Program-made: the position numbers and the translations under genes
Assembly (NCBI RefSeq): GCF_024639685.1
Contig: NZ_JAHEHX010000004.1
Location: forward strand, 1 to 64,000
From: Polaribacter sp.
GTDB lineage: Bacteria; Bacteroidota; Bacteroidia; Flavobacteriales; Flavobacteriaceae
DNA length: 64,000 nucleotides
Reading direction: 5' to 3'
Notes under the pieces: model-generated
What the model was told of the DNA's origin: nothing
Seen by the model: only the letters and a program-made list of their open reading frames with translations
Databases searched by the model: none
Shown: one piece after another, positions 1 to 64,000 of the stretch
Position numbering within the stretch: position 1 is the first letter of the stretch
Layout: each line of letters starts with the position of its first letter

Positions 1-72
1 AACAACTACTCTTTAGATGAAATTAGTGATAAGACTGGCTTTTCGATTAGTTATTTAAAAAAAATAGTTTAA
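1..72 (+). CDS. C-terminal end of a CDS cut by the window edge, helix-turn-helix-like
   Basis: Open frame from base 1: NNYSLDEISDKTGFSISYLKKIV* (TAA at 70-72); HTH-like residue pattern. Confidence 0.4.
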   Translation, partial: NNYSLDEISDKTGFSISYLKKIV

Positions 73-365
73 TACATTTTATTTAGTTTTAAAGATACTA
101 CGAGCGCAATGAATGGTGACGATCCAATACCCTTTACATATACTCTACTTTTTTTTAAGTAGAATAATAACCCAAATGTTTTGTTCATTTTAATAACCTT
201 TAATTTGTTTAATATACAAAATTTTACATGACTAACACCTATTTAAACATCTGTTTATAAACATTTTACACACAATATGGTTACCATAATAATAATAATA
301 AAAAATAGGTCACCTAATAGGTCACTTATAAAAGGTTTTAATTGTACATTTTGGTACTTTAAGGA

Positions 366-400
366 TAAAAAAAATCCTGAAAACATTAAGTTTACAGGAC
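366..400 (-). terminator. Rho-independent terminator downstream of tRNA-Ser
   Basis: Minus strand GTCCTGTAAAC-TTAAT-GTTTTCAGGA followed by a T run. Confidence 0.6.
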
Positions 401-426
401 TTTAATTGATTTTGAAAAAGTTTTTG

Positions 427-511
427 CGGAGAAAGAGGGATTCGAACCCCCGGACCTGTTACAGTCAACAGTTTTCAAGACTGCCGCATTCGACCACTCT
501 GCCATTTCTCC
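427..511 (-). tRNA. tRNA-Ser (anticodon TGA)
   Basis: Reverse complement GGAGAAATGGCAGAGTGGTCGAATGCGGCAGTCTTGAAAACTG...GGTTCGAATCCCTCTTTCTCCG; long variable arm, T-loop GGTTCGAATCC, paired acceptor ends, anticodon TGA. Confidence 0.93.
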
Positions 512-721
512 TAGTGTCTTATCAGGTATTTCCTGAATGCGGATGCAAATATAGAAAGCTTTTTTATGTTGTGAAACAAATTGACTAATAATTTTTATTT
601 TTTTTTGGATATCCTTAAAATATAAATATTACATATTAATAATCAACATATTAGATTTACACAGATTTAGTAGAAATCGTATTAAACAAGATTAGCATGG
701 TAGATAATACTACTGTTTTAG

Positions 722-729
722 TATCTTTG
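722..729 (+). promoter_or_regulatory. Candidate Bacteroidota -7 promoter element for aroC
   Basis: TATCTTTG matches TAnnTTTG 22 bp upstream of the aroC ATG; no clear -33. Confidence 0.35.
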
Positions 730-751
730 TAGTAAATTTTAAAACTTTACA

Positions 752-1816
752 ATGTCTTTCAATTCTTTTGGAAATTTACTAAAACTTACTACTTATGGAG
801 AATCACATGGAGTAGCTATTGGAGGTGTTATTGATGGTTTCCCAGCAGGGGTAGATATTAACTTAGATGAAATTCAACAAGAATTAGATAGACGAAAACC
901 AGGCCAATCTAAAATTGTTACACAACGAAAAGAACCAGATACTGTTGAATTCTTATCTGGAATTTTTGAAGGAAAAACTACAGGAACTTCAATAGGTTTT
1001 GTAATTAAAAATACAAATCAAAAAAGCAAGGACTATAACCATAACACTAATATTTATAGGCCCTCCCATGCAGATTTTACTTATGATCAAAAATATGGTT
1101 TAAGAGATTACAGAGGTGGTGGAAGAAGTTCTGCTAGAGAAACTGCAAACTGGGTTGTTGCTGGTGCTTTGGCCAAACAACTTATTTCTTTTATATCTAT
1201 CAATGCTTTTACCTCTTCTGTAGGTGACATTTTTATAAATAAACCTTACCAAAAATTAGATTTCTCTTCTACTGAAAAAAACATAGTAAGATGTCCTGAT
1301 GAAGAAGTTGCAGAAAAAATGATTTCAAAAATTAAAGAAATCAGAAAAGCAGGAGATACGATTGGTGGAACTATAACTTGTGTCGCACAAAACATACCAG
1401 TAGGATTAGGTGAACCTATTTTTCAGAAACTTCATGCTGAATTAGGCAAAGCAATGTTGTCTATAAATGCTGTGAAGGGGTTTGAATTTGGAAGTGGTTT
1501 TTGCGGAGCAAAAATGAAAGGATCAGAACACAATGATATTTTCAATGAAGATGGTAGCACTACCACAAACCTATCTGGAGGAATACAAGGAGGTATATCT
1601 AACGGAATGGATATTTATTTTAGAGTCGCCTTTAAGCCTGTAGCTACAATAATGTCTTCTCAACAAACAATCAACTCAGAAAATAAAATCACTGAAATAA
1701 CAGGAAAAGGAAGACATGACCCTTGTGTAGTTCCTAGAGCTGTTCCTATTGTAGAAGCAATGACTGCTTTAGTTTTAGCCGACTATTATTTAATTAACAA
1801 GACGAGACAAATTTAA
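752..1816 (+). CDS. aroC: Chorismate synthase
   Basis: [80 protein letters not shown]. Confidence 0.97.
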
Positions 1817-1856
1817 ACTATTTCTTTTTGAGTATCTTTCAAAAAAAACTCTTTAT

Positions 1857-2948
1857 TTGAAAAAAAGAAGGTTATACTTTATAGATCTTGTTAGAACTTT
1901 TGCAATACTAATGATGCTTCAAGGTCATTTTATTGACGCTCTTATAGATCCAGTCTTCAGAAATCCAGAATATTTAATTTATAAAATTTGGGTTTATTTT
2001 AGAGGTATAACGGCTCCTACATTTTTTACAATTTCTGGTCTAATATTTACTTACCTATTATTTAAAGCTAAAGAAAGAAATCAAGATAAAATTAGACTAA
2101 CAAAAGGAATTCGAAAAGGTATTTTACTAATTGCTATAGGTTACCTCTTAAGAATCCCTTTTTTAGCATGGTTAAATGGTTACTTTAACACCTATTTTCT
2201 AGCAATTGATGTTTTACAAATTATAGGCATAAGTCTTATTTTCATTGTGGTACTCTATTGTTTATGTTTTAAGAAAACAAATTTATTTTTAATAGCATCT
2301 TTATCAATTAGTATTTTTATTTTTATAACCGAACCCATATATAGAAATTTAAATATAGAGTGGCTTCCACTCCCTTTAAACAATTATTTTTCAAAAAATA
2401 ATGGATCAGTATTTACTATTTTTCCTTGGTTAGGCTATGTTTCTTTTGGCGCTTTTTTAGCTACTATATTTCACTTGTATGAATCTAAAAAAAAGTTTAA
2501 AAAGACCATCGTTTTTTCTTTTGTAAGTTTAGGTTTGCTCTTAATTTTATATTCATCTAACACCTTAGTATTTCTGTCAAAATTGTTTGAAATTGAAATT
2601 TTTATGGCAGTTGCTAACTACAACTACTTATTTACAAGACTTGGAAATGTTCTTGTTTATTTCGCACTTTTTTATTGTTTAGAAAAGTATTTAAAAAACG
2701 AATTATTACTAAAAATAGGTCAAAATACATTATCTATTTATATTATTCATTTTATCTTAATCTATGGGAGTTTTACAGGAATAGGATTGAAACATTTTTT
2801 TGGAAAAAGTCTAGAACCTATTGTGGTGATTGTAGGAGCTGTATTTTTTTTAATTTTAGTTTGTTTTATTTCATTTCACTACAATAAAAATAAACAATTA
2901 ATTTTTCTTACATTACAGTCTAAATTTAAAAAAATTAAAACTAATTGA
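1857..2948 (+). CDS. Acyltransferase-like membrane protein of the heparan-alpha-glucosaminide N-acetyltransferase / DUF1624 type
   Basis: N-terminal RLYFIDLVRTFAILMMLQGHFIDALI and multiple TM segments; TTG start. Confidence 0.7.
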   Translation: MKKRRLYFIDLVRTFAILMMLQGHFIDALIDPVFRNPEYLIYKIWVYFRGITAPTFFTISGLIFTYLLFKAKERNQDKIRLTKGIRKGILLIAIGYLLRIPFLAWLNGYFNTYFLAIDVLQIIGISLIFIVVLYCLCFKKTNLFLIASLSISIFIFITEPIYRNLNIEWLPLPLNNYFSKNNGSVFTIFPWLGYVSFGAFLATIFHLYESKKKFKKTIVFSFVSLGLLLILYSSNTLVFLSKLFEIEIFMAVANYNYLFTRLGNVLVYFALFYCLEKYLKNELLLKIGQNTLSIYIIHFILIYGSFTGIGLKHFFGKSLEPIVVIVGAVFFLILVCFISFHYNKNKQLIFLTLQSKFKKIKTN

Positions 2949-3841
2949 AGTTTTTTTATAATTTGAAATTATTTTTTATTGTTTCATTGTTTTTTTTAGG
3001 TAATACTATTGCACAAACAAATCGAGAAAAAAAAAATTATAAAATTAAAAAGAGAACTTTCTCCTATAAAAAAATAAAATCTCAAAAAAACTTAAAACTA
3101 GACTTATACCAACCTAAAAATAATAACGAAAAAAAACCAATATTGGTTTACGTTCATGGAGGTGGTTTTTCTTCTGGAAAAAGGAATGATAAGATTTCTA
3201 AATATTTTTGTCAAGAAATGGCAAAGCAAGGATATATTGTTGCTTCTCTATCCTATAGACTAACCATGAAAAATATTGGTTTTGGTTGTAATGTACCTGC
3301 TAGTCTTAAGATAAAAGCATTTAATGAAGGCTCAAAAGATATTTACGAAGCAGTACAGTATCTGATTTCTAAAAAAGAGAAATTTAAAATTAATGAAAAA
3401 AAAATAATCCTTATTGGATCTAGTGCTGGTGCTGAGACAGTACTTCACCTAGCTTATTCAAAAGAGGCATTAAAAAACAATATATCTTTTGCTGGACTTG
3501 TAGCAATGGCAGGTGCAGCTACTTCACTAAAATACATTTCTAAGGAAACTGCTATTCCTACTCAGCTATTTCATGGGGTTAAAGATAAATTGGTTCCCTA
3601 TAATATTGCACCTCACCATTATTGTAAAAAAACAGATCCTGGATATTTAACCTTGTATGGATCAAAAGCAATTGCTGAAAAACTTAAAAAATTAAATACA
3701 TCTTATTACCTATATACAATAAAAGAAGGTAATCACAGTTGGAACACAAGACCTATTTACGAAGCAAGAGATACTATCTTAGATTTTATTAAAGATGCAA
3801 TAGTGAATCAAAAAATGCTGCAAAAAGAAGTGATTCATTAA
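2945..3841 (+). CDS. Secreted alpha/beta hydrolase (esterase/lipase-like)
   Basis: Signal peptide, oxyanion motif VYVHGGGFSSGKR, nucleophile GSSAGAE, C-terminal GNHSW; overlaps the previous stop by 4 nt. Confidence 0.85.
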   Translation: MKFFYNLKLFFIVSLFFLGNTIAQTNREKKNYKIKKRTFSYKKIKSQKNLKLDLYQPKNNNEKKPILVYVHGGGFSSGKRNDKISKYFCQEMAKQGYIVASLSYRLTMKNIGFGCNVPASLKIKAFNEGSKDIYEAVQYLISKKEKFKINEKKIILIGSSAGAETVLHLAYSKEALKNNISFAGLVAMAGAATSLKYISKETAIPTQLFHGVKDKLVPYNIAPHHYCKKTDPGYLTLYGSKAIAEKLKKLNTSYYLYTIKEGNHSWNTRPIYEARDTILDFIKDAIVNQKMLQKEVIH

Positions 3842-3935
3842 AGCATTTTTAGAATCTTCCAAAAACAAAGAATGGTTTTTATATCTTTGCTTTACGTTAT
3901 TTTAACCTAAAAGAATATTCCACTAATTTTATTTC

Positions 3936-4322
3936 ATGAAAATCAAAAAAAACACTAAATATTAGCATCAAAGACACTTCTTTATTAATTGGTTATTTTT
4001 TTACAGATAAAAGTGCGCTAATACAATTAATATTAATGTATTTATCTGGCACAGAAACTAGATTAGAAACACTTAAAAAAAATGAAGAAAGACTAAATTA
4101 CGAAACAGTCAGAAAGATTTCTCATTGTTTAAAATCAACATTAGGCTTAATGGGGTTAGTTGCTTAAATAAAATTTTGGAATTAGAACAAAAAGCACAAG
4201 ATAAAGCACCTGAAGATGCCCTAAAAAAAAAGTTAATTTATATCAATAAATCACTTCAAGAAAGTATCACAGAATACATACCAATTCTGAATGCCGCTAG
4301 AAGCTATATAATTTTTTACTAG
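3936..4322 (+). pseudogene. Hpt (histidine phosphotransfer)-like domain protein, frameshifted
   Basis: One frame gives ...TETRLETLKKNEERLNYETVRKISHCLKSTLGLMGLVA* (stop 4165-4167); the next frame continues LNKILELEQKAQDKAPEDALKKKLIYINKSLQESITEYIPILNAA. H-x-L-K-S-x-x-G-L-M-G resembles the Hpt phospho-His motif. Confidence 0.55.
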
Positions 4323-4327
4323 TAAAA

Positions 4328-5884
4328 ATGATTAAAGAATTACAATTACGTGTTAACTTAATTGAAGAACGTAAAAAAGACATTCTTTTACACAAGTCTG
4401 CAAGCTTTTTGAAAATAAAAGCACATACTATATCTGCAGTTAAAGTACTTAGAAAATCAATAGATGCAAGAAAAAAAGAAACCATCTTCAATTATAAAGT
4501 AGCTGTCTATATTAACGAAAATGCTCTAGAAAAATCAGATTACATCTTTGATTATAAAGATGTTTCTAATGCTAAAGAAATTCACATTATAGGTTTTGGA
4601 CCAGCAGGTATGTATGCAGCATTAAGATGCATAGAACTTGGGTACAAACCTATAGTATTAGAGAGAGGTAAAAATGTACAGCAACGTAGAAGAGATTTAA
4701 AAGCAATTAACCAAGATCATAATGTAAATAACAATTCTAATTATTGCTTTGGAGAAGGTGGAGCTGGTACTTATTCAGATGGTAAGCTTTACACTAGAAG
4801 TTTAAAACGAGGAGACGTAAGAAGAATTTTTGAGAACTTGGTATATCATGGGGCAACAGAACAAATTCTTATTGATGCACATCCTCATATTGGAACAAAC
4901 AAACTTCCAAAAATTATTAAAACCATTCGTGAAACTATTTTAAATTTCGGAGGTGAAATACATTTTAATTCTTCTGTTACAGATTTTAATATTCAAAATA
5001 ATAAAATAAAAGGTTTACAAATAAATAACGAAAAAGAAATAAATGTTAAATCCGTTATTTTAGCAACAGGCCATTCTGCGAGAGATATTTATGAACTTTT
5101 ACACAAAAAAAAGATTGCGATTAAAGCAAAATCTTTTGCGATGGGAGTTCGTGTAGAACATCCACAAGAAATCATAGATCAAATTCAATATAGTTGTTCT
5201 AGGGAAAGAGATGAGTTGCTACCTGCAGCAGCTTATAGCTTGGTAGAACAGGTAAATAACAGAGGTGTCTACTCTTTTTGCATGTGTCCTGGAGGTTTCA
5301 TTGTACCTGCAGCTACAGCAGATGGCGAAGTTGTAGTAAATGGAATGTCTCCAAGTAGGAGAAACAATAAGTTTGCAAATTCAGGTATTGTAGTTGAATT
5401 AGATATTGATAAAGACTTTAAGAAATATAACCACTTAGGCCCTTTAAAAGGCTTGCAATTCCAAAAAGATTTAGAAAAAATTGCTTATTTTGCAGGTGGA
5501 AGAACGCAAACAGCACCCGCTCAAAGACTTGTAGATTTTGTTGACGGAAAATTATCTACAGATTTAAACGAAACCTCTTATCAACCAGGTTTAAATTCTG
5601 CACCACTACATTCTCTACTCCCAAAAATTATTGGTAGTAAATTACGTAAAGGATTTCCTGCATTTGGAAATAAAATGCATGGATACTTTACAAATGAAGC
5701 AAATATTGTAGGAGTAGAATCTAGGACTTCTTCTCCAGTAAACATACCGAGAAAAGAAAATCTGGAACATATTGAAATTGAAGGCTTATTTCCATGTGGT
5801 GAGGGTGGTGGTTATGCAGGTGGTATTATTTCTGCTGCAATGGATGGTGAAAGATGTGCAGAAGCTGCAATTGCAAGACACTAA
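4328..5884 (+). CDS. FAD-dependent dehydrogenase/oxidoreductase (COG2509-like)
   Basis: GFGPAGMYAALRCIELGYKPIVLERGKNV, GEGGAGTYSDGKLYTR, C-terminal GLFPCGEGGGYAGGIISAAMDG. Confidence 0.88.
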   Translation: MIKELQLRVNLIEERKKDILLHKSASFLKIKAHTISAVKVLRKSIDARKKETIFNYKVAVYINENALEKSDYIFDYKDVSNAKEIHIIGFGPAGMYAALRCIELGYKPIVLERGKNVQQRRRDLKAINQDHNVNNNSNYCFGEGGAGTYSDGKLYTRSLKRGDVRRIFENLVYHGATEQILIDAHPHIGTNKLPKIIKTIRETILNFGGEIHFNSSVTDFNIQNNKIKGLQINNEKEINVKSVILATGHSARDIYELLHKKKIAIKAKSFAMGVRVEHPQEIIDQIQYSCSRERDELLPAAAYSLVEQVNNRGVYSFCMCPGGFIVPAATADGEVVVNGMSPSRRNNKFANSGIVVELDIDKDFKKYNHLGPLKGLQFQKDLEKIAYFAGGRTQTAPAQRLVDFVDGKLSTDLNETSYQPGLNSAPLHSLLPKIIGSKLRKGFPAFGNKMHGYFTNEANIVGVESRTSSPVNIPRKENLEHIEIEGLFPCGEGGGYAGGIISAAMDGERCAEAAIARH

Positions 5885-5951
5885 TTAATTAAGTTTTTTT
5901 AATTAGACAAACCCAAAAAGTATTCCTAATTTTACCTTATTAAATCCGTTT

Positions 5952-6386
5952 ATGAAATTAACAATTGGGAGAACTGACAAAGCTGATTTTCATGAGTTAT
6001 CTCTTGAAGACATAGACATAAAAATAGATTCTGGAGCCTATACTTCTTCTATTCATTGTTCAGATATTAAACAATTTACTAAAGGAAGTGAACAATTTAT
6101 TTCATTTACACTATTAGATCCAGAACATAAACTATACACTAACAAACAATTTACATTTAAAAAATATAGTGCTAAGAAAGTTAAAAGTTCTAATGGTCAA
6201 TCAGAAGAGAGATTCATGATACAAACAACGATTGAAATATTTAACAAATCTTTTCCAATATATTTAACTTTAAGTGAACGAAAAAAGATGAAATTCCCTA
6301 TATTGATTGGAAGAAAATTTTTAAATAATAAATTTATTATTGATCCCTCAAAAAAAAACCTATCACATAAATTAAAAACAAATTAA
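5952..6386 (+). CDS. RimB/LysX-type ATP-dependent zinc protease (retropepsin-like fold)
   Basis: Aspartic-type motif IDSGAYTSSIH, PILIGRKFLNNKFIIDP; directly upstream of rimK. Confidence 0.8.
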   Translation: MKLTIGRTDKADFHELSLEDIDIKIDSGAYTSSIHCSDIKQFTKGSEQFISFTLLDPEHKLYTNKQFTFKKYSAKKVKSSNGQSEERFMIQTTIEIFNKSFPIYLTLSERKKMKFPILIGRKFLNNKFIIDPSKKNLSHKLKTN

Positions 6387-7262
6387 ATGAAAATCGTTAT
6401 TTTATCGAGAAACCCTAAATTATACTCTACAAAAAGGTTAGTTGAGGCTGCTTTAAAAAGAAAACATGAAGTATTAGTGGTAGATCATTTAAAATGTGAT
6501 ATTGTAATTGAAAAAAAATCTCCAAAAATATATTACAAAGGAGAATACATCGAAAATATAGATGCAATTATACCAAGAATTGGAGCATCTGTCACTTTTT
6601 ATGGAACTGCTGTTATTCGTCAGTTCGAAATGATGAAAGTATTTACCTCTGTGAGCTCGATAGCATTAACACGATCTAGAGACAAGTTGAGTAGTTTACA
6701 AATATTAGCAAGAGCTGGAGTTGGTTTACCAAAAACGGTATTTACGAACTACACAAAAGATGTAGAACATGTAGTTGAGTCTGTTGGAGGAGCCCCTGTT
6801 GTTTTAAAATTATTAGAGGGCACGCAAGGACTAGGAGTAGTTTTAGCTGAAACTAAAAATGCAGCAACTTCAGTATTAGAAGCTTTTAATGGTCTAGGTG
6901 CAAGAGTAATTGCTCAACAATTTATAAAAGAAGCTGGTGGTGCAGATATTAGAGCATTTGTTGTAGATGGTAAAGTAATTGGCGCAATGAAACGACAAGG
7001 AAAAGAGGGTGAATTCCGTTCTAATTTACATAGAGGAGGAAATGCTACAGTTATTGAACTAACGGATGAAGAAGAAAAAACAGCTTTAAAAGCAACCAAA
7101 GCTTTAGGATTAGGTGTTGCTGGGGTAGATATGCTGCAATCTTCAAAAGGACCATTAGTTTTAGAAGTAAATTCTTCTCCTGGACTAGAGGGAATCGAGG
7201 TTGCTACTGGTAAAAATATAGCCAAAGAAATTATACGTTATTTAGAAATACATGTCGAATAA
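6387..7262 (+). CDS. rimK: RimK-family alpha-L-glutamate ligase (ATP-grasp)
   Basis: [56 protein letters not shown]. Confidence 0.92.
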
Positions 7263-8202
7263 GCCTTTTACACTTTTAGGTAAAGTTATTCCAGAAGGAA
7301 AACGTACAGTAATCGATTTAAAAATTGCAAAACTACATACAAGAACTACCGTTAATGTCCCTGTAATCATAGAACATGCTAAAAAATCTGGTCCAGTAGT
7401 TCTTCTACTTGCAGGTATTCATGGAGACGAAACAAATGGTGTTGGTATTGTAAGAGAGATTATAAATTTAGAATTGAATAAACCTAAAATTGGAACCATT
7501 ATTTGTATTCCAGTATTTAATATTTTTGGATATCTTGTTCATACAAGAGAGTTTCCAGACGGTAGAGATTTAAACAGAATGTTTCCAGGAACCTTAAATG
7601 GATCTTTGGCTAGTCAGTTTGCATTTCAGTTTTCAGAAAAAATAGCTCCTTATGTAGATTATGTTATTGATTTTCATACAGGTGGTGGTGAGCGTGATAA
7701 TGTTGCACAAATAAGGTGCAATAAAGACGATAAAAAAGGATTAGAATTAGCAAAAGTATTTAATCCACCTATAATTGTACATTCTAACACTATTATAAAA
7801 TCACTCAGAGAAACCTTGTATAAAATGGGAAAAACCGTTTTATTGTTTGAGGGTGGAAAATCTAAAGAATTAAATCCTACAATCATAAATGAAGGTGTTA
7901 ATGGTACAAGAAATGTATTAATTCACTTAGGGTTAATTGAAGGAGAGATAAATGTAAGGGAAACTCCAATTTACATCAAAAAAGCAAAATGGATACGAGC
8001 TTCGGACTCTGGTATGTTTAAAATTAGCGTTTCAAACGGGTGTTTTGTTGAAAAAAAAGAAGTTTTAGGAGTCATACAAGATCCATTTGGAGACTTTACA
8101 AAGAAAATTTATGCACCATATAAAGGCTTTATATTCTGTATAAATAAAACACCAATAGTCAATAAAGGAGACGCTCTATTTCATATGAGTATAAGCGAAT
8201 AA
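7252..8202 (+). CDS. Succinylglutamate desuccinylase/aspartoacylase family zinc carboxypeptidase-like protein
   Basis: [40 protein letters not shown]; overlaps the end of rimK. Confidence 0.88.
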
Positions 8203-8218
8203 AAAATAATTATAGACG

Positions 8219-8896
8219 ATGCGTATAGATATTATTTCAGTAGCACCAAATTTATTAGAAAGTCCATTTAACCATTCTATAGTAAAACGCGCCCAAGAAA
8301 AAGGGTTGGTAGAAATTATTCTACACGATTTAAGAACTTATGGTTTAGGAAACTATAAGCAAATTGACGATACTCAATTCGGAGGAGGTGCAGGTATGGT
8401 TTTAATGATAGAACCTATAGCTACATGTATTAAAAAATTACAATCAGAGAGAATATATAACGAAATTATATATATGACTCCAGATGCTAAAACTTTAAAC
8501 CAAAGTACTGCAAACACGCTATCTTTAAAAGAAAATATCTTAATACTTACAGGTCACTATAAGGGAGTAGATCAAAGAATTAGAGATAAATTCATTACCA
8601 AAGAAATTTCTATTGGTGATTATGTATTAACGGGCGGTGAATTAGCAGCTGCAGTGTTAGTAGATGCTGTTGTGCGTTTAATTCCTGGTGTTATAGGAGA
8701 TGAACAATCTGCTTTAACAGACTCTTATCAAGACAACCTACTCTCCCCTCCTGTTTATACAAGACCTGCAGAATTTGAAGGACTAAAAGTTCCTGAAATT
8801 TTATTATCTGGAAATTTTCCAAAAATTGAAGATTGGCGTAATGAAAAAGCATATGAAAGGACACAAGAAATAAGACCTGATTTATTAAAAGAATAA
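8219..8896 (+). CDS. trmD: tRNA (guanine-N1)-methyltransferase
   Basis: [74 protein letters not shown]. Confidence 0.97.
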
Positions 8897-9003
8897 AGAT
8901 AAATTGCTTATTGTAAATTAGCTTTGTACTTATAAATTTATATATATCTAATAATCAGATAAAAAAATAGCAAAATTAAATTTCTTTAATTAAATTTAAT
9001 TAC

Positions 9004-9011
9004 TAAATTTG
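9004..9011 (+). promoter_or_regulatory. Bacteroidota -7 promoter element for rplS
   Basis: TAAATTTG matches TAnnTTTG, with TTTC 19 bp upstream as a partial -33. Confidence 0.5.
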
Positions 9012-9078
9012 CGACCGCTAAAATAACCGCTGACGAAATACGTGAATGTTATTCTGGTAAAACTATAAATATTAAGAT
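9012..9078 (+). promoter_or_regulatory. Candidate ribosomal protein bL19 leader RNA
   Basis: 5' UTR with paired AATAAC (9022-9027)/GTTATT (9048-9053) enclosing ACG/CGT; directly upstream of rplS. Confidence 0.45.
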
Positions 9079-9429
9079 ATGGAATCTTTAATAAAATTTG
9101 TACAAGACGAATTTGTAACAAAAAAAGAATTTGCAGAATTTGCAGCTGGTGATACAATTACTGTATACTATGAAATTAAGGAAGGTGAAAAAGTTAGAAC
9201 TCAGTTTTTTAGAGGAGTTGTAATTCAAAAAAGAGGATCTGGTACTTCAGAAACATTTACTATCAGAAAAATGTCTGGTACTGTTGGTGTTGAAAGAATT
9301 TTCCCTGTAAACTTACCTTCTATCCAAAAGATTGAAATCAATAAAAAAGGTAAAGTGCGTAGAGCTCGTATATTTTACTTTAGAGGACTTACTGGTAAGA
9401 AAGCTAGAATTACCGAAAAAAGAAGATAG
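9079..9429 (+). CDS. rplS: 50S ribosomal protein L19
   Basis: FAAGDTITVYYEIKEGEKVRTQFFRGVVIQKRGSGTSETFTIRKMSGTVGVERIFP...KVRRARIFYFRGLTGKKARI. Confidence 0.98.
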   Translation: MESLIKFVQDEFVTKKEFAEFAAGDTITVYYEIKEGEKVRTQFFRGVVIQKRGSGTSETFTIRKMSGTVGVERIFPVNLPSIQKIEINKKGKVRRARIFYFRGLTGKKARITEKRR

Positions 9430-9450
9430 TTATATTACAATATATATTCT

Positions 9451-9484
9451 AAAAAAGCACTGTAAACATTTACAGTGCTTTTTT
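9451..9484 (+). terminator. Rho-independent terminator after rplS
   Basis: AAAAAAGCACTGTAAAcatTTACAGTGCTTTTTT. Confidence 0.85.
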
Positions 9485-9662
9485 AATTAACAAATGTTTA
9501 TAAGTCAAGTTTATAGATTGTTAACTTCTATTCGAAAAAACATTTTAAAATAAAACGCCTAGCATTTAATTTTGAAACTAAATACTAGTGTAGCACTTAA
9601 TGTCTTCAAAAAAAAATAAAAAGTAATGCAGTACGTATTTTAAAAGTAATATTCTTTTGTAG

Positions 9663-9830
9663 TTAAATTTTACCGCTAAAATTTAATTGATAGTGTCAAT
9701 AATTTAAAAATTGACCAAAGCAATTATCAAAAGAATTAAGGATGTAAAGATTTATGAAACCATAAATTTTACATTTAAAATTTACTAAAAAGCCATGTTT
9801 TACAATTATTTTGTAAACTGTGGCTTTTAT
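9663..9830 (+). ncRNA. Candidate structured RNA (three hairpins) in the rplS-icd intergenic region
   Basis: Perfect stem TTAAATTTTA-CCGC-TAAAATTTAA (9663-9686); ATGTAAAgATTTATG-aaac-CATAAATTTTACAT (9742-9774); terminator-like AAAGCCATGTTTTACAA-ttatt-TTGTAAACTGTGGCTTTT (about 9787-9828). Confidence 0.3.
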
Positions 9831-10008
9831 CTATTTAAAAAAGAACTAATCTTTAATAATTTTTGTAAATTTCTTATAAAAAAAGAGGAATTAATAAGAA
9901 ATTAGTAATAAAAAACACAACTGTTATTGTTAAATTTGCCAGGCTTAATTTATAAGCTTCTTTTTTACCAAAAAAAAACAATTTTCAGATATTTTAAACT
10001 TATTATAA

Positions 10009-12219
<2,211 letters not shown>

Positions 12220-12250
12220 CTTTAACATTTATTTAAATAAGACATTAACA

Positions 12251-12279
12251 AAAGGAGCGCTTCACAGCACTCCTTTTTT
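12251..12279 (+). terminator. Rho-independent terminator after icd
   Basis: AAAGGAGcGCttcacaGCaCTCCTTTTTT. Confidence 0.85.
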
Positions 12280-12440
12280 AATTAGATTAGATTTTCATTA
12301 ATTACTTCAGATAAAGAAAAATAAAAATATAAAACATCATTTATGATTAAGTTTTTTTAACGTTTTCTTAGATAATTCTAGTTGTTTAAAGAGTACTTTT
12401 GTTTAAGGATATTTTATATTAATAAAACAAAATACTTTCA

Positions 12441-14810
12441 TTGAAAAAATTACTTATTTTTTTTATTTTTTTTTCTACAGGACTATATAGTCAAGAAAAA
12501 ATAACAATTAGCGGAACTGTTTATGAAAACACAAGTAACGAAACATTAATAGGTGTGTCTGTTTACATTCCTGAATTAAATGCAGGAACAAGCACCAACG
12601 AATATGGTTTTTATTCTTTAACACTTCCTAAAGGTAAATATACTGTACAGATTAGTTACCTCGGTTTTATAACCATAAAAGAGCAAATTAAGCTAATAAC
12701 AAACATTACAAAAAACTTTAAACTTAATGAGGAAGCAGAAAGTTTAGGAGAAATAGTCATACAATCTGACATCGAAAAATTAAATGTAAGAACTCCGCAA
12801 ATGAGTGTAAATAAACTGAGTTCTGCTACAATTAAAAAAATACCTGTTGTTTTAGGAGAAGCTGATATTATAAAATCCTTACTATTATTTCCAGGTGTTA
12901 CAAGTGCTGGCGAGGGTGCTTCTGGCTTTAACGTTAGAGGTGGAGCTGCAGATCAAAACTTAATATTGTTAGATGAAGCAATAGTATTTAACTCTTCCCA
13001 TTTGTTTGGATTCTTTTCTGTATTTAACCCAGATGTTATAAAAGATGTAAAGCTTTACAAAGGTGGTATACCTGCAAAATTCGGAGGAAGATTATCTTCT
13101 GTTTTGGATATTTATCAGAAAGAAGGAAATAGTAAAGATTTTAATATAACTGGAGGAATTGGCTTGGTTTCTTCTAGGCTTTTAGTTGAAGGTCCTATTG
13201 AAGAAGAAAAAAGTTCTTTTGTAGTTGCTGGTAGAGCATCTTACGCACACCTATTTCTTCCTCTATTTAACAACGATAACAAAGCTTATTTTTATGACCT
13301 AAACAGTAAAATAAATTATCGATTTAATGATAGAAACAATGTGTTTCTATCTACTTATTTTGGCAAAGATGTTTTTGGTGTAAATGAGAGTTTTGTAAAT
13401 GATTATGGAAATACAGTATTGAATTTAAGATGGAACCATCTTTTTTCTGATAAAATATTTTCTAATTTATCATTAATCTATTCTGATTACTTTTATGGAC
13501 TAACTCTAGATTTCGTTGGATTTGAATGGGATTCTGGAATTACAAACTTCAATTTAAAATACGATTTTAAGAACTACTTAAATGACCAATTTACCCTTAG
13601 TTATGGTATAAATAACATTTACAGCAAATTTAACCCAGGAGAAATTGTACCAAACAGAGAGGATTCTGGTATACAACCTGAAAAACTTATTGATAAATAC
13701 GCTAATGAATTTGCCGCATATTTATCTGCAGAACAAAGAATAAGCGAAAAGTTAACCTTTGAATATGGTCTTCGATATAGTAACTTTAGTAGACTAGGAC
13801 AAGACGAAATTAATAGTTACGAAAATAACAATCCAGTTATTTATAATGAAGAATTTAAAAGGTACGAATCTGCAGAAGCTATAGGAATAAATACTTATAA
13901 AAGAAGCGATATATTGGCAAGTTTTCAAAATTTTGAACCACGTTTCTCACTTTCTTATCTTGTTAATGAAGATAGCTCTGTTAAAATGAGTTATAATAGA
14001 ATGGTACAATACTTGCATTTATTATCCAATACCTCATCTCCTACTCCTCTAGATATTTGGACACCAAGTGGACAATTTGTAAAACCTCAAAAACTTGATC
14101 AATTTGCAGTTGGGTATTTTAAATCAATTAAAAATGGAGATTATTCATTAGAAACAGAGGCTTTTTATAAAGATATTCAGAATAGAATTGACTATATTAA
14201 TGGAGCGAACTTAGTAGCAAACAATGAGATAGAAACTGTTATTTTAAATGGCCAAGCAAGAGCATACGGTCTTGAAGTTCTAGTAAAAAAGAATGAAGGC
14301 GATTTTACAGGTTGGTTTGCGTATACATGGTCAAAATCGGAACAACAAACACCAGGAAGAACAGAAAATGAACCGGGTATAAATTCAGGAGAATGGTACA
14401 GTACTCCGTTTGATAAGACACACGATCTTTCACTTAATGGTAGTTATGAACTCTCTAAAAAATGGACCTTTAATGCAAACTTTTTATTTCAAACTGGGCA
14501 ACCCACTAATTACCCAGTAGGTCAGTATGAAATTTCAGGTTTAAATGTGCCTATTTATGATGACAATAGAAGAAATGCAGACAGATTGCCAGCCTATCAC
14601 AGGTTAGATATATCGGCTACATTAACACCAGAAAAAAACAAGAATAGAACCTGGCAAGGAGAATGGGTTTTTGGTATTTATAATGTTTATGGAAGACAAA
14701 ATGCTGCCTCTATTAACTTTAGACAGAACAGAGAAACGCGAAGAAATGAAGCTGTACAGACTTCAATATTTGGACTAGTTCCCTCTGTTACTTATAATTT
14801 TAAATTTTAA
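12441..14810 (+). CDS. TonB-dependent receptor with N-terminal carboxypeptidase-regulatory-like domain
   Basis: Signal peptide, ISGTVYENTSNETLIGVSVYIPELNAGTSTNEYGFYSLTLPKGKY, plug GFNVRGGAADQNLILLDEA, C-terminal beta-barrel; TTG start. Confidence 0.93.
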   Translation: MKKLLIFFIFFSTGLYSQEKITISGTVYENTSNETLIGVSVYIPELNAGTSTNEYGFYSLTLPKGKYTVQISYLGFITIKEQIKLITNITKNFKLNEEAESLGEIVIQSDIEKLNVRTPQMSVNKLSSATIKKIPVVLGEADIIKSLLLFPGVTSAGEGASGFNVRGGAADQNLILLDEAIVFNSSHLFGFFSVFNPDVIKDVKLYKGGIPAKFGGRLSSVLDIYQKEGNSKDFNITGGIGLVSSRLLVEGPIEEEKSSFVVAGRASYAHLFLPLFNNDNKAYFYDLNSKINYRFNDRNNVFLSTYFGKDVFGVNESFVNDYGNTVLNLRWNHLFSDKIFSNLSLIYSDYFYGLTLDFVGFEWDSGITNFNLKYDFKNYLNDQFTLSYGINNIYSKFNPGEIVPNREDSGIQPEKLIDKYANEFAAYLSAEQRISEKLTFEYGLRYSNFSRLGQDEINSYENNNPVIYNEEFKRYESAEAIGINTYKRSDILASFQNFEPRFSLSYLVNEDSSVKMSYNRMVQYLHLLSNTSSPTPLDIWTPSGQFVKPQKLDQFAVGYFKSIKNGDYSLETEAFYKDIQNRIDYINGANLVANNEIETVILNGQARAYGLEVLVKKNEGDFTGWFAYTWSKSEQQTPGRTENEPGINSGEWYSTPFDKTHDLSLNGSYELSKKWTFNANFLFQTGQPTNYPVGQYEISGLNVPIYDDNRRNADRLPAYHRLDISATLTPEKNKNRTWQGEWVFGIYNVYGRQNAASINFRQNRETRRNEAVQTSIFGLVPSVTYNFKF

Positions 14811-14817
14811 TTGAAAG

Positions 14818-15645
14818 ATGAAAAATATACATATAATTCCAATTTTATTATTATTTGCGTTGTGCAATTGTGAAAAAGTAGTTGACGTTGAAGTTCCTTC
14901 AATTGAACCTAAATTGGTTATTGATGCTTCATTTGAAGTTTTTTTTGATGAAAACCCTGTAAGCGCAAAAACTGATATAAAACTAAAATTATCTGCAGAC
15001 TATTTTGAAGAAACCACACCTGTAGTAACAGATGCCTCTGTATTTATAACTGATTTATCTTCAAGAACTATTTTCAATTATGAAGATTTAAATGCTGATG
15101 GAACCTATACAACATCACAATCCTTTATTCCTCTTGAGAATAATAATTACGAGCTTACTGTTATTTATAATAATGAGATCTATAAAGCAACTTCGAAAAG
15201 AATTAAATCTACCCCTCTTACTAGAATAGAACAAGGAAATCAAACCTTATTTTCGGGCGAAGAAACTGAAATAAAACTCTATTTTTCTGATGATGGTACA
15301 GTAGATAATTACTATATTTTCGATTTCTCAAATTCATTATACTTAGCTTTAGAAGATCGTTTTTTTAATGGTGCAGAATATAGTTTTTCTAATTTTTATC
15401 AAGAAGATGATATAGAGCTACCAGCAACAGTTACCATAAAAATGTCTGGAGTATCCAAGGAATACTATACATACTTTAATATATTAATAGATCAAAGTGG
15501 ACAAGATGCAGGTGGCCCTTTTGAGTCTGTGCCTTCTTCTTTACTTGGAAATATTATTAATACTACAAATGAAGATAATTTTCCTTTGGGATATTTTCAA
15601 ATTTCGGAATCAGATACATTTACAATAGACTTAGAGCAGAGGTAA
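14818..15645 (+). CDS. DUF4249 family lipoprotein, partner of the upstream TonB receptor
   Basis: Lipobox LLLFALCNC, EKVVDVEVPSIEPKLVIDASFE; 7 nt after the receptor gene. Confidence 0.85.
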   Translation: MKNIHIIPILLLFALCNCEKVVDVEVPSIEPKLVIDASFEVFFDENPVSAKTDIKLKLSADYFEETTPVVTDASVFITDLSSRTIFNYEDLNADGTYTTSQSFIPLENNNYELTVIYNNEIYKATSKRIKSTPLTRIEQGNQTLFSGEETEIKLYFSDDGTVDNYYIFDFSNSLYLALEDRFFNGAEYSFSNFYQEDDIELPATVTIKMSGVSKEYYTYFNILIDQSGQDAGGPFESVPSSLLGNIINTTNEDNFPLGYFQISESDTFTIDLEQR

Positions 15646-15698
15646 TAAATATATTTTTTTTCACTTTTTAAAAACTATAAAATAAGTACTTTTGAGTA

Positions 15699-16505
15699 AT
15701 GGAATTTATAAAAACAACAGAACAAGACTCGAAGTATAATCATTTAGAAAAGCAATCTACTTTAGAGTTATTAACAAACATAAATAAAGAAGACCAAAAT
15801 GTAGCCTTTGCAGTAGAAAAAGCGATACCTCAAATAAAAAAACTGACAGATAAAATTGTTCTTAAACTCAAAAAAGGGGGACGACTCTTTTATATGGGGG
15901 CTGGTACATCTGGAAGATTAGGAATTTTAGATGCTTCTGAATGTCCGCCTACCTTTGGTGTTTCTCACGATCTAGTTGTTGGTTTAATAGCAGGAGGAGA
16001 TATTGCCATAAGAAAAGCAGTAGAATTTGCAGAAGATGACAAGAATCTGGGCTGGAAAGACCTTCAAAAACATGCTATTAATGATAAAGATATTGTTGTA
16101 GGTGTCGCTGCTTCTGGAACAACTCCATATGTGATTTCTGCACTAGAAAAATGTAACGAGCATAGTATTGCAACAGGCTGTATAACATGCAATGTAAAAA
16201 GTCCAATATCAAAAGTAGCAACTTATCCAATAGAAGTTTTAGTAGGACCAGAATTTGTTACAGGAAGCTCTAGAATGAAAGCTGGTACAGCTCAAAAGCT
16301 AGTTTTAAATATGCTTTCTACTTCTGTTATGATTCAACTCGGAAAAGTAAAAGGAAATAAAATGGTAGACATGAAGCTCTCTAATGAAAAATTAGTAAAC
16401 AGGGGAGTAAAAATGTTAATTCAAGAATTAGACATTAATCAAAAAGAGGCGCATCAATTGTTACAAAAATATGGGAGTGTCAGAAATGCAATTAAAAACT
16501 TTTAA
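15699..16505 (+). CDS. murQ: N-acetylmuramic acid 6-phosphate etherase
   Basis: GGRLFYMGAGTSGRLGILDASECPPTFG, EDDKNLGWKDL, TGSSRMKAGTAQKLVLNMLST. Confidence 0.97.
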   Translation: MEFIKTTEQDSKYNHLEKQSTLELLTNINKEDQNVAFAVEKAIPQIKKLTDKIVLKLKKGGRLFYMGAGTSGRLGILDASECPPTFGVSHDLVVGLIAGGDIAIRKAVEFAEDDKNLGWKDLQKHAINDKDIVVGVAASGTTPYVISALEKCNEHSIATGCITCNVKSPISKVATYPIEVLVGPEFVTGSSRMKAGTAQKLVLNMLSTSVMIQLGKVKGNKMVDMKLSNEKLVNRGVKMLIQELDINQKEAHQLLQKYGSVRNAIKNF

Positions 16506-16506
16506 A

Positions 16507-16752
16507 ATGAGTACAAATCTAAATTTATTAAGCAAAGGATTAATTAGACTTGGTATAGTGATTCTTTTATTTATTATTGCACCTATAACAATTACAATGG
16601 GCTTTAAAGCTATTGATAAATTTACTGATAGTCCAGATTTTTATTTTGCTTACCTATTTCTTGTCCTTGGGTTTTTAATTTTGTTTTACGCTATATATTT
16701 TGCTTTTAAAACTTTTAACTTACTCAGCAAAGCAATATTTAATAACAAATAA
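16507..16752 (+). CDS. Small membrane protein, DUF6095-like
   Basis: MSTNLNLLSKGLIRLGIVILLFIIAPITITMGFKAI..., two TM segments; follows murQ. ORF track start 16471 overlaps murQ; 16507 ATG preferred. Confidence 0.7.
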   Translation: MSTNLNLLSKGLIRLGIVILLFIIAPITITMGFKAIDKFTDSPDFYFAYLFLVLGFLILFYAIYFAFKTFNLLSKAIFNNK

Positions 16753-16775
16753 TTAAAAATATTGAATTTAATATA

Positions 16776-16802
16776 AAAACCCCACTTTAAAAGTGGGGTT
16801 TA
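16776..16802 (+). terminator. Rho-independent terminator
   Basis: AAAACCCCACTTTAAAAGTGGGGTTT. Confidence 0.8.
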
Positions 16803-16891
16803 CTAGTTTTAAAAAATTGGTTTTCCTCTATTTAAAAATTAACTAAAAATATATCTATATATCATTTAAATCAAGATATAATAAGGGAATA

Positions 16892-18583
16892 TTAACGGAT
16901 TAATTTTTTGTATTTTATCCTTTTAGGCATTAAGTCTCCACCCAAACGTTTCTTTTTATTTTCCTCATAATCTGAGAAAGAACCTTCAAAGAAATAGACT
17001 TGACTATCGCCCTCAAAAGCTAAAATATGAGTACAAATTCTATCTAAAAACCATCGATCGTGACTAATTACTACTGCACAGCCTGCAAAATTCTCTAAGC
17101 CTTCTTCTAATGCTCTTAAGGTGTTTACGTCTAAATCATTAGTTGGCTCATCAAGTAAAAGAACATTTCCTTCTTCTTTTAAAGTCATTGCTAAATGCAA
17201 TCTATTTCTCTCACCACCAGAAAGTGTTGAAACTTTTTTATTTTGCTCATTCCCAGAAAAATTAAACCTACTCAAATAAGCTCTAGAATTTACTTGCTTA
17301 CCTCCCATCATAACTAAATCTTGACTGTCAGAGAAATTTTCCCAAATTGTTTTATCTGGATTAATGTTTGAATGTGCTTGATCTACGTAAGCTATTTTTG
17401 CAGTTTCTCCTACTTTAAATGATCCTTTATCTGGGTTTTCTTCTCCCATGATCATTTTAAAAATAGTAGTTTTACCTGCACCATTTGGTCCAATAATACC
17501 AACAATACCTGCTTGTGGCAAGTTAAAAACCAAATCTTCGTATAATAATTTATCTCCAAAAGCTTTAGAAACACCTTCAGATTGAATAACGTTAGTTCCT
17601 AAACGTGGTCCATTAGGAATATAAATTTCTAATTTTTCATCTACCTGTTTTTGGTCTTGACTCATTAGTTTATCATAATTCTTCAAACGAGCTTTTTGTT
17701 TTGTTTGTCTTCCTTTTGCACCTTGACGAACCCATTCTAATTCTCGTTCTAAAGTTTTTTGACGTTTAGACGCTGTTTTACTTTCTTGAGCCATTCTGTT
17801 TGACTTTTGGTCTAACCAAGAAGAGTAATTTCCTTTCCAAGGTATACCTTCTCCTCTATCTAACTCTAAAATCCAACCAGCAACATTATCTAAGAAATAT
17901 CTATCGTGAGTCACTGCAATTACAGTTCCTTTATATTGTGCTAAATGATGCTCTAACCAATGAACAGATTCTGCATCTAAATGGTTAGTTGGTTCATCTA
18001 ACAATAATATCTCTGGTTCTTGTAATAACAATCTGCATAAAGCTACACGTCTTTTTTCTCCCCCAGAAAGTACTCCTATCTTTTTGTCAGAATCTGGTGT
18101 TCTTAAGGCATCCATTGCGATTTCTAATTTTGTGTCTAATTCCCAAGCATTTGCTGCATCAATTTTATCTTGAAGTTCAGCTTGCTGGTTCATTAGTTTT
18201 TCCATTTTATCAGCATCAGAATACACTTCTTCTAAACCAAACATATCGTTTATTTTATTGTATTCATCTAAAATAGCTACTGTTTCTGAAACACCCTCTT
18301 TTACAATTTCTAAAACTGTTTTTTCAGGATCTAAAGAAGGCTCTTGCTCTAAATAACCTACTTTATAACCTGGTGAAAAGGTAACATCTCCTTGAAAGTT
18401 TTTTTCAACTCCTGCTATAATCTTTAATAAAGTAGACTTACCTGAACCGTTTAAACCAAGTATCCCAATTTTGGCTCCATAAAAAAAACTTAAATAAATA
18501 TCTTTTAAAACTTGCTTTCCAGTAGATTGATAGGTTTTTGAAACCTTATTCATCGAGAATATTACTTTCTTATCGTCACTCAT
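16892..18583 (-). CDS. ettA: ABC-F protein, energy-dependent translational throttle EttA
   Basis: Two Walker A (GLNGSGKST, GPNGAGKTT), two signatures (LSGGEKRRVALCRLL, LSGGERNRLHLAMTL), DEPTNHLDAESVHWLEHHL. Confidence 0.95.
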   Translation of the reverse strand: MSDDKKVIFSMNKVSKTYQSTGKQVLKDIYLSFFYGAKIGILGLNGSGKSTLLKIIAGVEKNFQGDVTFSPGYKVGYLEQEPSLDPEKTVLEIVKEGVSETVAILDEYNKINDMFGLEEVYSDADKMEKLMNQQAELQDKIDAANAWELDTKLEIAMDALRTPDSDKKIGVLSGGEKRRVALCRLLLQEPEILLLDEPTNHLDAESVHWLEHHLAQYKGTVIAVTHDRYFLDNVAGWILELDRGEGIPWKGNYSSWLDQKSNRMAQESKTASKRQKTLERELEWVRQGAKGRQTKQKARLKNYDKLMSQDQKQVDEKLEIYIPNGPRLGTNVIQSEGVSKAFGDKLLYEDLVFNLPQAGIVGIIGPNGAGKTTIFKMIMGEENPDKGSFKVGETAKIAYVDQAHSNINPDKTIWENFSDSQDLVMMGGKQVNSRAYLSRFNFSGNEQNKKVSTLSGGERNRLHLAMTLKEEGNVLLLDEPTNDLDVNTLRALEEGLENFAGCAVVISHDRWFLDRICTHILAFEGDSQVYFFEGSFSDYEENKKKRLGGDLMPKRIKYKKLIR

Positions 18584-18611
18584 TACGTTTATATTCTTTT
18601 ATTATATTTTA

Positions 18612-18794
18612 CTAAACTCTTCCTTTTAGGGCATTAAACACCCAAGCAATACAGAAAAAACCAATACCAACTGTAGCAAAGCCCCAACCAGCAACTTCCT
18701 CATATCTGTAGGCACCCATTAAAATTAAAGTTACTCCCATAAAAATCATTAGAACAGTTGCCCATCCTAAGACATTGTTTTTATTCATCGCCAT
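18612..18794 (-). CDS. Small membrane protein, CAL67264 family
   Basis: MNKNNVLGWATVLMIFMGVTLILMGAYRYEEVAGWGFATVGIGFFCIAWVFNALKGRV. Confidence 0.75.
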   Translation of the reverse strand: MAMNKNNVLGWATVLMIFMGVTLILMGAYRYEEVAGWGFATVGIGFFCIAWVFNALKGRV

Positions 18795-18943
18795 TCTTCT
18801 CTAAGTATTTGTTAATTCGCAAATATCGAAAATTTATTCCGTTTATTTTAACCTTTTAACTCCAACAATAAAACATTTTTTTTAAGTAAAGTAAAAATAA
18901 CTTCATCTTTTAGTAATTATTATGCGATAATTTAAAATAACAA

Positions 18944-18966
18944 AAGAGCACTTTAAAAGTGCTCTT
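18944..18966 (-). terminator. Terminator downstream of the 18995-19609 gene
   Basis: AAGAGCACTTTAAAAGTGCTCTT; minus-strand tail TTTTGTT. Confidence 0.65.
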
Positions 18967-18994
18967 GTTTAAACATATCTGCAAAAAAAAACAA

Positions 18995-19609
18995 TTAAAA
19001 ACCTCTTCTCTGAACACCTCTTCTCTGATCTTGAGTAGTGTTATTTTGCCTTCTATTAGGTCTTTTAGGTTGCATATTTTCTTTAATACCTTTCTGATAT
19101 TTAAACCATTTCTTATTTTGTTTTTCACTTAAAACAACTACTAAACTTTCATTTAAGTTTTCTTCTAAAGCTATAATTTTAATTCTTATAGGTCTAATTA
19201 TTTCACTTATTTTTTGTCTAACATTAGGAACTTTATTTTGATTGTTATTTTGAAAACTATTGCTTGACCTGTTTGATGACCTTGTAATTTTCATAATCAC
19301 ATTTAAATCATCAAAATTTTCTTTATTGAGTAATGCAATTTCCTTTACTTTAAAATTATAAGTTCTTAAAAACCTTGTTAATTTGGTTTTAATGGAACCG
19401 TCCTTAATTTTTAATTTCTTTACAACTTTTGGTACATCATAATAAAATATACCTGCTGTTTCAGCCGCATTAAATTCCTTAATTTTACTAACCTCAGTTT
19501 GTCTATCATTGTTTTGAGAAGACCTACCTCTCATTCCTCCTCCTCTTTGAGGCATTGTATAAAGTAGAGATGGGATTAATAGAAATGCCATAAAAAATAT
19601 TCTTTTCAT
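18995..19609 (-). CDS. Secreted hypothetical protein with basic, Arg/Asn/Gln-rich C-terminus
   Basis: Signal peptide MKRIFFMAFLLIPSLLYTMPQRGGG; no family recognised. Confidence 0.7.
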   Translation of the reverse strand: MKRIFFMAFLLIPSLLYTMPQRGGGMRGRSSQNNDRQTEVSKIKEFNAAETAGIFYYDVPKVVKKLKIKDGSIKTKLTRFLRTYNFKVKEIALLNKENFDDLNVIMKITRSSNRSSNSFQNNNQNKVPNVRQKISEIIRPIRIKIIALEENLNESLVVVLSEKQNKKWFKYQKGIKENMQPKRPNRRQNNTTQDQRRGVQRRGF

Positions 19610-19678
19610 ATAGTACAGTTTTAGTTATATAGCTTTAAATGAAATTACTTCTAAAAAACATGCTAAATATACTTAAAA

Positions 19679-21766
<2,088 letters not shown>

Positions 21767-21770
21767 TTAG

Positions 21771-21800
21771 AAAGCCAAAGAATCCTATTCTTTGGCTTTT
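21771..21800 (-). terminator. Terminator between the pirin gene and the OYE/FadH-like gene
   Basis: AAAGCCAAAGAAT-cct-ATTCTTTGGCTTT. Confidence 0.75.
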
Positions 21801-21821
21801 TAAAGTTCTTATTTTAAAGAT

Positions 21822-22529
21822 TTAAATCATAGGTACATCAATAACTAATAGTTTACTTTTTTGATGTGCACTGATTGTTACTTCTTTGATATACTCTATA
21901 CCTAAAGCATCTCTAGCATTTAGTTTTTCATCTGCAATACTAACTTCTCCTTCTATCAAAAAGAAATAAGCAGCATTATTTAGGGTATAGGGAATGGAAA
22001 AATTATTATCTAAATCTATTTTATAAATATAGGCATCCTGATAAACTGGCAAGGAACCTTTAACTGTTTTGCTTCTTGGAGATACTAGTGTCTGAAATTT
22101 ATTTTTACATGCATTACTATTAAAGAAGTGTTGGTCATAATAAGGGGGTACTTCTTGCTTATTAGGTATAATCCAAATTTGTAAAAAATTTGTTTCTTCA
22201 GTTTTACTATCATTAAACTCAGAATGTGTGACACCAGTTCCTGCACTCATTACTTGCACCTCATTTACCTCAATAGAACGTTTATTTTCCATACTGTCTT
22301 TATGAGAAAGAGCACCTGTTATAGGAATAGAAATAATCTCCATATTTTTATGAGGATGTGTCCCAAAACCCATTTTAGGCTGAACAATATCATCATTTAA
22401 AACCCTTAGCATACCAAAATTCATTCTCTCTGGATTTTGATAACTCGCAAAACTAAACGTATGATGTGATTTTAACCAACCATGATTTGCAAATCCTCTT
22501 GTTTCTGATTTATGAACTGTTTTTTTCAT
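21822..22529 (-). CDS. Pirin family protein
   Basis: ETRGFANHGWLKSHHTFSFASYQNPERMNFGMLRVLNDD, GFGTHPHKNMEIISIPITGALSHKDS. Confidence 0.92.
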   Translation of the reverse strand: MKKTVHKSETRGFANHGWLKSHHTFSFASYQNPERMNFGMLRVLNDDIVQPKMGFGTHPHKNMEIISIPITGALSHKDSMENKRSIEVNEVQVMSAGTGVTHSEFNDSKTEETNFLQIWIIPNKQEVPPYYDQHFFNSNACKNKFQTLVSPRSKTVKGSLPVYQDAYIYKIDLDNNFSIPYTLNNAAYFFLIEGEVSIADEKLNARDALGIEYIKEVTISAHQKSKLLVIDVPMI

Positions 22530-22622
22530 CTTGTTGGTTTTAGATTATAAAATTATGAGGTTAATAGATGTAAATTTTTGAAAATTTAGTAATCATTTAA
22601 AACAGGAATTTTAATGGTATAA

Positions 22623-23492
22623 TTAATATAAATATCCCATTTTACCTTGTTGATAATCACGCATAGCTTCTAGAATCTCAGTTTGTGTATTCATAACATA
22701 TGGGCCGTATTGTGTTATTTTTTCTTTTATTGGTTTTCCTGAAAGAACTAAAAGTGTACTGTTTTCATTTGCCTTAAACGATATTAAATTTCCATTTGTA
22801 CTAAAAACAATCATTTGATTACCTCCTTTCTTGAGAACTTCTTTACTATTAATCAAAACATCACCCTCTAAAAGATAAATTAATGATTGGTGATTATCAG
22901 GTAGATTTATTTGAATTTCCCCATCTTTTTCAGCATTAGCCGTAAAAACATTCACCTCAGTTTGGGTTGTTATTAATCCCTTTTCATTAGCTTGTTGCCC
23001 AGCAATTACATTCAATTTTACTTTTTTATCATCTGAATACACTATAGGTATTTGCTCAGCTTCTAAGTGTTGATAATTTGGAGGCATCAGTTTGTGTTTT
23101 GATGGAAGGTTTAACCAAAGTTGTATGCCCTCTAAATCTCCTCCTTGTTTTACAAATTCTTTTGTAGGTGCTTCTGCATGAACAATTCCTCTTCCTGCGG
23201 TTGTCCATTGCACTCCTCCAGCTTTTACAACCATATCATTACCTAAAGAATCTCTATGTAATTGTTCCCCTTTAAAGAGTAATGTTACTGGTTCAAATCC
23301 TCTATGAGGATGTGGACCTAGATCAAAAGGATTGTTAAATTCTGAGATTGCATAAGGCCCATAATGATGCAATAATAGGAAAGGATCTACGTTTTCGATA
23401 CCTGCATTTGGTAAAGGTTGGCGCAGTTTAATAGGCCCCATATTAACAAAAGGACTTTTTGCTATATGTTGTATACTTTTTAATATATTCAT
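22623..23492 (-). CDS. Pirin family protein
   Basis: DPFLLLHHYGPYAISEFNNPFDLGPHPHRGFEPVTLLFKGEQLHRDSLGN, GRGIVHAEAP. Confidence 0.92.
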   Translation of the reverse strand: MNILKSIQHIAKSPFVNMGPIKLRQPLPNAGIENVDPFLLLHHYGPYAISEFNNPFDLGPHPHRGFEPVTLLFKGEQLHRDSLGNDMVVKAGGVQWTTAGRGIVHAEAPTKEFVKQGGDLEGIQLWLNLPSKHKLMPPNYQHLEAEQIPIVYSDDKKVKLNVIAGQQANEKGLITTQTEVNVFTANAEKDGEIQINLPDNHQSLIYLLEGDVLINSKEVLKKGGNQMIVFSTNGNLISFKANENSTLLVLSGKPIKEKITQYGPYVMNTQTEILEAMRDYQQGKMGYLY

Positions 23493-23926
23493 CGTATTTT
23501 ATCTAATAAATTATTCAATTGTATTGCTTCTTCATTAGTAAGTTTATCTAAAAATGATAGAGATCCAGATTCGTTAATTTCTTCTAACAACTGTAAACCA
23601 GCTGTGGTAATTTTTATATATACCACCCTTCTATCGTTTGTAGACCTTTCTCTTTCTATAAACTTTTTCTCACACAATTTATCCATTAAACGTGTTGCGT
23701 TAGGAGCTCTTTCTACCATTCTTTCTTTCACAATCTGAACTTTCATTTTTTTATTTGCACCTCTTAATATTCTTAAAATATTAAACTGCTGAGGAGATAT
23801 ACAAAAAGGCTTAAAAAATTCAGTCTCCTTACTATTTAACCAATTGGCAGTATATTTAATATTTACTAACGCTTTTAATCTATCATTTTTAAATTTTGAT
23901 TGTATGTCATCTGAGAGATTTCCCAT
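23489..23926 (-). CDS. MarR family transcriptional regulator
   Basis: Winged-HTH: QQFNILRILRG...ERAPNATRLMDKLCEKKFIERERSTNDRRVVYIKITTAG; 4-nt overlap with the downstream pirin gene. Confidence 0.9.
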   Translation of the reverse strand: MGNLSDDIQSKFKNDRLKALVNIKYTANWLNSKETEFFKPFCISPQQFNILRILRGANKKMKVQIVKERMVERAPNATRLMDKLCEKKFIERERSTNDRRVVYIKITTAGLQLLEEINESGSLSFLDKLTNEEAIQLNNLLDKIR

Positions 23927-24172
23927 GGCTTTTTCTTTATCGTTTTAGAAAGTTATTTTTTTAAATTGATAGTTTAAATAAATACTACTTTTTTAAATAA
24001 TCATTATCATTTAAATTAATATGATAAAAATATAAATTTTAAACTTATATTCCAAGGAATATATTTACAATGTATTTAAATAAAAACACAACAGCAGATT
24101 TATGAGTGTTAAAATAAATTAGTTTCCATAGTTTTTAAATATATTTGGAAACTGATATTTAAAAATCATTAA

Positions 24173-27100
24173 ATGAAGAAATTATTATTGTTTTTAGTAT
24201 TTTTAATGTGTGCTACTTCAGCATTTAGCCAATTAAGCAAAAAACACTTTATTCCTCCATTGACAAGTACTTCATCTGACGAAATAGTTCAGCAATATAT
24301 TTACATTTCTACCCCTAATGTGAATAATGTTTCGTATAAAATAACTCCTGTTGGTAATCCTGAAATTTCTGCTTATAGTGGCATTGTGACTAATACAAGC
24401 CCAGTTAGACAATCAATATTAAATACAGCAGGTACTTTTGAAGACTTCAATAGCAATAGCCAATTACATGTTCCCAATTTCAATGTTGGTGGCATAATTA
24501 CAAATAAAGGATTCATTATTGAAGCAAGTGATGTTATATATGTATCAATTAGAGTAATTTCTAATAGTTTAAATCATGCAGGTGCACTAGTTAGTAAAGG
24601 TAGCTCAGCATTAGGTAATAGTTTTAGAGTTGGAGGTTTTGTGAGAGAAGGAGGTACAGTTGATAATCATTTAACCTTTGCTTCTTTGATGGCTACTGAA
24701 GATAATACTACTGTTAATATTACAAACTTACCTGCTGGGTTTACACAACCAAATAGTTCAAGTGTTCCCAATGATATAATTTTAAATGAAGGAGAAAGCT
24801 ATGTAATAGCTTTAAGTACCACTGGTGGTACAGACCCAAAAGATTTAATAGGAAGTCTAATCTCAAGTGACAAACCTATAGTGGTTAATTCTGGGTCAGC
24901 CACTGGAAGTTTTGGTAATTCAAATGGAAGAGATTATGGAATTGACCAAATTGTTGGTGCTGATAAAATAGGAACTGAATATATTTTAGTAAGAGGAAGT
25001 GGCATAGTTAGTAATGAAAATGCATTGATTATTGCACACGAAGATGATACAGAAATATCGATAAATGGAAATTCGTCTACGACTACCATTGATGCTGGCG
25101 AGTATTTTGTAGTTGAAGGTAACAACTATGTAAATGGTAATATGTTTATAAGTACCTCAAAACCTACTTTTGTTTATCAAGGTATTGCAGAGAAAAACAA
25201 TCAATTTCCTGACGCAAACCAAGGTTTGTTTTTTGTTCCTCCATTAAGCTGTGAAAATAAAGGTGATGTCAATAATATTGCAAGTATCGATAGAATTGGT
25301 GATAGTAACTTTACTGGAGGCGTTACCATTGTAACAAATACTGGGGCGACTATTACCATTAATGATATGGATATTTCTACCTTTGCACCTCAAGGCCCTA
25401 TTAATGTTACAGGGAACTCAAATTATGTTACTTATAAAGTATCTGGTTTAAGCGGAAATATAAAAGTAGAAAGTAACCAAGAATTATACTGTGCTTATTT
25501 TAACAAGAATGGTGCTGCAACAACTGGTGCTTTTTATTCTGGGTTTCCATCAGCACCTGAGATTAATTTCAATACAACTGTAGCAACCTTAGGTAGCTGT
25601 ATTCCAAATGTAACACTACAAGCTGCAAACACAGACTTGTTTGACAGCTTTGAATGGCAATTTTTTAATGAAACTACTAGTACTTGGGAGCAAAGAAGTA
25701 CAACTGCAGATTACGAACCATTAGAAAGTGAACCAGGTAAATACAGATTAATTGGTACAATTAATTGTACTGGTGCTACTTTTAATTCAGTAGAAATTCC
25801 TGTAAGTATTTGTCCTGATGATTTTGACAATGATTTAATTATAGACAACGTTGATATAGATTTAGATAACGATGGTATTTTAAATATTGATGAATCTTTA
25901 GGTGATGGTATTGTTAATTTCACAAACCTAACCAACCCAACTATAGATGCTAGTGGCAATTTAATTACTAACTTTTTAACAGGTAATAAAACAAGTGATG
26001 GAGATGTTAATTTTATAGGGAATACCAATGGTATTTTTATATCAACTATTAACGATAATAGCAGTGCAAATGCCTCTAATATTTATGAATTAGAAAGTAC
26101 AGAAACCTTTAATTTTGAATTTACACAAGATGCAAATCAGCCACACACTGCAATTGAAGGTGTAGAATATGAAATTGGTATTGGACCAGCAGCAAAGAAT
26201 GTTACCTTAATCGATCCTGATAATATTTTATTAGTAGACACTAATTTTGACGGGCAATTTCAAGCAGATGTAGACAATTATTCTAGTTCTCTAATTCGTT
26301 TTAGATACAACCCTTCACCAAATGGAAATACACCATTTAAATTTGTAGCCAATGGTGTAGACAAAATATTATTTTATCATATTGCAACATCAAATGTTAC
26401 AAATTCTGTTTTTAATGGTAATTTAAAACTTACCAATATTAGAATAGATTCTGATGGAGATGGAATTGAAGATGCTTTAGATTTAGATTCAGATAATGAT
26501 GGTGTTCCAGATCTTTTTGAAGTTGCAAACCAAAATATTACTCTTTTAAATACAGATAATAATTTAGATGGATTGGATGATGTTTTCGATACATTTACTT
26601 CAGGTAATTTGGATACAGATGGAGATAGAGTGCCAAATCACTTAGATTTAGATTCTGATAATGATGGTATTTATGACTTAGTAGAATCTGGTTTTACAGT
26701 TACTGATGCCAACAATGATGGAATTATAGATAATGCTAATTCAGCCAATGTTGGTGCTAATGGATTATTAGACACGCTTGAAAGCACAGCAGATTCTGGT
26801 GTTTTAGCAACCCCTTTAAGAAACTCTGATGCGACTTCTATAGTAACTGCTAATCAAGATGCTATTTTCGATTTTGCTGATTTAGAATCAGATGGAGATG
26901 ATTGTTTTGACGTTATTGAGGCTGGTTTTGAAGATCCAAATAATGATGGTGTGCTAGGAGATCTTCCAAATGATGTTGATTTTAATGGTTTAGTAGAAAA
27001 TTATGCAGTTGGGTTTGGGTACACAGCACCTAATGCAGATTATATAATTAGTGCTCCAATTGTAGTAAACTCTTTTGTAGATGCTGTTTTCTGTGAATTA

Positions 27101-29863
27101 GATACAGATTTTATTACTATAGATTCTACTGCAGATAGCTTTCAATGGCAAGTTTCTACAGATGGTTCTACTTGGCAAACTATTGATAATACTGATTTGA
27201 CTGATGCTTATGAAAATTCCAATTCAAAAGATTTAAGAATAATTAACACACCTTTAAGTTATCATAATTATCAATACAGGGTTATTTTAAACAGAACTGG
27301 AAATGCGTGTACAGAAATTTCTTATGCAGTTACTTTAACTGTAAACCCATTACCAATTCTAAAAGCCAATCCAGAATTATATCATTGTATTGAAGCTGGT
27401 AATCCAAATCCTACTGTTAACCTTACATTAGCTGATAATAGTGTTTCAGATACTCCAAATGTTACTTTTGAATATTATAGAGATATAGCAGGTACTGACC
27501 TAATAACTGATCCAACCTCTTATCCAGTTATTGTTAACACAACTCAATCTGTTTATGCAAAAGTGATATCAAATCCATTTGGATGTTCAGGAGTTTTATC
27601 TGAAGTAAAAATAAATGTGGGTGAAATAGGTATTGAATATAAAACTTTAGGGGTTTTAGAAATTGAATGTGATGATTTTACTGGAGAAGATAAAAGTGAC
27701 TTTGATAAACAAACTCTTTTTAAATTAAATGAAGATTTTGTTAGAAATCAGATAGATAATACTCTAGATAAAGAAAAAAGTACTATTTATTACTATCAAA
27801 ATAATAGAGATAGAACTCAAGATCTGAAAGAAGAAAGGGTCGATATAACAAATTTTAGAAATGATAGCACAAAAATAAACATTACTAACATTCCAGAAGG
27901 AATTAAATTTCCTATTTATTATAAAATTTTAAGCAATGTCAATAATGACTGTCAAGGATTAGGAGAATTTTATTTACAAATAAATAATGTACCAGAAACT
28001 AGCAATCAAACTCTTCCACCTATTATGGAGTGTGATACAGGTACTTTCGACGCTGATGTTTCCAATGGAAGTAATGCAAATATTAATTTAAAACAAAGAA
28101 TTGATGACGCAATGAGTGGAACAGGTCAAGATAAAAATGATTTCATTTTTAGATTTTATAAATCTGAAGCTGCTGCTTTTTCAGGTGATATTACTAGTGA
28201 TGATTACATTAGCAATCCTGAGCAATTTACAAACGATGTTCCTACTGGTTTTACACAAGGAGATATTGTTACACAACCTATTTTTTTGAGAATAGAAAAT
28301 AAATATGGCTGTGTAAATCCTCATACAAGTTTTAATGTAATCATAAACCCTATACCTACAATTCTAATAGATATCATTCCTCCTTTAGAAGTTTGTGATA
28401 TGGGTACAGATGATGGTGATCTTAAAAACGGTTTAGAACAAGAAATTGATCTTTCTATAAAAGATGAGGAAATTTTAACCGGAAGAATTAAAAATGATTT
28501 TACAGTAACCTATCACAAATCCATAGCAGATTTAGAAGACTTAAGCTCCAATGGAGTTAATAAAACCGGATTTGATTCTGATAGAAATAGAATAACAATA
28601 AATCCAGTAACTGGAAGCAGTGAAGAAATTTTATACATAAGGGTTAAGAATGATGATACCGGTTGTATTTTTGATGATTCCACTCTTACAGTTATAGTGC
28701 ATCCTGAACCTAATATTCCTGACAATATTACTAATTATTCAGATTGTGATAATACAACTGATGATGATGGTGAAGATGACAACGGAATTAACGGAGATAT
28801 TACCTTAAATAATAAAATTCCAGAAATTCTAGCTAATTACCCACCTGGAGAATTTAGTAATTTTGATATTACTTTTTACAAAAAATTAGTTGATGCACAG
28901 TCAGGAGACCCTAGCTTAGCTTTAAATGGAACTAAATACCAGAACAAAACTTTTCCTTTTAATCAAGAAATATTTGTACGCGTAGAAAATAAAAATACAA
29001 AATGTGTTTATGACGATTTATCTTTTTTTATAAAAATAAAACCAAAACCTAGTTTTACAGTATTAGGAGAAAAAGATTTAGATGATCCACAAATTATTTG
29101 TTTAAACGATACACCTCTTAAGTTAAGAGCTGAAAACTTTGCAGCGAAATATAACTATAAATGGAAAGACGAAACTGGAGCTGAAATTGGTTATGATTCT
29201 GAACAACTTGTATATAAAGATGGTAAATATACTGTAACTGCTTATGATGACTTTATTGGTGGATGTAGTAGAGAAAGAACAATTGTAGTAAAAGAATCTG
29301 ATAGGGCAATTTTAGAATCGAGCTTTGTGACAATTGTAGATGAGTCAAATAGTTTAGGAAGCACCAACAATTTATCCATTTCTATTGATGTTATCAATAA
29401 TGATTTAGGGCCTGGTGATTATCAATTTGCAATCATTAATACAGATGATAATACTAGAATTCCTTTTATTGGTTTTCAAGATGAACCACTTTTCGAGAAT
29501 TTAGAAGGAGGAATTTATACTGTTATTGTAAATGATAGAAATGGTTGTGTAGAAGACACAACTTTACCAGTGTCTGTAATTCAGTTTCCAAAATTCTTTA
29601 CGCCAAATGGAGATAATAATAACGATACTTGGGTTGTAAAAGGTGCCAATCGAACTTTTTATACTAATGCTAGCATTAACATCTTTAATAGGTTTGGCAA
29701 TCTGGTTGCACAAGTGCCTATTGATGAAAATGGTTGGGATGGAACATATAATGGTAAATTACTACCTTCTGATGATTATTGGTACAATGTAACATTAGTA
29801 CCTGCAGACACAACAAAACCAACAATTAACAAAAAAGGAAACTTATCGTTATTGAGAAAATAA
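24173..29863 (+). CDS. Large secreted surface protein with T9SS type B sorting (gliding-motility/CHU_C-type) C-terminus
   Basis: Signal peptide; IgGFc-binding-like N-terminal region; TSP3-like Asp-rich repeats (DSDGDGIEDALDLDSDNDGVPDLFE; DTDGDRVPNHLDLDSDNDGIYDL); repeated ~110-aa modules; C-terminal FPKFFTPNGDNNNDTWVVKG...IFNRFGNLV...GWDGTYNGKLLPSDDYWY. Confidence 0.9.
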   Translation: MKKLLLFLVFLMCATSAFSQLSKKHFIPPLTSTSSDEIVQQYIYISTPNVNNVSYKITPVGNPEISAYSGIVTNTSPVRQSILNTAGTFEDFNSNSQLHVPNFNVGGIITNKGFIIEASDVIYVSIRVISNSLNHAGALVSKGSSALGNSFRVGGFVREGGTVDNHLTFASLMATEDNTTVNITNLPAGFTQPNSSSVPNDIILNEGESYVIALSTTGGTDPKDLIGSLISSDKPIVVNSGSATGSFGNSNGRDYGIDQIVGADKIGTEYILVRGSGIVSNENALIIAHEDDTEISINGNSSTTTIDAGEYFVVEGNNYVNGNMFISTSKPTFVYQGIAEKNNQFPDANQGLFFVPPLSCENKGDVNNIASIDRIGDSNFTGGVTIVTNTGATITINDMDISTFAPQGPINVTGNSNYVTYKVSGLSGNIKVESNQELYCAYFNKNGAATTGAFYSGFPSAPEINFNTTVATLGSCIPNVTLQAANTDLFDSFEWQFFNETTSTWEQRSTTADYEPLESEPGKYRLIGTINCTGATFNSVEIPVSICPDDFDNDLIIDNVDIDLDNDGILNIDESLGDGIVNFTNLTNPTIDASGNLITNFLTGNKTSDGDVNFIGNTNGIFISTINDNSSANASNIYELESTETFNFEFTQDANQPHTAIEGVEYEIGIGPAAKNVTLIDPDNILLVDTNFDGQFQADVDNYSSSLIRFRYNPSPNGNTPFKFVANGVDKILFYHIATSNVTNSVFNGNLKLTNIRIDSDGDGIEDALDLDSDNDGVPDLFEVANQNITLLNTDNNLDGLDDVFDTFTSGNLDTDGDRVPNHLDLDSDNDGIYDLVESGFTVTDANNDGIIDNANSANVGANGLLDTLESTADSGVLATPLRNSDATSIVTANQDAIFDFADLESDGDDCFDVIEAGFEDPNNDGVLGDLPNDVDFNGLVENYAVGFGYTAPNADYIISAPIVVNSFVDAVFCELDTDFITIDSTADSFQWQVSTDGSTWQTIDNTDLTDAYENSNSKDLRIINTPLSYHNYQYRVILNRTGNACTEISYAVTLTVNPLPILKANPELYHCIEAGNPNPTVNLTLADNSVSDTPNVTFEYYRDIAGTDLITDPTSYPVIVNTTQSVYAKVISNPFGCSGVLSEVKINVGEIGIEYKTLGVLEIECDDFTGEDKSDFDKQTLFKLNEDFVRNQIDNTLDKEKSTIYYYQNNRDRTQDLKEERVDITNFRNDSTKINITNIPEGIKFPIYYKILSNVNNDCQGLGEFYLQINNVPETSNQTLPPIMECDTGTFDADVSNGSNANINLKQRIDDAMSGTGQDKNDFIFRFYKSEAAAFSGDITSDDYISNPEQFTNDVPTGFTQGDIVTQPIFLRIENKYGCVNPHTSFNVIINPIPTILIDIIPPLEVCDMGTDDGDLKNGLEQEIDLSIKDEEILTGRIKNDFTVTYHKSIADLEDLSSNGVNKTGFDSDRNRITINPVTGSSEEILYIRVKNDDTGCIFDDSTLTVIVHPEPNIPDNITNYSDCDNTTDDDGEDDNGINGDITLNNKIPEILANYPPGEFSNFDITFYKKLVDAQSGDPSLALNGTKYQNKTFPFNQEIFVRVENKNTKCVYDDLSFFIKIKPKPSFTVLGEKDLDDPQIICLNDTPLKLRAENFAAKYNYKWKDETGAEIGYDSEQLVYKDGKYTVTAYDDFIGGCSRERTIVVKESDRAILESSFVTIVDESNSLGSTNNLSISIDVINNDLGPGDYQFAIINTDDNTRIPFIGFQDEPLFENLEGGIYTVIVNDRNGCVEDTTLPVSVIQFPKFFTPNGDNNNDTWVVKGANRTFYTNASINIFNRFGNLVAQVPIDENGWDGTYNGKLLPSDDYWYNVTLVPADTTKPTINKKGNLSLLRK

Positions 29864-29867
29864 GGTT

Positions 29868-30431
29868 ATGAAAACCTATTTAACTCTTTTATGTCTTTGT
29901 CTAAGTTTAAGCTTTACAGCTCAAAATGAAACTATTTATTGGTATTTTGGTAATAGAGCCGCTTTAAACTTCGATAAAGGTAAAATAGAGGTTTTAGGTA
30001 ATAGTGCTATGAATTTTTTCTAAACAATGTTGATTTTTTTTGGTAATGCAAACAATTATTTCTTTTCGAGTGTTGATACTGGTCTGCAAACCATTTATGC
30101 GAGAGATACTAATACTTGTGAGCAATCTATACAAATAAATTTATCTGTAATTGGGTTTAAAAAATACTTTACTCCAAATGGAGATGGAGAAAATGACTTT
30201 TGGAATGTAAAAGGTTTAGATAAAACATCTTTTAAATCGATAGATGTACAAATATTTGATAGATTTGGGAAATTAATTTATTCTATCACAAATTTTGATA
30301 CTCTTGGTTGGAATGGTTCTTATAATGGTAAAAATCTTAATGCTAATAACTTTTGGTTTAAAGCCAAAATAGTAGATAAAGACGATAACGAAATTAAAGA
30401 ATCTGGAAATTTTAGCTTAATTAGAGATTAA
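29868..30431 (+). pseudogene. Remnant of a T9SS type B sorted protein: signal peptide/N-terminus plus C-terminal domain, middle missing
   Basis: 29868-30023: MKTYLTLLCLCLSLSFTAQNETIYWYFGNRAALNFDKGKIEVLGNSAMNFF*; 30027-30431: ...TGLQTIYARDTNTCEQSIQINLSVIGFKKYFTPNGDGENDFWNVKG...FSLIRD*. Confidence 0.7.
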
Positions 30432-30440
30432 AATTAAATA

Positions 30441-30477
30441 AAAAAACACCAAAACAAAATCATGTTTTAGTGTTTTT
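30441..30477 (+). terminator. Bidirectional-type terminator hairpin between convergent genes
   Basis: AAAAAACACCAAAACAaaatcaTGTTTTAGTGTTTTT. Confidence 0.6.
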
Positions 30478-30495
30478 AATTTATTTAGTGAGCAA

Positions 30496-33303
30496 TTATT
30501 TCAATTTCTTTTTAACTGCTACTTCTTTGTATGCTTCTATAACATCACCCTCTTGAATGTCATTATAGTTTTTGATTTGTAAACCACAATCATATCCTTT
30601 AGCTACTTCTTTAACATCGTCTTTAAAACGTTTTAATGAAGTTAAAACACCATCATGAACAACAATTCCATCTCTAATAATTCTAATCTGAGAATCTCTA
30701 AAGATTTTACCAGAAATTACCATACAACCTGCAATGTTACCCACCTTAGAAATTTTATAAACTTCTCTAATTTCTACATTACCAGTAACCTCTTCTTTCA
30801 TTTCAGGAGATAACATTCCTTCCATAGCATCTTTAAGGTCATTAATTGCATCATAAATAATAGAGTATGTTCTAATATCTACTTCTTCTCTATCAGCTAC
30901 AGCTCTTGCATTTCCTTGAGGTCTTACATTAAACCCTACAATAATTGCGTCTGAAGCAGTGGCTAGTAAAACATCGCTTTCTGTAATGGCACCAACACCT
31001 TTATGTAAAATATTAACTTGAATTTCTTCTGTAGATAATTTTTGGAAAGAGTTTGTTAACGCTTCTACAGAACCATCTACATCTCCTTTTAAGATGATGT
31101 TTAATTCCTTGAAATCTCCAAGAGCAATACGTCTTCCAATTTCGTCTAACGTTAATGTTTTCTGTGTTCTCACAGATTGTTCACGTTGTAATTGAGAACG
31201 TTTTGTTGCAATTTGTTTTGCTTCTCTTTCGTCATCAAAAACTAAGAACTTATCACCTGCTTGTGGGGCACCGTCTAAACCTAAAATAGAAATTGGCGTA
31301 GAAGGTCCAGCCTTTTTTAATTTTTGACCTTTATCATTAAACATAGCTTTTACCTTACCACTATGCTTACCTGCTAAAATATAATCTCCAACCTCTAAAG
31401 TACCTGCTTGAACTAAAATTGTGGTTACATAACCTCTACCTTTATCTAATTGTGCTTCCACAACTGTACCAACTGCATTTTTAGATGGATTTGCTTTTAA
31501 CTCTAACACCTCTGATTCTAATAATACTTTTTCTAAAAGTTCATCAACTCCTTGTCCTGTTTTTGCAGATATATCTTGAGATTGGATATTTCCTCCCCAT
31601 TCTTCAATCAACAAATTCATTTTAGATAATTGTGTCTTTACATTATCAGGGTTTGCATTTGGTTTATCAATCTTATTGATTGCAAAAATAATTGGCACAC
31701 CAGCTGCTTGAGCATGAGAAATAGCTTCTTTTGTTTGTGGCATTACATCATCATCTGCTGCTGCTACAATAATTACTAAATCGGTTACTTGTGCACCTCT
31801 GGCACGCATGGCAGTAAATGCTTCGTGACCAGGTGTATCTAAAAATGCAATTTTTTGATCTCCTACCTTTACAGAATACGCTCCAATATGTTGCGTAATT
31901 CCTCCACTTTCACCTTCAATTACATTTGCATTTCTAATATAATCTAAAAGAGATGTTTTACCATGATCTACGTGACCCATTACAGTAATGATAGGAGCAC
32001 GAGTTTCTAAATCTTCTGGTTTATCTTCTACCTCTTCTATAGATTCTTCTACTTCTGCACCAACGAATTCTACTTTGTAATTAAATTCTTCAGCAACAAT
32101 AACTAATGTCTCAGCGTCTAAACGTTGATTCATTGTAACCATCATCCCTAAAGACATACATGCAGAGATAATGTTTGTTACTGGAACATCCATCATTGTT
32201 GCAACCTCACTAACGGTAACAAATTCTGTTACCTTTAAGATTTTGTTGTCTAATTCTTGTGCTTCTAATTCTGCTTCAGATTGTTCTCTTCTTGCATCAC
32301 GTTTATTTCTTCGGTATTTAGCACCTTTACCTTTAGAAGACTTTCCTTGTAATTTTTCTAAGGTTTCTCTTACTTGTTTTTGGATTTCTGCTTCAGTTGG
32401 TTCCTCTTTTTTAATAGGAGTTCTTGTGTTTCCTCGTCCACCTTTAAAACCTGTGTTTCTAGCTCCGGCACTTCTATTTCCTGGGCCTATATTACCTGTT
32501 GGTCTTCCAACACCTCCTCCTGCAGGTTTACTTATTCTTTTACGTTTCTTTTTGGCGTCTGCACCAGCTTTGTTTACTTCAGGCTTCTTTTTCTTAGGCT
32601 TTTCAAATTGTTTTAAATCAATCTTTTTACCAGTAAAATTAGGCCCATTTAGCTTTTTGTACTCTGTTTTTATTGCTTCTGCATTTTCAGCAGTAACCTC
32701 CTCAGAAGAATCCTCAGGTTTATTAGCATCAGACTTTACTTCTGAAAGTTTTACAGGTCTTGAAGCTTTCTCTATTTCAGAGATAGGTTTCTTTTTTATT
32801 TCTTTCTTTTCTAATTTAGCAACTTTAGCTTCTTTAACCTCTTCGGGTTGTTCTATAATTTCTTTCTCAACAGGCTTTTCGGATTGCTTTTCAGAAATAG
32901 GCTCTTCTACTGAAGATTCTTCCTTTTCAATATTTTTTTTACCGGCTGTCTCTATTTCTATTTTACCAACTGTTTTGAACTCTAGTTTTTCTGCTTTGGC
33001 TTTAAGAATTTCTTCTTTTTTATCCTCTTCTGCTTTTTTCTTCTCTAATTTAGCTTCAAGCTCCAAACGAATTGCCTCTTTCTCTTTACGTTTTTCCTCG
33101 CCAACTTCTTTAGATGCAGCTTTCTTATTTGCATCTGTTTCAAAGCCATCTTGTAATACTTGATAGATATCAGATGATATTTTAGTGGTTGGTCTTGCTT
33201 CTATATCATGACCATTATTCGCTAAATATTCAACAGCTCTATCAAGAGAAATATTTAACTCTCTTAAAACTTTATTAAGCCTCATTGTTTTGCCTACAGA
33301 CAT
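30496..33303 (-). CDS. infB: Translation initiation factor IF-2
   Basis: [75 protein letters not shown]. Confidence 0.98.
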
Positions 33304-33362
33304 ATAATTCTTTTAACTTTATAATTGTAAAAATATAATTTTTACTTTGTTTTTTAGTATAA

Positions 33363-34619
33363 TTAGTCCTCGAATTCTTCTTTCAAGATTCTTTGAACAT
33401 CAATTATCGTTTCTTCTTCTAAATCAGTTCTTTTTACTAATTCAGCAACACTAGTCTCTAACACGCTTCTAGCGGTATCTAAACCAATTTTCTTGAATTC
33501 TGTAATTACCCAGTCTTCAATTTCATCTATAAATTCAGTTAACTCTACATCTTCTTCTTCTAAACCTTCTCTTTGAACGTCTATTTCGAAGCCAGTTAAC
33601 TCACTTGCTAATCTAATATTAACTCCACCTCTACCAATTGCTTTAGAAACTTCTTCTGGTTTTAAAAGAACGCTTACACGACCTTTTTTACCGTTCTTTT
33701 CTTCTTCATACATTGTAATTTCCATCGACGTAACCTTTGCAGGGCTTAATGCTCTGGATATAAATAACTGTTCATTCTTAGTGTAATTAATAACATCTAT
33801 GTTCTCATTACCCAATTCTCTAACAATACCATGAATTCTAGATCCTTTAACCCCTACACAAGCTCCAACTGGATCTATTCTATCGTCATAAGAATCTACA
33901 GCTACTTTTGCTTTTTCTCCAGGTATTCTTGCTACCCCCTCAACAGTTATTAATCCATCAAATACTTCTGGAATTTCTTGCTCGAATAATTTTGTTAAAA
34001 ATGTTGGCGATGTTCTTGATAAGATAATGGCAGGTTTATTACCTCTTAGTTCTACAGTTTTTATAACCCCTCTTACATTATCTCCTTTTCTAAAAAAGTC
34101 AGAACGAATTTGTTCACTTTTAGGAAGTACAATTTCGTTACCTTCATCGTCTAACAAAATAATTGCATTATGGCGTATATGGTGAACTTCTGCGCTAAAT
34201 AGATCTCCTTCTAAATCTTTAAATTGTTTAAAGATATTTGTACTATCATGCTCATATATTTTTGAAATCAAATTTTGACGTAAGGCTAAAATTGCTCTTC
34301 TTCCTAAATCTATTAATTTCACCTCTTCCGAAACATCTTCTCCAATTTCAAAGTCAGGTTCAATTTTTCTAGCTTCAGAAAGTTCAATTTCCTCATTATC
34401 ATCTTCAGAAAAACCATCTGCAACAACAACTCTATTCCTCCAAATTTCTAAATCTCCTTTATCTGGATTTATGATAATATCAAAATTATCATCTGAACCA
34501 AACTTACGTTTTAAAGCGGCTCTAAAAACTTCTTCTAAAATAGACATTAAAGTTACTCTGTCTATACTTTTATTATCTTTAAACTCTGAAAACGAATCAA
34601 TTAACGCTATATTTTCCAT
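33363..34619 (-). CDS. nusA: Transcription termination/antitermination factor NusA
   Basis: S1/KH architecture: RIDPVGACVGVKGSRIHGIVRELGNENIDVI, AIGRGGVNIRLASELTGFEIDV. Confidence 0.96.
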   Translation of the reverse strand: MENIALIDSFSEFKDNKSIDRVTLMSILEEVFRAALKRKFGSDDNFDIIINPDKGDLEIWRNRVVVADGFSEDDNEEIELSEARKIEPDFEIGEDVSEEVKLIDLGRRAILALRQNLISKIYEHDSTNIFKQFKDLEGDLFSAEVHHIRHNAIILLDDEGNEIVLPKSEQIRSDFFRKGDNVRGVIKTVELRGNKPAIILSRTSPTFLTKLFEQEIPEVFDGLITVEGVARIPGEKAKVAVDSYDDRIDPVGACVGVKGSRIHGIVRELGNENIDVINYTKNEQLFISRALSPAKVTSMEITMYEEEKNGKKGRVSVLLKPEEVSKAIGRGGVNIRLASELTGFEIDVQREGLEEEDVELTEFIDEIEDWVITEFKKIGLDTARSVLETSVAELVKRTDLEEETIIDVQRILKEEFED

Positions 34620-34630
34620 TACATCTTTAC

Positions 34631-35092
34631 TTAAAATACAATCTTCACTTTTGCTTCTTTAATTTCTTTATATGTTAAAGTTGCCGATTTTTGTACGGTA
34701 ACTTTTCCTTTACCTATTGGTTTTGGCTCTCTTGTTTTCCAATTTAGCACAATCTTTTCATCATCTGCTTCTACAAGAGTTCCTTCTAATTTATCTTCTG
34801 CAGTCTTTACTTTTAATATCCTATTGATATTTTTTACGTACTGCCTTCTTTCTTTTAATGGGTGAGAAATATCTGGAGTTGTCACTTCGAGTGAGAAATC
34901 TTCTTCTTCTCTGTCTAAATTATGCTCTACATTTCTACTAATTCTAATGCACTCGCTTAGGGGAACTCCATTATCACCGTCTACTGTTATTTGAATTTTA
35001 TTATTCTCAGAAATTACAATATCAATTAAAAATAGACTTTCATTTAATGCTAAAGCTTCATCTATTAAATCTTTAATTTTCTGTTGATTCAT
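34631..35092 (-). CDS. rimP: Ribosome maturation factor RimP
   Basis: GVPLSECIRISRNVEHNLDREEEDFSLEVTTPDISHPLKERRQYVKNINR. Confidence 0.93.
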   Translation of the reverse strand: MNQQKIKDLIDEALALNESLFLIDIVISENNKIQITVDGDNGVPLSECIRISRNVEHNLDREEEDFSLEVTTPDISHPLKERRQYVKNINRILKVKTAEDKLEGTLVEADDEKIVLNWKTREPKPIGKGKVTVQKSATLTYKEIKEAKVKIVF

Positions 35093-35118
35093 AAAAACCT
35101 TTCTTTTGAGTATAAAAA

Positions 35119-35139
35119 GAGGGGACTTTAAGTCCCCTC
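35119..35139 (-). terminator. Intrinsic terminator/attenuator in the rimP-nusA-infB leader
   Basis: Minus strand GAGGGGACTTAAAGTCCCCTCTTTTT ending about 25 nt before the rimP ATG. Confidence 0.75.
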
Positions 35140-35166
35140 ATTTATCAAACATTGCTAAATTCTTTG

Positions 35167-35197
35167 CAAATATACAAATTGTTTGCAATTAAGCAAA
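35167..35197 (-). promoter_or_regulatory. Bacteroidota sigma-A-type promoter for rimP-nusA-infB
   Basis: Minus strand TTTG (35197-35194) - N19 - TATATTTG (35174-35167), matching TTTG-N19-TAnnTTTG. Confidence 0.65.
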
Positions 35198-35257
35198 TGG
35201 AATCTTACTCATTTTAATTACAACAAAAAGGAATTTAGAGTAATCTTTTTTTATAAA

Positions 35258-35875
35258 CTAATTTCTCATCGAATCAGCAAAAGGAATTCTATTTACAATG
35301 GACCTTCCCAGGGTAACTTCATCTGCATACTCTAACTCATCACCTACTGAAATTCCGCGAGCTATGGTAGAAGTAGTAATATCATATTTTTCTATTTGTT
35401 TGTAAATATAGAAGTTAGTGGTATCACCTTCCATGGTCGAACTTAATGCAAAAATTAACTCTTTTACGGTTCCTTTGTCAACTTTTTCAACTAAAGATTC
35501 TATCTGTAAATTTTGAGGTCCTATTCCCTCTATAGGTGAAATTTTACCTCCTAAAACGTGATATAATCCTTTATATTGAGAAGTACTTTCAATTGCCATT
35601 ACATCTCTGATATCTTCGACAACACAAACTATTTCTGAATTTCGCTTCGAATTATTACAAATATCACAAAATACAGTATCAGATATATTATGACAGTTTT
35701 GACAAGATTTTATATCATTTCTTAACTGTAATAATGCTTCGGCTAAGTAATTCGTATTTTCTTTTGGTTGCTTTAACAAATGTAAAACTAAACGCAATGC
35801 TGTTCGTTTACCAATCCCTGGTAAACGTGAAACTTCATTTACTGCATTTTCTAAAATTTTTGATGAAAAATCCAT
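35258..35875 (-). CDS. recR: Recombination mediator RecR
   Basis: [69 protein letters not shown]. Confidence 0.97.
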
Positions 35876-35973
35876 ATTTGCAAATTTAAATTATTCAAAA
35901 GAAAAGAATCAATAAAAAATAAAAAAGACTGTTAAATAATATATATTCGTACTTTTCTAAAGAGTATTACAAA

Positions 35974-37410
35974 ATGCAACCACAATATATTATACTTTTA
36001 ATTGTTGGATATTTTTCACTTTTAATGACAATATCTTTCTTCACTAGTAAATCTGCCAATAATACAACCTTTTTTAAAGCTAATAATTCATCTCCATGGT
36101 ATTTAGTTGCCTTTGGAATGATAGGAGCCTCTCTTTCTGGAGTTACATTTATATCTGTACCTGGATGGGTAGAAGCACAAAGCATGAGCTATATGCAAAT
36201 GGTTTTAGGTTACATTGTTGGGTATGCAATCATCGGACTCATTTTACTACCATTATATTATCATTTAAACTTAACATCAATATACACCTATTTAAAAGAT
36301 AGGTTTGGAATCTACTCCTATAAAACTGGGGCAAGTTTTTTTCTGCTTTCTAGGGTTATTGGGGCCTCTTTCCGCCTTTTTTTAGTAGCAAATGTCTTAC
36401 AACTTCTATTGTTTGATGCCTATGGTATCCCTTTTTGGATTACAGTAACCATAACTATTCTACTCATTTGGTTGTATACTTTTAAAGGCGGAATTAAAAC
36501 AATTGTTTGGACAGATTCTTTACAAACCCTATTTATGTTAATTGCTGTTGGAGTTTGTATTTACACCATTACCAAAGAAATGCAGATTATTAATTTATTT
36601 AGCTATATCTCTGAAAACAAACTCTCTAAAACATTCTTTTTTAATGATATAAAATCAGGTGACTATTTTTGGAAAAGATTTTTGGCTGGTGTTTTTGTTG
36701 CAATAGTAATGACTGGTTTAGATCAAGATATGATGCAAAAAAATTTAACTTGTAGAAGCTTAAAAGATGCTCAAAAAAACATGTTTTGGTTTACCATTGT
36801 ATTGGTAATTGTAAATTTCTTTTTCTTAGCTTTAGGGGTTTTATTAACAGATTACGCAATATTGAATGATATTACTGCTCAAAAAGATGAATTATTTCCA
36901 ATTATTGCTACAAAAAGTACATTAGGTATTACCACAGCTATATTTTTTCTCCTTGGATTAATAGCAGCAGCTTACTCTAGTGCAGATTCTGCTTTAACTT
37001 CTTTAACTACTTCATTTAGTATTGACATTCTAGAAATTGACAAGAATAAAAATCAGCAAGAAAAAACAAGAAAAAAAATTCATGTGATTTTCTCCTTTAT
37101 TATAATTATAACTATCCTAATTTTTAAATATTTTATTGCAGATGCAAGTGTTATTGCAAAAATATTTACGTTTGCCAATTATACCTACGGACCACTTTTA
37201 GGGTTATATGCTTTTGGACTTTTTACAAAATTGAATGTTAAAGATAAATGGGTTCCTTTTATTTGTATTTTATCACCTATAATTACGTATTTATCCAATT
37301 ATTTTTCATTGCTTACATTTAATTTTAACTTTGGTTATGCTTTATTAATTATTAATGGAGCTTTTACATTTATAGGACTCTACATAATAAAAAACAGAAA
37401 AAATAATTAG
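35974..37410 (+). CDS. Sodium:solute symporter family protein
   Basis: Multi-TM; GMIGASLSGVTFISVPGWVEAQSMSYMQMVLGY, GLDQDMMQKNLTCRSLKDAQKNM, GLIAAAYSSADSALTSLTTSF. Confidence 0.9.
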   Translation: MQPQYIILLIVGYFSLLMTISFFTSKSANNTTFFKANNSSPWYLVAFGMIGASLSGVTFISVPGWVEAQSMSYMQMVLGYIVGYAIIGLILLPLYYHLNLTSIYTYLKDRFGIYSYKTGASFFLLSRVIGASFRLFLVANVLQLLLFDAYGIPFWITVTITILLIWLYTFKGGIKTIVWTDSLQTLFMLIAVGVCIYTITKEMQIINLFSYISENKLSKTFFFNDIKSGDYFWKRFLAGVFVAIVMTGLDQDMMQKNLTCRSLKDAQKNMFWFTIVLVIVNFFFLALGVLLTDYAILNDITAQKDELFPIIATKSTLGITTAIFFLLGLIAAAYSSADSALTSLTTSFSIDILEIDKNKNQQEKTRKKIHVIFSFIIIITILIFKYFIADASVIAKIFTFANYTYGPLLGLYAFGLFTKLNVKDKWVPFICILSPIITYLSNYFSLLTFNFNFGYALLIINGAFTFIGLYIIKNRKNN

Positions 37411-37493
37411 TTTTTAAAAGAAGCTACTAAAGAAAATGATTACGAAAAATCTAAAATAATTTTTAATAGTAATAATTTAAGACTATTAATTTC

Positions 37494-37520
37494 AAGAGCC
37501 GACTTTATCGCTCTTTTTTT
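37494..37520 (+). terminator. Terminator after the symporter gene
   Basis: AAGAGCcgactttatcGCTCTTTTTTTT. Confidence 0.6.
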
Positions 37521-37581
37521 TACTTCATTTTTTTGATTTTATTTTTAAATCATTCGTATTTTTACAATATAAATTTAAGTA

Positions 37582-38229
37582 ATGACTAGAGATTTAAGTA
37601 ATTATAGAAAAACATACAATAAGAAAGAACTTTTAGAAAATAACTGCCCGAAAAACCCAATGGAACTTTTCCAAATTTGGTTTAAAAATGCAGAGGAATC
37701 AGATTATATAGAAGAGGCAAATGCTATGTGTATTTCCACTATCGGAAAAGATGGTTTTCCTAAAAGCAGAATTGTGTTATTAAAAGAAATAACCAATGAT
37801 GGTTTTATTTTTTACACAAACTATACTTCAGAAAAAGGAAGAGCAATAGACGAAAACAATAATATTTGCCTATCATTTTTTTGGCCAGCATTAGAGCAAC
37901 AAATTATTATTAAAGGAAAAGCAGAAAAGTTATCCGAACAAACATCAGATCTTTACTTTAATTCTAGGCCAAACGGAAGTAAACTTGGTGCATGGGCATC
38001 CAATCAAAGTAAAGTTGTTTCTTCTAAAAGAGAACTTGAAGACAATTTAAAACAATTCGAAAAAGAATTTAAAAACAAAGATATTCCAAGACCTAAACAT
38101 TGGGGAGGCTTTATAACAAAGCCAATATCAATAGAATTTTGGCAAGGTAGACCAAACCGAATGCACGATAGAATAAGGTATGCATTAGAAAAAGATTTTT
38201 CTTGGAAATTAGAACGTTTAGCTCCTTAA
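37582..38229 (+). CDS. pdxH: Pyridoxamine 5'-phosphate oxidase
   Basis: NAMCISTIGKDGFPKSRIVLLKEITNDGFIFYTNYTSEKGR, SKLGAWASNQS, FWQGRPNRMHDRIRY. Confidence 0.97.
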   Translation: MTRDLSNYRKTYNKKELLENNCPKNPMELFQIWFKNAEESDYIEEANAMCISTIGKDGFPKSRIVLLKEITNDGFIFYTNYTSEKGRAIDENNNICLSFFWPALEQQIIIKGKAEKLSEQTSDLYFNSRPNGSKLGAWASNQSKVVSSKRELEDNLKQFEKEFKNKDIPRPKHWGGFITKPISIEFWQGRPNRMHDRIRYALEKDFSWKLERLAP

Positions 38230-38260
38230 ATTTTTATATTTACAAATCAACAATAACCAA

Positions 38261-38749
38261 ATGAAAACATTATATATCGTTCGTCATGCAAAGTCTTCTT
38301 GGGAATATTCAGGGATACATGACATTGATAGGCCTTTAAAAAAAAGAGGGATAAATGATGCATATTTAATGTCTAAAGTTCTAAATAAAATGGTTGATAA
38401 ACCAGACGTTTTTATTTCTAGTAGCGCAAATAGAGCTCTACATACTGGCATTATTTTTTGTGACAATTTTGGTTTTCCACTTTTTAATTTACAAATAAAA
38501 AAACAGCTTTATAGTTTTAGTGATGGATATTTAGTAAAAACTGTTAAAGCTTTAGACGACGGTTTCAACTCTGCTATTATATTTAGTCATGACCATGGCA
38601 TAAACACCTTTGTAAATGAATTTGGAAATAGACCAATTGCCCATGTACCAACATGTGGTATTATTGGTTTAAAATTTAAAGAAAAACACTGGAAAAATAT
38701 TCGAAGAGGAGAAACTTTTTTAATTGAATATCCTAAAAACCACAAATAA
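38261..38749 (+). CDS. SixA-like histidine phosphatase family protein
   Basis: MKTLYIVRHAKSSWEYSGIHDIDRPLKKRGINDA. Confidence 0.9.
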   Translation: MKTLYIVRHAKSSWEYSGIHDIDRPLKKRGINDAYLMSKVLNKMVDKPDVFISSSANRALHTGIIFCDNFGFPLFNLQIKKQLYSFSDGYLVKTVKALDDGFNSAIIFSHDHGINTFVNEFGNRPIAHVPTCGIIGLKFKEKHWKNIRRGETFLIEYPKNHK

Positions 38750-38752
38750 ATC

Positions 38753-39649
38753 TTGTTAGAAATAAAGAAATATGGTGCTATAGACATTGGATCAAATGCA
38801 ATTCGTTTATTGATTTCGAATGTTATTGTAAAAGAAGACAAAGAAACGCAATTCAAAAAATCTTCTTTAGTTAGGGTACCTATCCGTTTAGGGGCAGATT
38901 CATTCGTTAATGGATTAATAAGTGATTCCAATACAGATAGAATGATTTCTGCAATAAAAGCTTTTAAACTTTTAATGAATGTAAATGGCGTAGAGCGCTA
39001 CAAAGCTTGTGCTACCTCTGCAATGCGTGAAGCTACAAATGGTGAAACCATAGTAGAAAAAATTGAAGCAGAAACAGGTGTAAAAATAGATATTATTGGA
39101 GGTAAAGAAGAAGCAAGTATTATATCATCTACAGATTTAGACGAGTTAATACAAGGTAATAACGCTTATTTGTATGTAGATGTTGGTGGCGGAAGTACTG
39201 AATTTACATTATTTTCTGAGGGAAAAATAATTACCTCAAAATCTTTTAAGATGGGAACAGTTCGTTTACTTAACAATAAGAAAGCTATAAATAAAGAAGT
39301 TTTTGGAAGCGTTCAGAAATGGATCTACAAAAACACAAAAGATTTAAAAAAAATATCTTTAATCGGTTCTGGAGGAAATATTAATAAACTATTCAAAATG
39401 TCTGGTAGAACTGAGGGAAAACCAATTTCTTACATTTATTTAAATGCGCAATATCAATTTTTAAAAAAAATGAGTTATCAAGACAGAATTACTGAACTTG
39501 GTTTAAATCCTGATAGAGCTGATGTTATAATTCCTGCAACAAAAATATACCTATCTGCCATGAAATGGAGTGGTGCAAAAAAAATATTTGTCCCTAAAAT
39601 TGGACTAGCTGACGGGATTATTAAAAGTTTACACTTCAATAAACTTTAA
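38753..39649 (+). CDS. Ppx/GppA family exopolyphosphatase
   Basis: YGAIDIGSNAIRLLISNV, CATSAMREATNGE, VDVGGGSTEFTLFSEG; TTG start. Confidence 0.9.
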   Translation: MLEIKKYGAIDIGSNAIRLLISNVIVKEDKETQFKKSSLVRVPIRLGADSFVNGLISDSNTDRMISAIKAFKLLMNVNGVERYKACATSAMREATNGETIVEKIEAETGVKIDIIGGKEEASIISSTDLDELIQGNNAYLYVDVGGGSTEFTLFSEGKIITSKSFKMGTVRLLNNKKAINKEVFGSVQKWIYKNTKDLKKISLIGSGGNINKLFKMSGRTEGKPISYIYLNAQYQFLKKMSYQDRITELGLNPDRADVIIPATKIYLSAMKWSGAKKIFVPKIGLADGIIKSLHFNKL

Positions 39650-39710
39650 GTACTTCTAACACTATTATTTATATATCTATTTATATCTACAATAAAAAAA
39701 ATAAAGCATA

Positions 39711-40736
39711 TTAATCTTTATTTGAAATTGAATTTAAAACTAAGGAATTGAATTCCTTTTCTTTATTATTTAAAAATTTTGTTTCTATCTCTAAAAATGA
39801 AAGTTGAGGTAATTTATCTTGAAGTCTTACGTAATCTTTTTCTGTGGTTAAAAGAACTTTCTCATTACTACGTAATTTCATAAAAGTAGTGGAAATTTCT
39901 TCTAAATCTTTTTTTGAAAAATGGTGGTGATCAGGATATTTTAAGTGGTGAAAATTAATTTTATTTTCTTCTAAATATTCTATTAAAGGATTAGGGTTTG
40001 CAATACCTGTAATTAATACAATTTCTTTAGAAATTAATTGATCTATAGAATATGAAAAAGCTCCTTTAGTTAAACTTGCATAAGAGATTGTAGAAAAAAA
40101 CACAGGCTTCTTAAATTTAGAAAAATTTGCTGTAATTAAATCCTGTTGATTTTTAGTTAAACTTTCAGGACATTTAGTTACTACAATTACGTTTGCTCTG
40201 TAGGCTCCTCTAGAGGACTCCCTTAAATTTCCTGTAGGTAGTAAAAAATCATCTGTGAATAAGTCATTATATTTTGTTAAGAGTATTAGAAAACTTCCAT
40301 TTATTTTTCTATGTTGATAAGCATCATCTAATAGAATTACTTTAGGAGATTCATTCTTTAATAAATTTTGCACGCCTGAAACTCTTTTTTCATTTACGGA
40401 TACTGATACTGACTTAAATTTTAGGAAATACTGTAAAGGTTCATCACCAACGTCTAAAGACTTATGGTTATTATTTACATTGATATGACCTTTTGTTTTT
40501 CTTCCATACCCTCTGCTTAAAATTCCAATCTTATAGGAGTTTTTTAACAACCTAACTAGATATTCAACTTGAGGTGTTTTCCCAGTACCACCAACACTTA
40601 AATTACCAACAATTATAATAGGTATTTGAAAAGAGGTCGAACTCAAAATAGTATAATCATATAATAAATTACGACACCAAGTAATTAAACCATACAATAA
40701 ACTAAAAGGTAACAATAAAAATCTTAGTAATTTCAT
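39711..40736 (-). CDS. lpxK: Tetraacyldisaccharide 4'-kinase
   Basis: PIIIVGNLSVGGTGKTPQVEYLVRLL, ILSRGYGRKTKG, GDEPLQYFLKF, LLDDAYQHRKI. Confidence 0.95.
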   Translation of the reverse strand: MKLLRFLLLPFSLLYGLITWCRNLLYDYTILSSTSFQIPIIIVGNLSVGGTGKTPQVEYLVRLLKNSYKIGILSRGYGRKTKGHINVNNNHKSLDVGDEPLQYFLKFKSVSVSVNEKRVSGVQNLLKNESPKVILLDDAYQHRKINGSFLILLTKYNDLFTDDFLLPTGNLRESSRGAYRANVIVVTKCPESLTKNQQDLITANFSKFKKPVFFSTISYASLTKGAFSYSIDQLISKEIVLITGIANPNPLIEYLEENKINFHHLKYPDHHHFSKKDLEEISTTFMKLRSNEKVLLTTEKDYVRLQDKLPQLSFLEIETKFLNNKEKEFNSLVLNSISNKD

Positions 40737-40787
40737 TAGAGTAAAAATACATTAAAAATGTTAACTTTGAATTTCAATATTTTTAAA

Positions 40788-41882
40788 ATGACTATTAAAA
40801 ACGTAACAGATTATATCGAAAAACTTGCGCCTTTAAATTATGCTGAATCGTTTGACAATGTTGGTTTATTGGTTGGGAATCCAAATACAAAAATAACAAA
40901 TGTATTGGTATGTTTAGACACTTTAGAAGAAACTGTAGACGAGGCCATTGCAAAAAAATGTAATTTAATTGTTAGTTTTCATCCTATTATTTTTAATGGT
41001 TTAAAAAAAATAACTGGTACTAATTATGTGGAGCGAGTTGTCTTAAAAGCAATAAAAAACAACATTTCAATCTATGCTACACATACAGCACTAGACAACT
41101 CAAAAGATGGAGTGTCCTCTAAAATATGTGATGTTTTAGGATTAAAAAACAAAACTGTTTTAATTCCTAAAAAGGGGATTATAAAAAAACTTACAACTTA
41201 TATCCCAAAAGAACAAGCCTCTTTTGTAAGAGAGGCCCTTTTTAAAGTAAATAAAAATAATCTTGGAAATTACAGTGATGCCTCTTTTAATGTTTTAGGA
41301 AAAGGTACTTTTAAAGGAAATGGGAAATCTACTCCAACATATGGAGAAAAAAACAAATTACATACAGAAGAAGAAATAAAACTAACCCTACTTTTTGAAA
41401 GTAAAGATGAGTTTACAATATTAAAAACACTCAAAGAAAAGCATCCTTATGAAGAAGTTGCTTATGAAGTAACAACAATAGATAATATTCACCAAGAAAT
41501 AGGTATGGGGATGATTGGAGAGTTTAAAAAAGAAATGGATGAAAAAAAATTTTTAAATTATCTAAAAAAAACAATGAAAACTAATTGTGTAAGACACTCA
41601 GAATTTTTAGGGAAAAACATAAAAAAAGTCGCTGTTTTAGGAGGTGCTGGGAGCTTTGCTATTGATACCGCAAAAAGAGTTGGAGCTGACGCATACATTA
41701 GTGCTGATTTTAAATACCATGATTTTTTTAAAGCTGAAAAAAGTATTCTACTAGCCGATATTGGGCATTATGAGAGTGAACAGTTTACAAAAAACCTTTT
41801 GGTTGATTATCTTACAAAAAAATTTAGTAATTTTGCAGTCATTTTATCAGAAAAAAGTACAAATCCTATATATTATATATAA
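40788..41882 (+). CDS. Nif3-like dinuclear metal center hexameric protein
   Basis: APLNYAESFDNVGLLVGNP, CNLIVSFHPIIFNGLKKI, ADIGHYESEQFTK; ORF track start 40758, ATG at 40788 preferred. Confidence 0.92.
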   Translation: MTIKNVTDYIEKLAPLNYAESFDNVGLLVGNPNTKITNVLVCLDTLEETVDEAIAKKCNLIVSFHPIIFNGLKKITGTNYVERVVLKAIKNNISIYATHTALDNSKDGVSSKICDVLGLKNKTVLIPKKGIIKKLTTYIPKEQASFVREALFKVNKNNLGNYSDASFNVLGKGTFKGNGKSTPTYGEKNKLHTEEEIKLTLLFESKDEFTILKTLKEKHPYEEVAYEVTTIDNIHQEIGMGMIGEFKKEMDEKKFLNYLKKTMKTNCVRHSEFLGKNIKKVAVLGGAGSFAIDTAKRVGADAYISADFKYHDFFKAEKSILLADIGHYESEQFTKNLLVDYLTKKFSNFAVILSEKSTNPIYYI

Positions 41883-41884
41883 AC

Positions 41885-42658
41885 ATGGCAAAGAAGAAAG
41901 AAGTTTCGGTTGAAGAAAAATTAAGAGCTCTATATGATTTACAATTGATAGACTCAAGAATTGATGAAATTAGAAATGTAAGAGGTGAACTACCTCTAGA
42001 AGTTGAAGATTTAGAAGATGAAGTTGCTGGTTTAAACACACGAATCTCTAACTTAGAAAACGATGTTACTAGTCTAGAAACAGACATTAACAATAAGAAA
42101 ATAGCCATAGACGAGTCTAAGTCGTTAATGAAAAAATACGAGGAGCAACAACAAAAGGTTCGTAACAATAGAGAATTTGATTCTTTATCTAAAGAAATTG
42201 AGTTTCAAGATTTAGAAATTCAATTGGCAGAAAAAAGAATTAATGAGTACAAAGCAAAAATTGCTCAAAAAATAGAAGTGATTGACACTACTAAAGAAAA
42301 GTTAGCAAAACAAGAAAAACATTTAGGTCATAAAAAATCTGAGTTAGATGCTATCTTAAAAGAGACTGAAAAAGAAGAAACTCTTTTAATAAAAAAATCA
42401 AAAGAATTTGGTGAGTCTTTAGACAAACATTTATATTCAGCTTATAATAGAATTAGAACAAAAGTTAAAAATGGTCTTGCAGTAGTTGCTATTGAACGTG
42501 GAGCGTCTGGAGGTTCTTATTTTACATTACCACCACAAGTACAACTAGAAATTGCGAATAGAAAGAAAATAACCATTGATGAGCACAGTGGACGTATCTT
42601 AGTTGATGCTGCCTTAGCAGAGGAAGAAAAAGAAAAAATGGACAAGTTATTTTCTTAA
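41885..42658 (+). CDS. C4-type zinc-ribbon family protein (coiled coil) with the Cys ligands missing
   Basis: Long coiled coil then VVAIERGASGGSYFTLPPQVQLEIANRKKITIDEHSGRILVD, aligning to the zinc-ribbon region but without Cys. Confidence 0.85.
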   Translation: MAKKKEVSVEEKLRALYDLQLIDSRIDEIRNVRGELPLEVEDLEDEVAGLNTRISNLENDVTSLETDINNKKIAIDESKSLMKKYEEQQQKVRNNREFDSLSKEIEFQDLEIQLAEKRINEYKAKIAQKIEVIDTTKEKLAKQEKHLGHKKSELDAILKETEKEETLLIKKSKEFGESLDKHLYSAYNRIRTKVKNGLAVVAIERGASGGSYFTLPPQVQLEIANRKKITIDEHSGRILVDAALAEEEKEKMDKLFS

Positions 42659-42672
42659 TTTTAATAAGAATT

Positions 42673-42710
42673 AAAAAAAAACTCGAAGTATATACTTCGA
42701 GTTTTTTTTA
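42673..42710. terminator. Bidirectional terminator between convergent genes
   Basis: Perfect palindrome ACTCGAAGTATATACTTCGAGT (42681-42702) flanked by A and T runs. Confidence 0.85.
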
Positions 42711-44591
42711 TTAAAAGTCTAACCTCTTTAAATAATCCATTTTCAGTTTCCAAACAGAAATATCTTTTTTGTAACTCTCTACTTGATTTCTAACATTTTT
42801 AACCAATGGATTATCTTCTTTTGCATTAGAGAAAAAGCCTAAATTATTTTCTAGTTGTTGAATTTCTTTTTGAATTTCATCAATCTTTTTTCTTATAAAC
42901 TGTTGCTCAGAAACAAGTTTGTTCGTATCATTATCTAAAACATAAGAGTCTATTAAGTTTGTAAATTTTAACATTAAAACATCTGCTTTATCTAAAGACA
43001 GGTTTTCTAACATTTTATCTACTTCACCATTAAATTTATCTTTAAATTCTTTAGCATTTTTAGGTAAACTCCCTAATTTTCTCCAAGCATCTATAATATC
43101 TAATACTTCTTCTTTAGAAGAAGGTTTTGATTCTTTTAACTTTGTTAAAAATTCTTTTTTAGCTTCAACTACTTTGTTTTGTTCTATAGAAACTGAATTC
43201 TTTTCTTTTGTTAACCTGTCAAAATAATGATTACAAGCCCCTTTAAACTTTTTCCAAATATCGTCTGAAAATTTTCTAGGAACATGGCCTATTTTTTTCC
43301 AATCAGCTTGTATTTTTTTATAGGTATTTGTTGTAGATTTCCAGTCCTCGCTGTCTTTAAAAGATTCTGCTATTTCTATTAAGGCTAACTTTTTCTGCAG
43401 GTTTTCTTGCTGTTCGTTCTTCTCTTTTTTGTAAAATGTGTTTTTTGAGGTATTAAATTTCTTAGTAGCTATTTTAAATTTCTGCCAAACCTCTTCACTT
43501 TTATTGAAAGGCAATTTACCAGCGTTAAAATATTCTTGCCTAAGTTTTTCTATTTCAGTAATACTTTTTTTCCAGTCATTGTGCGATTTATTTTTTGAGG
43601 TATCATATGACTCAATCAATGCTATTACTTCAAGTTTTTTATCTATGATTTGTTGAAACTTAGAACGCATTTCTTTAAAATGCTCATGTCTCTTATCATG
43701 GATTTTTTTTGTAGCATCACTAAACTTTTGCCAAACCTCCTCTCTCATTTCCTTAGCTACAGGGCCAATATCTTCTTTCCAATTTTTATGTAATTCTTGC
43801 AACTCTTTAGATGCATAATTTACATCTGGTTCATTAACAAGTGCCTCTGCTTTTTGTATTATTTTTAATTTCTCCTCTAAATTATATTTAAAATCTAAGT
43901 CTCGTAAATCGTTACTTAAGTTTAAGAGGTCATAGAAACGCTCTACATGATGGTGATAAATTTTCCATGTATCATTATAATGAGATTTTGGAACAGGACC
44001 TATAGCTCTCCATTTTTCTTGGATTTCTTTAAAGTCTTTATACATTGTTTTAGCATCTGCTTCATCTATTAAAACTTTTAAACTTGTTATAACTTCATTT
44101 CTTTTGTCTAAATTTTGATTTAATTTAGCATCAATTTCCTTATAGTAAGCATCCCTCCTTTTCTTGTAATCAAACAATAAATCATTATAAGTAACTTTAA
44201 CTGAGCTTGTAAAATTAAAATCGATGGTATTACCCCCTGATGCCAAAAATTCAGCTTTTTTTTCTGCTAATAGCGTACCGAATTTTTTATTAAACTCACT
44301 TTTGATACGTTCTACAGTATCTTTAATTTTTTGTATCGGTTTATTATCTAAGACCTCTTTTAGGCTTACTACTAATTGCTCTAAATTTTTATTTGAAAAA
44401 TCTTCTATTTCTGCATCTTTTTCTTTTCCTGTCTCATCAAGTTTCTCAGGTATTTCAACTTCATTAACTAAATTTTCTTGTGTAAGAATATCTTTAGTAG
44501 TTGTATTTTCCTTCTTTTCTGTTTGTAAACTAGGTTTTTCAGAGCTGTGTAACTCTTTATCCTTTGGCTTTTCGTCTTTATTATCTAACAT
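42711..44591 (-). CDS. DUF349 domain-containing protein
   Basis: Repeated modules W(K)xIGPVPKSHYNDTWKIYHHHVERFYD, WKEDIGPVAKEMREEVWQKF, WKKIGHVPRKFSDDIWKKFK. Confidence 0.9.
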   Translation of the reverse strand: MLDNKDEKPKDKELHSSEKPSLQTEKKENTTTKDILTQENLVNEVEIPEKLDETGKEKDAEIEDFSNKNLEQLVVSLKEVLDNKPIQKIKDTVERIKSEFNKKFGTLLAEKKAEFLASGGNTIDFNFTSSVKVTYNDLLFDYKKRRDAYYKEIDAKLNQNLDKRNEVITSLKVLIDEADAKTMYKDFKEIQEKWRAIGPVPKSHYNDTWKIYHHHVERFYDLLNLSNDLRDLDFKYNLEEKLKIIQKAEALVNEPDVNYASKELQELHKNWKEDIGPVAKEMREEVWQKFSDATKKIHDKRHEHFKEMRSKFQQIIDKKLEVIALIESYDTSKNKSHNDWKKSITEIEKLRQEYFNAGKLPFNKSEEVWQKFKIATKKFNTSKNTFYKKEKNEQQENLQKKLALIEIAESFKDSEDWKSTTNTYKKIQADWKKIGHVPRKFSDDIWKKFKGACNHYFDRLTKEKNSVSIEQNKVVEAKKEFLTKLKESKPSSKEEVLDIIDAWRKLGSLPKNAKEFKDKFNGEVDKMLENLSLDKADVLMLKFTNLIDSYVLDNDTNKLVSEQQFIRKKIDEIQKEIQQLENNLGFFSNAKEDNPLVKNVRNQVESYKKDISVWKLKMDYLKRLDF

Positions 44592-44700
44592 ATCTACAAT
44601 GTTTAAGGTCTAATATAATAGTATGATTATATTGTCTTTAAAAATAAGGACATCTTACATAAATAACAAGTTTTATTAATAGCTAAAATTTATACTAAAA

Positions 44701-45456
44701 TTAAGAGTTCCAAATCCTCCAAGATTCCTCTGCCTGTAGTTCTAACATTTCATAACCATTCTTAATTGACGCTCCTTTTTGCCTACCATTTGCCAAAAAT
44801 TTAGAAACCTGTGGATTGTAAATTAAATCGTAAAGTAGGTGATTAGGTGTTATGAATTGGTAAGGAATATTTGGACAGTTGTTAACGTGTGGCGAGGTCC
44901 CTAAAGGTGTTGAATTTACAATTAAAGTATAATCTTCTATAATTTCTCGCGATAAATCAGCATATGATATTTGTTTTTTCCCTTCAGGATTCCTTGACAC
45001 AAACTTGTATTTAATATCATTACGCTTTAATGCATAAGCAATGGCTTTAGAAGCACCACCAGTTCCTAAAATTAATGCTTTTTTGTGGTGTTTGTTTAAT
45101 AACGGTGTAATTGATTTTTCAAAACCAACAACATCTGAATTGTATCCTTTTAAATTTCCTCTTCTGGTAATTTTAATGGTATTGACAGCTCCTATTTCTT
45201 TGGCTGTTTTATCTATCTTATCTAAATAAGGAATTACTGCTTCTTTATAAGGAATAGTAACATTTATCCCTAAAACTGATTCATTATCTTCTAAAATACT
45301 TGGAAAATCTTCGATTTTAGGTAAATCAAAATTAACATAATTGTGATTATCTAAATTCAGTTGCTTAAACTTTTCACTAAAATAACCTCTTGAAAATGAG
45401 TAAGAAATATCTTTACCCAATAAACCGAACAATCTACTTTTTTCTTTTTTTTCCAT
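44701..45456 (-). CDS. aroE: Shikimate dehydrogenase
   Basis: FGLLGKDISYSFSRGYFSEKF, GINVTIPYKEAVIPYLDK, GAVNTIKI, GYNSDVVGF, LILGTGGASKAIAYAL. Confidence 0.95.
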   Translation of the reverse strand: MEKKEKSRLFGLLGKDISYSFSRGYFSEKFKQLNLDNHNYVNFDLPKIEDFPSILEDNESVLGINVTIPYKEAVIPYLDKIDKTAKEIGAVNTIKITRRGNLKGYNSDVVGFEKSITPLLNKHHKKALILGTGGASKAIAYALKRNDIKYKFVSRNPEGKKQISYADLSREIIEDYTLIVNSTPLGTSPHVNNCPNIPYQFITPNHLLYDLIYNPQVSKFLANGRQKGASIKNGYEMLELQAEESWRIWNS

Positions 45457-46444
45457 AATAATCTATACTAAGTATTAATGCTATACCAATTAAGATAAAG
45501 AAAATTGCTGCCCATGTTTCTGTTTTAAATAACTCTGGTATAAAACGCTCAAAATTCTCTACAATCTTGTTACCTTCTTTATCTAGTAATACTTGTCCCT
45601 TATTTTCAACATATATTTTTTCTTTCCAAGGCCAAACAATACCCAAAGATCCTGTTATAAAACCAATAATAACAGCATTTACAATCTTGTTATATTTCTT
45701 TAAAACATACCCCAAAATATGAGAAATAGAAACTAAACCAAAAGCTGAACCAGCTGTAAAAACTGCAATAATTTTTAAATATCTTATTTTTATAGCATCA
45801 GATAATACCTCAAAATTACCTGTAAATAAATTAGTTAATACATTTAAAAGTACATTTACAGAATCTACTAATAATAGAACATAATTACCTAATAATATAA
45901 GTATAAAAGAGCCTGATAGACCAGGTAATGTCATACCAGAAACACCAATAATTCCGCATAAAAAAACAAACCATAAATTATCATTTTCTTTAGCTGGTTT
46001 TAAAAAGCTAATGGCTAAACCTAAGGTAACTCCTGCAATTAAAGATATAAAACTGGTTCTGTTCCACTTCTCAAAATCTTTACCAATGTAATATATAGAG
46101 CCGATTATCATCCCAAAAAACCAACTCCAAACATACAACCCGTAATGCTTTAAAAAATAGTCTAGAATTAGAGAAATACTAAAGTAACTAAAGATACTTC
46201 CTCCCATGATTAGCCCAATAAATTGAGCATTTGTATATTGAATAAAACTTTTAAAATTCCCTGAGACTAAAAGTTTTAAGGCTTTTAAATTTATCTTTTG
46301 AAATGAGTAAATTAAACTTTCATAAAATCCAAGCACATAAGAAACTGTTCCTCCAGAAACACCTGGAACTTTGTTAGCAGCACCCATTGCTAAACCTTTC
46401 AGGAATAGTTTAACACTCTTTAGAAAAGATCTTTCTTGTTGCAT
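45434..46444 (-). CDS. DUF368 family membrane protein (polyprenyl-phosphate translocase family)
   Basis: LKGLAMGAANKVPGVSGGTVSYVLGFYESLIYSF; GMTLPGLSGSFILILLGNY. Confidence 0.88.
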   Translation of the reverse strand: MQQERSFLKSVKLFLKGLAMGAANKVPGVSGGTVSYVLGFYESLIYSFQKINLKALKLLVSGNFKSFIQYTNAQFIGLIMGGSIFSYFSISLILDYFLKHYGLYVWSWFFGMIIGSIYYIGKDFEKWNRTSFISLIAGVTLGLAISFLKPAKENDNLWFVFLCGIIGVSGMTLPGLSGSFILILLGNYVLLLVDSVNVLLNVLTNLFTGNFEVLSDAIKIRYLKIIAVFTAGSAFGLVSISHILGYVLKKYNKIVNAVIIGFITGSLGIVWPWKEKIYVENKGQVLLDKEGNKIVENFERFIPELFKTETWAAIFFILIGIALILSIDYYGKKRKK

Positions 46445-47368
46445 TTATTTTTTTTGTACAGCTATCCTTTCCATTCCTAAAATTAAAAGAAAACCCACTA
46501 GAGCTAATAGACTTGCGAATAGTAATTGAGTATCTCCATCAAAATTAGAAGGCAATACACTTTGTTGATTAAAAGGTACTTCTTCTCCATGTGAATTTGT
46601 TCTCCAAGTAATTGTTTCTTTCCAAGGCCAAATTTTATTTAAAGAACCAATAATAAATCCTGTAAGGACAGCAAGTGTGTACTCTTTATAATTTTTAAAT
46701 AACCATTTTAGTACTTTTGAAAATGACAATAAACCAATGATTGCTCCTAAACCAACAACTGCTATCGTTTTTAGATCTTTTTCACTAACCGCTAATAAAA
46801 TAGGCTTGTAAGCACCTAAAAGCACCAAGATAAATGCACCGGAAATGCCTGGTAAAATCATAGCACATATAGCTAATGCCCCTGAAATAAACATGAATAA
46901 AAGTGATGAATTCTCACTTACTAAAGGGTTTAGAGTTGTTATGTGATATGCTGTAAAAGCACCAATTATTAGCACTAAAACAGCTATAAAGTTCCATTTT
47001 TTTATTTGTTTGGCAATATAAATAATACTTGCCAAAACCAATCCAAAGAAAAAAGACCAAAGCAAAATAGGTTCATTTTCTAACAAATACTTAATGGCTT
47101 TAGCCAAAGAAATTAGGCTAATGAATATTCCAGAAAATAAGGCCAATAAAAAATTACCATTTAATTTTTTCCAAGCAGATTTAAAGCCCTTATTCCTTAA
47201 AGTTTTAAATAAATCAACATTTATATTACTAATTGAATTTAAAAGCTCTTCGTAAATACCAGATATAAACGCGATTGTACCTCCAGAAACCCCTGGCACA
47301 ACGTCTGCCGCCCCCATTGCAATTCCTTTAAGACCTATACTTATGTAGTCTTTAATTTTTCTGCTCAT
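46445..47368 (-). CDS. DUF368 family membrane protein, paralog of its neighbour
   Basis: LKGIAMGAADVVPGVSGGTIAFISGIYEELLNSI; AMILPGISGAFILVLLGAY. Confidence 0.88.
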   Translation of the reverse strand: MSRKIKDYISIGLKGIAMGAADVVPGVSGGTIAFISGIYEELLNSISNINVDLFKTLRNKGFKSAWKKLNGNFLLALFSGIFISLISLAKAIKYLLENEPILLWSFFFGLVLASIIYIAKQIKKWNFIAVLVLIIGAFTAYHITTLNPLVSENSSLLFMFISGALAICAMILPGISGAFILVLLGAYKPILLAVSEKDLKTIAVVGLGAIIGLLSFSKVLKWLFKNYKEYTLAVLTGFIIGSLNKIWPWKETITWRTNSHGEEVPFNQQSVLPSNFDGDTQLLFASLLALVGFLLILGMERIAVQKK

Positions 47369-47600
47369 TTAATATAAATTTCTTTTTAAACGAATATAAA
47401 TTATTTTTATAAATTATCTATTTACAAACAAAAATATACATTGTAATATTGCTTTATCAAGAAAATAAAGAAAAACTTAAATTCTATGAAACATATATCT
47501 TTAGAAAAATTTAATTTTTAATATCTTTATATTAAAATTAGAGAAGTCTTTAATTTTATTCTCAGAAATATTCATATAAAATCAATTAAATAAAAAGATT

Positions 47601-48386
47601 ATGAAAAAAATAAGTCTATTAGTATTACTTTTTGCAATTGCAATCTCTTGTAAAAAAGGTAAAGAAACTACTAAGTTAAATGACGAAACTAAGCAAATTA
47701 CTGAAATAACCATCGAAAAATTAACTGACTCTCCTTCTTACACAGAAGCAGTTTTACAATTAAAAAAACCTAGTAACACAAAAAACATAAAAAATGGAGC
47801 AGTAGATTTTCAGTTTGAAGTAGCCAATTATGAATTAGGTGCACAAACTGATAGCCCTAATGCAACTATTTTAGCTAATTCTGGAAAAGGGCAACATATT
47901 CATTTTATTCTAAATAACCAACCTTACTCCGCACATTATACCCCTAATTTCACTAAAGAGCTACCAAGTGGGACACATCATTTAGTTGCATTCTTGAGTC
48001 GTTCTTACCACGAATCTGTTAAAAACAAAAATTCTGTAGTTTTTAAGAAGTTTGAAGTTGGTGAGAATCCAAAAGATACTATTGGCATAGATGTTAGTGC
48101 TCCAACATTAATATATAGTAGACCAAAAGGAACTTATAAAGGTAAAGACACAAATGCTTTATTACTCGATTTTTTTGTTTTAAACACTTCACTTTCTGAA
48201 AACGGAAATAAAGTAAAAGCAACGATTAATGGAAAGGAATTTATTATTACAGAATGGGTACCTCAGGTTGTTAAAGGATTACCAAAAGGAGAAATTACCA
48301 TAGAATTAGAACTTATAGATGCAGATGGCAATTTTATTGATGGTCCTTTTAATAAAGTAAAAAGGACAGTAACTTTAGAGGATTAA
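47601..48386 (+). CDS. Hypothetical lipoprotein
   Basis: Lipobox LLFAIAISCKKG; ...GQHIHFILNNQPYSAHYTPNFTKELPSGTHHLVAFLSRSYHES. Confidence 0.75.
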   Translation: MKKISLLVLLFAIAISCKKGKETTKLNDETKQITEITIEKLTDSPSYTEAVLQLKKPSNTKNIKNGAVDFQFEVANYELGAQTDSPNATILANSGKGQHIHFILNNQPYSAHYTPNFTKELPSGTHHLVAFLSRSYHESVKNKNSVVFKKFEVGENPKDTIGIDVSAPTLIYSRPKGTYKGKDTNALLLDFFVLNTSLSENGNKVKATINGKEFIITEWVPQVVKGLPKGEITIELELIDADGNFIDGPFNKVKRTVTLED

Positions 48387-48447
48387 AAACCTTAGCAAAA
48401 AAAAGTTACCTGCAGCTGAAGTAATTTTTTTTCAGAATAGAATACAG

Positions 48448-48480
48448 AAAAAAGCCACTATTTATAGTGGCTTTTTTTTT
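48448..48480. terminator. Terminator between convergent genes
   Basis: AAAAAGCCACTA-ttta-TAGTGGCTTTTTTTT. Confidence 0.8.
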
Positions 48481-48500
48481 AAAAAAACACTTTTCTAAAT

Positions 48501-49475
48501 TTAATATTCTAAACCAATTTTAACCCTAACTTCATCTAATAATTTCATTAATTCCTTAGAAAAGTCATAAGTCATTATTGGACTTTCTTTTTCACCTTTT
48601 CTTAACAATTGACTAAAATGATCGGTTTCAAAATTATAACCGATGCTCTTATAATTAAAGTCTAAAATTTCAGATTGATCATCTTTGGTAATTGTTACTG
48701 TAGAAGGCTCATGAAATCTAGTATTTATTTTAACCTCAGCTTTATCAAACGTAAAAATAGCCTCTGTAACTGTCTCCTCAATTAAAGTACTTTTTAAATA
48801 AGCATTTGCATTCTTGTATTGAAAAACAATGTCACAAGAAGCATCTGCTCCATTTTCGAAAAATGTTGCGTCTGCTTTTATCTCCAATGGTTTTCCTAAA
48901 GTACTTAGAGCTACAAAAATTGGATAAATACCAATGTCTAGCAAAGAACCTCCACCAACTTCTTTTTTAAATAATCTACTGTCTGTATTATATTGGGTTA
49001 CAAAACCAAAATCGGCTTTTAGCTCAATCAGTTTGCCGTATTTTTTATTTTTATAAAGATCTAATACAAGTTGGTAATGAGGTAAAAAATAGGTCCACAG
49101 TGCCTCCATTAAAAGCACATTATTTGCTTTTGCTACAGCAATCATTTCGTGTACCTCATTAGAGTTCATTGCAAAAGGCTTTTCACATAAAACTGCTTTT
49201 TTGTGTTGCAAACATAAAATAGCATGTTCTTTATGAAAACTGTGAGGTGTGGCAACATACACAGCATCCACATTTGGGTCTTCAGCTAGTGCTTTATAAG
49301 AATTATAGGCCTTATCTGCCCTAAATTTACTGGCAAATTCATTAGCTCTGTCTAGACTTCTAGAAGCTACAGCAACCAATTTTACATTATTTACATTTGC
49401 TAAATCTGTTGCAAACCTATCAGCAATTTTACCAAGACCAATTATTCCCCAATTAATAACTTTATCACTAACCAT
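48501..49475 (-). CDS. Gfo/Idh/MocA family oxidoreductase
   Basis: WGIIGLGKIADRFATDLANV, DAVYVATPHSFHKEHAILCLQHKKAVLCEKPFAMN. Confidence 0.93.
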   Translation of the reverse strand: MVSDKVINWGIIGLGKIADRFATDLANVNNVKLVAVASRSLDRANEFASKFRADKAYNSYKALAEDPNVDAVYVATPHSFHKEHAILCLQHKKAVLCEKPFAMNSNEVHEMIAVAKANNVLLMEALWTYFLPHYQLVLDLYKNKKYGKLIELKADFGFVTQYNTDSRLFKKEVGGGSLLDIGIYPIFVALSTLGKPLEIKADATFFENGADASCDIVFQYKNANAYLKSTLIEETVTEAIFTFDKAEVKINTRFHEPSTVTITKDDQSEILDFNYKSIGYNFETDHFSQLLRKGEKESPIMTYDFSKELMKLLDEVRVKIGLEY

Positions 49476-51187
49476 TATACTTCATTCAGTTTTAAATCAT
49501 TTTTATATTTAAAAAATGATTGAATTAAAATTGCAATTCCCATTACCAAAACACAGCCTAATAGATTAAGCCATAAATAAGGTAACCAATCTAAAATAAA
49601 AACGAGTATGATTATAATTTGTGTAATTATTGCAGCAATAAAAACTGCATTTCCTCTCACAAATTTTATAAAAAATGCGAGTAAAAATATCCCTAGAACA
49701 TTTCCATAAAATATAGAGCCAATAATGTTTACAAGCTGAATTAAATTATCGAATAAATTAGCAATACAAGCTACAGAAATTGCTATAATTCCCCAAACTA
49801 ACGTAAACCATTTAGAGGCTCTTACATAATGTTCCTCACTCTTATCACCCTTTACATTTCTTTTGTATAAATCTATGGCAGTTATACTTGCTAATGCATT
49901 TAACTCTGAAGCAGTAGATGACATTGCTGCAGATAAAATAACTGCTAATAACAAACCTATTAAACCTCTTGGAAGGTTATTTAAAATGAAATGAATAAAG
50001 ACATAGTCTTTATCATTAGATTCTATTTTTTTGAAATCTTTTTGTTGATTTAAAACAGTAATTAATCTTTTAGCTTCTTCTTTTAAAGCTAAATCTTTAG
50101 CATTTAAAACTTTAATTTTTTCTCTTTCTTTATCTTGAATACCATCAATAAAAAGCATTCTTTTTTCATCTTCAATTTTAGCATGTACACTTTCTAATTG
50201 CTGAAATTTAGTGCTAAATTTAGAGTTAGCAATTGCATCATTAACCTTTGGATTAAAATTTAAAGGTGCTGCATTAAATTGATAAAAAACAAAGACCATT
50301 ACACCTACTAGCAGAATAAAAAATTGCATAGGCACTTTTAATAAGCCATTAAAAATTAGGCCTAACTGACTTTCTCTTACAGATTTACCAGACAGGTAAC
50401 GTTGGACCTGACTTTGATCTGTTCCAAAATAAGATAACATTAAAAATGTTCCTCCTAAAATTCCTGTCCAGACAGTATATCTATTATTTAAATCAAAAGA
50501 AAAATCTAACACTTCCATTTTTCCACTTGCCCCTGCAATATCTAAAGCTTTACTAAAAGTTATATTTTCTGGAAGCTGGCTCATAATCATAAAAAATGCT
50601 ACCAGCATTCCAAAGAATATGATGATCATCTGCTGTTTTTGAGTCACATTTACAGCCTTTGTACCTCCAGAAACTGTGTATATTATTACCAAAAAACCTA
50701 TAATGATATTTAACACAAATAAGTCCCAGCCTAAAACAGCCGATAAAATAATAGCTGGTGCAAAAATGGTAATACCCGCTGCTAAACCTCTTTGTACCAA
50801 AAATAAAATTGCTGCGAAACTTCTTGTTTTTAAATCGAATCTACCTTCCAAAAACTCATAAGCTGTATAAACTTTTAACTTATGATAAATTGGTATAAAA
50901 ACCGCACAAATAACAATCATAGCTATTGGTAAACCAAAATAAAACTGTACAAATCCCATTCCACTGTGAAAAGCCTGACCAGGAGTTGACAAAAACGTAA
51001 TTGCACTTGCTTGTGTAGCCATAACAGAAAGACCAATTGTCCACCATTTAGAATCGTTGCCTCCTTTTATATAATCTGTAACATTACTGTTCTTGCGAGT
51101 TACATAAGTACCATAAGCAACTATAAAAACTAAAGTTATAGATAGAATGATCCAATCTACATAATGTATTTTACTTGCTACTACCAT
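49475..51187 (-). CDS. Sodium:solute symporter with a ~100-aa hydrophilic insert
   Basis: Multi-TM SSS protein; GLSVMATQASAITFLSTPGQAFHSGMGFVQFYFGLP, YFGTDQSQVQRYLSGKSVRESQLGLIFNG, ILSAAMSSTASELNALAS. Confidence 0.92.
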   Translation of the reverse strand: MVVASKIHYVDWIILSITLVFIVAYGTYVTRKNSNVTDYIKGGNDSKWWTIGLSVMATQASAITFLSTPGQAFHSGMGFVQFYFGLPIAMIVICAVFIPIYHKLKVYTAYEFLEGRFDLKTRSFAAILFLVQRGLAAGITIFAPAIILSAVLGWDLFVLNIIIGFLVIIYTVSGGTKAVNVTQKQQMIIIFFGMLVAFFMIMSQLPENITFSKALDIAGASGKMEVLDFSFDLNNRYTVWTGILGGTFLMLSYFGTDQSQVQRYLSGKSVRESQLGLIFNGLLKVPMQFFILLVGVMVFVFYQFNAAPLNFNPKVNDAIANSKFSTKFQQLESVHAKIEDEKRMLFIDGIQDKEREKIKVLNAKDLALKEEAKRLITVLNQQKDFKKIESNDKDYVFIHFILNNLPRGLIGLLLAVILSAAMSSTASELNALASITAIDLYKRNVKGDKSEEHYVRASKWFTLVWGIIAISVACIANLFDNLIQLVNIIGSIFYGNVLGIFLLAFFIKFVRGNAVFIAAIITQIIIILVFILDWLPYLWLNLLGCVLVMGIAILIQSFFKYKNDLKLNEV

Positions 51188-51190
51188 AAA

Positions 51191-51298
51191 TTAACTTGTA
51201 AAATGGTTTGTTATTAAATAGAATAAAATCAAATAAATTAGATTCGCTATTAGAACGTAAGTGTAAACTTTTTCCCAGGTGTATTTAGGTTTTTCCAT
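51191..51298 (-). CDS. Small single-TM membrane protein (35 aa) next to the symporter
   Basis: Minus-strand ORF absent from the supplied track: MEKPKYTWEKVYTYVLIANLIYLILFYLITNHFTS*; sits between two co-directional genes. Confidence 0.6.
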   Translation of the reverse strand: MEKPKYTWEKVYTYVLIANLIYLILFYLITNHFTS

Positions 51299-51329
51299 GC
51301 ATTTAATTTTATCTAATTAGTCCTATTTC

Positions 51330-53816
51330 TTATTCTTTCCCCACACTGAGCATATTTGCAAATAATTTATAAGCTCCAGAAACACCTGCAGGTAATTCTC
51401 TAAAAAAACTTAAACCTGTATAAATATAATTTCCTTTGCCATATTTGGCGATTAACAAACTACCTAATTTAGGTGTATCTCCTTTATCTTTCATTGATAA
51501 AATTGGAGTGTATTGCTCACTCCACATATTTGGATAATACAAACCTCTTTCTTGCACCCATCCTTTAAAATCATTCTCGGTAATTTTATTCGGATAATTT
51601 AACAAAGAATTATTGGGATCTAAAACAGTTACCTCTGCAAGTTCGTCTGTAACTCGATCTCTTGAAAGTTTTAATGGGTAGGGTGCTTGTACATCTACTC
51701 CCTTATTTGTGTTATACTGTACAATCATATTACCCCCATTTTTAACATATTCTAACAAGTATTTTTGCTTAAACTGCAACTCATTAACAACATTATAAGC
51801 TCTAATTCCGAGAACAACAGCGTCAAATTGCTGTAAATTTTTTTCGTTTATTTCTGTTGGATTTATCTTAATAACATCATAACCAATTTGCTGCAAACTT
51901 TCTGGAACGGCATCTCCTGCTCCTTTTATATACCCAATATTATTTCCTTTCTTTTTAATGTTTAATCGAACAATTTTTGCTTCAGAGTTCTTAAGTACGG
52001 TTTGTTTAGGAATATGACTGTAATTAATTTCTATTAATTCTTTCGTAAACATTTGTCCTTTAGATTTTGCAACTACTTGCAAATTTCCTTTAGATTGATT
52101 TTTAGGAGGAGTAACTGTAAAAACAACCATTTGCTTATCATTCTTTTGTGCAATATTAAAGCCGATTTCATTGGGTGTAACAGACCAGTCTTTTGGTATT
52201 TCTAAATTAACTGTTCCAGATACAAAATTAGCTCCTGCTCTTACTTCTACTTCAACTTTTTTAGCAATACTATCCGAAAAAACAAGTACTTTATCCTTTA
52301 GTTTAGTGGTAACACTTGGGACAATTTCGAAAGGCTCGTAAATTTCGCCTATATCACGTTTTGAGTACCTTCTAATTACATTTTTAGTAATAGTTATTGG
52401 TATATAGTTTATGACCAAATTAAAATCTATTGTAATCTCTCTTGGTGTTTCTGGTTTACCAATTAACGTTTTATCATCTACGCTATACATCCCCAAAGAT
52501 GATGCTTTCCTTAACCAATAAGGATCTGAATGATTAGCACCTTTTAAAGAAATATTCTCTTTAAATATTTTCTTTTTGTTGTTTGTTAATGAAATACCCT
52601 TATAAATATTTTTGTCTGAAGTGCTGGGTTGTATGGAAATTAATTCGATAGGATAATTACTTCTATTAATTACTTCAAAATTTACATCAATTTTTGAATT
52701 AGGAACTGCTGTAGAACTAACTGCAGATGCTTCTAAATACAACCCTAGAGATGCTGCTATAATTTCTTTAATTTGAGTTGTTTTTATTCTTTTCCAATGT
52801 TCATCTTCTAACTTATCTATCAAAGTATAAGCCTCTAGTAATTTTGGTAGGTGCTTGCCAGGATTTGTAAAATCAAAATTTTCTTCAATATCATATAAAA
52901 TATCTCCTACTTCACCTCCATTTTTTAAACGATTCCAAGTAGTATTTATACCTGAAAAAATATCATTTTTATCTTTAGGTGATTCTCCTTTTAAAAATTC
53001 TACATATTCTGTTTGAGTACCTCTTATTGTTAATCTACCAAAACCTTGACATAAATGCTGACTACTAGCCATAGATGCTAATTCGTTATTCGATACTCCT
53101 TTTAAAGGATAATAAACACCAACATCAAATTGGGTAAAGTTTTTAGAGACTGCTTTAAATTGATCTTTATCGTTGTAAAACCAAGAAGATGTATTAAAAA
53201 ATAACCTCTTTGGCTGCCAAGTATTAGTATATTCTAATTGATCTGCAAACTGATTTTCATCATTTGACAAATCAAAAGCTTCTACACTTAACATTGCAGA
53301 ACTTGTATGATGACCATGAGTTGTACCTGGAGTTCTATGATTAAATCTATTGATAATTACATCTGGCTTAAAAGTTCTAATTGCCCATACTACATCGCTT
53401 AAAACTTCATTTTTATTCCAAATTTCTAAAGTTTCATCCGGGTGTTTAGAATACCCAAAATCATTGGCCCTTGTAAATAGCTGTTCACCTCCATCTATTT
53501 TTCTAGCCGCTAACAATTCTTGGGTTCTAATAACACCTAACAACTCTCTGATTTCTGGTCCTATTAAATTCTGTCCACCATCACCCCTTGTTAAAGACAA
53601 ATACCCAGTTATTGCTTTAACTTCATTGGCTAAATAGGCAATTAAACGTGTGTTTTCGTCATCTGGATGAGCAGCAATGTATAAAGCTGTTCCTAAAAAA
53701 TTTAGTTTTTTTATTTTCTGAAAAATTTCATTCGAGGAAAGTTTATCTGGCTTTTGAGAGAAAATTGATAGATTAACACATAGAAAAGTTAAAATAGAAA
53801 AAAGTAAATACTTCAT
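51330..53816 (-). CDS. Secreted PIG-L family (LmbE-like) deacetylase, 828 aa
   Basis: Signal peptide; LYIAAHPDDENTRLIAYLANEV, LTRGDGGQNLIGPEI, HGHHTSSAML; C-terminal amidotransferase/ThuA-like region LQQFDAVVLGIRAYNVVNELQFKQKYLLEYVKNGGNMIVQYNT. Confidence 0.9.
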   Translation of the reverse strand: MKYLLFSILTFLCVNLSIFSQKPDKLSSNEIFQKIKKLNFLGTALYIAAHPDDENTRLIAYLANEVKAITGYLSLTRGDGGQNLIGPEIRELLGVIRTQELLAARKIDGGEQLFTRANDFGYSKHPDETLEIWNKNEVLSDVVWAIRTFKPDVIINRFNHRTPGTTHGHHTSSAMLSVEAFDLSNDENQFADQLEYTNTWQPKRLFFNTSSWFYNDKDQFKAVSKNFTQFDVGVYYPLKGVSNNELASMASSQHLCQGFGRLTIRGTQTEYVEFLKGESPKDKNDIFSGINTTWNRLKNGGEVGDILYDIEENFDFTNPGKHLPKLLEAYTLIDKLEDEHWKRIKTTQIKEIIAASLGLYLEASAVSSTAVPNSKIDVNFEVINRSNYPIELISIQPSTSDKNIYKGISLTNNKKKIFKENISLKGANHSDPYWLRKASSLGMYSVDDKTLIGKPETPREITIDFNLVINYIPITITKNVIRRYSKRDIGEIYEPFEIVPSVTTKLKDKVLVFSDSIAKKVEVEVRAGANFVSGTVNLEIPKDWSVTPNEIGFNIAQKNDKQMVVFTVTPPKNQSKGNLQVVAKSKGQMFTKELIEINYSHIPKQTVLKNSEAKIVRLNIKKKGNNIGYIKGAGDAVPESLQQIGYDVIKINPTEINEKNLQQFDAVVLGIRAYNVVNELQFKQKYLLEYVKNGGNMIVQYNTNKGVDVQAPYPLKLSRDRVTDELAEVTVLDPNNSLLNYPNKITENDFKGWVQERGLYYPNMWSEQYTPILSMKDKGDTPKLGSLLIAKYGKGNYIYTGLSFFRELPAGVSGAYKLFANMLSVGKE

Positions 53817-53958
53817 TTTTTGTAGTTGGTTTCCTACAAATATACTTTTTTTTATTAGTAATTAATCTTGTACAATTTTAAATGTATTCTATTTAAAATT
53901 AAAAAGAAATTGCTCATAACCTGTTAATAAATTAATTTTAAAAGTCGCTTATTAAGAT

Positions 53959-53966
53959 TATATTTG
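53959..53966 (+). promoter_or_regulatory. Candidate -7 element for dnaN
   Basis: TATATTTG matches TAnnTTTG 25 bp upstream of the dnaN ATG; -33 not obvious. Confidence 0.4.
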
Positions 53967-53991
53967 TAAATCAAATTAAGAAAAATAATCA

Positions 53992-55110
53992 ATGAAATTT
54001 ATTGTATCGAGTTCACAACTTTTAAGACAACTGCAGGTTTTAGGAGGCGTTATAAATAGCAACAACACCTTACCAATTTTAGACAACTTTTTATTTGAAT
54101 TATCTGAAAATCAGCTTAAAGTATCTGCATCAGATTTAGAGACTACAATGAGTGCTGTGGTAGATGTAGAAAGTGATAGTTCTGGTTCAATTGCAGTTTC
54201 TGCACGTTTGTTATTAGATACTTTAAAAACGTTTCCAGATCAACCTTTAACATTTAAAACTGAAGGAGACAATAAAATAGAAATAATTTCTGATCAAGGT
54301 AAGTATGATATGGCTTATTTTGGTGGAGATGAATTTCCAAAATCAGTTTCTTTACCTAGTCCTAGCAAAACAGTTGTTCCTGCAAATATTTTAGGTACCG
54401 CAATTTCTAAAACTATATTTGCTGCTGGTAATGATGATTTAAGACCAGTAATGAGTGGTGTATTTTTTCAATTTAGTTCTCAAAGTTTAACTTTTGTAGC
54501 CACTGATGCTCATAAACTGGTAAAATACTCTAGAACAGATGTAACTGCAGATCAAACTGCAGAATTTATTATGCCAAAAAAACCTTTAAATTTATTAAAA
54601 GGTATTTTAGGTGGTTCTGAAAGCGAAGTCACTATTGAATATAATGATGCAAATGCAAAATTTACGTTTGATAATATTGTTTTGGTTTGTAGATTAATTG
54701 ATGGCAAATACCCTAATTACGAAGCGGTTATACCAAAAGAAAATCCGAATAAATTAACTGTAGATAGAGCATCATTCTTAAATTCTGTTAGACGTGTTTC
54801 TATTTTTTCTAGTAAAACTACGCACCAGATTCGTTTAAAAATGGCTGGTACAGAATTAAATATTTCTGCAGAAGATTTAGATTTCTCTAACAAAGCAGAT
54901 GAACGTTTGAGTTGCGATTATCAAGGTGATGATATGCAAATTGGTTTTAACTCACGCTTTTTAAGTGAAATGTTAAACAACTTAAGTTCTAGCGAAGTTT
55001 TAATTGAAATGTCTTTACCAAATAGAGCAGGTATTTTAACACCTATTGATGGTACAGATGAAGGAGAACAAGTAACTATGCTTGTTATGCCAGTAATGCT
55101 AAACAACTAG
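53992..55110 (+). CDS. dnaN: DNA polymerase III subunit beta (sliding clamp)
   Basis: MKFIVSSSQLLRQLQVLGGVINSNNTLPILDNFLFEL; C-terminal MLVMPVMLNN. Confidence 0.97.
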   Translation: MKFIVSSSQLLRQLQVLGGVINSNNTLPILDNFLFELSENQLKVSASDLETTMSAVVDVESDSSGSIAVSARLLLDTLKTFPDQPLTFKTEGDNKIEIISDQGKYDMAYFGGDEFPKSVSLPSPSKTVVPANILGTAISKTIFAAGNDDLRPVMSGVFFQFSSQSLTFVATDAHKLVKYSRTDVTADQTAEFIMPKKPLNLLKGILGGSESEVTIEYNDANAKFTFDNIVLVCRLIDGKYPNYEAVIPKENPNKLTVDRASFLNSVRRVSIFSSKTTHQIRLKMAGTELNISAEDLDFSNKADERLSCDYQGDDMQIGFNSRFLSEMLNNLSSSEVLIEMSLPNRAGILTPIDGTDEGEQVTMLVMPVMLNN

Positions 55111-55150
55111 TTTTAGATAGTTTATATTTAAAACAATTTAAATATTAATA

Positions 55151-55196
55151 CCACAATAATTCTGATTTTAAACTCAGAATTTATTGTGGTTTTTTG
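55151..55196 (+). terminator. Rho-independent terminator after dnaN
   Basis: CCACAATAAaTTCTGA..TCAGAATTTATTGTGGTTTTTT-type hairpin. Confidence 0.75.
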
Positions 55197-55211
55197 ATTA
55201 CATTTACTTGT

Positions 55212-55808
55212 ATGAATTTCTTAGCACATCTCTATTTATCAGAAAATAATACCAATATTATGATTGGTAATTTTATTGCAGATCATGTAAGAGGAAATAA
55301 TTTCAGGCATTTTAATACTGAAATTCAGCAAGGTCTATTTTTGCATAGAGAAATTGACACCTTTACAGATGCTCATCCTATAGTTAGAAAAAGCAAAAGA
55401 CGTTTACACAAGCGTTACAGACATTATGATGGAGTAATTATAGATATTTTCTACGATTACTTTCTGGCAAAAAATTGGAATAGCTATTCAGAAATTCCTT
55501 TAGAGCTTTACACACAAAGTATTTATCAACTTTTTAAGGAGAAATCTTTAGAACTTCCCATCAAATCTCAGAACTTTATTAAATATATGATTGAGTATGA
55601 TATTTTATACCATTATCAATTTAAAGAAGGAATTGCTAAAGTTTTAAATGGTATGAATCAGAGAACCAAAGGCAAATCTCAAATGAATTTAGCCATCGAA
55701 GATTTAGAAATACTACAAGAGGAATTAGAAGAAGATTTTACTTTATTTTTTAAAGATCTGCGTGCATTTACTAAAATTAAATTAAAAGAAATTCAATTGA
55801 AAATATGA
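55212..55808 (+). CDS. Acyl carrier protein phosphodiesterase-like (DUF479)
   Basis: MNFLAHLYLSENNTNIMIGNFIADHVRG, LFLHREIDTFTDAHPIVRKSKRRL, YDGVIIDIFYDYFLAKNW. Confidence 0.92.
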   Translation: MNFLAHLYLSENNTNIMIGNFIADHVRGNNFRHFNTEIQQGLFLHREIDTFTDAHPIVRKSKRRLHKRYRHYDGVIIDIFYDYFLAKNWNSYSEIPLELYTQSIYQLFKEKSLELPIKSQNFIKYMIEYDILYHYQFKEGIAKVLNGMNQRTKGKSQMNLAIEDLEILQEELEEDFTLFFKDLRAFTKIKLKEIQLKI

Positions 55809-57483
55809 GAAAACTAACTATTATAGCATACTTTGTATTTATTATAACTGCTTGTCATAATAAACCAGAACTTGGTTTAATTACAGAAAAAGCAATGGTA
55901 GTTTCTGCAAGAGTTGAAGCTTCAGAAATTGGTTCATCAATTTTAAAAAAAAGGGGAATGCTTATGATGCAATGGTTGCTACACATTTTGCATTAGCAGT
56001 TGTATACCCTGTTGCTGGTAATATTGGTGGAGGTGGTTTTATGGTGTATAGACATAATGATGGCAAAAAAGGGGCCTTAGATTTTAGGGAGAAAGCACCA
56101 ATTACTGCTCACAAAGACATGTATTTAGATTCCTTAGGTAATGTTAATAAAAAAAAAAGTGTTTTAGGTGCACATGCAGTGGGTATTCCTAGTTCTGTGG
56201 CTGGTGTTTTTGAAGTACATAAAAAATTAGGGAGTTTACCTTTTTCTGATTTGGTTCAACCAGCCATTGATTTAGCAAAAAACGGTATTATAGTTACTGA
56301 AAAACAAGCTAAAAGTTTAAACTATGCAACTGAAAGATTTAGAAAAGTAAATAATTATAAAACTATTTTTGATAAAGAATGGAAAGCAGGTGACACTTTT
56401 ATTCAGAATGAATTAGCACAAACTTTAGAACAAATTAGAGATTTTGGTAAAGATGGATTCTATAAGGGTAAAACTGCAGATTTCCTAGTAAATTACATCA
56501 CAGAATTAGGAGGAATAATTTCTCACAAAGATTTAGAAAACTACAAAGCTGTATGGAGAAAACCTATTGAATTTTCTTACAAAAATCATAATATTACTTC
56601 CATGACTTTACCTGCAAGTGGTGGTATTTGTTTAGCTCAGATTCTAAAGTCGATAGAACCTTATGATTTATCAAAAATAAAACATAATTCATCAAAATAT
56701 ATTCAACTTTTAACTGAAGCAGAAAAACGTGCTTATGCAGATAGAGCTCACTATTTAGGGGACATCGATTATGTAGATGTTCCTTTAGATAGTTTAGCTA
56801 GCACCAAATATTTAAAAAAGAGAATGAGCTCTTTTTCTTGGGATAAAGCTACACCTTCATCAGCAATTTCTCATGGTAAAATTCTAGGTTATGAAAGTGA
56901 TGAAACCACCCATTATTCTATTGTAGATCAATTTGGAAATGCAGTTTCAGTTACAACCACTTTAAATACAGGTTATGGCTCTAAAGTCTTAGTAAAAGGT
57001 GCTGGTTTTTTTCTAAATAATGAAATGGATGATTTTTCTAGCAAACCTGGTGTTCCAAATGTGTACGGTTTAGTTGGTTCTAAGGCAAATGCAATAGCTC
57101 CAGAAAAACGAATGTTAAGCTCAATGACACCAACAATAGTAGAGAAAGATGGTCAATTAAAAATGGTTGTTGGTACTCCTGGAGGTTCTACAATTATAAC
57201 CTCTGTTTTGCAAAATATTATTAATGTAGTCGATTATAAAATGGGCATGCAAGAATCTGTAAATAAACCACGTTTTCATCATCAATGGTTACCAGACGTT
57301 ATAAGAATGGAACCGAATGGTTTTGACAAGAACACAAAGAAAAACCTCAATAAGTTAGGCTATGATTTACTAGAAAGAAACTCTTTGATTATTGGTAGAG
57401 TTGATGCAATTTTAGTTTTACCTAATGGAAAATTAGAAGCTGGCGCAGACAAAAGAGGTGATGATGCAGCAGCAGGATTTTAA
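55805..57483 (+). CDS. ggt: Gamma-glutamyltransferase lipoprotein, frame interrupted at an A8G4 tract (two ORFs: 55805-55996 and 55972-57483)
   Basis: ORF1 lipobox FVFIITACHN...SARVEASEIGSSILKK; frame break at 55945-55956; ORF2 NAYDAMVATHFALAVVYPVAGNIGGGGFMVYR...DETTHYSIVDQFGNAVSVTTTLNTGYGS (catalytic Thr region). Confidence 0.9.
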
Positions 57484-57536
57484 AGCAAACTTTAAACTTT
57501 ATACAAACTTAAAATTTCAACAACTTAAAAATTATA

Positions 57537-57953
57537 ATGATACAACCCTTCCATTTAGCAATACCTGTTCAAAATTTAGAAAAATGCAGAACCTTTTATA
57601 GAGATGTTTTACAATGCAAAGAAGCCAGAAGCACAGAGAATTGGGTAGACTTTAATCTCTTTGGACATCAATTGGTTCTTCATCAAAAAGATGATTTTAA
57701 GCCAGAAAGAATTTCAAATCCTGTAGACGGTTTTGAGGTACCTGTTCCTCATTTTGGAGTCGTTTTAACATGGAAAGACTGGCATAAACTTGCTGAACAT
57801 TTAAAAGCTTTAAATATAAAGTTTGAAATAGCTCCATGCATTCGTTTCAAGGGTAAGGTTGGCGAACAAGCCACTATGTTTTTTAAAGACCCAGAAAATA
57901 ATGCTTTAGAATTCAAAGCTTTTCAAGATATTGGACAATTATTTGCCAAGTAA
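57537..57953 (+). CDS. VOC/glyoxalase family protein
   Basis: FHLAIPVQNLEKCRTFYRDVLQCKEARSTENWVDFNLFGHQLVLHQ...FKDPENNALEFKAF. Confidence 0.9.
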   Translation: MIQPFHLAIPVQNLEKCRTFYRDVLQCKEARSTENWVDFNLFGHQLVLHQKDDFKPERISNPVDGFEVPVPHFGVVLTWKDWHKLAEHLKALNIKFEIAPCIRFKGKVGEQATMFFKDPENNALEFKAFQDIGQLFAK

Positions 57954-58017
57954 TTTTTTTGTGATTTTTTTAAGTTTGATTTTTTTACCTTTAAAAAATT
58001 AACCAAACTTTAAGATC

Positions 58018-61000
58018 ATGAAAAAAATAATTTTTCTTTTTGCGATAATTCTAAACTACACAAGTTTTTCTCAAGGAACAAGATTATTAAGACAACCAAC
58101 ATTATCTAAAAATCAAGTAGTATTTGTACATGCTGCAGATTTGTGGAAAGCACCAATAAATGGCGGAAATGCCATAAGACTTACAAGTGATGATGGTTAT
58201 GAGTCTAGTCCAAAATTTTCTAAAGATGGGCAATGGATTGCTTTTACAGCTCAATATGATGGAAATATTGATGTTTATATAGTTTCAATTAATGGCGGTG
58301 AACCTAAAAGACTAACTTATCACTCAGCTTCAGACATTGTACAAGGTTGGACACCTGATGGTAAAATATTATTCAGATCTAACAGAGAAGGCAGACCCAC
58401 ACAAACCAATAAATTCTTTACCATTTCAACAAAAGGCGGATTGCCAGAAGCTTTTGATATTCCAAGAGCAGCCTTTGGAGAAATTTCTGAAGACAATACA
58501 TATATTGCCTATACACCTATTACAAGTTGGGATGCTGAATGGAGAAATTATAGAGGAGGACAAGCAATGCCTATTTGGATTGTAAATCTTAAAACCAAAG
58601 AATTGATAAAAACACCACAATTAGATGGTGAACGTCATGTAAATCCTGTTTGGCATAAAGGTAATGTATATTACATTTCAGAAAGAGATTATACAGCCAA
58701 CATTTGGTCTTACAATATTAAAACAAAGCAAGAAACACAAGTTACCTTTCATAAAAAGTTTGATGTTAAAAATATTGATGCCAATCAAAATGGAATAGTG
58801 TATGAGCAAGGAGGTTTTTTGCATTTATTAAATCCTGAAACTAAACAAAGTAATCAAATTGTTATTAATGTAAAAGGAGATTTAAACTACTCTAGAACAA
58901 GATGGATGAATGTTTCTGGCAGAAACTTAACCAACCCAAATGTATCTCCTAAAGGGAAAAGAGCTATTTTTGAACATCGAGGAGAAATTTTTACAATACC
59001 TAAAGAAAATGGTACTTGGAGGAATTTAACCAATTCGTCAGCAGTTGCAGATCGTTCTCCTATTTGGTCTCCAAAAGGAGATAGAGTTGCTTGGTTTTCT
59101 GACAAAAATGGAGAATATGAATTGGTTTTAGCTGATCAAACTGGAGCTAATCAAGAATATATAAAACTCCCAAATCCAACTTTTTATTTTCAACCTGATT
59201 GGTCTCCAAATGGAAAATATATCGCTTACACAGATACCAATTTTGTAATTTGGATTATTAATTTAGAAACTAAAAAAATTGTAAAAGCAGATGCTGATGG
59301 TTTTGCACATCCAGATCGAAGTATGAATCCTAAATTTTCTCCTGACAGTGATTGGATTGTCTATGCAAAACAAAATGATAATAGTTTTAAATCTGTTTAT
59401 GCATATCAATTAAGTACTAAAAAAATTGTGCAAATAACAGATAAAATTGCAGATGCAATTTCTCCTGTTTGGGATGCTTCAGGTAAATACATATATACTT
59501 TAGCAAGTACAGATTATGGCTTACAAACAGGTTGGTTAGACATGTCTTCTTACGACCCTAGTGTAACTAGAACTTTATATGCAATTGTACTAAATTCAAA
59601 GGATAAAGCTCCTAATCTTCCAAAAACAGATGAAGAAGAAAACCCAAAATCAAAATCTAATGATTCAAAAAAGAAAGAAGATAAAAAAGAGAGTAGTAAA
59701 AAAACAATCATAGATGAAAATGGCATTTTTGATAGAGCTGTGGCTTTAGATTTACCTATCAGCAATTACGTTGGTTTATTAAAAGGACCAAAAAACAAAG
59801 TTTTTATTGCTGAATCAAAACCCAACAGTAGAGGTTTAACTTTATATAGTTTTGATGTTGCAAAAGAAAAATCAACTGTGTTTGCAACAGGAGTTTCTTC
59901 TATGACTGCCTCTAGTGATGCAAGTTCAATTTTATTATCTAAAGATAATAGCTGGAGCTTAAATAAAGCTGCTGCTGCAAAAGCAGGCAAAGAAAGCTTA
60001 AAAACTAACTTAAAAATTAAAGTAGATCCTAAAGCAGAGGCTCATCAAATCTTTAAAGAAGGGTGGCGCTTTATGAGAGATTTTCTTTATGTAGATAATG
60101 TGCATGGTGCTCCTTGGAATGCTATTTATAACTGGTATTCTCCATGGATAAATGATGTTAGACACAGAACCGATTTAAATTATGTGATAGACATAATGAG
60201 TGGTGAAGTTGCTATTGGGCATTCTTATGTTTCTGGTGGAGATTTACCAAATGTAAATAGAGTTGCTGTAGGGTTATTAGGTGCAGATTTAGAAAAATAC
60301 AAAGGTTACTATAGATTCAAGAAAATTTATAAAGGCGAACGTTGGAATCCGAATATTTTTGCTCCATTAGGTTTACCTGGAATCAATGTAAACAAAGGTG
60401 ATTATTTAGTAGCTATAAATGGTGTAGATTTAACTTCAGAAATGAATCCATATCAATTATTAGAACAAACAGCTGGTAGAGAAATTTATATTAAAGTTAA
60501 CAATAAACCCTCTCAAAAAGATGCTAAATCAATTTTAATAACACCAACAGCAAGCGAAAGAGGTTTAAGAAATATAGATTGGGTAGAAAGTAATCGTAGA
60601 AAAGTTGATGAATTATCAAATGGAAAATTAGCTTACGTTTATGTTCCAAATACAAGCAACCCAGGTTTTACATCTTTTAATAGATACTACTTTTCTCAAC
60701 AAGATAAAAAAGGTGTTGTAATTGATGAAAGAAATAATGGAGGTGGTTCTGCAGCCGATTATATGATAGACATAATGTCTAGAGAAGTTGTTGGTTATTT
60801 TAACAGTAAATCAGAAAGCAGAAAACCTTGGACAACACCAATGGCTGGAATTTGGGGGCCAAAAGTGATGATAATTAACGAAAGAGCTGGTTCTGGAGGG
60901 GATTTGTTACCCTATATGTTTAAAGTAAAAAACTTAGGAACCCTAGTTGGAACTAGAACTTGGGGTGGTTTAGTTGGTACTTGGGACACTCCAAGATTTA

Positions 61001-61260
61001 TAGATGGAGGAAGAATGGTTGCACCAAGAGGTGGTTTTTACGATGTTGATGGCAATTGGGCTGTTGAAGCAGAAGGTGTAGCTCCAGATATTGAAGTACA
61101 TCAAACCCCAAAAGTAGTTTTATCTGGTAAAGATCCTCAATTAGAAAGAGCGGTTGCAGAAGCTTTACGTTTATTAAAAGGAAATGAATTTATTTTAAAA
61201 CCAGAGCCAAAAGCACCAATTCGTTCTAAAAGACCTAAAGGATATCAAAAAGACAATTAA
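58018..61260 (+). CDS. Tricorn-type S41 peptidase (beta-propeller, PDZ and protease domains)
   Basis: Repeated SPKFSKDGQWIAFTAQYDGNIDVYI-type propeller motifs, PDZ GINVNKGDYLVAINGVDL, VVIDERNNGGGSAADYMID, NERAGSGGDLLPYMFK. Confidence 0.93.
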   Translation: MKKIIFLFAIILNYTSFSQGTRLLRQPTLSKNQVVFVHAADLWKAPINGGNAIRLTSDDGYESSPKFSKDGQWIAFTAQYDGNIDVYIVSINGGEPKRLTYHSASDIVQGWTPDGKILFRSNREGRPTQTNKFFTISTKGGLPEAFDIPRAAFGEISEDNTYIAYTPITSWDAEWRNYRGGQAMPIWIVNLKTKELIKTPQLDGERHVNPVWHKGNVYYISERDYTANIWSYNIKTKQETQVTFHKKFDVKNIDANQNGIVYEQGGFLHLLNPETKQSNQIVINVKGDLNYSRTRWMNVSGRNLTNPNVSPKGKRAIFEHRGEIFTIPKENGTWRNLTNSSAVADRSPIWSPKGDRVAWFSDKNGEYELVLADQTGANQEYIKLPNPTFYFQPDWSPNGKYIAYTDTNFVIWIINLETKKIVKADADGFAHPDRSMNPKFSPDSDWIVYAKQNDNSFKSVYAYQLSTKKIVQITDKIADAISPVWDASGKYIYTLASTDYGLQTGWLDMSSYDPSVTRTLYAIVLNSKDKAPNLPKTDEEENPKSKSNDSKKKEDKKESSKKTIIDENGIFDRAVALDLPISNYVGLLKGPKNKVFIAESKPNSRGLTLYSFDVAKEKSTVFATGVSSMTASSDASSILLSKDNSWSLNKAAAAKAGKESLKTNLKIKVDPKAEAHQIFKEGWRFMRDFLYVDNVHGAPWNAIYNWYSPWINDVRHRTDLNYVIDIMSGEVAIGHSYVSGGDLPNVNRVAVGLLGADLEKYKGYYRFKKIYKGERWNPNIFAPLGLPGINVNKGDYLVAINGVDLTSEMNPYQLLEQTAGREIYIKVNNKPSQKDAKSILITPTASERGLRNIDWVESNRRKVDELSNGKLAYVYVPNTSNPGFTSFNRYYFSQQDKKGVVIDERNNGGGSAADYMIDIMSREVVGYFNSKSESRKPWTTPMAGIWGPKVMIINERAGSGGDLLPYMFKVKNLGTLVGTRTWGGLVGTWDTPRFIDGGRMVAPRGGFYDVDGNWAVEAEGVAPDIEVHQTPKVVLSGKDPQLERAVAEALRLLKGNEFILKPEPKAPIRSKRPKGYQKDN

Positions 61261-61266
61261 TATGCT

Positions 61267-61302
61267 AAAAACAATTCCCACTTTTGTGGGAATTGTTTTT
61301 TA
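61267..61302 (+). terminator. Terminator after the tricorn gene
   Basis: AAAAACAATTCCCAC-ttt-TGTGGGAATTGTTTTTT. Confidence 0.8.
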
Positions 61303-61319
61303 ATGAAACTCATCTTTAC

Positions 61320-62213
61320 TTGAAAGTTATCGAAAGTCATATTGCATTAGAATTAGAAAAGCCAGTTCGTTTTCAAGAATATGGAGTGGGTATTTTCAAC
61401 ACAATACCTAACAAATCTGGAATTAAAAAAGCAATTAAAAAAGAACTCATTTTAATTGATGATGAACTTGCAACCACGTCTAAATATATTTCAGGAGGAG
61501 AAAAAATTGTGCTTTTAAAAGATAAAAAATCAGAAGAATTTAGCAGATTAAAATTAGATTTAGAAGTATTATATGAAGATGATTATTTAGCCATAGTCTA
61601 TAAGCCTTCAGGCATTTTAGTAAGTGGCAACAAGTTTGTAACTATTGCAAATGCACTAGCTCAAAATCTAAAAAAAAGCAATCAAACAGATGCAGTAAAA
61701 CCACAACCTGTGCATAGGTTAGATTACCCAACCTCTGGATTATTGTTAGTAGGAAAAACAAGCATTGCCATTCAAAAACTAAGTGTGTTGTTTCAAAAAA
61801 AAGAAATTCAAAAAACCTATTTTGCAATTACAATTAATGAAATGAAAAAAGAAGGTTTTATAGATAGTTATATAGATAACAAAGAATCATATTCTTCTTT
61901 TAAAGTTTTAGATTCTGTAAAATCAGAAAGATTTCATTTTTTGAATTTGGTAAAACTATCACCAAAAACTGGTAGAAAACATCAATTAAGAAAACATTTA
62001 TTATCGCTTAAAAATCCTATTTTGGGTGATAAAGAATATTACTTAACTGATAAAATTTTAAAAGGAAAAGGGTTGTATTTGCATGCTGCACATTTAGAAT
62101 TTAAACATCCATTTAGTTCAAAAAAAATTAATATTTATAAAGAATTACCTAAAAAATTCAAATCCATATTTCCAGATATTTTAATAAAAAACTACCTAAA
62201 TGTTACTAATTAG
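61320..62213 (+). CDS. RluA-family pseudouridine synthase
   Basis: VYKPSGILVSGN, QPVHRLDYPTSGLLLVGKT, TGRKHQLRKHLLSLKNPILGDKEY; TTG at 61320 preferred because the ORF-track start 61284 lies in the terminator hairpin. Confidence 0.9.
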   Translation: MKVIESHIALELEKPVRFQEYGVGIFNTIPNKSGIKKAIKKELILIDDELATTSKYISGGEKIVLLKDKKSEEFSRLKLDLEVLYEDDYLAIVYKPSGILVSGNKFVTIANALAQNLKKSNQTDAVKPQPVHRLDYPTSGLLLVGKTSIAIQKLSVLFQKKEIQKTYFAITINEMKKEGFIDSYIDNKESYSSFKVLDSVKSERFHFLNLVKLSPKTGRKHQLRKHLLSLKNPILGDKEYYLTDKILKGKGLYLHAAHLEFKHPFSSKKINIYKELPKKFKSIFPDILIKNYLNVTN

Positions 62214-62268
62214 ACCTAATTGTGAACATTGTAATAAAAGCTTACCTAATACTTCTTCTGTGAATTGA
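62200..62268 (+). pseudogene. DUF1272 family protein, N-terminal fragment
   Basis: MLLIRPNCEHCNKSLPNTSSVN*; joins in frame to the fragment at 62966. Confidence 0.8.
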
Positions 62269-62335
62269 ATGAGTGTTGTTCTTTATTTCAAGTGTATTGC
62301 ATAAAAAAACACCTACATTTCTGTAACTGCTTAAT

Positions 62336-62563
62336 TTACTTTTTTTTAGAGTCTCGTTTGACTTTGTTCTTTGGATTTGTAGTATCTATTTTAGGAAATC
62401 TACCATAGTTGCCCATCCCATCCATATCCATTGTATCTGGTTGATTGTAATTTGGATAGTTATTTTCTCTTTGTTTTTTACTTGAGTAATAAATATTCCA
62501 TAGTGTAAAGTACATATACACCGAGAAAATTACTCCACCTACTATAAAAAATTCTAAATTCAT
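62336..62563 (-). CDS. Small membrane-anchored hypothetical protein inside the insertion
   Basis: MNLEFFIVGGVIFSVYMYFTLWNIYYSSKKQREN..., one TM plus basic tail; 4-nt overlap with the upstream ORF. Confidence 0.6.
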   Translation of the reverse strand: MNLEFFIVGGVIFSVYMYFTLWNIYYSSKKQRENNYPNYNQPDTMDMDGMGNYGRFPKIDTTNPKNKVKRDSKKK

Positions 62564-62748
62564 CTTTTTATGTTATTTCTACGTTGTCTGATTGCTATCG
62601 CAAATAAGAGGATAGTTCCTGGCCAGTGAGCTGAATACTGCGCTTGTTCGGAGTTACCCATAACTCCCAGTCCAATGGAATATATCATACAAATGAATGC
62701 TAGTATGATGGGATACCATTTGTTTAAAAATTGTTTAAATTTTACCAT
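62560..62748 (-). CDS. Small membrane hypothetical protein inside the insertion
   Basis: MVKFKQFLNKWYPIILAFICMIYSIGLGVMGNSEQAQYSAHWPGTILLFAIAIRQRRNNIKR, two probable TMs. Confidence 0.6.
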   Translation of the reverse strand: MVKFKQFLNKWYPIILAFICMIYSIGLGVMGNSEQAQYSAHWPGTILLFAIAIRQRRNNIKR

Positions 62749-62965
62749 AATCTTTATTTTAATTGTTTATTGTACTGAGTTGTAAATGTAAAGACCGTAT
62801 ACTAACAACAAATTTTGATTTATCATCACTAAATTCCATTGCTTTAGTTTTAAAAAATTTAGTAGGTTTAGTTAATACTGTCTTATACCAAATGTAATTT
62901 GTTTTAATGCTTTCATTAATAAACCATTTTTTTTAAATATAATGATTTTATATTTAACCTACTTC

Positions 62966-63221
62966 AGAGGCTATGATTTGTTCTTTCGAATGCACATACT
63001 GCAAGACTTGTGCTATAGAAATTTTTAAAAATGTTTGCCCTAGTTGTTCAGGTAATTTCGTAAAACGTCCAATTCATGCATTGAATATGATAGAAAAATA
63101 CCCTGCATAAAAAAAAGAAATATACAAACCAAAGAATTTAGAAGATGTAAAAATAAATTCCAATAAATATAAAAATATAAAACCCACAGAAAGATACAGT
63201 CCATTTATTATTGAAAAATGA
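62966..63221 (+). pseudogene. DUF1272 family protein, C-terminal fragment with an internal in-frame stop
   Basis: SEAMICSFECTYCKTCAIEIFKNVCPSCSGNFVKRPIHALNMIEKYPA*KKEIYKPKNLEDVKINSNKYKNIKPTERYSPFIIEK*. Confidence 0.75.
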
Positions 63222-63294
63222 TTAAATCATTCCAAAACAATTCACTTGTGATTTTTAATTAATAAATTTGTCTTTTACACTATTTGATAATTCT

Positions 63295-64000
63295 ATGAAG
63301 AAGTTTTTTAAAATTTTAGCAGTTCTAATTATATTAATTGTTGGTTTTTTAGCCATTTATTACTTTGCCAATAATGAAGAATTGCCTGAAGGTAAAAAAG
63401 GTAAAGAAGCAGAAGCTCTGGCTATTAAAATGTACAATGCCATAAATCATGAAGCGTTTGAAAATACTGAAATTATAGAATGGAATTTTAGAAATGCTCA
63501 TTTTTACAAATGGTATAAACAAAAAAATAGTGTTGAAGTTTCTTGGGATGAAAATAAGGTGATTCTAAACACAAAAGACACCTCTAAATCTGAGGTGTAT
63601 GTAAATGATAATAAAACAAATAATCAGGAATTAATAGCTACAGCAGAAGCTTACTTTAACAACGATTCTTTTTGGTTAATTGCACCTTATAAAATATTCG
63701 ATCCTGGTACAGAAAGAAGTATTGTACAACATGAAGGTAAAGAAGCATTGATGATTACCTATACTTCTGGAGGTACTACACCTGGAGATTCTTACTTATG
63801 GATATTAGATGATAACTATATACCAACTTCTTATAAAATGTGGACATCTATAATTCCAATTGGTGGGGTTTCTGCCACTTGGTCTAATTACAAAACTACA
63901 GAAGCTGGAATTTTACTCCCAAAAAATCATACATTATCAATATTTGATTTAAGTATGGAGTTAGGCAACGTAAAGGCTTATAATAAAAAAGCCAATGCAT
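63295..64000 (+). CDS. Membrane-anchored/secreted hypothetical protein, truncated by the window edge
   Basis: MKKFFKILAVLIILIVGFLAIYYFANNEELPEGKKGKEAEALAIKMYNAINHEAFENTEIIEWNFRNAHFYKWYKQKN...; open to the window end. Confidence 0.75.
   Translation, partial: MKKFFKILAVLIILIVGFLAIYYFANNEELPEGKKGKEAEALAIKMYNAINHEAFENTEIIEWNFRNAHFYKWYKQKNSVEVSWDENKVILNTKDTSKSEVYVNDNKTNNQELIATAEAYFNNDSFWLIAPYKIFDPGTERSIVQHEGKEALMITYTSGGTTPGDSYLWILDDNYIPTSYKMWTSIIPIGGVSATWSNYKTTEAGILLPKNHTLSIFDLSMELGNVKAYNKKANA

Follow-up and report, generated by a model that had tools for sequence, protein, structure and literature searches.

A conserved promoter-proximal terminator ahead of rimP-nusA-infB as a candidate attenuator with NusA feedback in Polaribacter and other Bacteroidota

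Organization of the rimP leader

The window analysed here is a stretch of 64,000 nt of DNA from Polaribacter sp., in which rimP, nusA and infB follow each other on the minus strand (Table 1). The Pfam identities of the products are RimP_N, NusA_N plus KH domains and IF-2 for the three operon genes and RecR for the gene upstream of rimP.

Table 1. Features of the rimP-nusA-infB leader and operon in the window
Feature	Coordinates	Strand	Remarks
Sigma-A promoter, flavobacterial type	35167..35197	-	TTTG 35197-35194, N19, TATATTTG 35174-35167
Pre-hairpin untranslated leader, ~23 nt, transcription start site (TSS) estimated	35140..35162	-	A-rich, not conserved, without antiterminator partner
Terminator hairpin GAGGGGACT-TAA-AGTCCCCTC	35119..35139	-	Folding, compensatory changes, unique in genome
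Interrupted U-tract TTTTTATA	35111..35118	-	TTTTT 35118-35114, then ATA
rimP, first gene of the operon	34631..35092	-	ATG at 35092; PF02576
nusA, proposed feedback regulator	33363..34619	-	NusA_N and KH domains (Pfam)
infB (IF-2)	30496..33303	-	Pfam

The initial annotation had described a promoter and a near-perfect intrinsic terminator ending about 20 nt ahead of the rimP start. The promoter TTTG-N19-TATATTTG is present exactly at 35197-35167 (-), and the terminator was confirmed to the base at 35139-35114, with a GC-rich stem of nine pairs, six of them G-C, followed by TTTTT; 21 nt separate the end of the T-run at 35114 from the ATG of rimP. The statement that no room is left for a promoter after the hairpin is true in the window, where 26 nt lie between stem and ATG. 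The stem arms form a perfect 9-bp palindrome shortly after the promoter, and the leader in front of it is C-poor as well as A-rich.

For the 86-nt rimP leader a minimum free energy of -20.4 kcal/mol was calculated (z = -2.6), which beats about 97% of its shuffles, and the hairpin alone is strong (about -15 kcal/mol). It ranked first among the terminator-like sites found by a consensus scan of the region 28-42 kb. Among 46 window genes, a comparable hairpin within 150 nt upstream was found only for rimP and for one other gene, an FMN-oxidoreductase gene (19679-21730), whose hairpin sits behind the 3′ end of the ORF upstream.

Conservation, range and specificity of the hairpin

The leader sample consisted of 80 named Flavobacteriaceae-like loci and of further genomes from the genus, the family, the order and the phylum; the named relatives put the window with Polaribacter-like Flavobacteriaceae. 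Since the expectation from shuffles is very low, the main comparison was with genuine sequences in front of other genes. With a simple terminator finder, a hairpin within 150 nt before rimP was detected in 79 of the 80 Flavobacteriaceae leaders vs 17 of 206 other genes at the same loci, most of these 17 being genes divergent from rimP that read the same palindrome from the opposite strand. The simple finder misses the mismatch-bearing hairpins of other classes, and a scan based on ViennaRNA was added, by which 238/246 Bacteroidota rimP leaders vs 5/84 control genes had a terminator within the upstream 150 nt. Leader conservation in other Flavobacteriia, which the initial annotation had named as a check, is borne out by these counts and extends over the phylum.

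Within the Flavobacteriaceae leaders, identity was mostly 75-97% in the stem columns and 97-99% at the first four T of the T-run, whereas most of the pre-hairpin leader reached 23-66%. Of the 80 named relatives, 77 have a TAnnTTTG box 21-31 nt ahead of the stem, and the distance from stem end to rimP ATG had a median of 15 nt. In five relatives (L064, L065, L096, L267 and L274) the same hairpin is 104-131 nt away from the start codon of rimP, separated from it by additional sequence, and at this distance a further promoter after the hairpin could be present. Outside the Flavobacteriales the stems vary by lineage with their place unchanged (e.g., GTGGGG/CCCCAC, ATGGGC/GCCCAT, TAGCCC/GGGCTA and TCGCCC/GGGCGA). 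The rimP terminators of one family (f27) have a C-rich 5′ arm (TCGCCC...GGGCGA), the inverse of the usual G-rich arm; leaders with such inverted arms include L143, L153, L157, L158, L160, L167, L168, L170 and others, and their arm order resembles the CCCg...cGGG orientation described for the gammaproteobacterial upstream terminator.

The pattern GGGGAC-N3..9-GTCCCC occurs a single time in the 2.46-Mb genome. When 151 Flavobacteriaceae genomes were searched for GAGGGGAC-N3..9-GTCCCCTC, exactly one site per genome was found in 121, while the reversed control pattern occurred in one genome only; genomes without the exact motif have variant hairpins instead. Sites could be checked in the 47 genomes for which both motif and RimP_N positions were listed, and all 47 lie on the correct side of the RimP_N domain, 53-96 nt before it.

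Selection on RNA structure

For the analysis of base pairing, leaders were located through the -7 box, regardless of pairing, and then aligned. Standard pairs made up 92% of the cells of the eight core pairs vs at most 76% when the partners were slid. Several stem positions were swapped from G-C to A-T or C-G, with 92 double-sided compensated cells vs 90 broken ones; of the latter, 40 are at the outermost pair, and others arise where the alignment shifts the loop. Variant stems with both arms changed include GAGCGGAC/GTCCGCTC, GAGAGGAC/GTCCTCTC, GAGGGGAT/ATCCCCTC and GAGGCACG/CGTGCCTC, and the length of the loop differs by several nt among relatives. Judged by these substitutions, the rimP palindrome is an RNA hairpin under selection, together with its U-tract.

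Search for antiterminators, leader peptides and known RNA families

Across 105 leaders, no segment was found whose pairing with the 5′ arm would reach half the stability of the terminator. An antiterminator or riboswitch was therefore rejected, as the leader offers neither the room nor a pairing partner. The window leader holds the mini-ORF ATG-TTT-GAT-AAA-TGA; despite this, a leader peptide was rejected as well, since closed mini-ORFs are depleted, being present in 3 of 105 leaders vs 20 +/- 4 in shuffled leaders. It gives the impression that translation is kept from starting spuriously close to the terminator.

The Rfam model RF01770 (rimP) describes a leader of the same gene, but its 102 positions gave no match at the window locus and none above cut-off in 20 relatives, where scattered matches all stayed below cut-off. 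Other Rfam families near the site (L20_leader, MCS4 and others) were discarded, their matches being far below the gathering cut-offs and mutually inconsistent. Elsewhere in the window, the L19-Flavobacteria ribosomal protein leader RF03130, a known cis-regulator, was found at 9024-9051 (+) with 39.8 bits; it is the only regulatory RNA of the window above the Rfam threshold.

Interruption of the U-tract

In the consensus tract downstream of the stem, UUUUUAUA, positions 6 and 8 are A, whereas 79% and 45%, respectively, of the 3′-end terminators from the same loci have T there; the p-values of these statistics are inflated by the relatedness of the sequences, and the pattern alone was relied on. 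NusA-dependent terminators are said to have weak hairpins in many cases. With regard to the suboptimal character of NusA-stimulated terminators, the interruption of the U-tract is of this type; the strength of the rimP hairpin counts against a NusA-dependent reading. According to PMC8060035, which cites Mondal 2016, terminators that depend on NusA feature interrupted U-tracts, and NusG-dependent terminators likewise favour them. The conserved interruption at rimP fits what NusA feedback would predict.

Alternative roles of the hairpin

In the window, recR is co-directional with rimP and ends about 120 nt upstream, so that the hairpin might simply end recR transcripts, an alternative which the initial annotation had itself raised. 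It fails in the relatives: of 70 classifiable cases, 68 have a divergent gene upstream of rimP, mostly one of the UspA family, and the same hairpin is kept there. In the closest relative (L003, 93% RimP identity) a divergent UspA-family gene intervenes between recR and rimP. This gene is missing from the window (35093-35257) and from L005, both with genomes of about 2.1-2.5 Mb and an unchanged hairpin, and recR thus adjoins rimP in the window due to its loss. Moreover, a promoter with tightly kept spacing is located between recR and the hairpin. A simple recR terminator was therefore rejected as very improbable; the hairpin may still stop stray readthrough from recR as a side effect. The position of a perfect palindrome immediately after the promoter would also suit a DNA operator for a dimeric repressor. 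However, the half-sites co-vary by base pairing, the T-run is present on one side only, and the spacing of the half-sites varies by several nt among relatives; this candidate was rejected, and is scarcely conceivable, because a dimeric repressor would not tolerate such variation in loop length. Finally, a stem ending a median of 15 nt ahead of the ATG could protect the mRNA 5′ end or tune the initiation of rimP translation. Such a role would not need the T-run, whose conservation (0.97-0.99) is nevertheless exceeded in the leader only by that of the -7 box, and in some relatives more than 100 nt separate the hairpin from the ATG; this explanation is hardly more credible than the operator.

Proposed mechanism

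The conservation of the hairpin, the paired substitutions, the tie of the site to rimP, the exclusion of recR and the lack of an antiterminator or leader peptide together make it very likely that the promoter-proximal terminator acts on the transcript of the operon itself. The proposal of the initial annotation, an attenuator ahead of rimP-nusA-infB, has strong support from conservation, covariation, gene context and the missing antiterminator. As neither an antiterminator nor more than a few closed mini-ORFs were found, the efficiency of the terminator itself would be the regulated quantity. RNA polymerase would initiate about 23 nt ahead of the hairpin and reach the intrinsic terminator about 50 nt past the start, where some polymerases would halt and release a short RNA, while the remainder would continue into rimP-nusA-infB. 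NusA stimulates pausing and hairpin formation. It would thereby increase the stopping fraction, and abundant NusA would lead to less transcription of its own operon. We infer that termination occurs at this site, with what efficiency, and that NusA is the factor setting it. The leader is, in our judgement, probably a minimal antiterminator-free attenuator of rimP-nusA-infB with feedback by NusA, and if so, the cell would probably meter its own supply of NusA.

NusA feedback is the best-supported mechanism and appears most likely because of its precedents in B. subtilis, S. agalactiae and E. coli and the interrupted U-tract. A real operon attenuator could also respond to a regulator other than NusA, such as RimP, IF-2, NusG, another RNA-binding protein specific for the GGGGAC/GUCCCC stem or growth-state polymerase pausing. 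The near-invariant stem, unique to rimP and exceeding the needs of a generic terminator, speaks for this, as does the favour of NusG, too, for interrupted U-tracts, and a protein reading the stem was argued for by Naville & Gautheret (PMC2965389). Against it, NusA is the sole operon product with a direct precedent, and the stems of other lineages are quite different at the same place, so that a fixed recognition sequence is not required phylum-wide; another regulator is unlikely, though worth keeping in view. In the Flavobacteriaceae, the stem is kept in sequence beyond its structure, a constraint that a generic NusA effect does not need. That the GGGGAC/GUCCCC stem is a putative sequence-specific RNA site for NusA or another operon product in the Flavobacteriia is a doubtful but conceivable extension. 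If true, termination would be switched by sequence-specific binding beyond the general effect of NusA on hairpins, and in other Bacteroidota lineages the stem would have been adjusted to match the protein of the respective lineage. A constitutive partial terminator, fixing a lower expression of the operon without feedback, would agree with the lack of a visible sensor domain, antiterminator or leader peptide. It is nevertheless improbable, since the promoter is an easier place to fix a level, and the near-universal retention in the phylum together with the presence of nusA in the operon favours feedback.

The reach of the element over the phylum suggests that regulating NusA through a promoter-proximal terminator is either very old or a trait that was kept repeatedly. 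With a length of about 50 nt, the leader is also a simple natural substrate for measuring the action of NusA with a flavobacterial polymerase.

Comparison with known systems

The rimP-leader, present in many bacteria, was called the most ubiquitous attenuator in 2010 (Naville & Gautheret, PMC2965389), in a paper whose main text does not mention Bacteroidota. As described there, it is a terminator with a T-run, placed 4-130 nt ahead of the gene within the 5′ UTR of rimP-nusA-infB, with a G-rich 5′ arm, a C-rich 3′ arm and no antiterminator, and its motif is specific to rimP; the present leader shares these features, with 0/105 antiterminators, one site per genome and all of the 47 checked sites at rimP. 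The stem differs, being GGGGAC/GTCCCC here vs GGGc/gCCC in that description; GGGC...GCCC is present in other Bacteroidota lineages, and one family has inverted arms. The flavobacterial leader belongs with the rimP-leader kind in most of the tested features, the GGGc/gCCC motif being only approximated.

In B. subtilis, NusA is reported to be autoregulated by NusA-stimulated termination in the 5′ leader (PMC12288461, citing Mondal et al. 2016). In both organisms a 5′-leader terminator of the nusA operon would act on its own transcript and control the amount of transcription entering the operon. The dependence on NusA was shown in B. subtilis and is proposed for the present case; the rimP leader there has 180 nt (PMC2965389), while here the terminator is about 50 nt past the estimated TSS, and the hairpin here is strong. 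The gbs0413-gbs0418 operon (rimP-nusA-infB) of S. agalactiae resembles the present leader in being short and in having its terminator near the TSS: transcription stops 31 nt downstream of it, and feedback by NusA has been put forward (PMC4448216). It differs in that RNA-seq of S. agalactiae revealed RNAs of both lengths, short and long, that share one TSS. For E. coli, repression of its own operon by NusA is reported in papers cited in PMC2965389 and PMC4448216.

In F. psychrophilum, the -7 consensus is given as TAnnTTTG, and a structured 5′ transcribed region upstream of rimP was reported in 2021 (PMC9723704). That element belongs to the same family and gene, is shared by other Flavobacteriaceae genera and had no Rfam hit; the main text of that paper describes neither a structure nor a terminator or mechanism. 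It is probably the same hairpin as here, and the rimP terminator would then account for this 5′ element. Compared with these systems, the base-by-base anatomy of the leader, its covariation, the rejection of a recR terminator and of an antiterminator, the conserved interruption of the U-tract and the phylum-wide extent are new, and a probable terminator-only feedback attenuator of the core rimP-nusA-infB operon is extended to essentially the whole of the Bacteroidota in the GTDB sense, other classes included.
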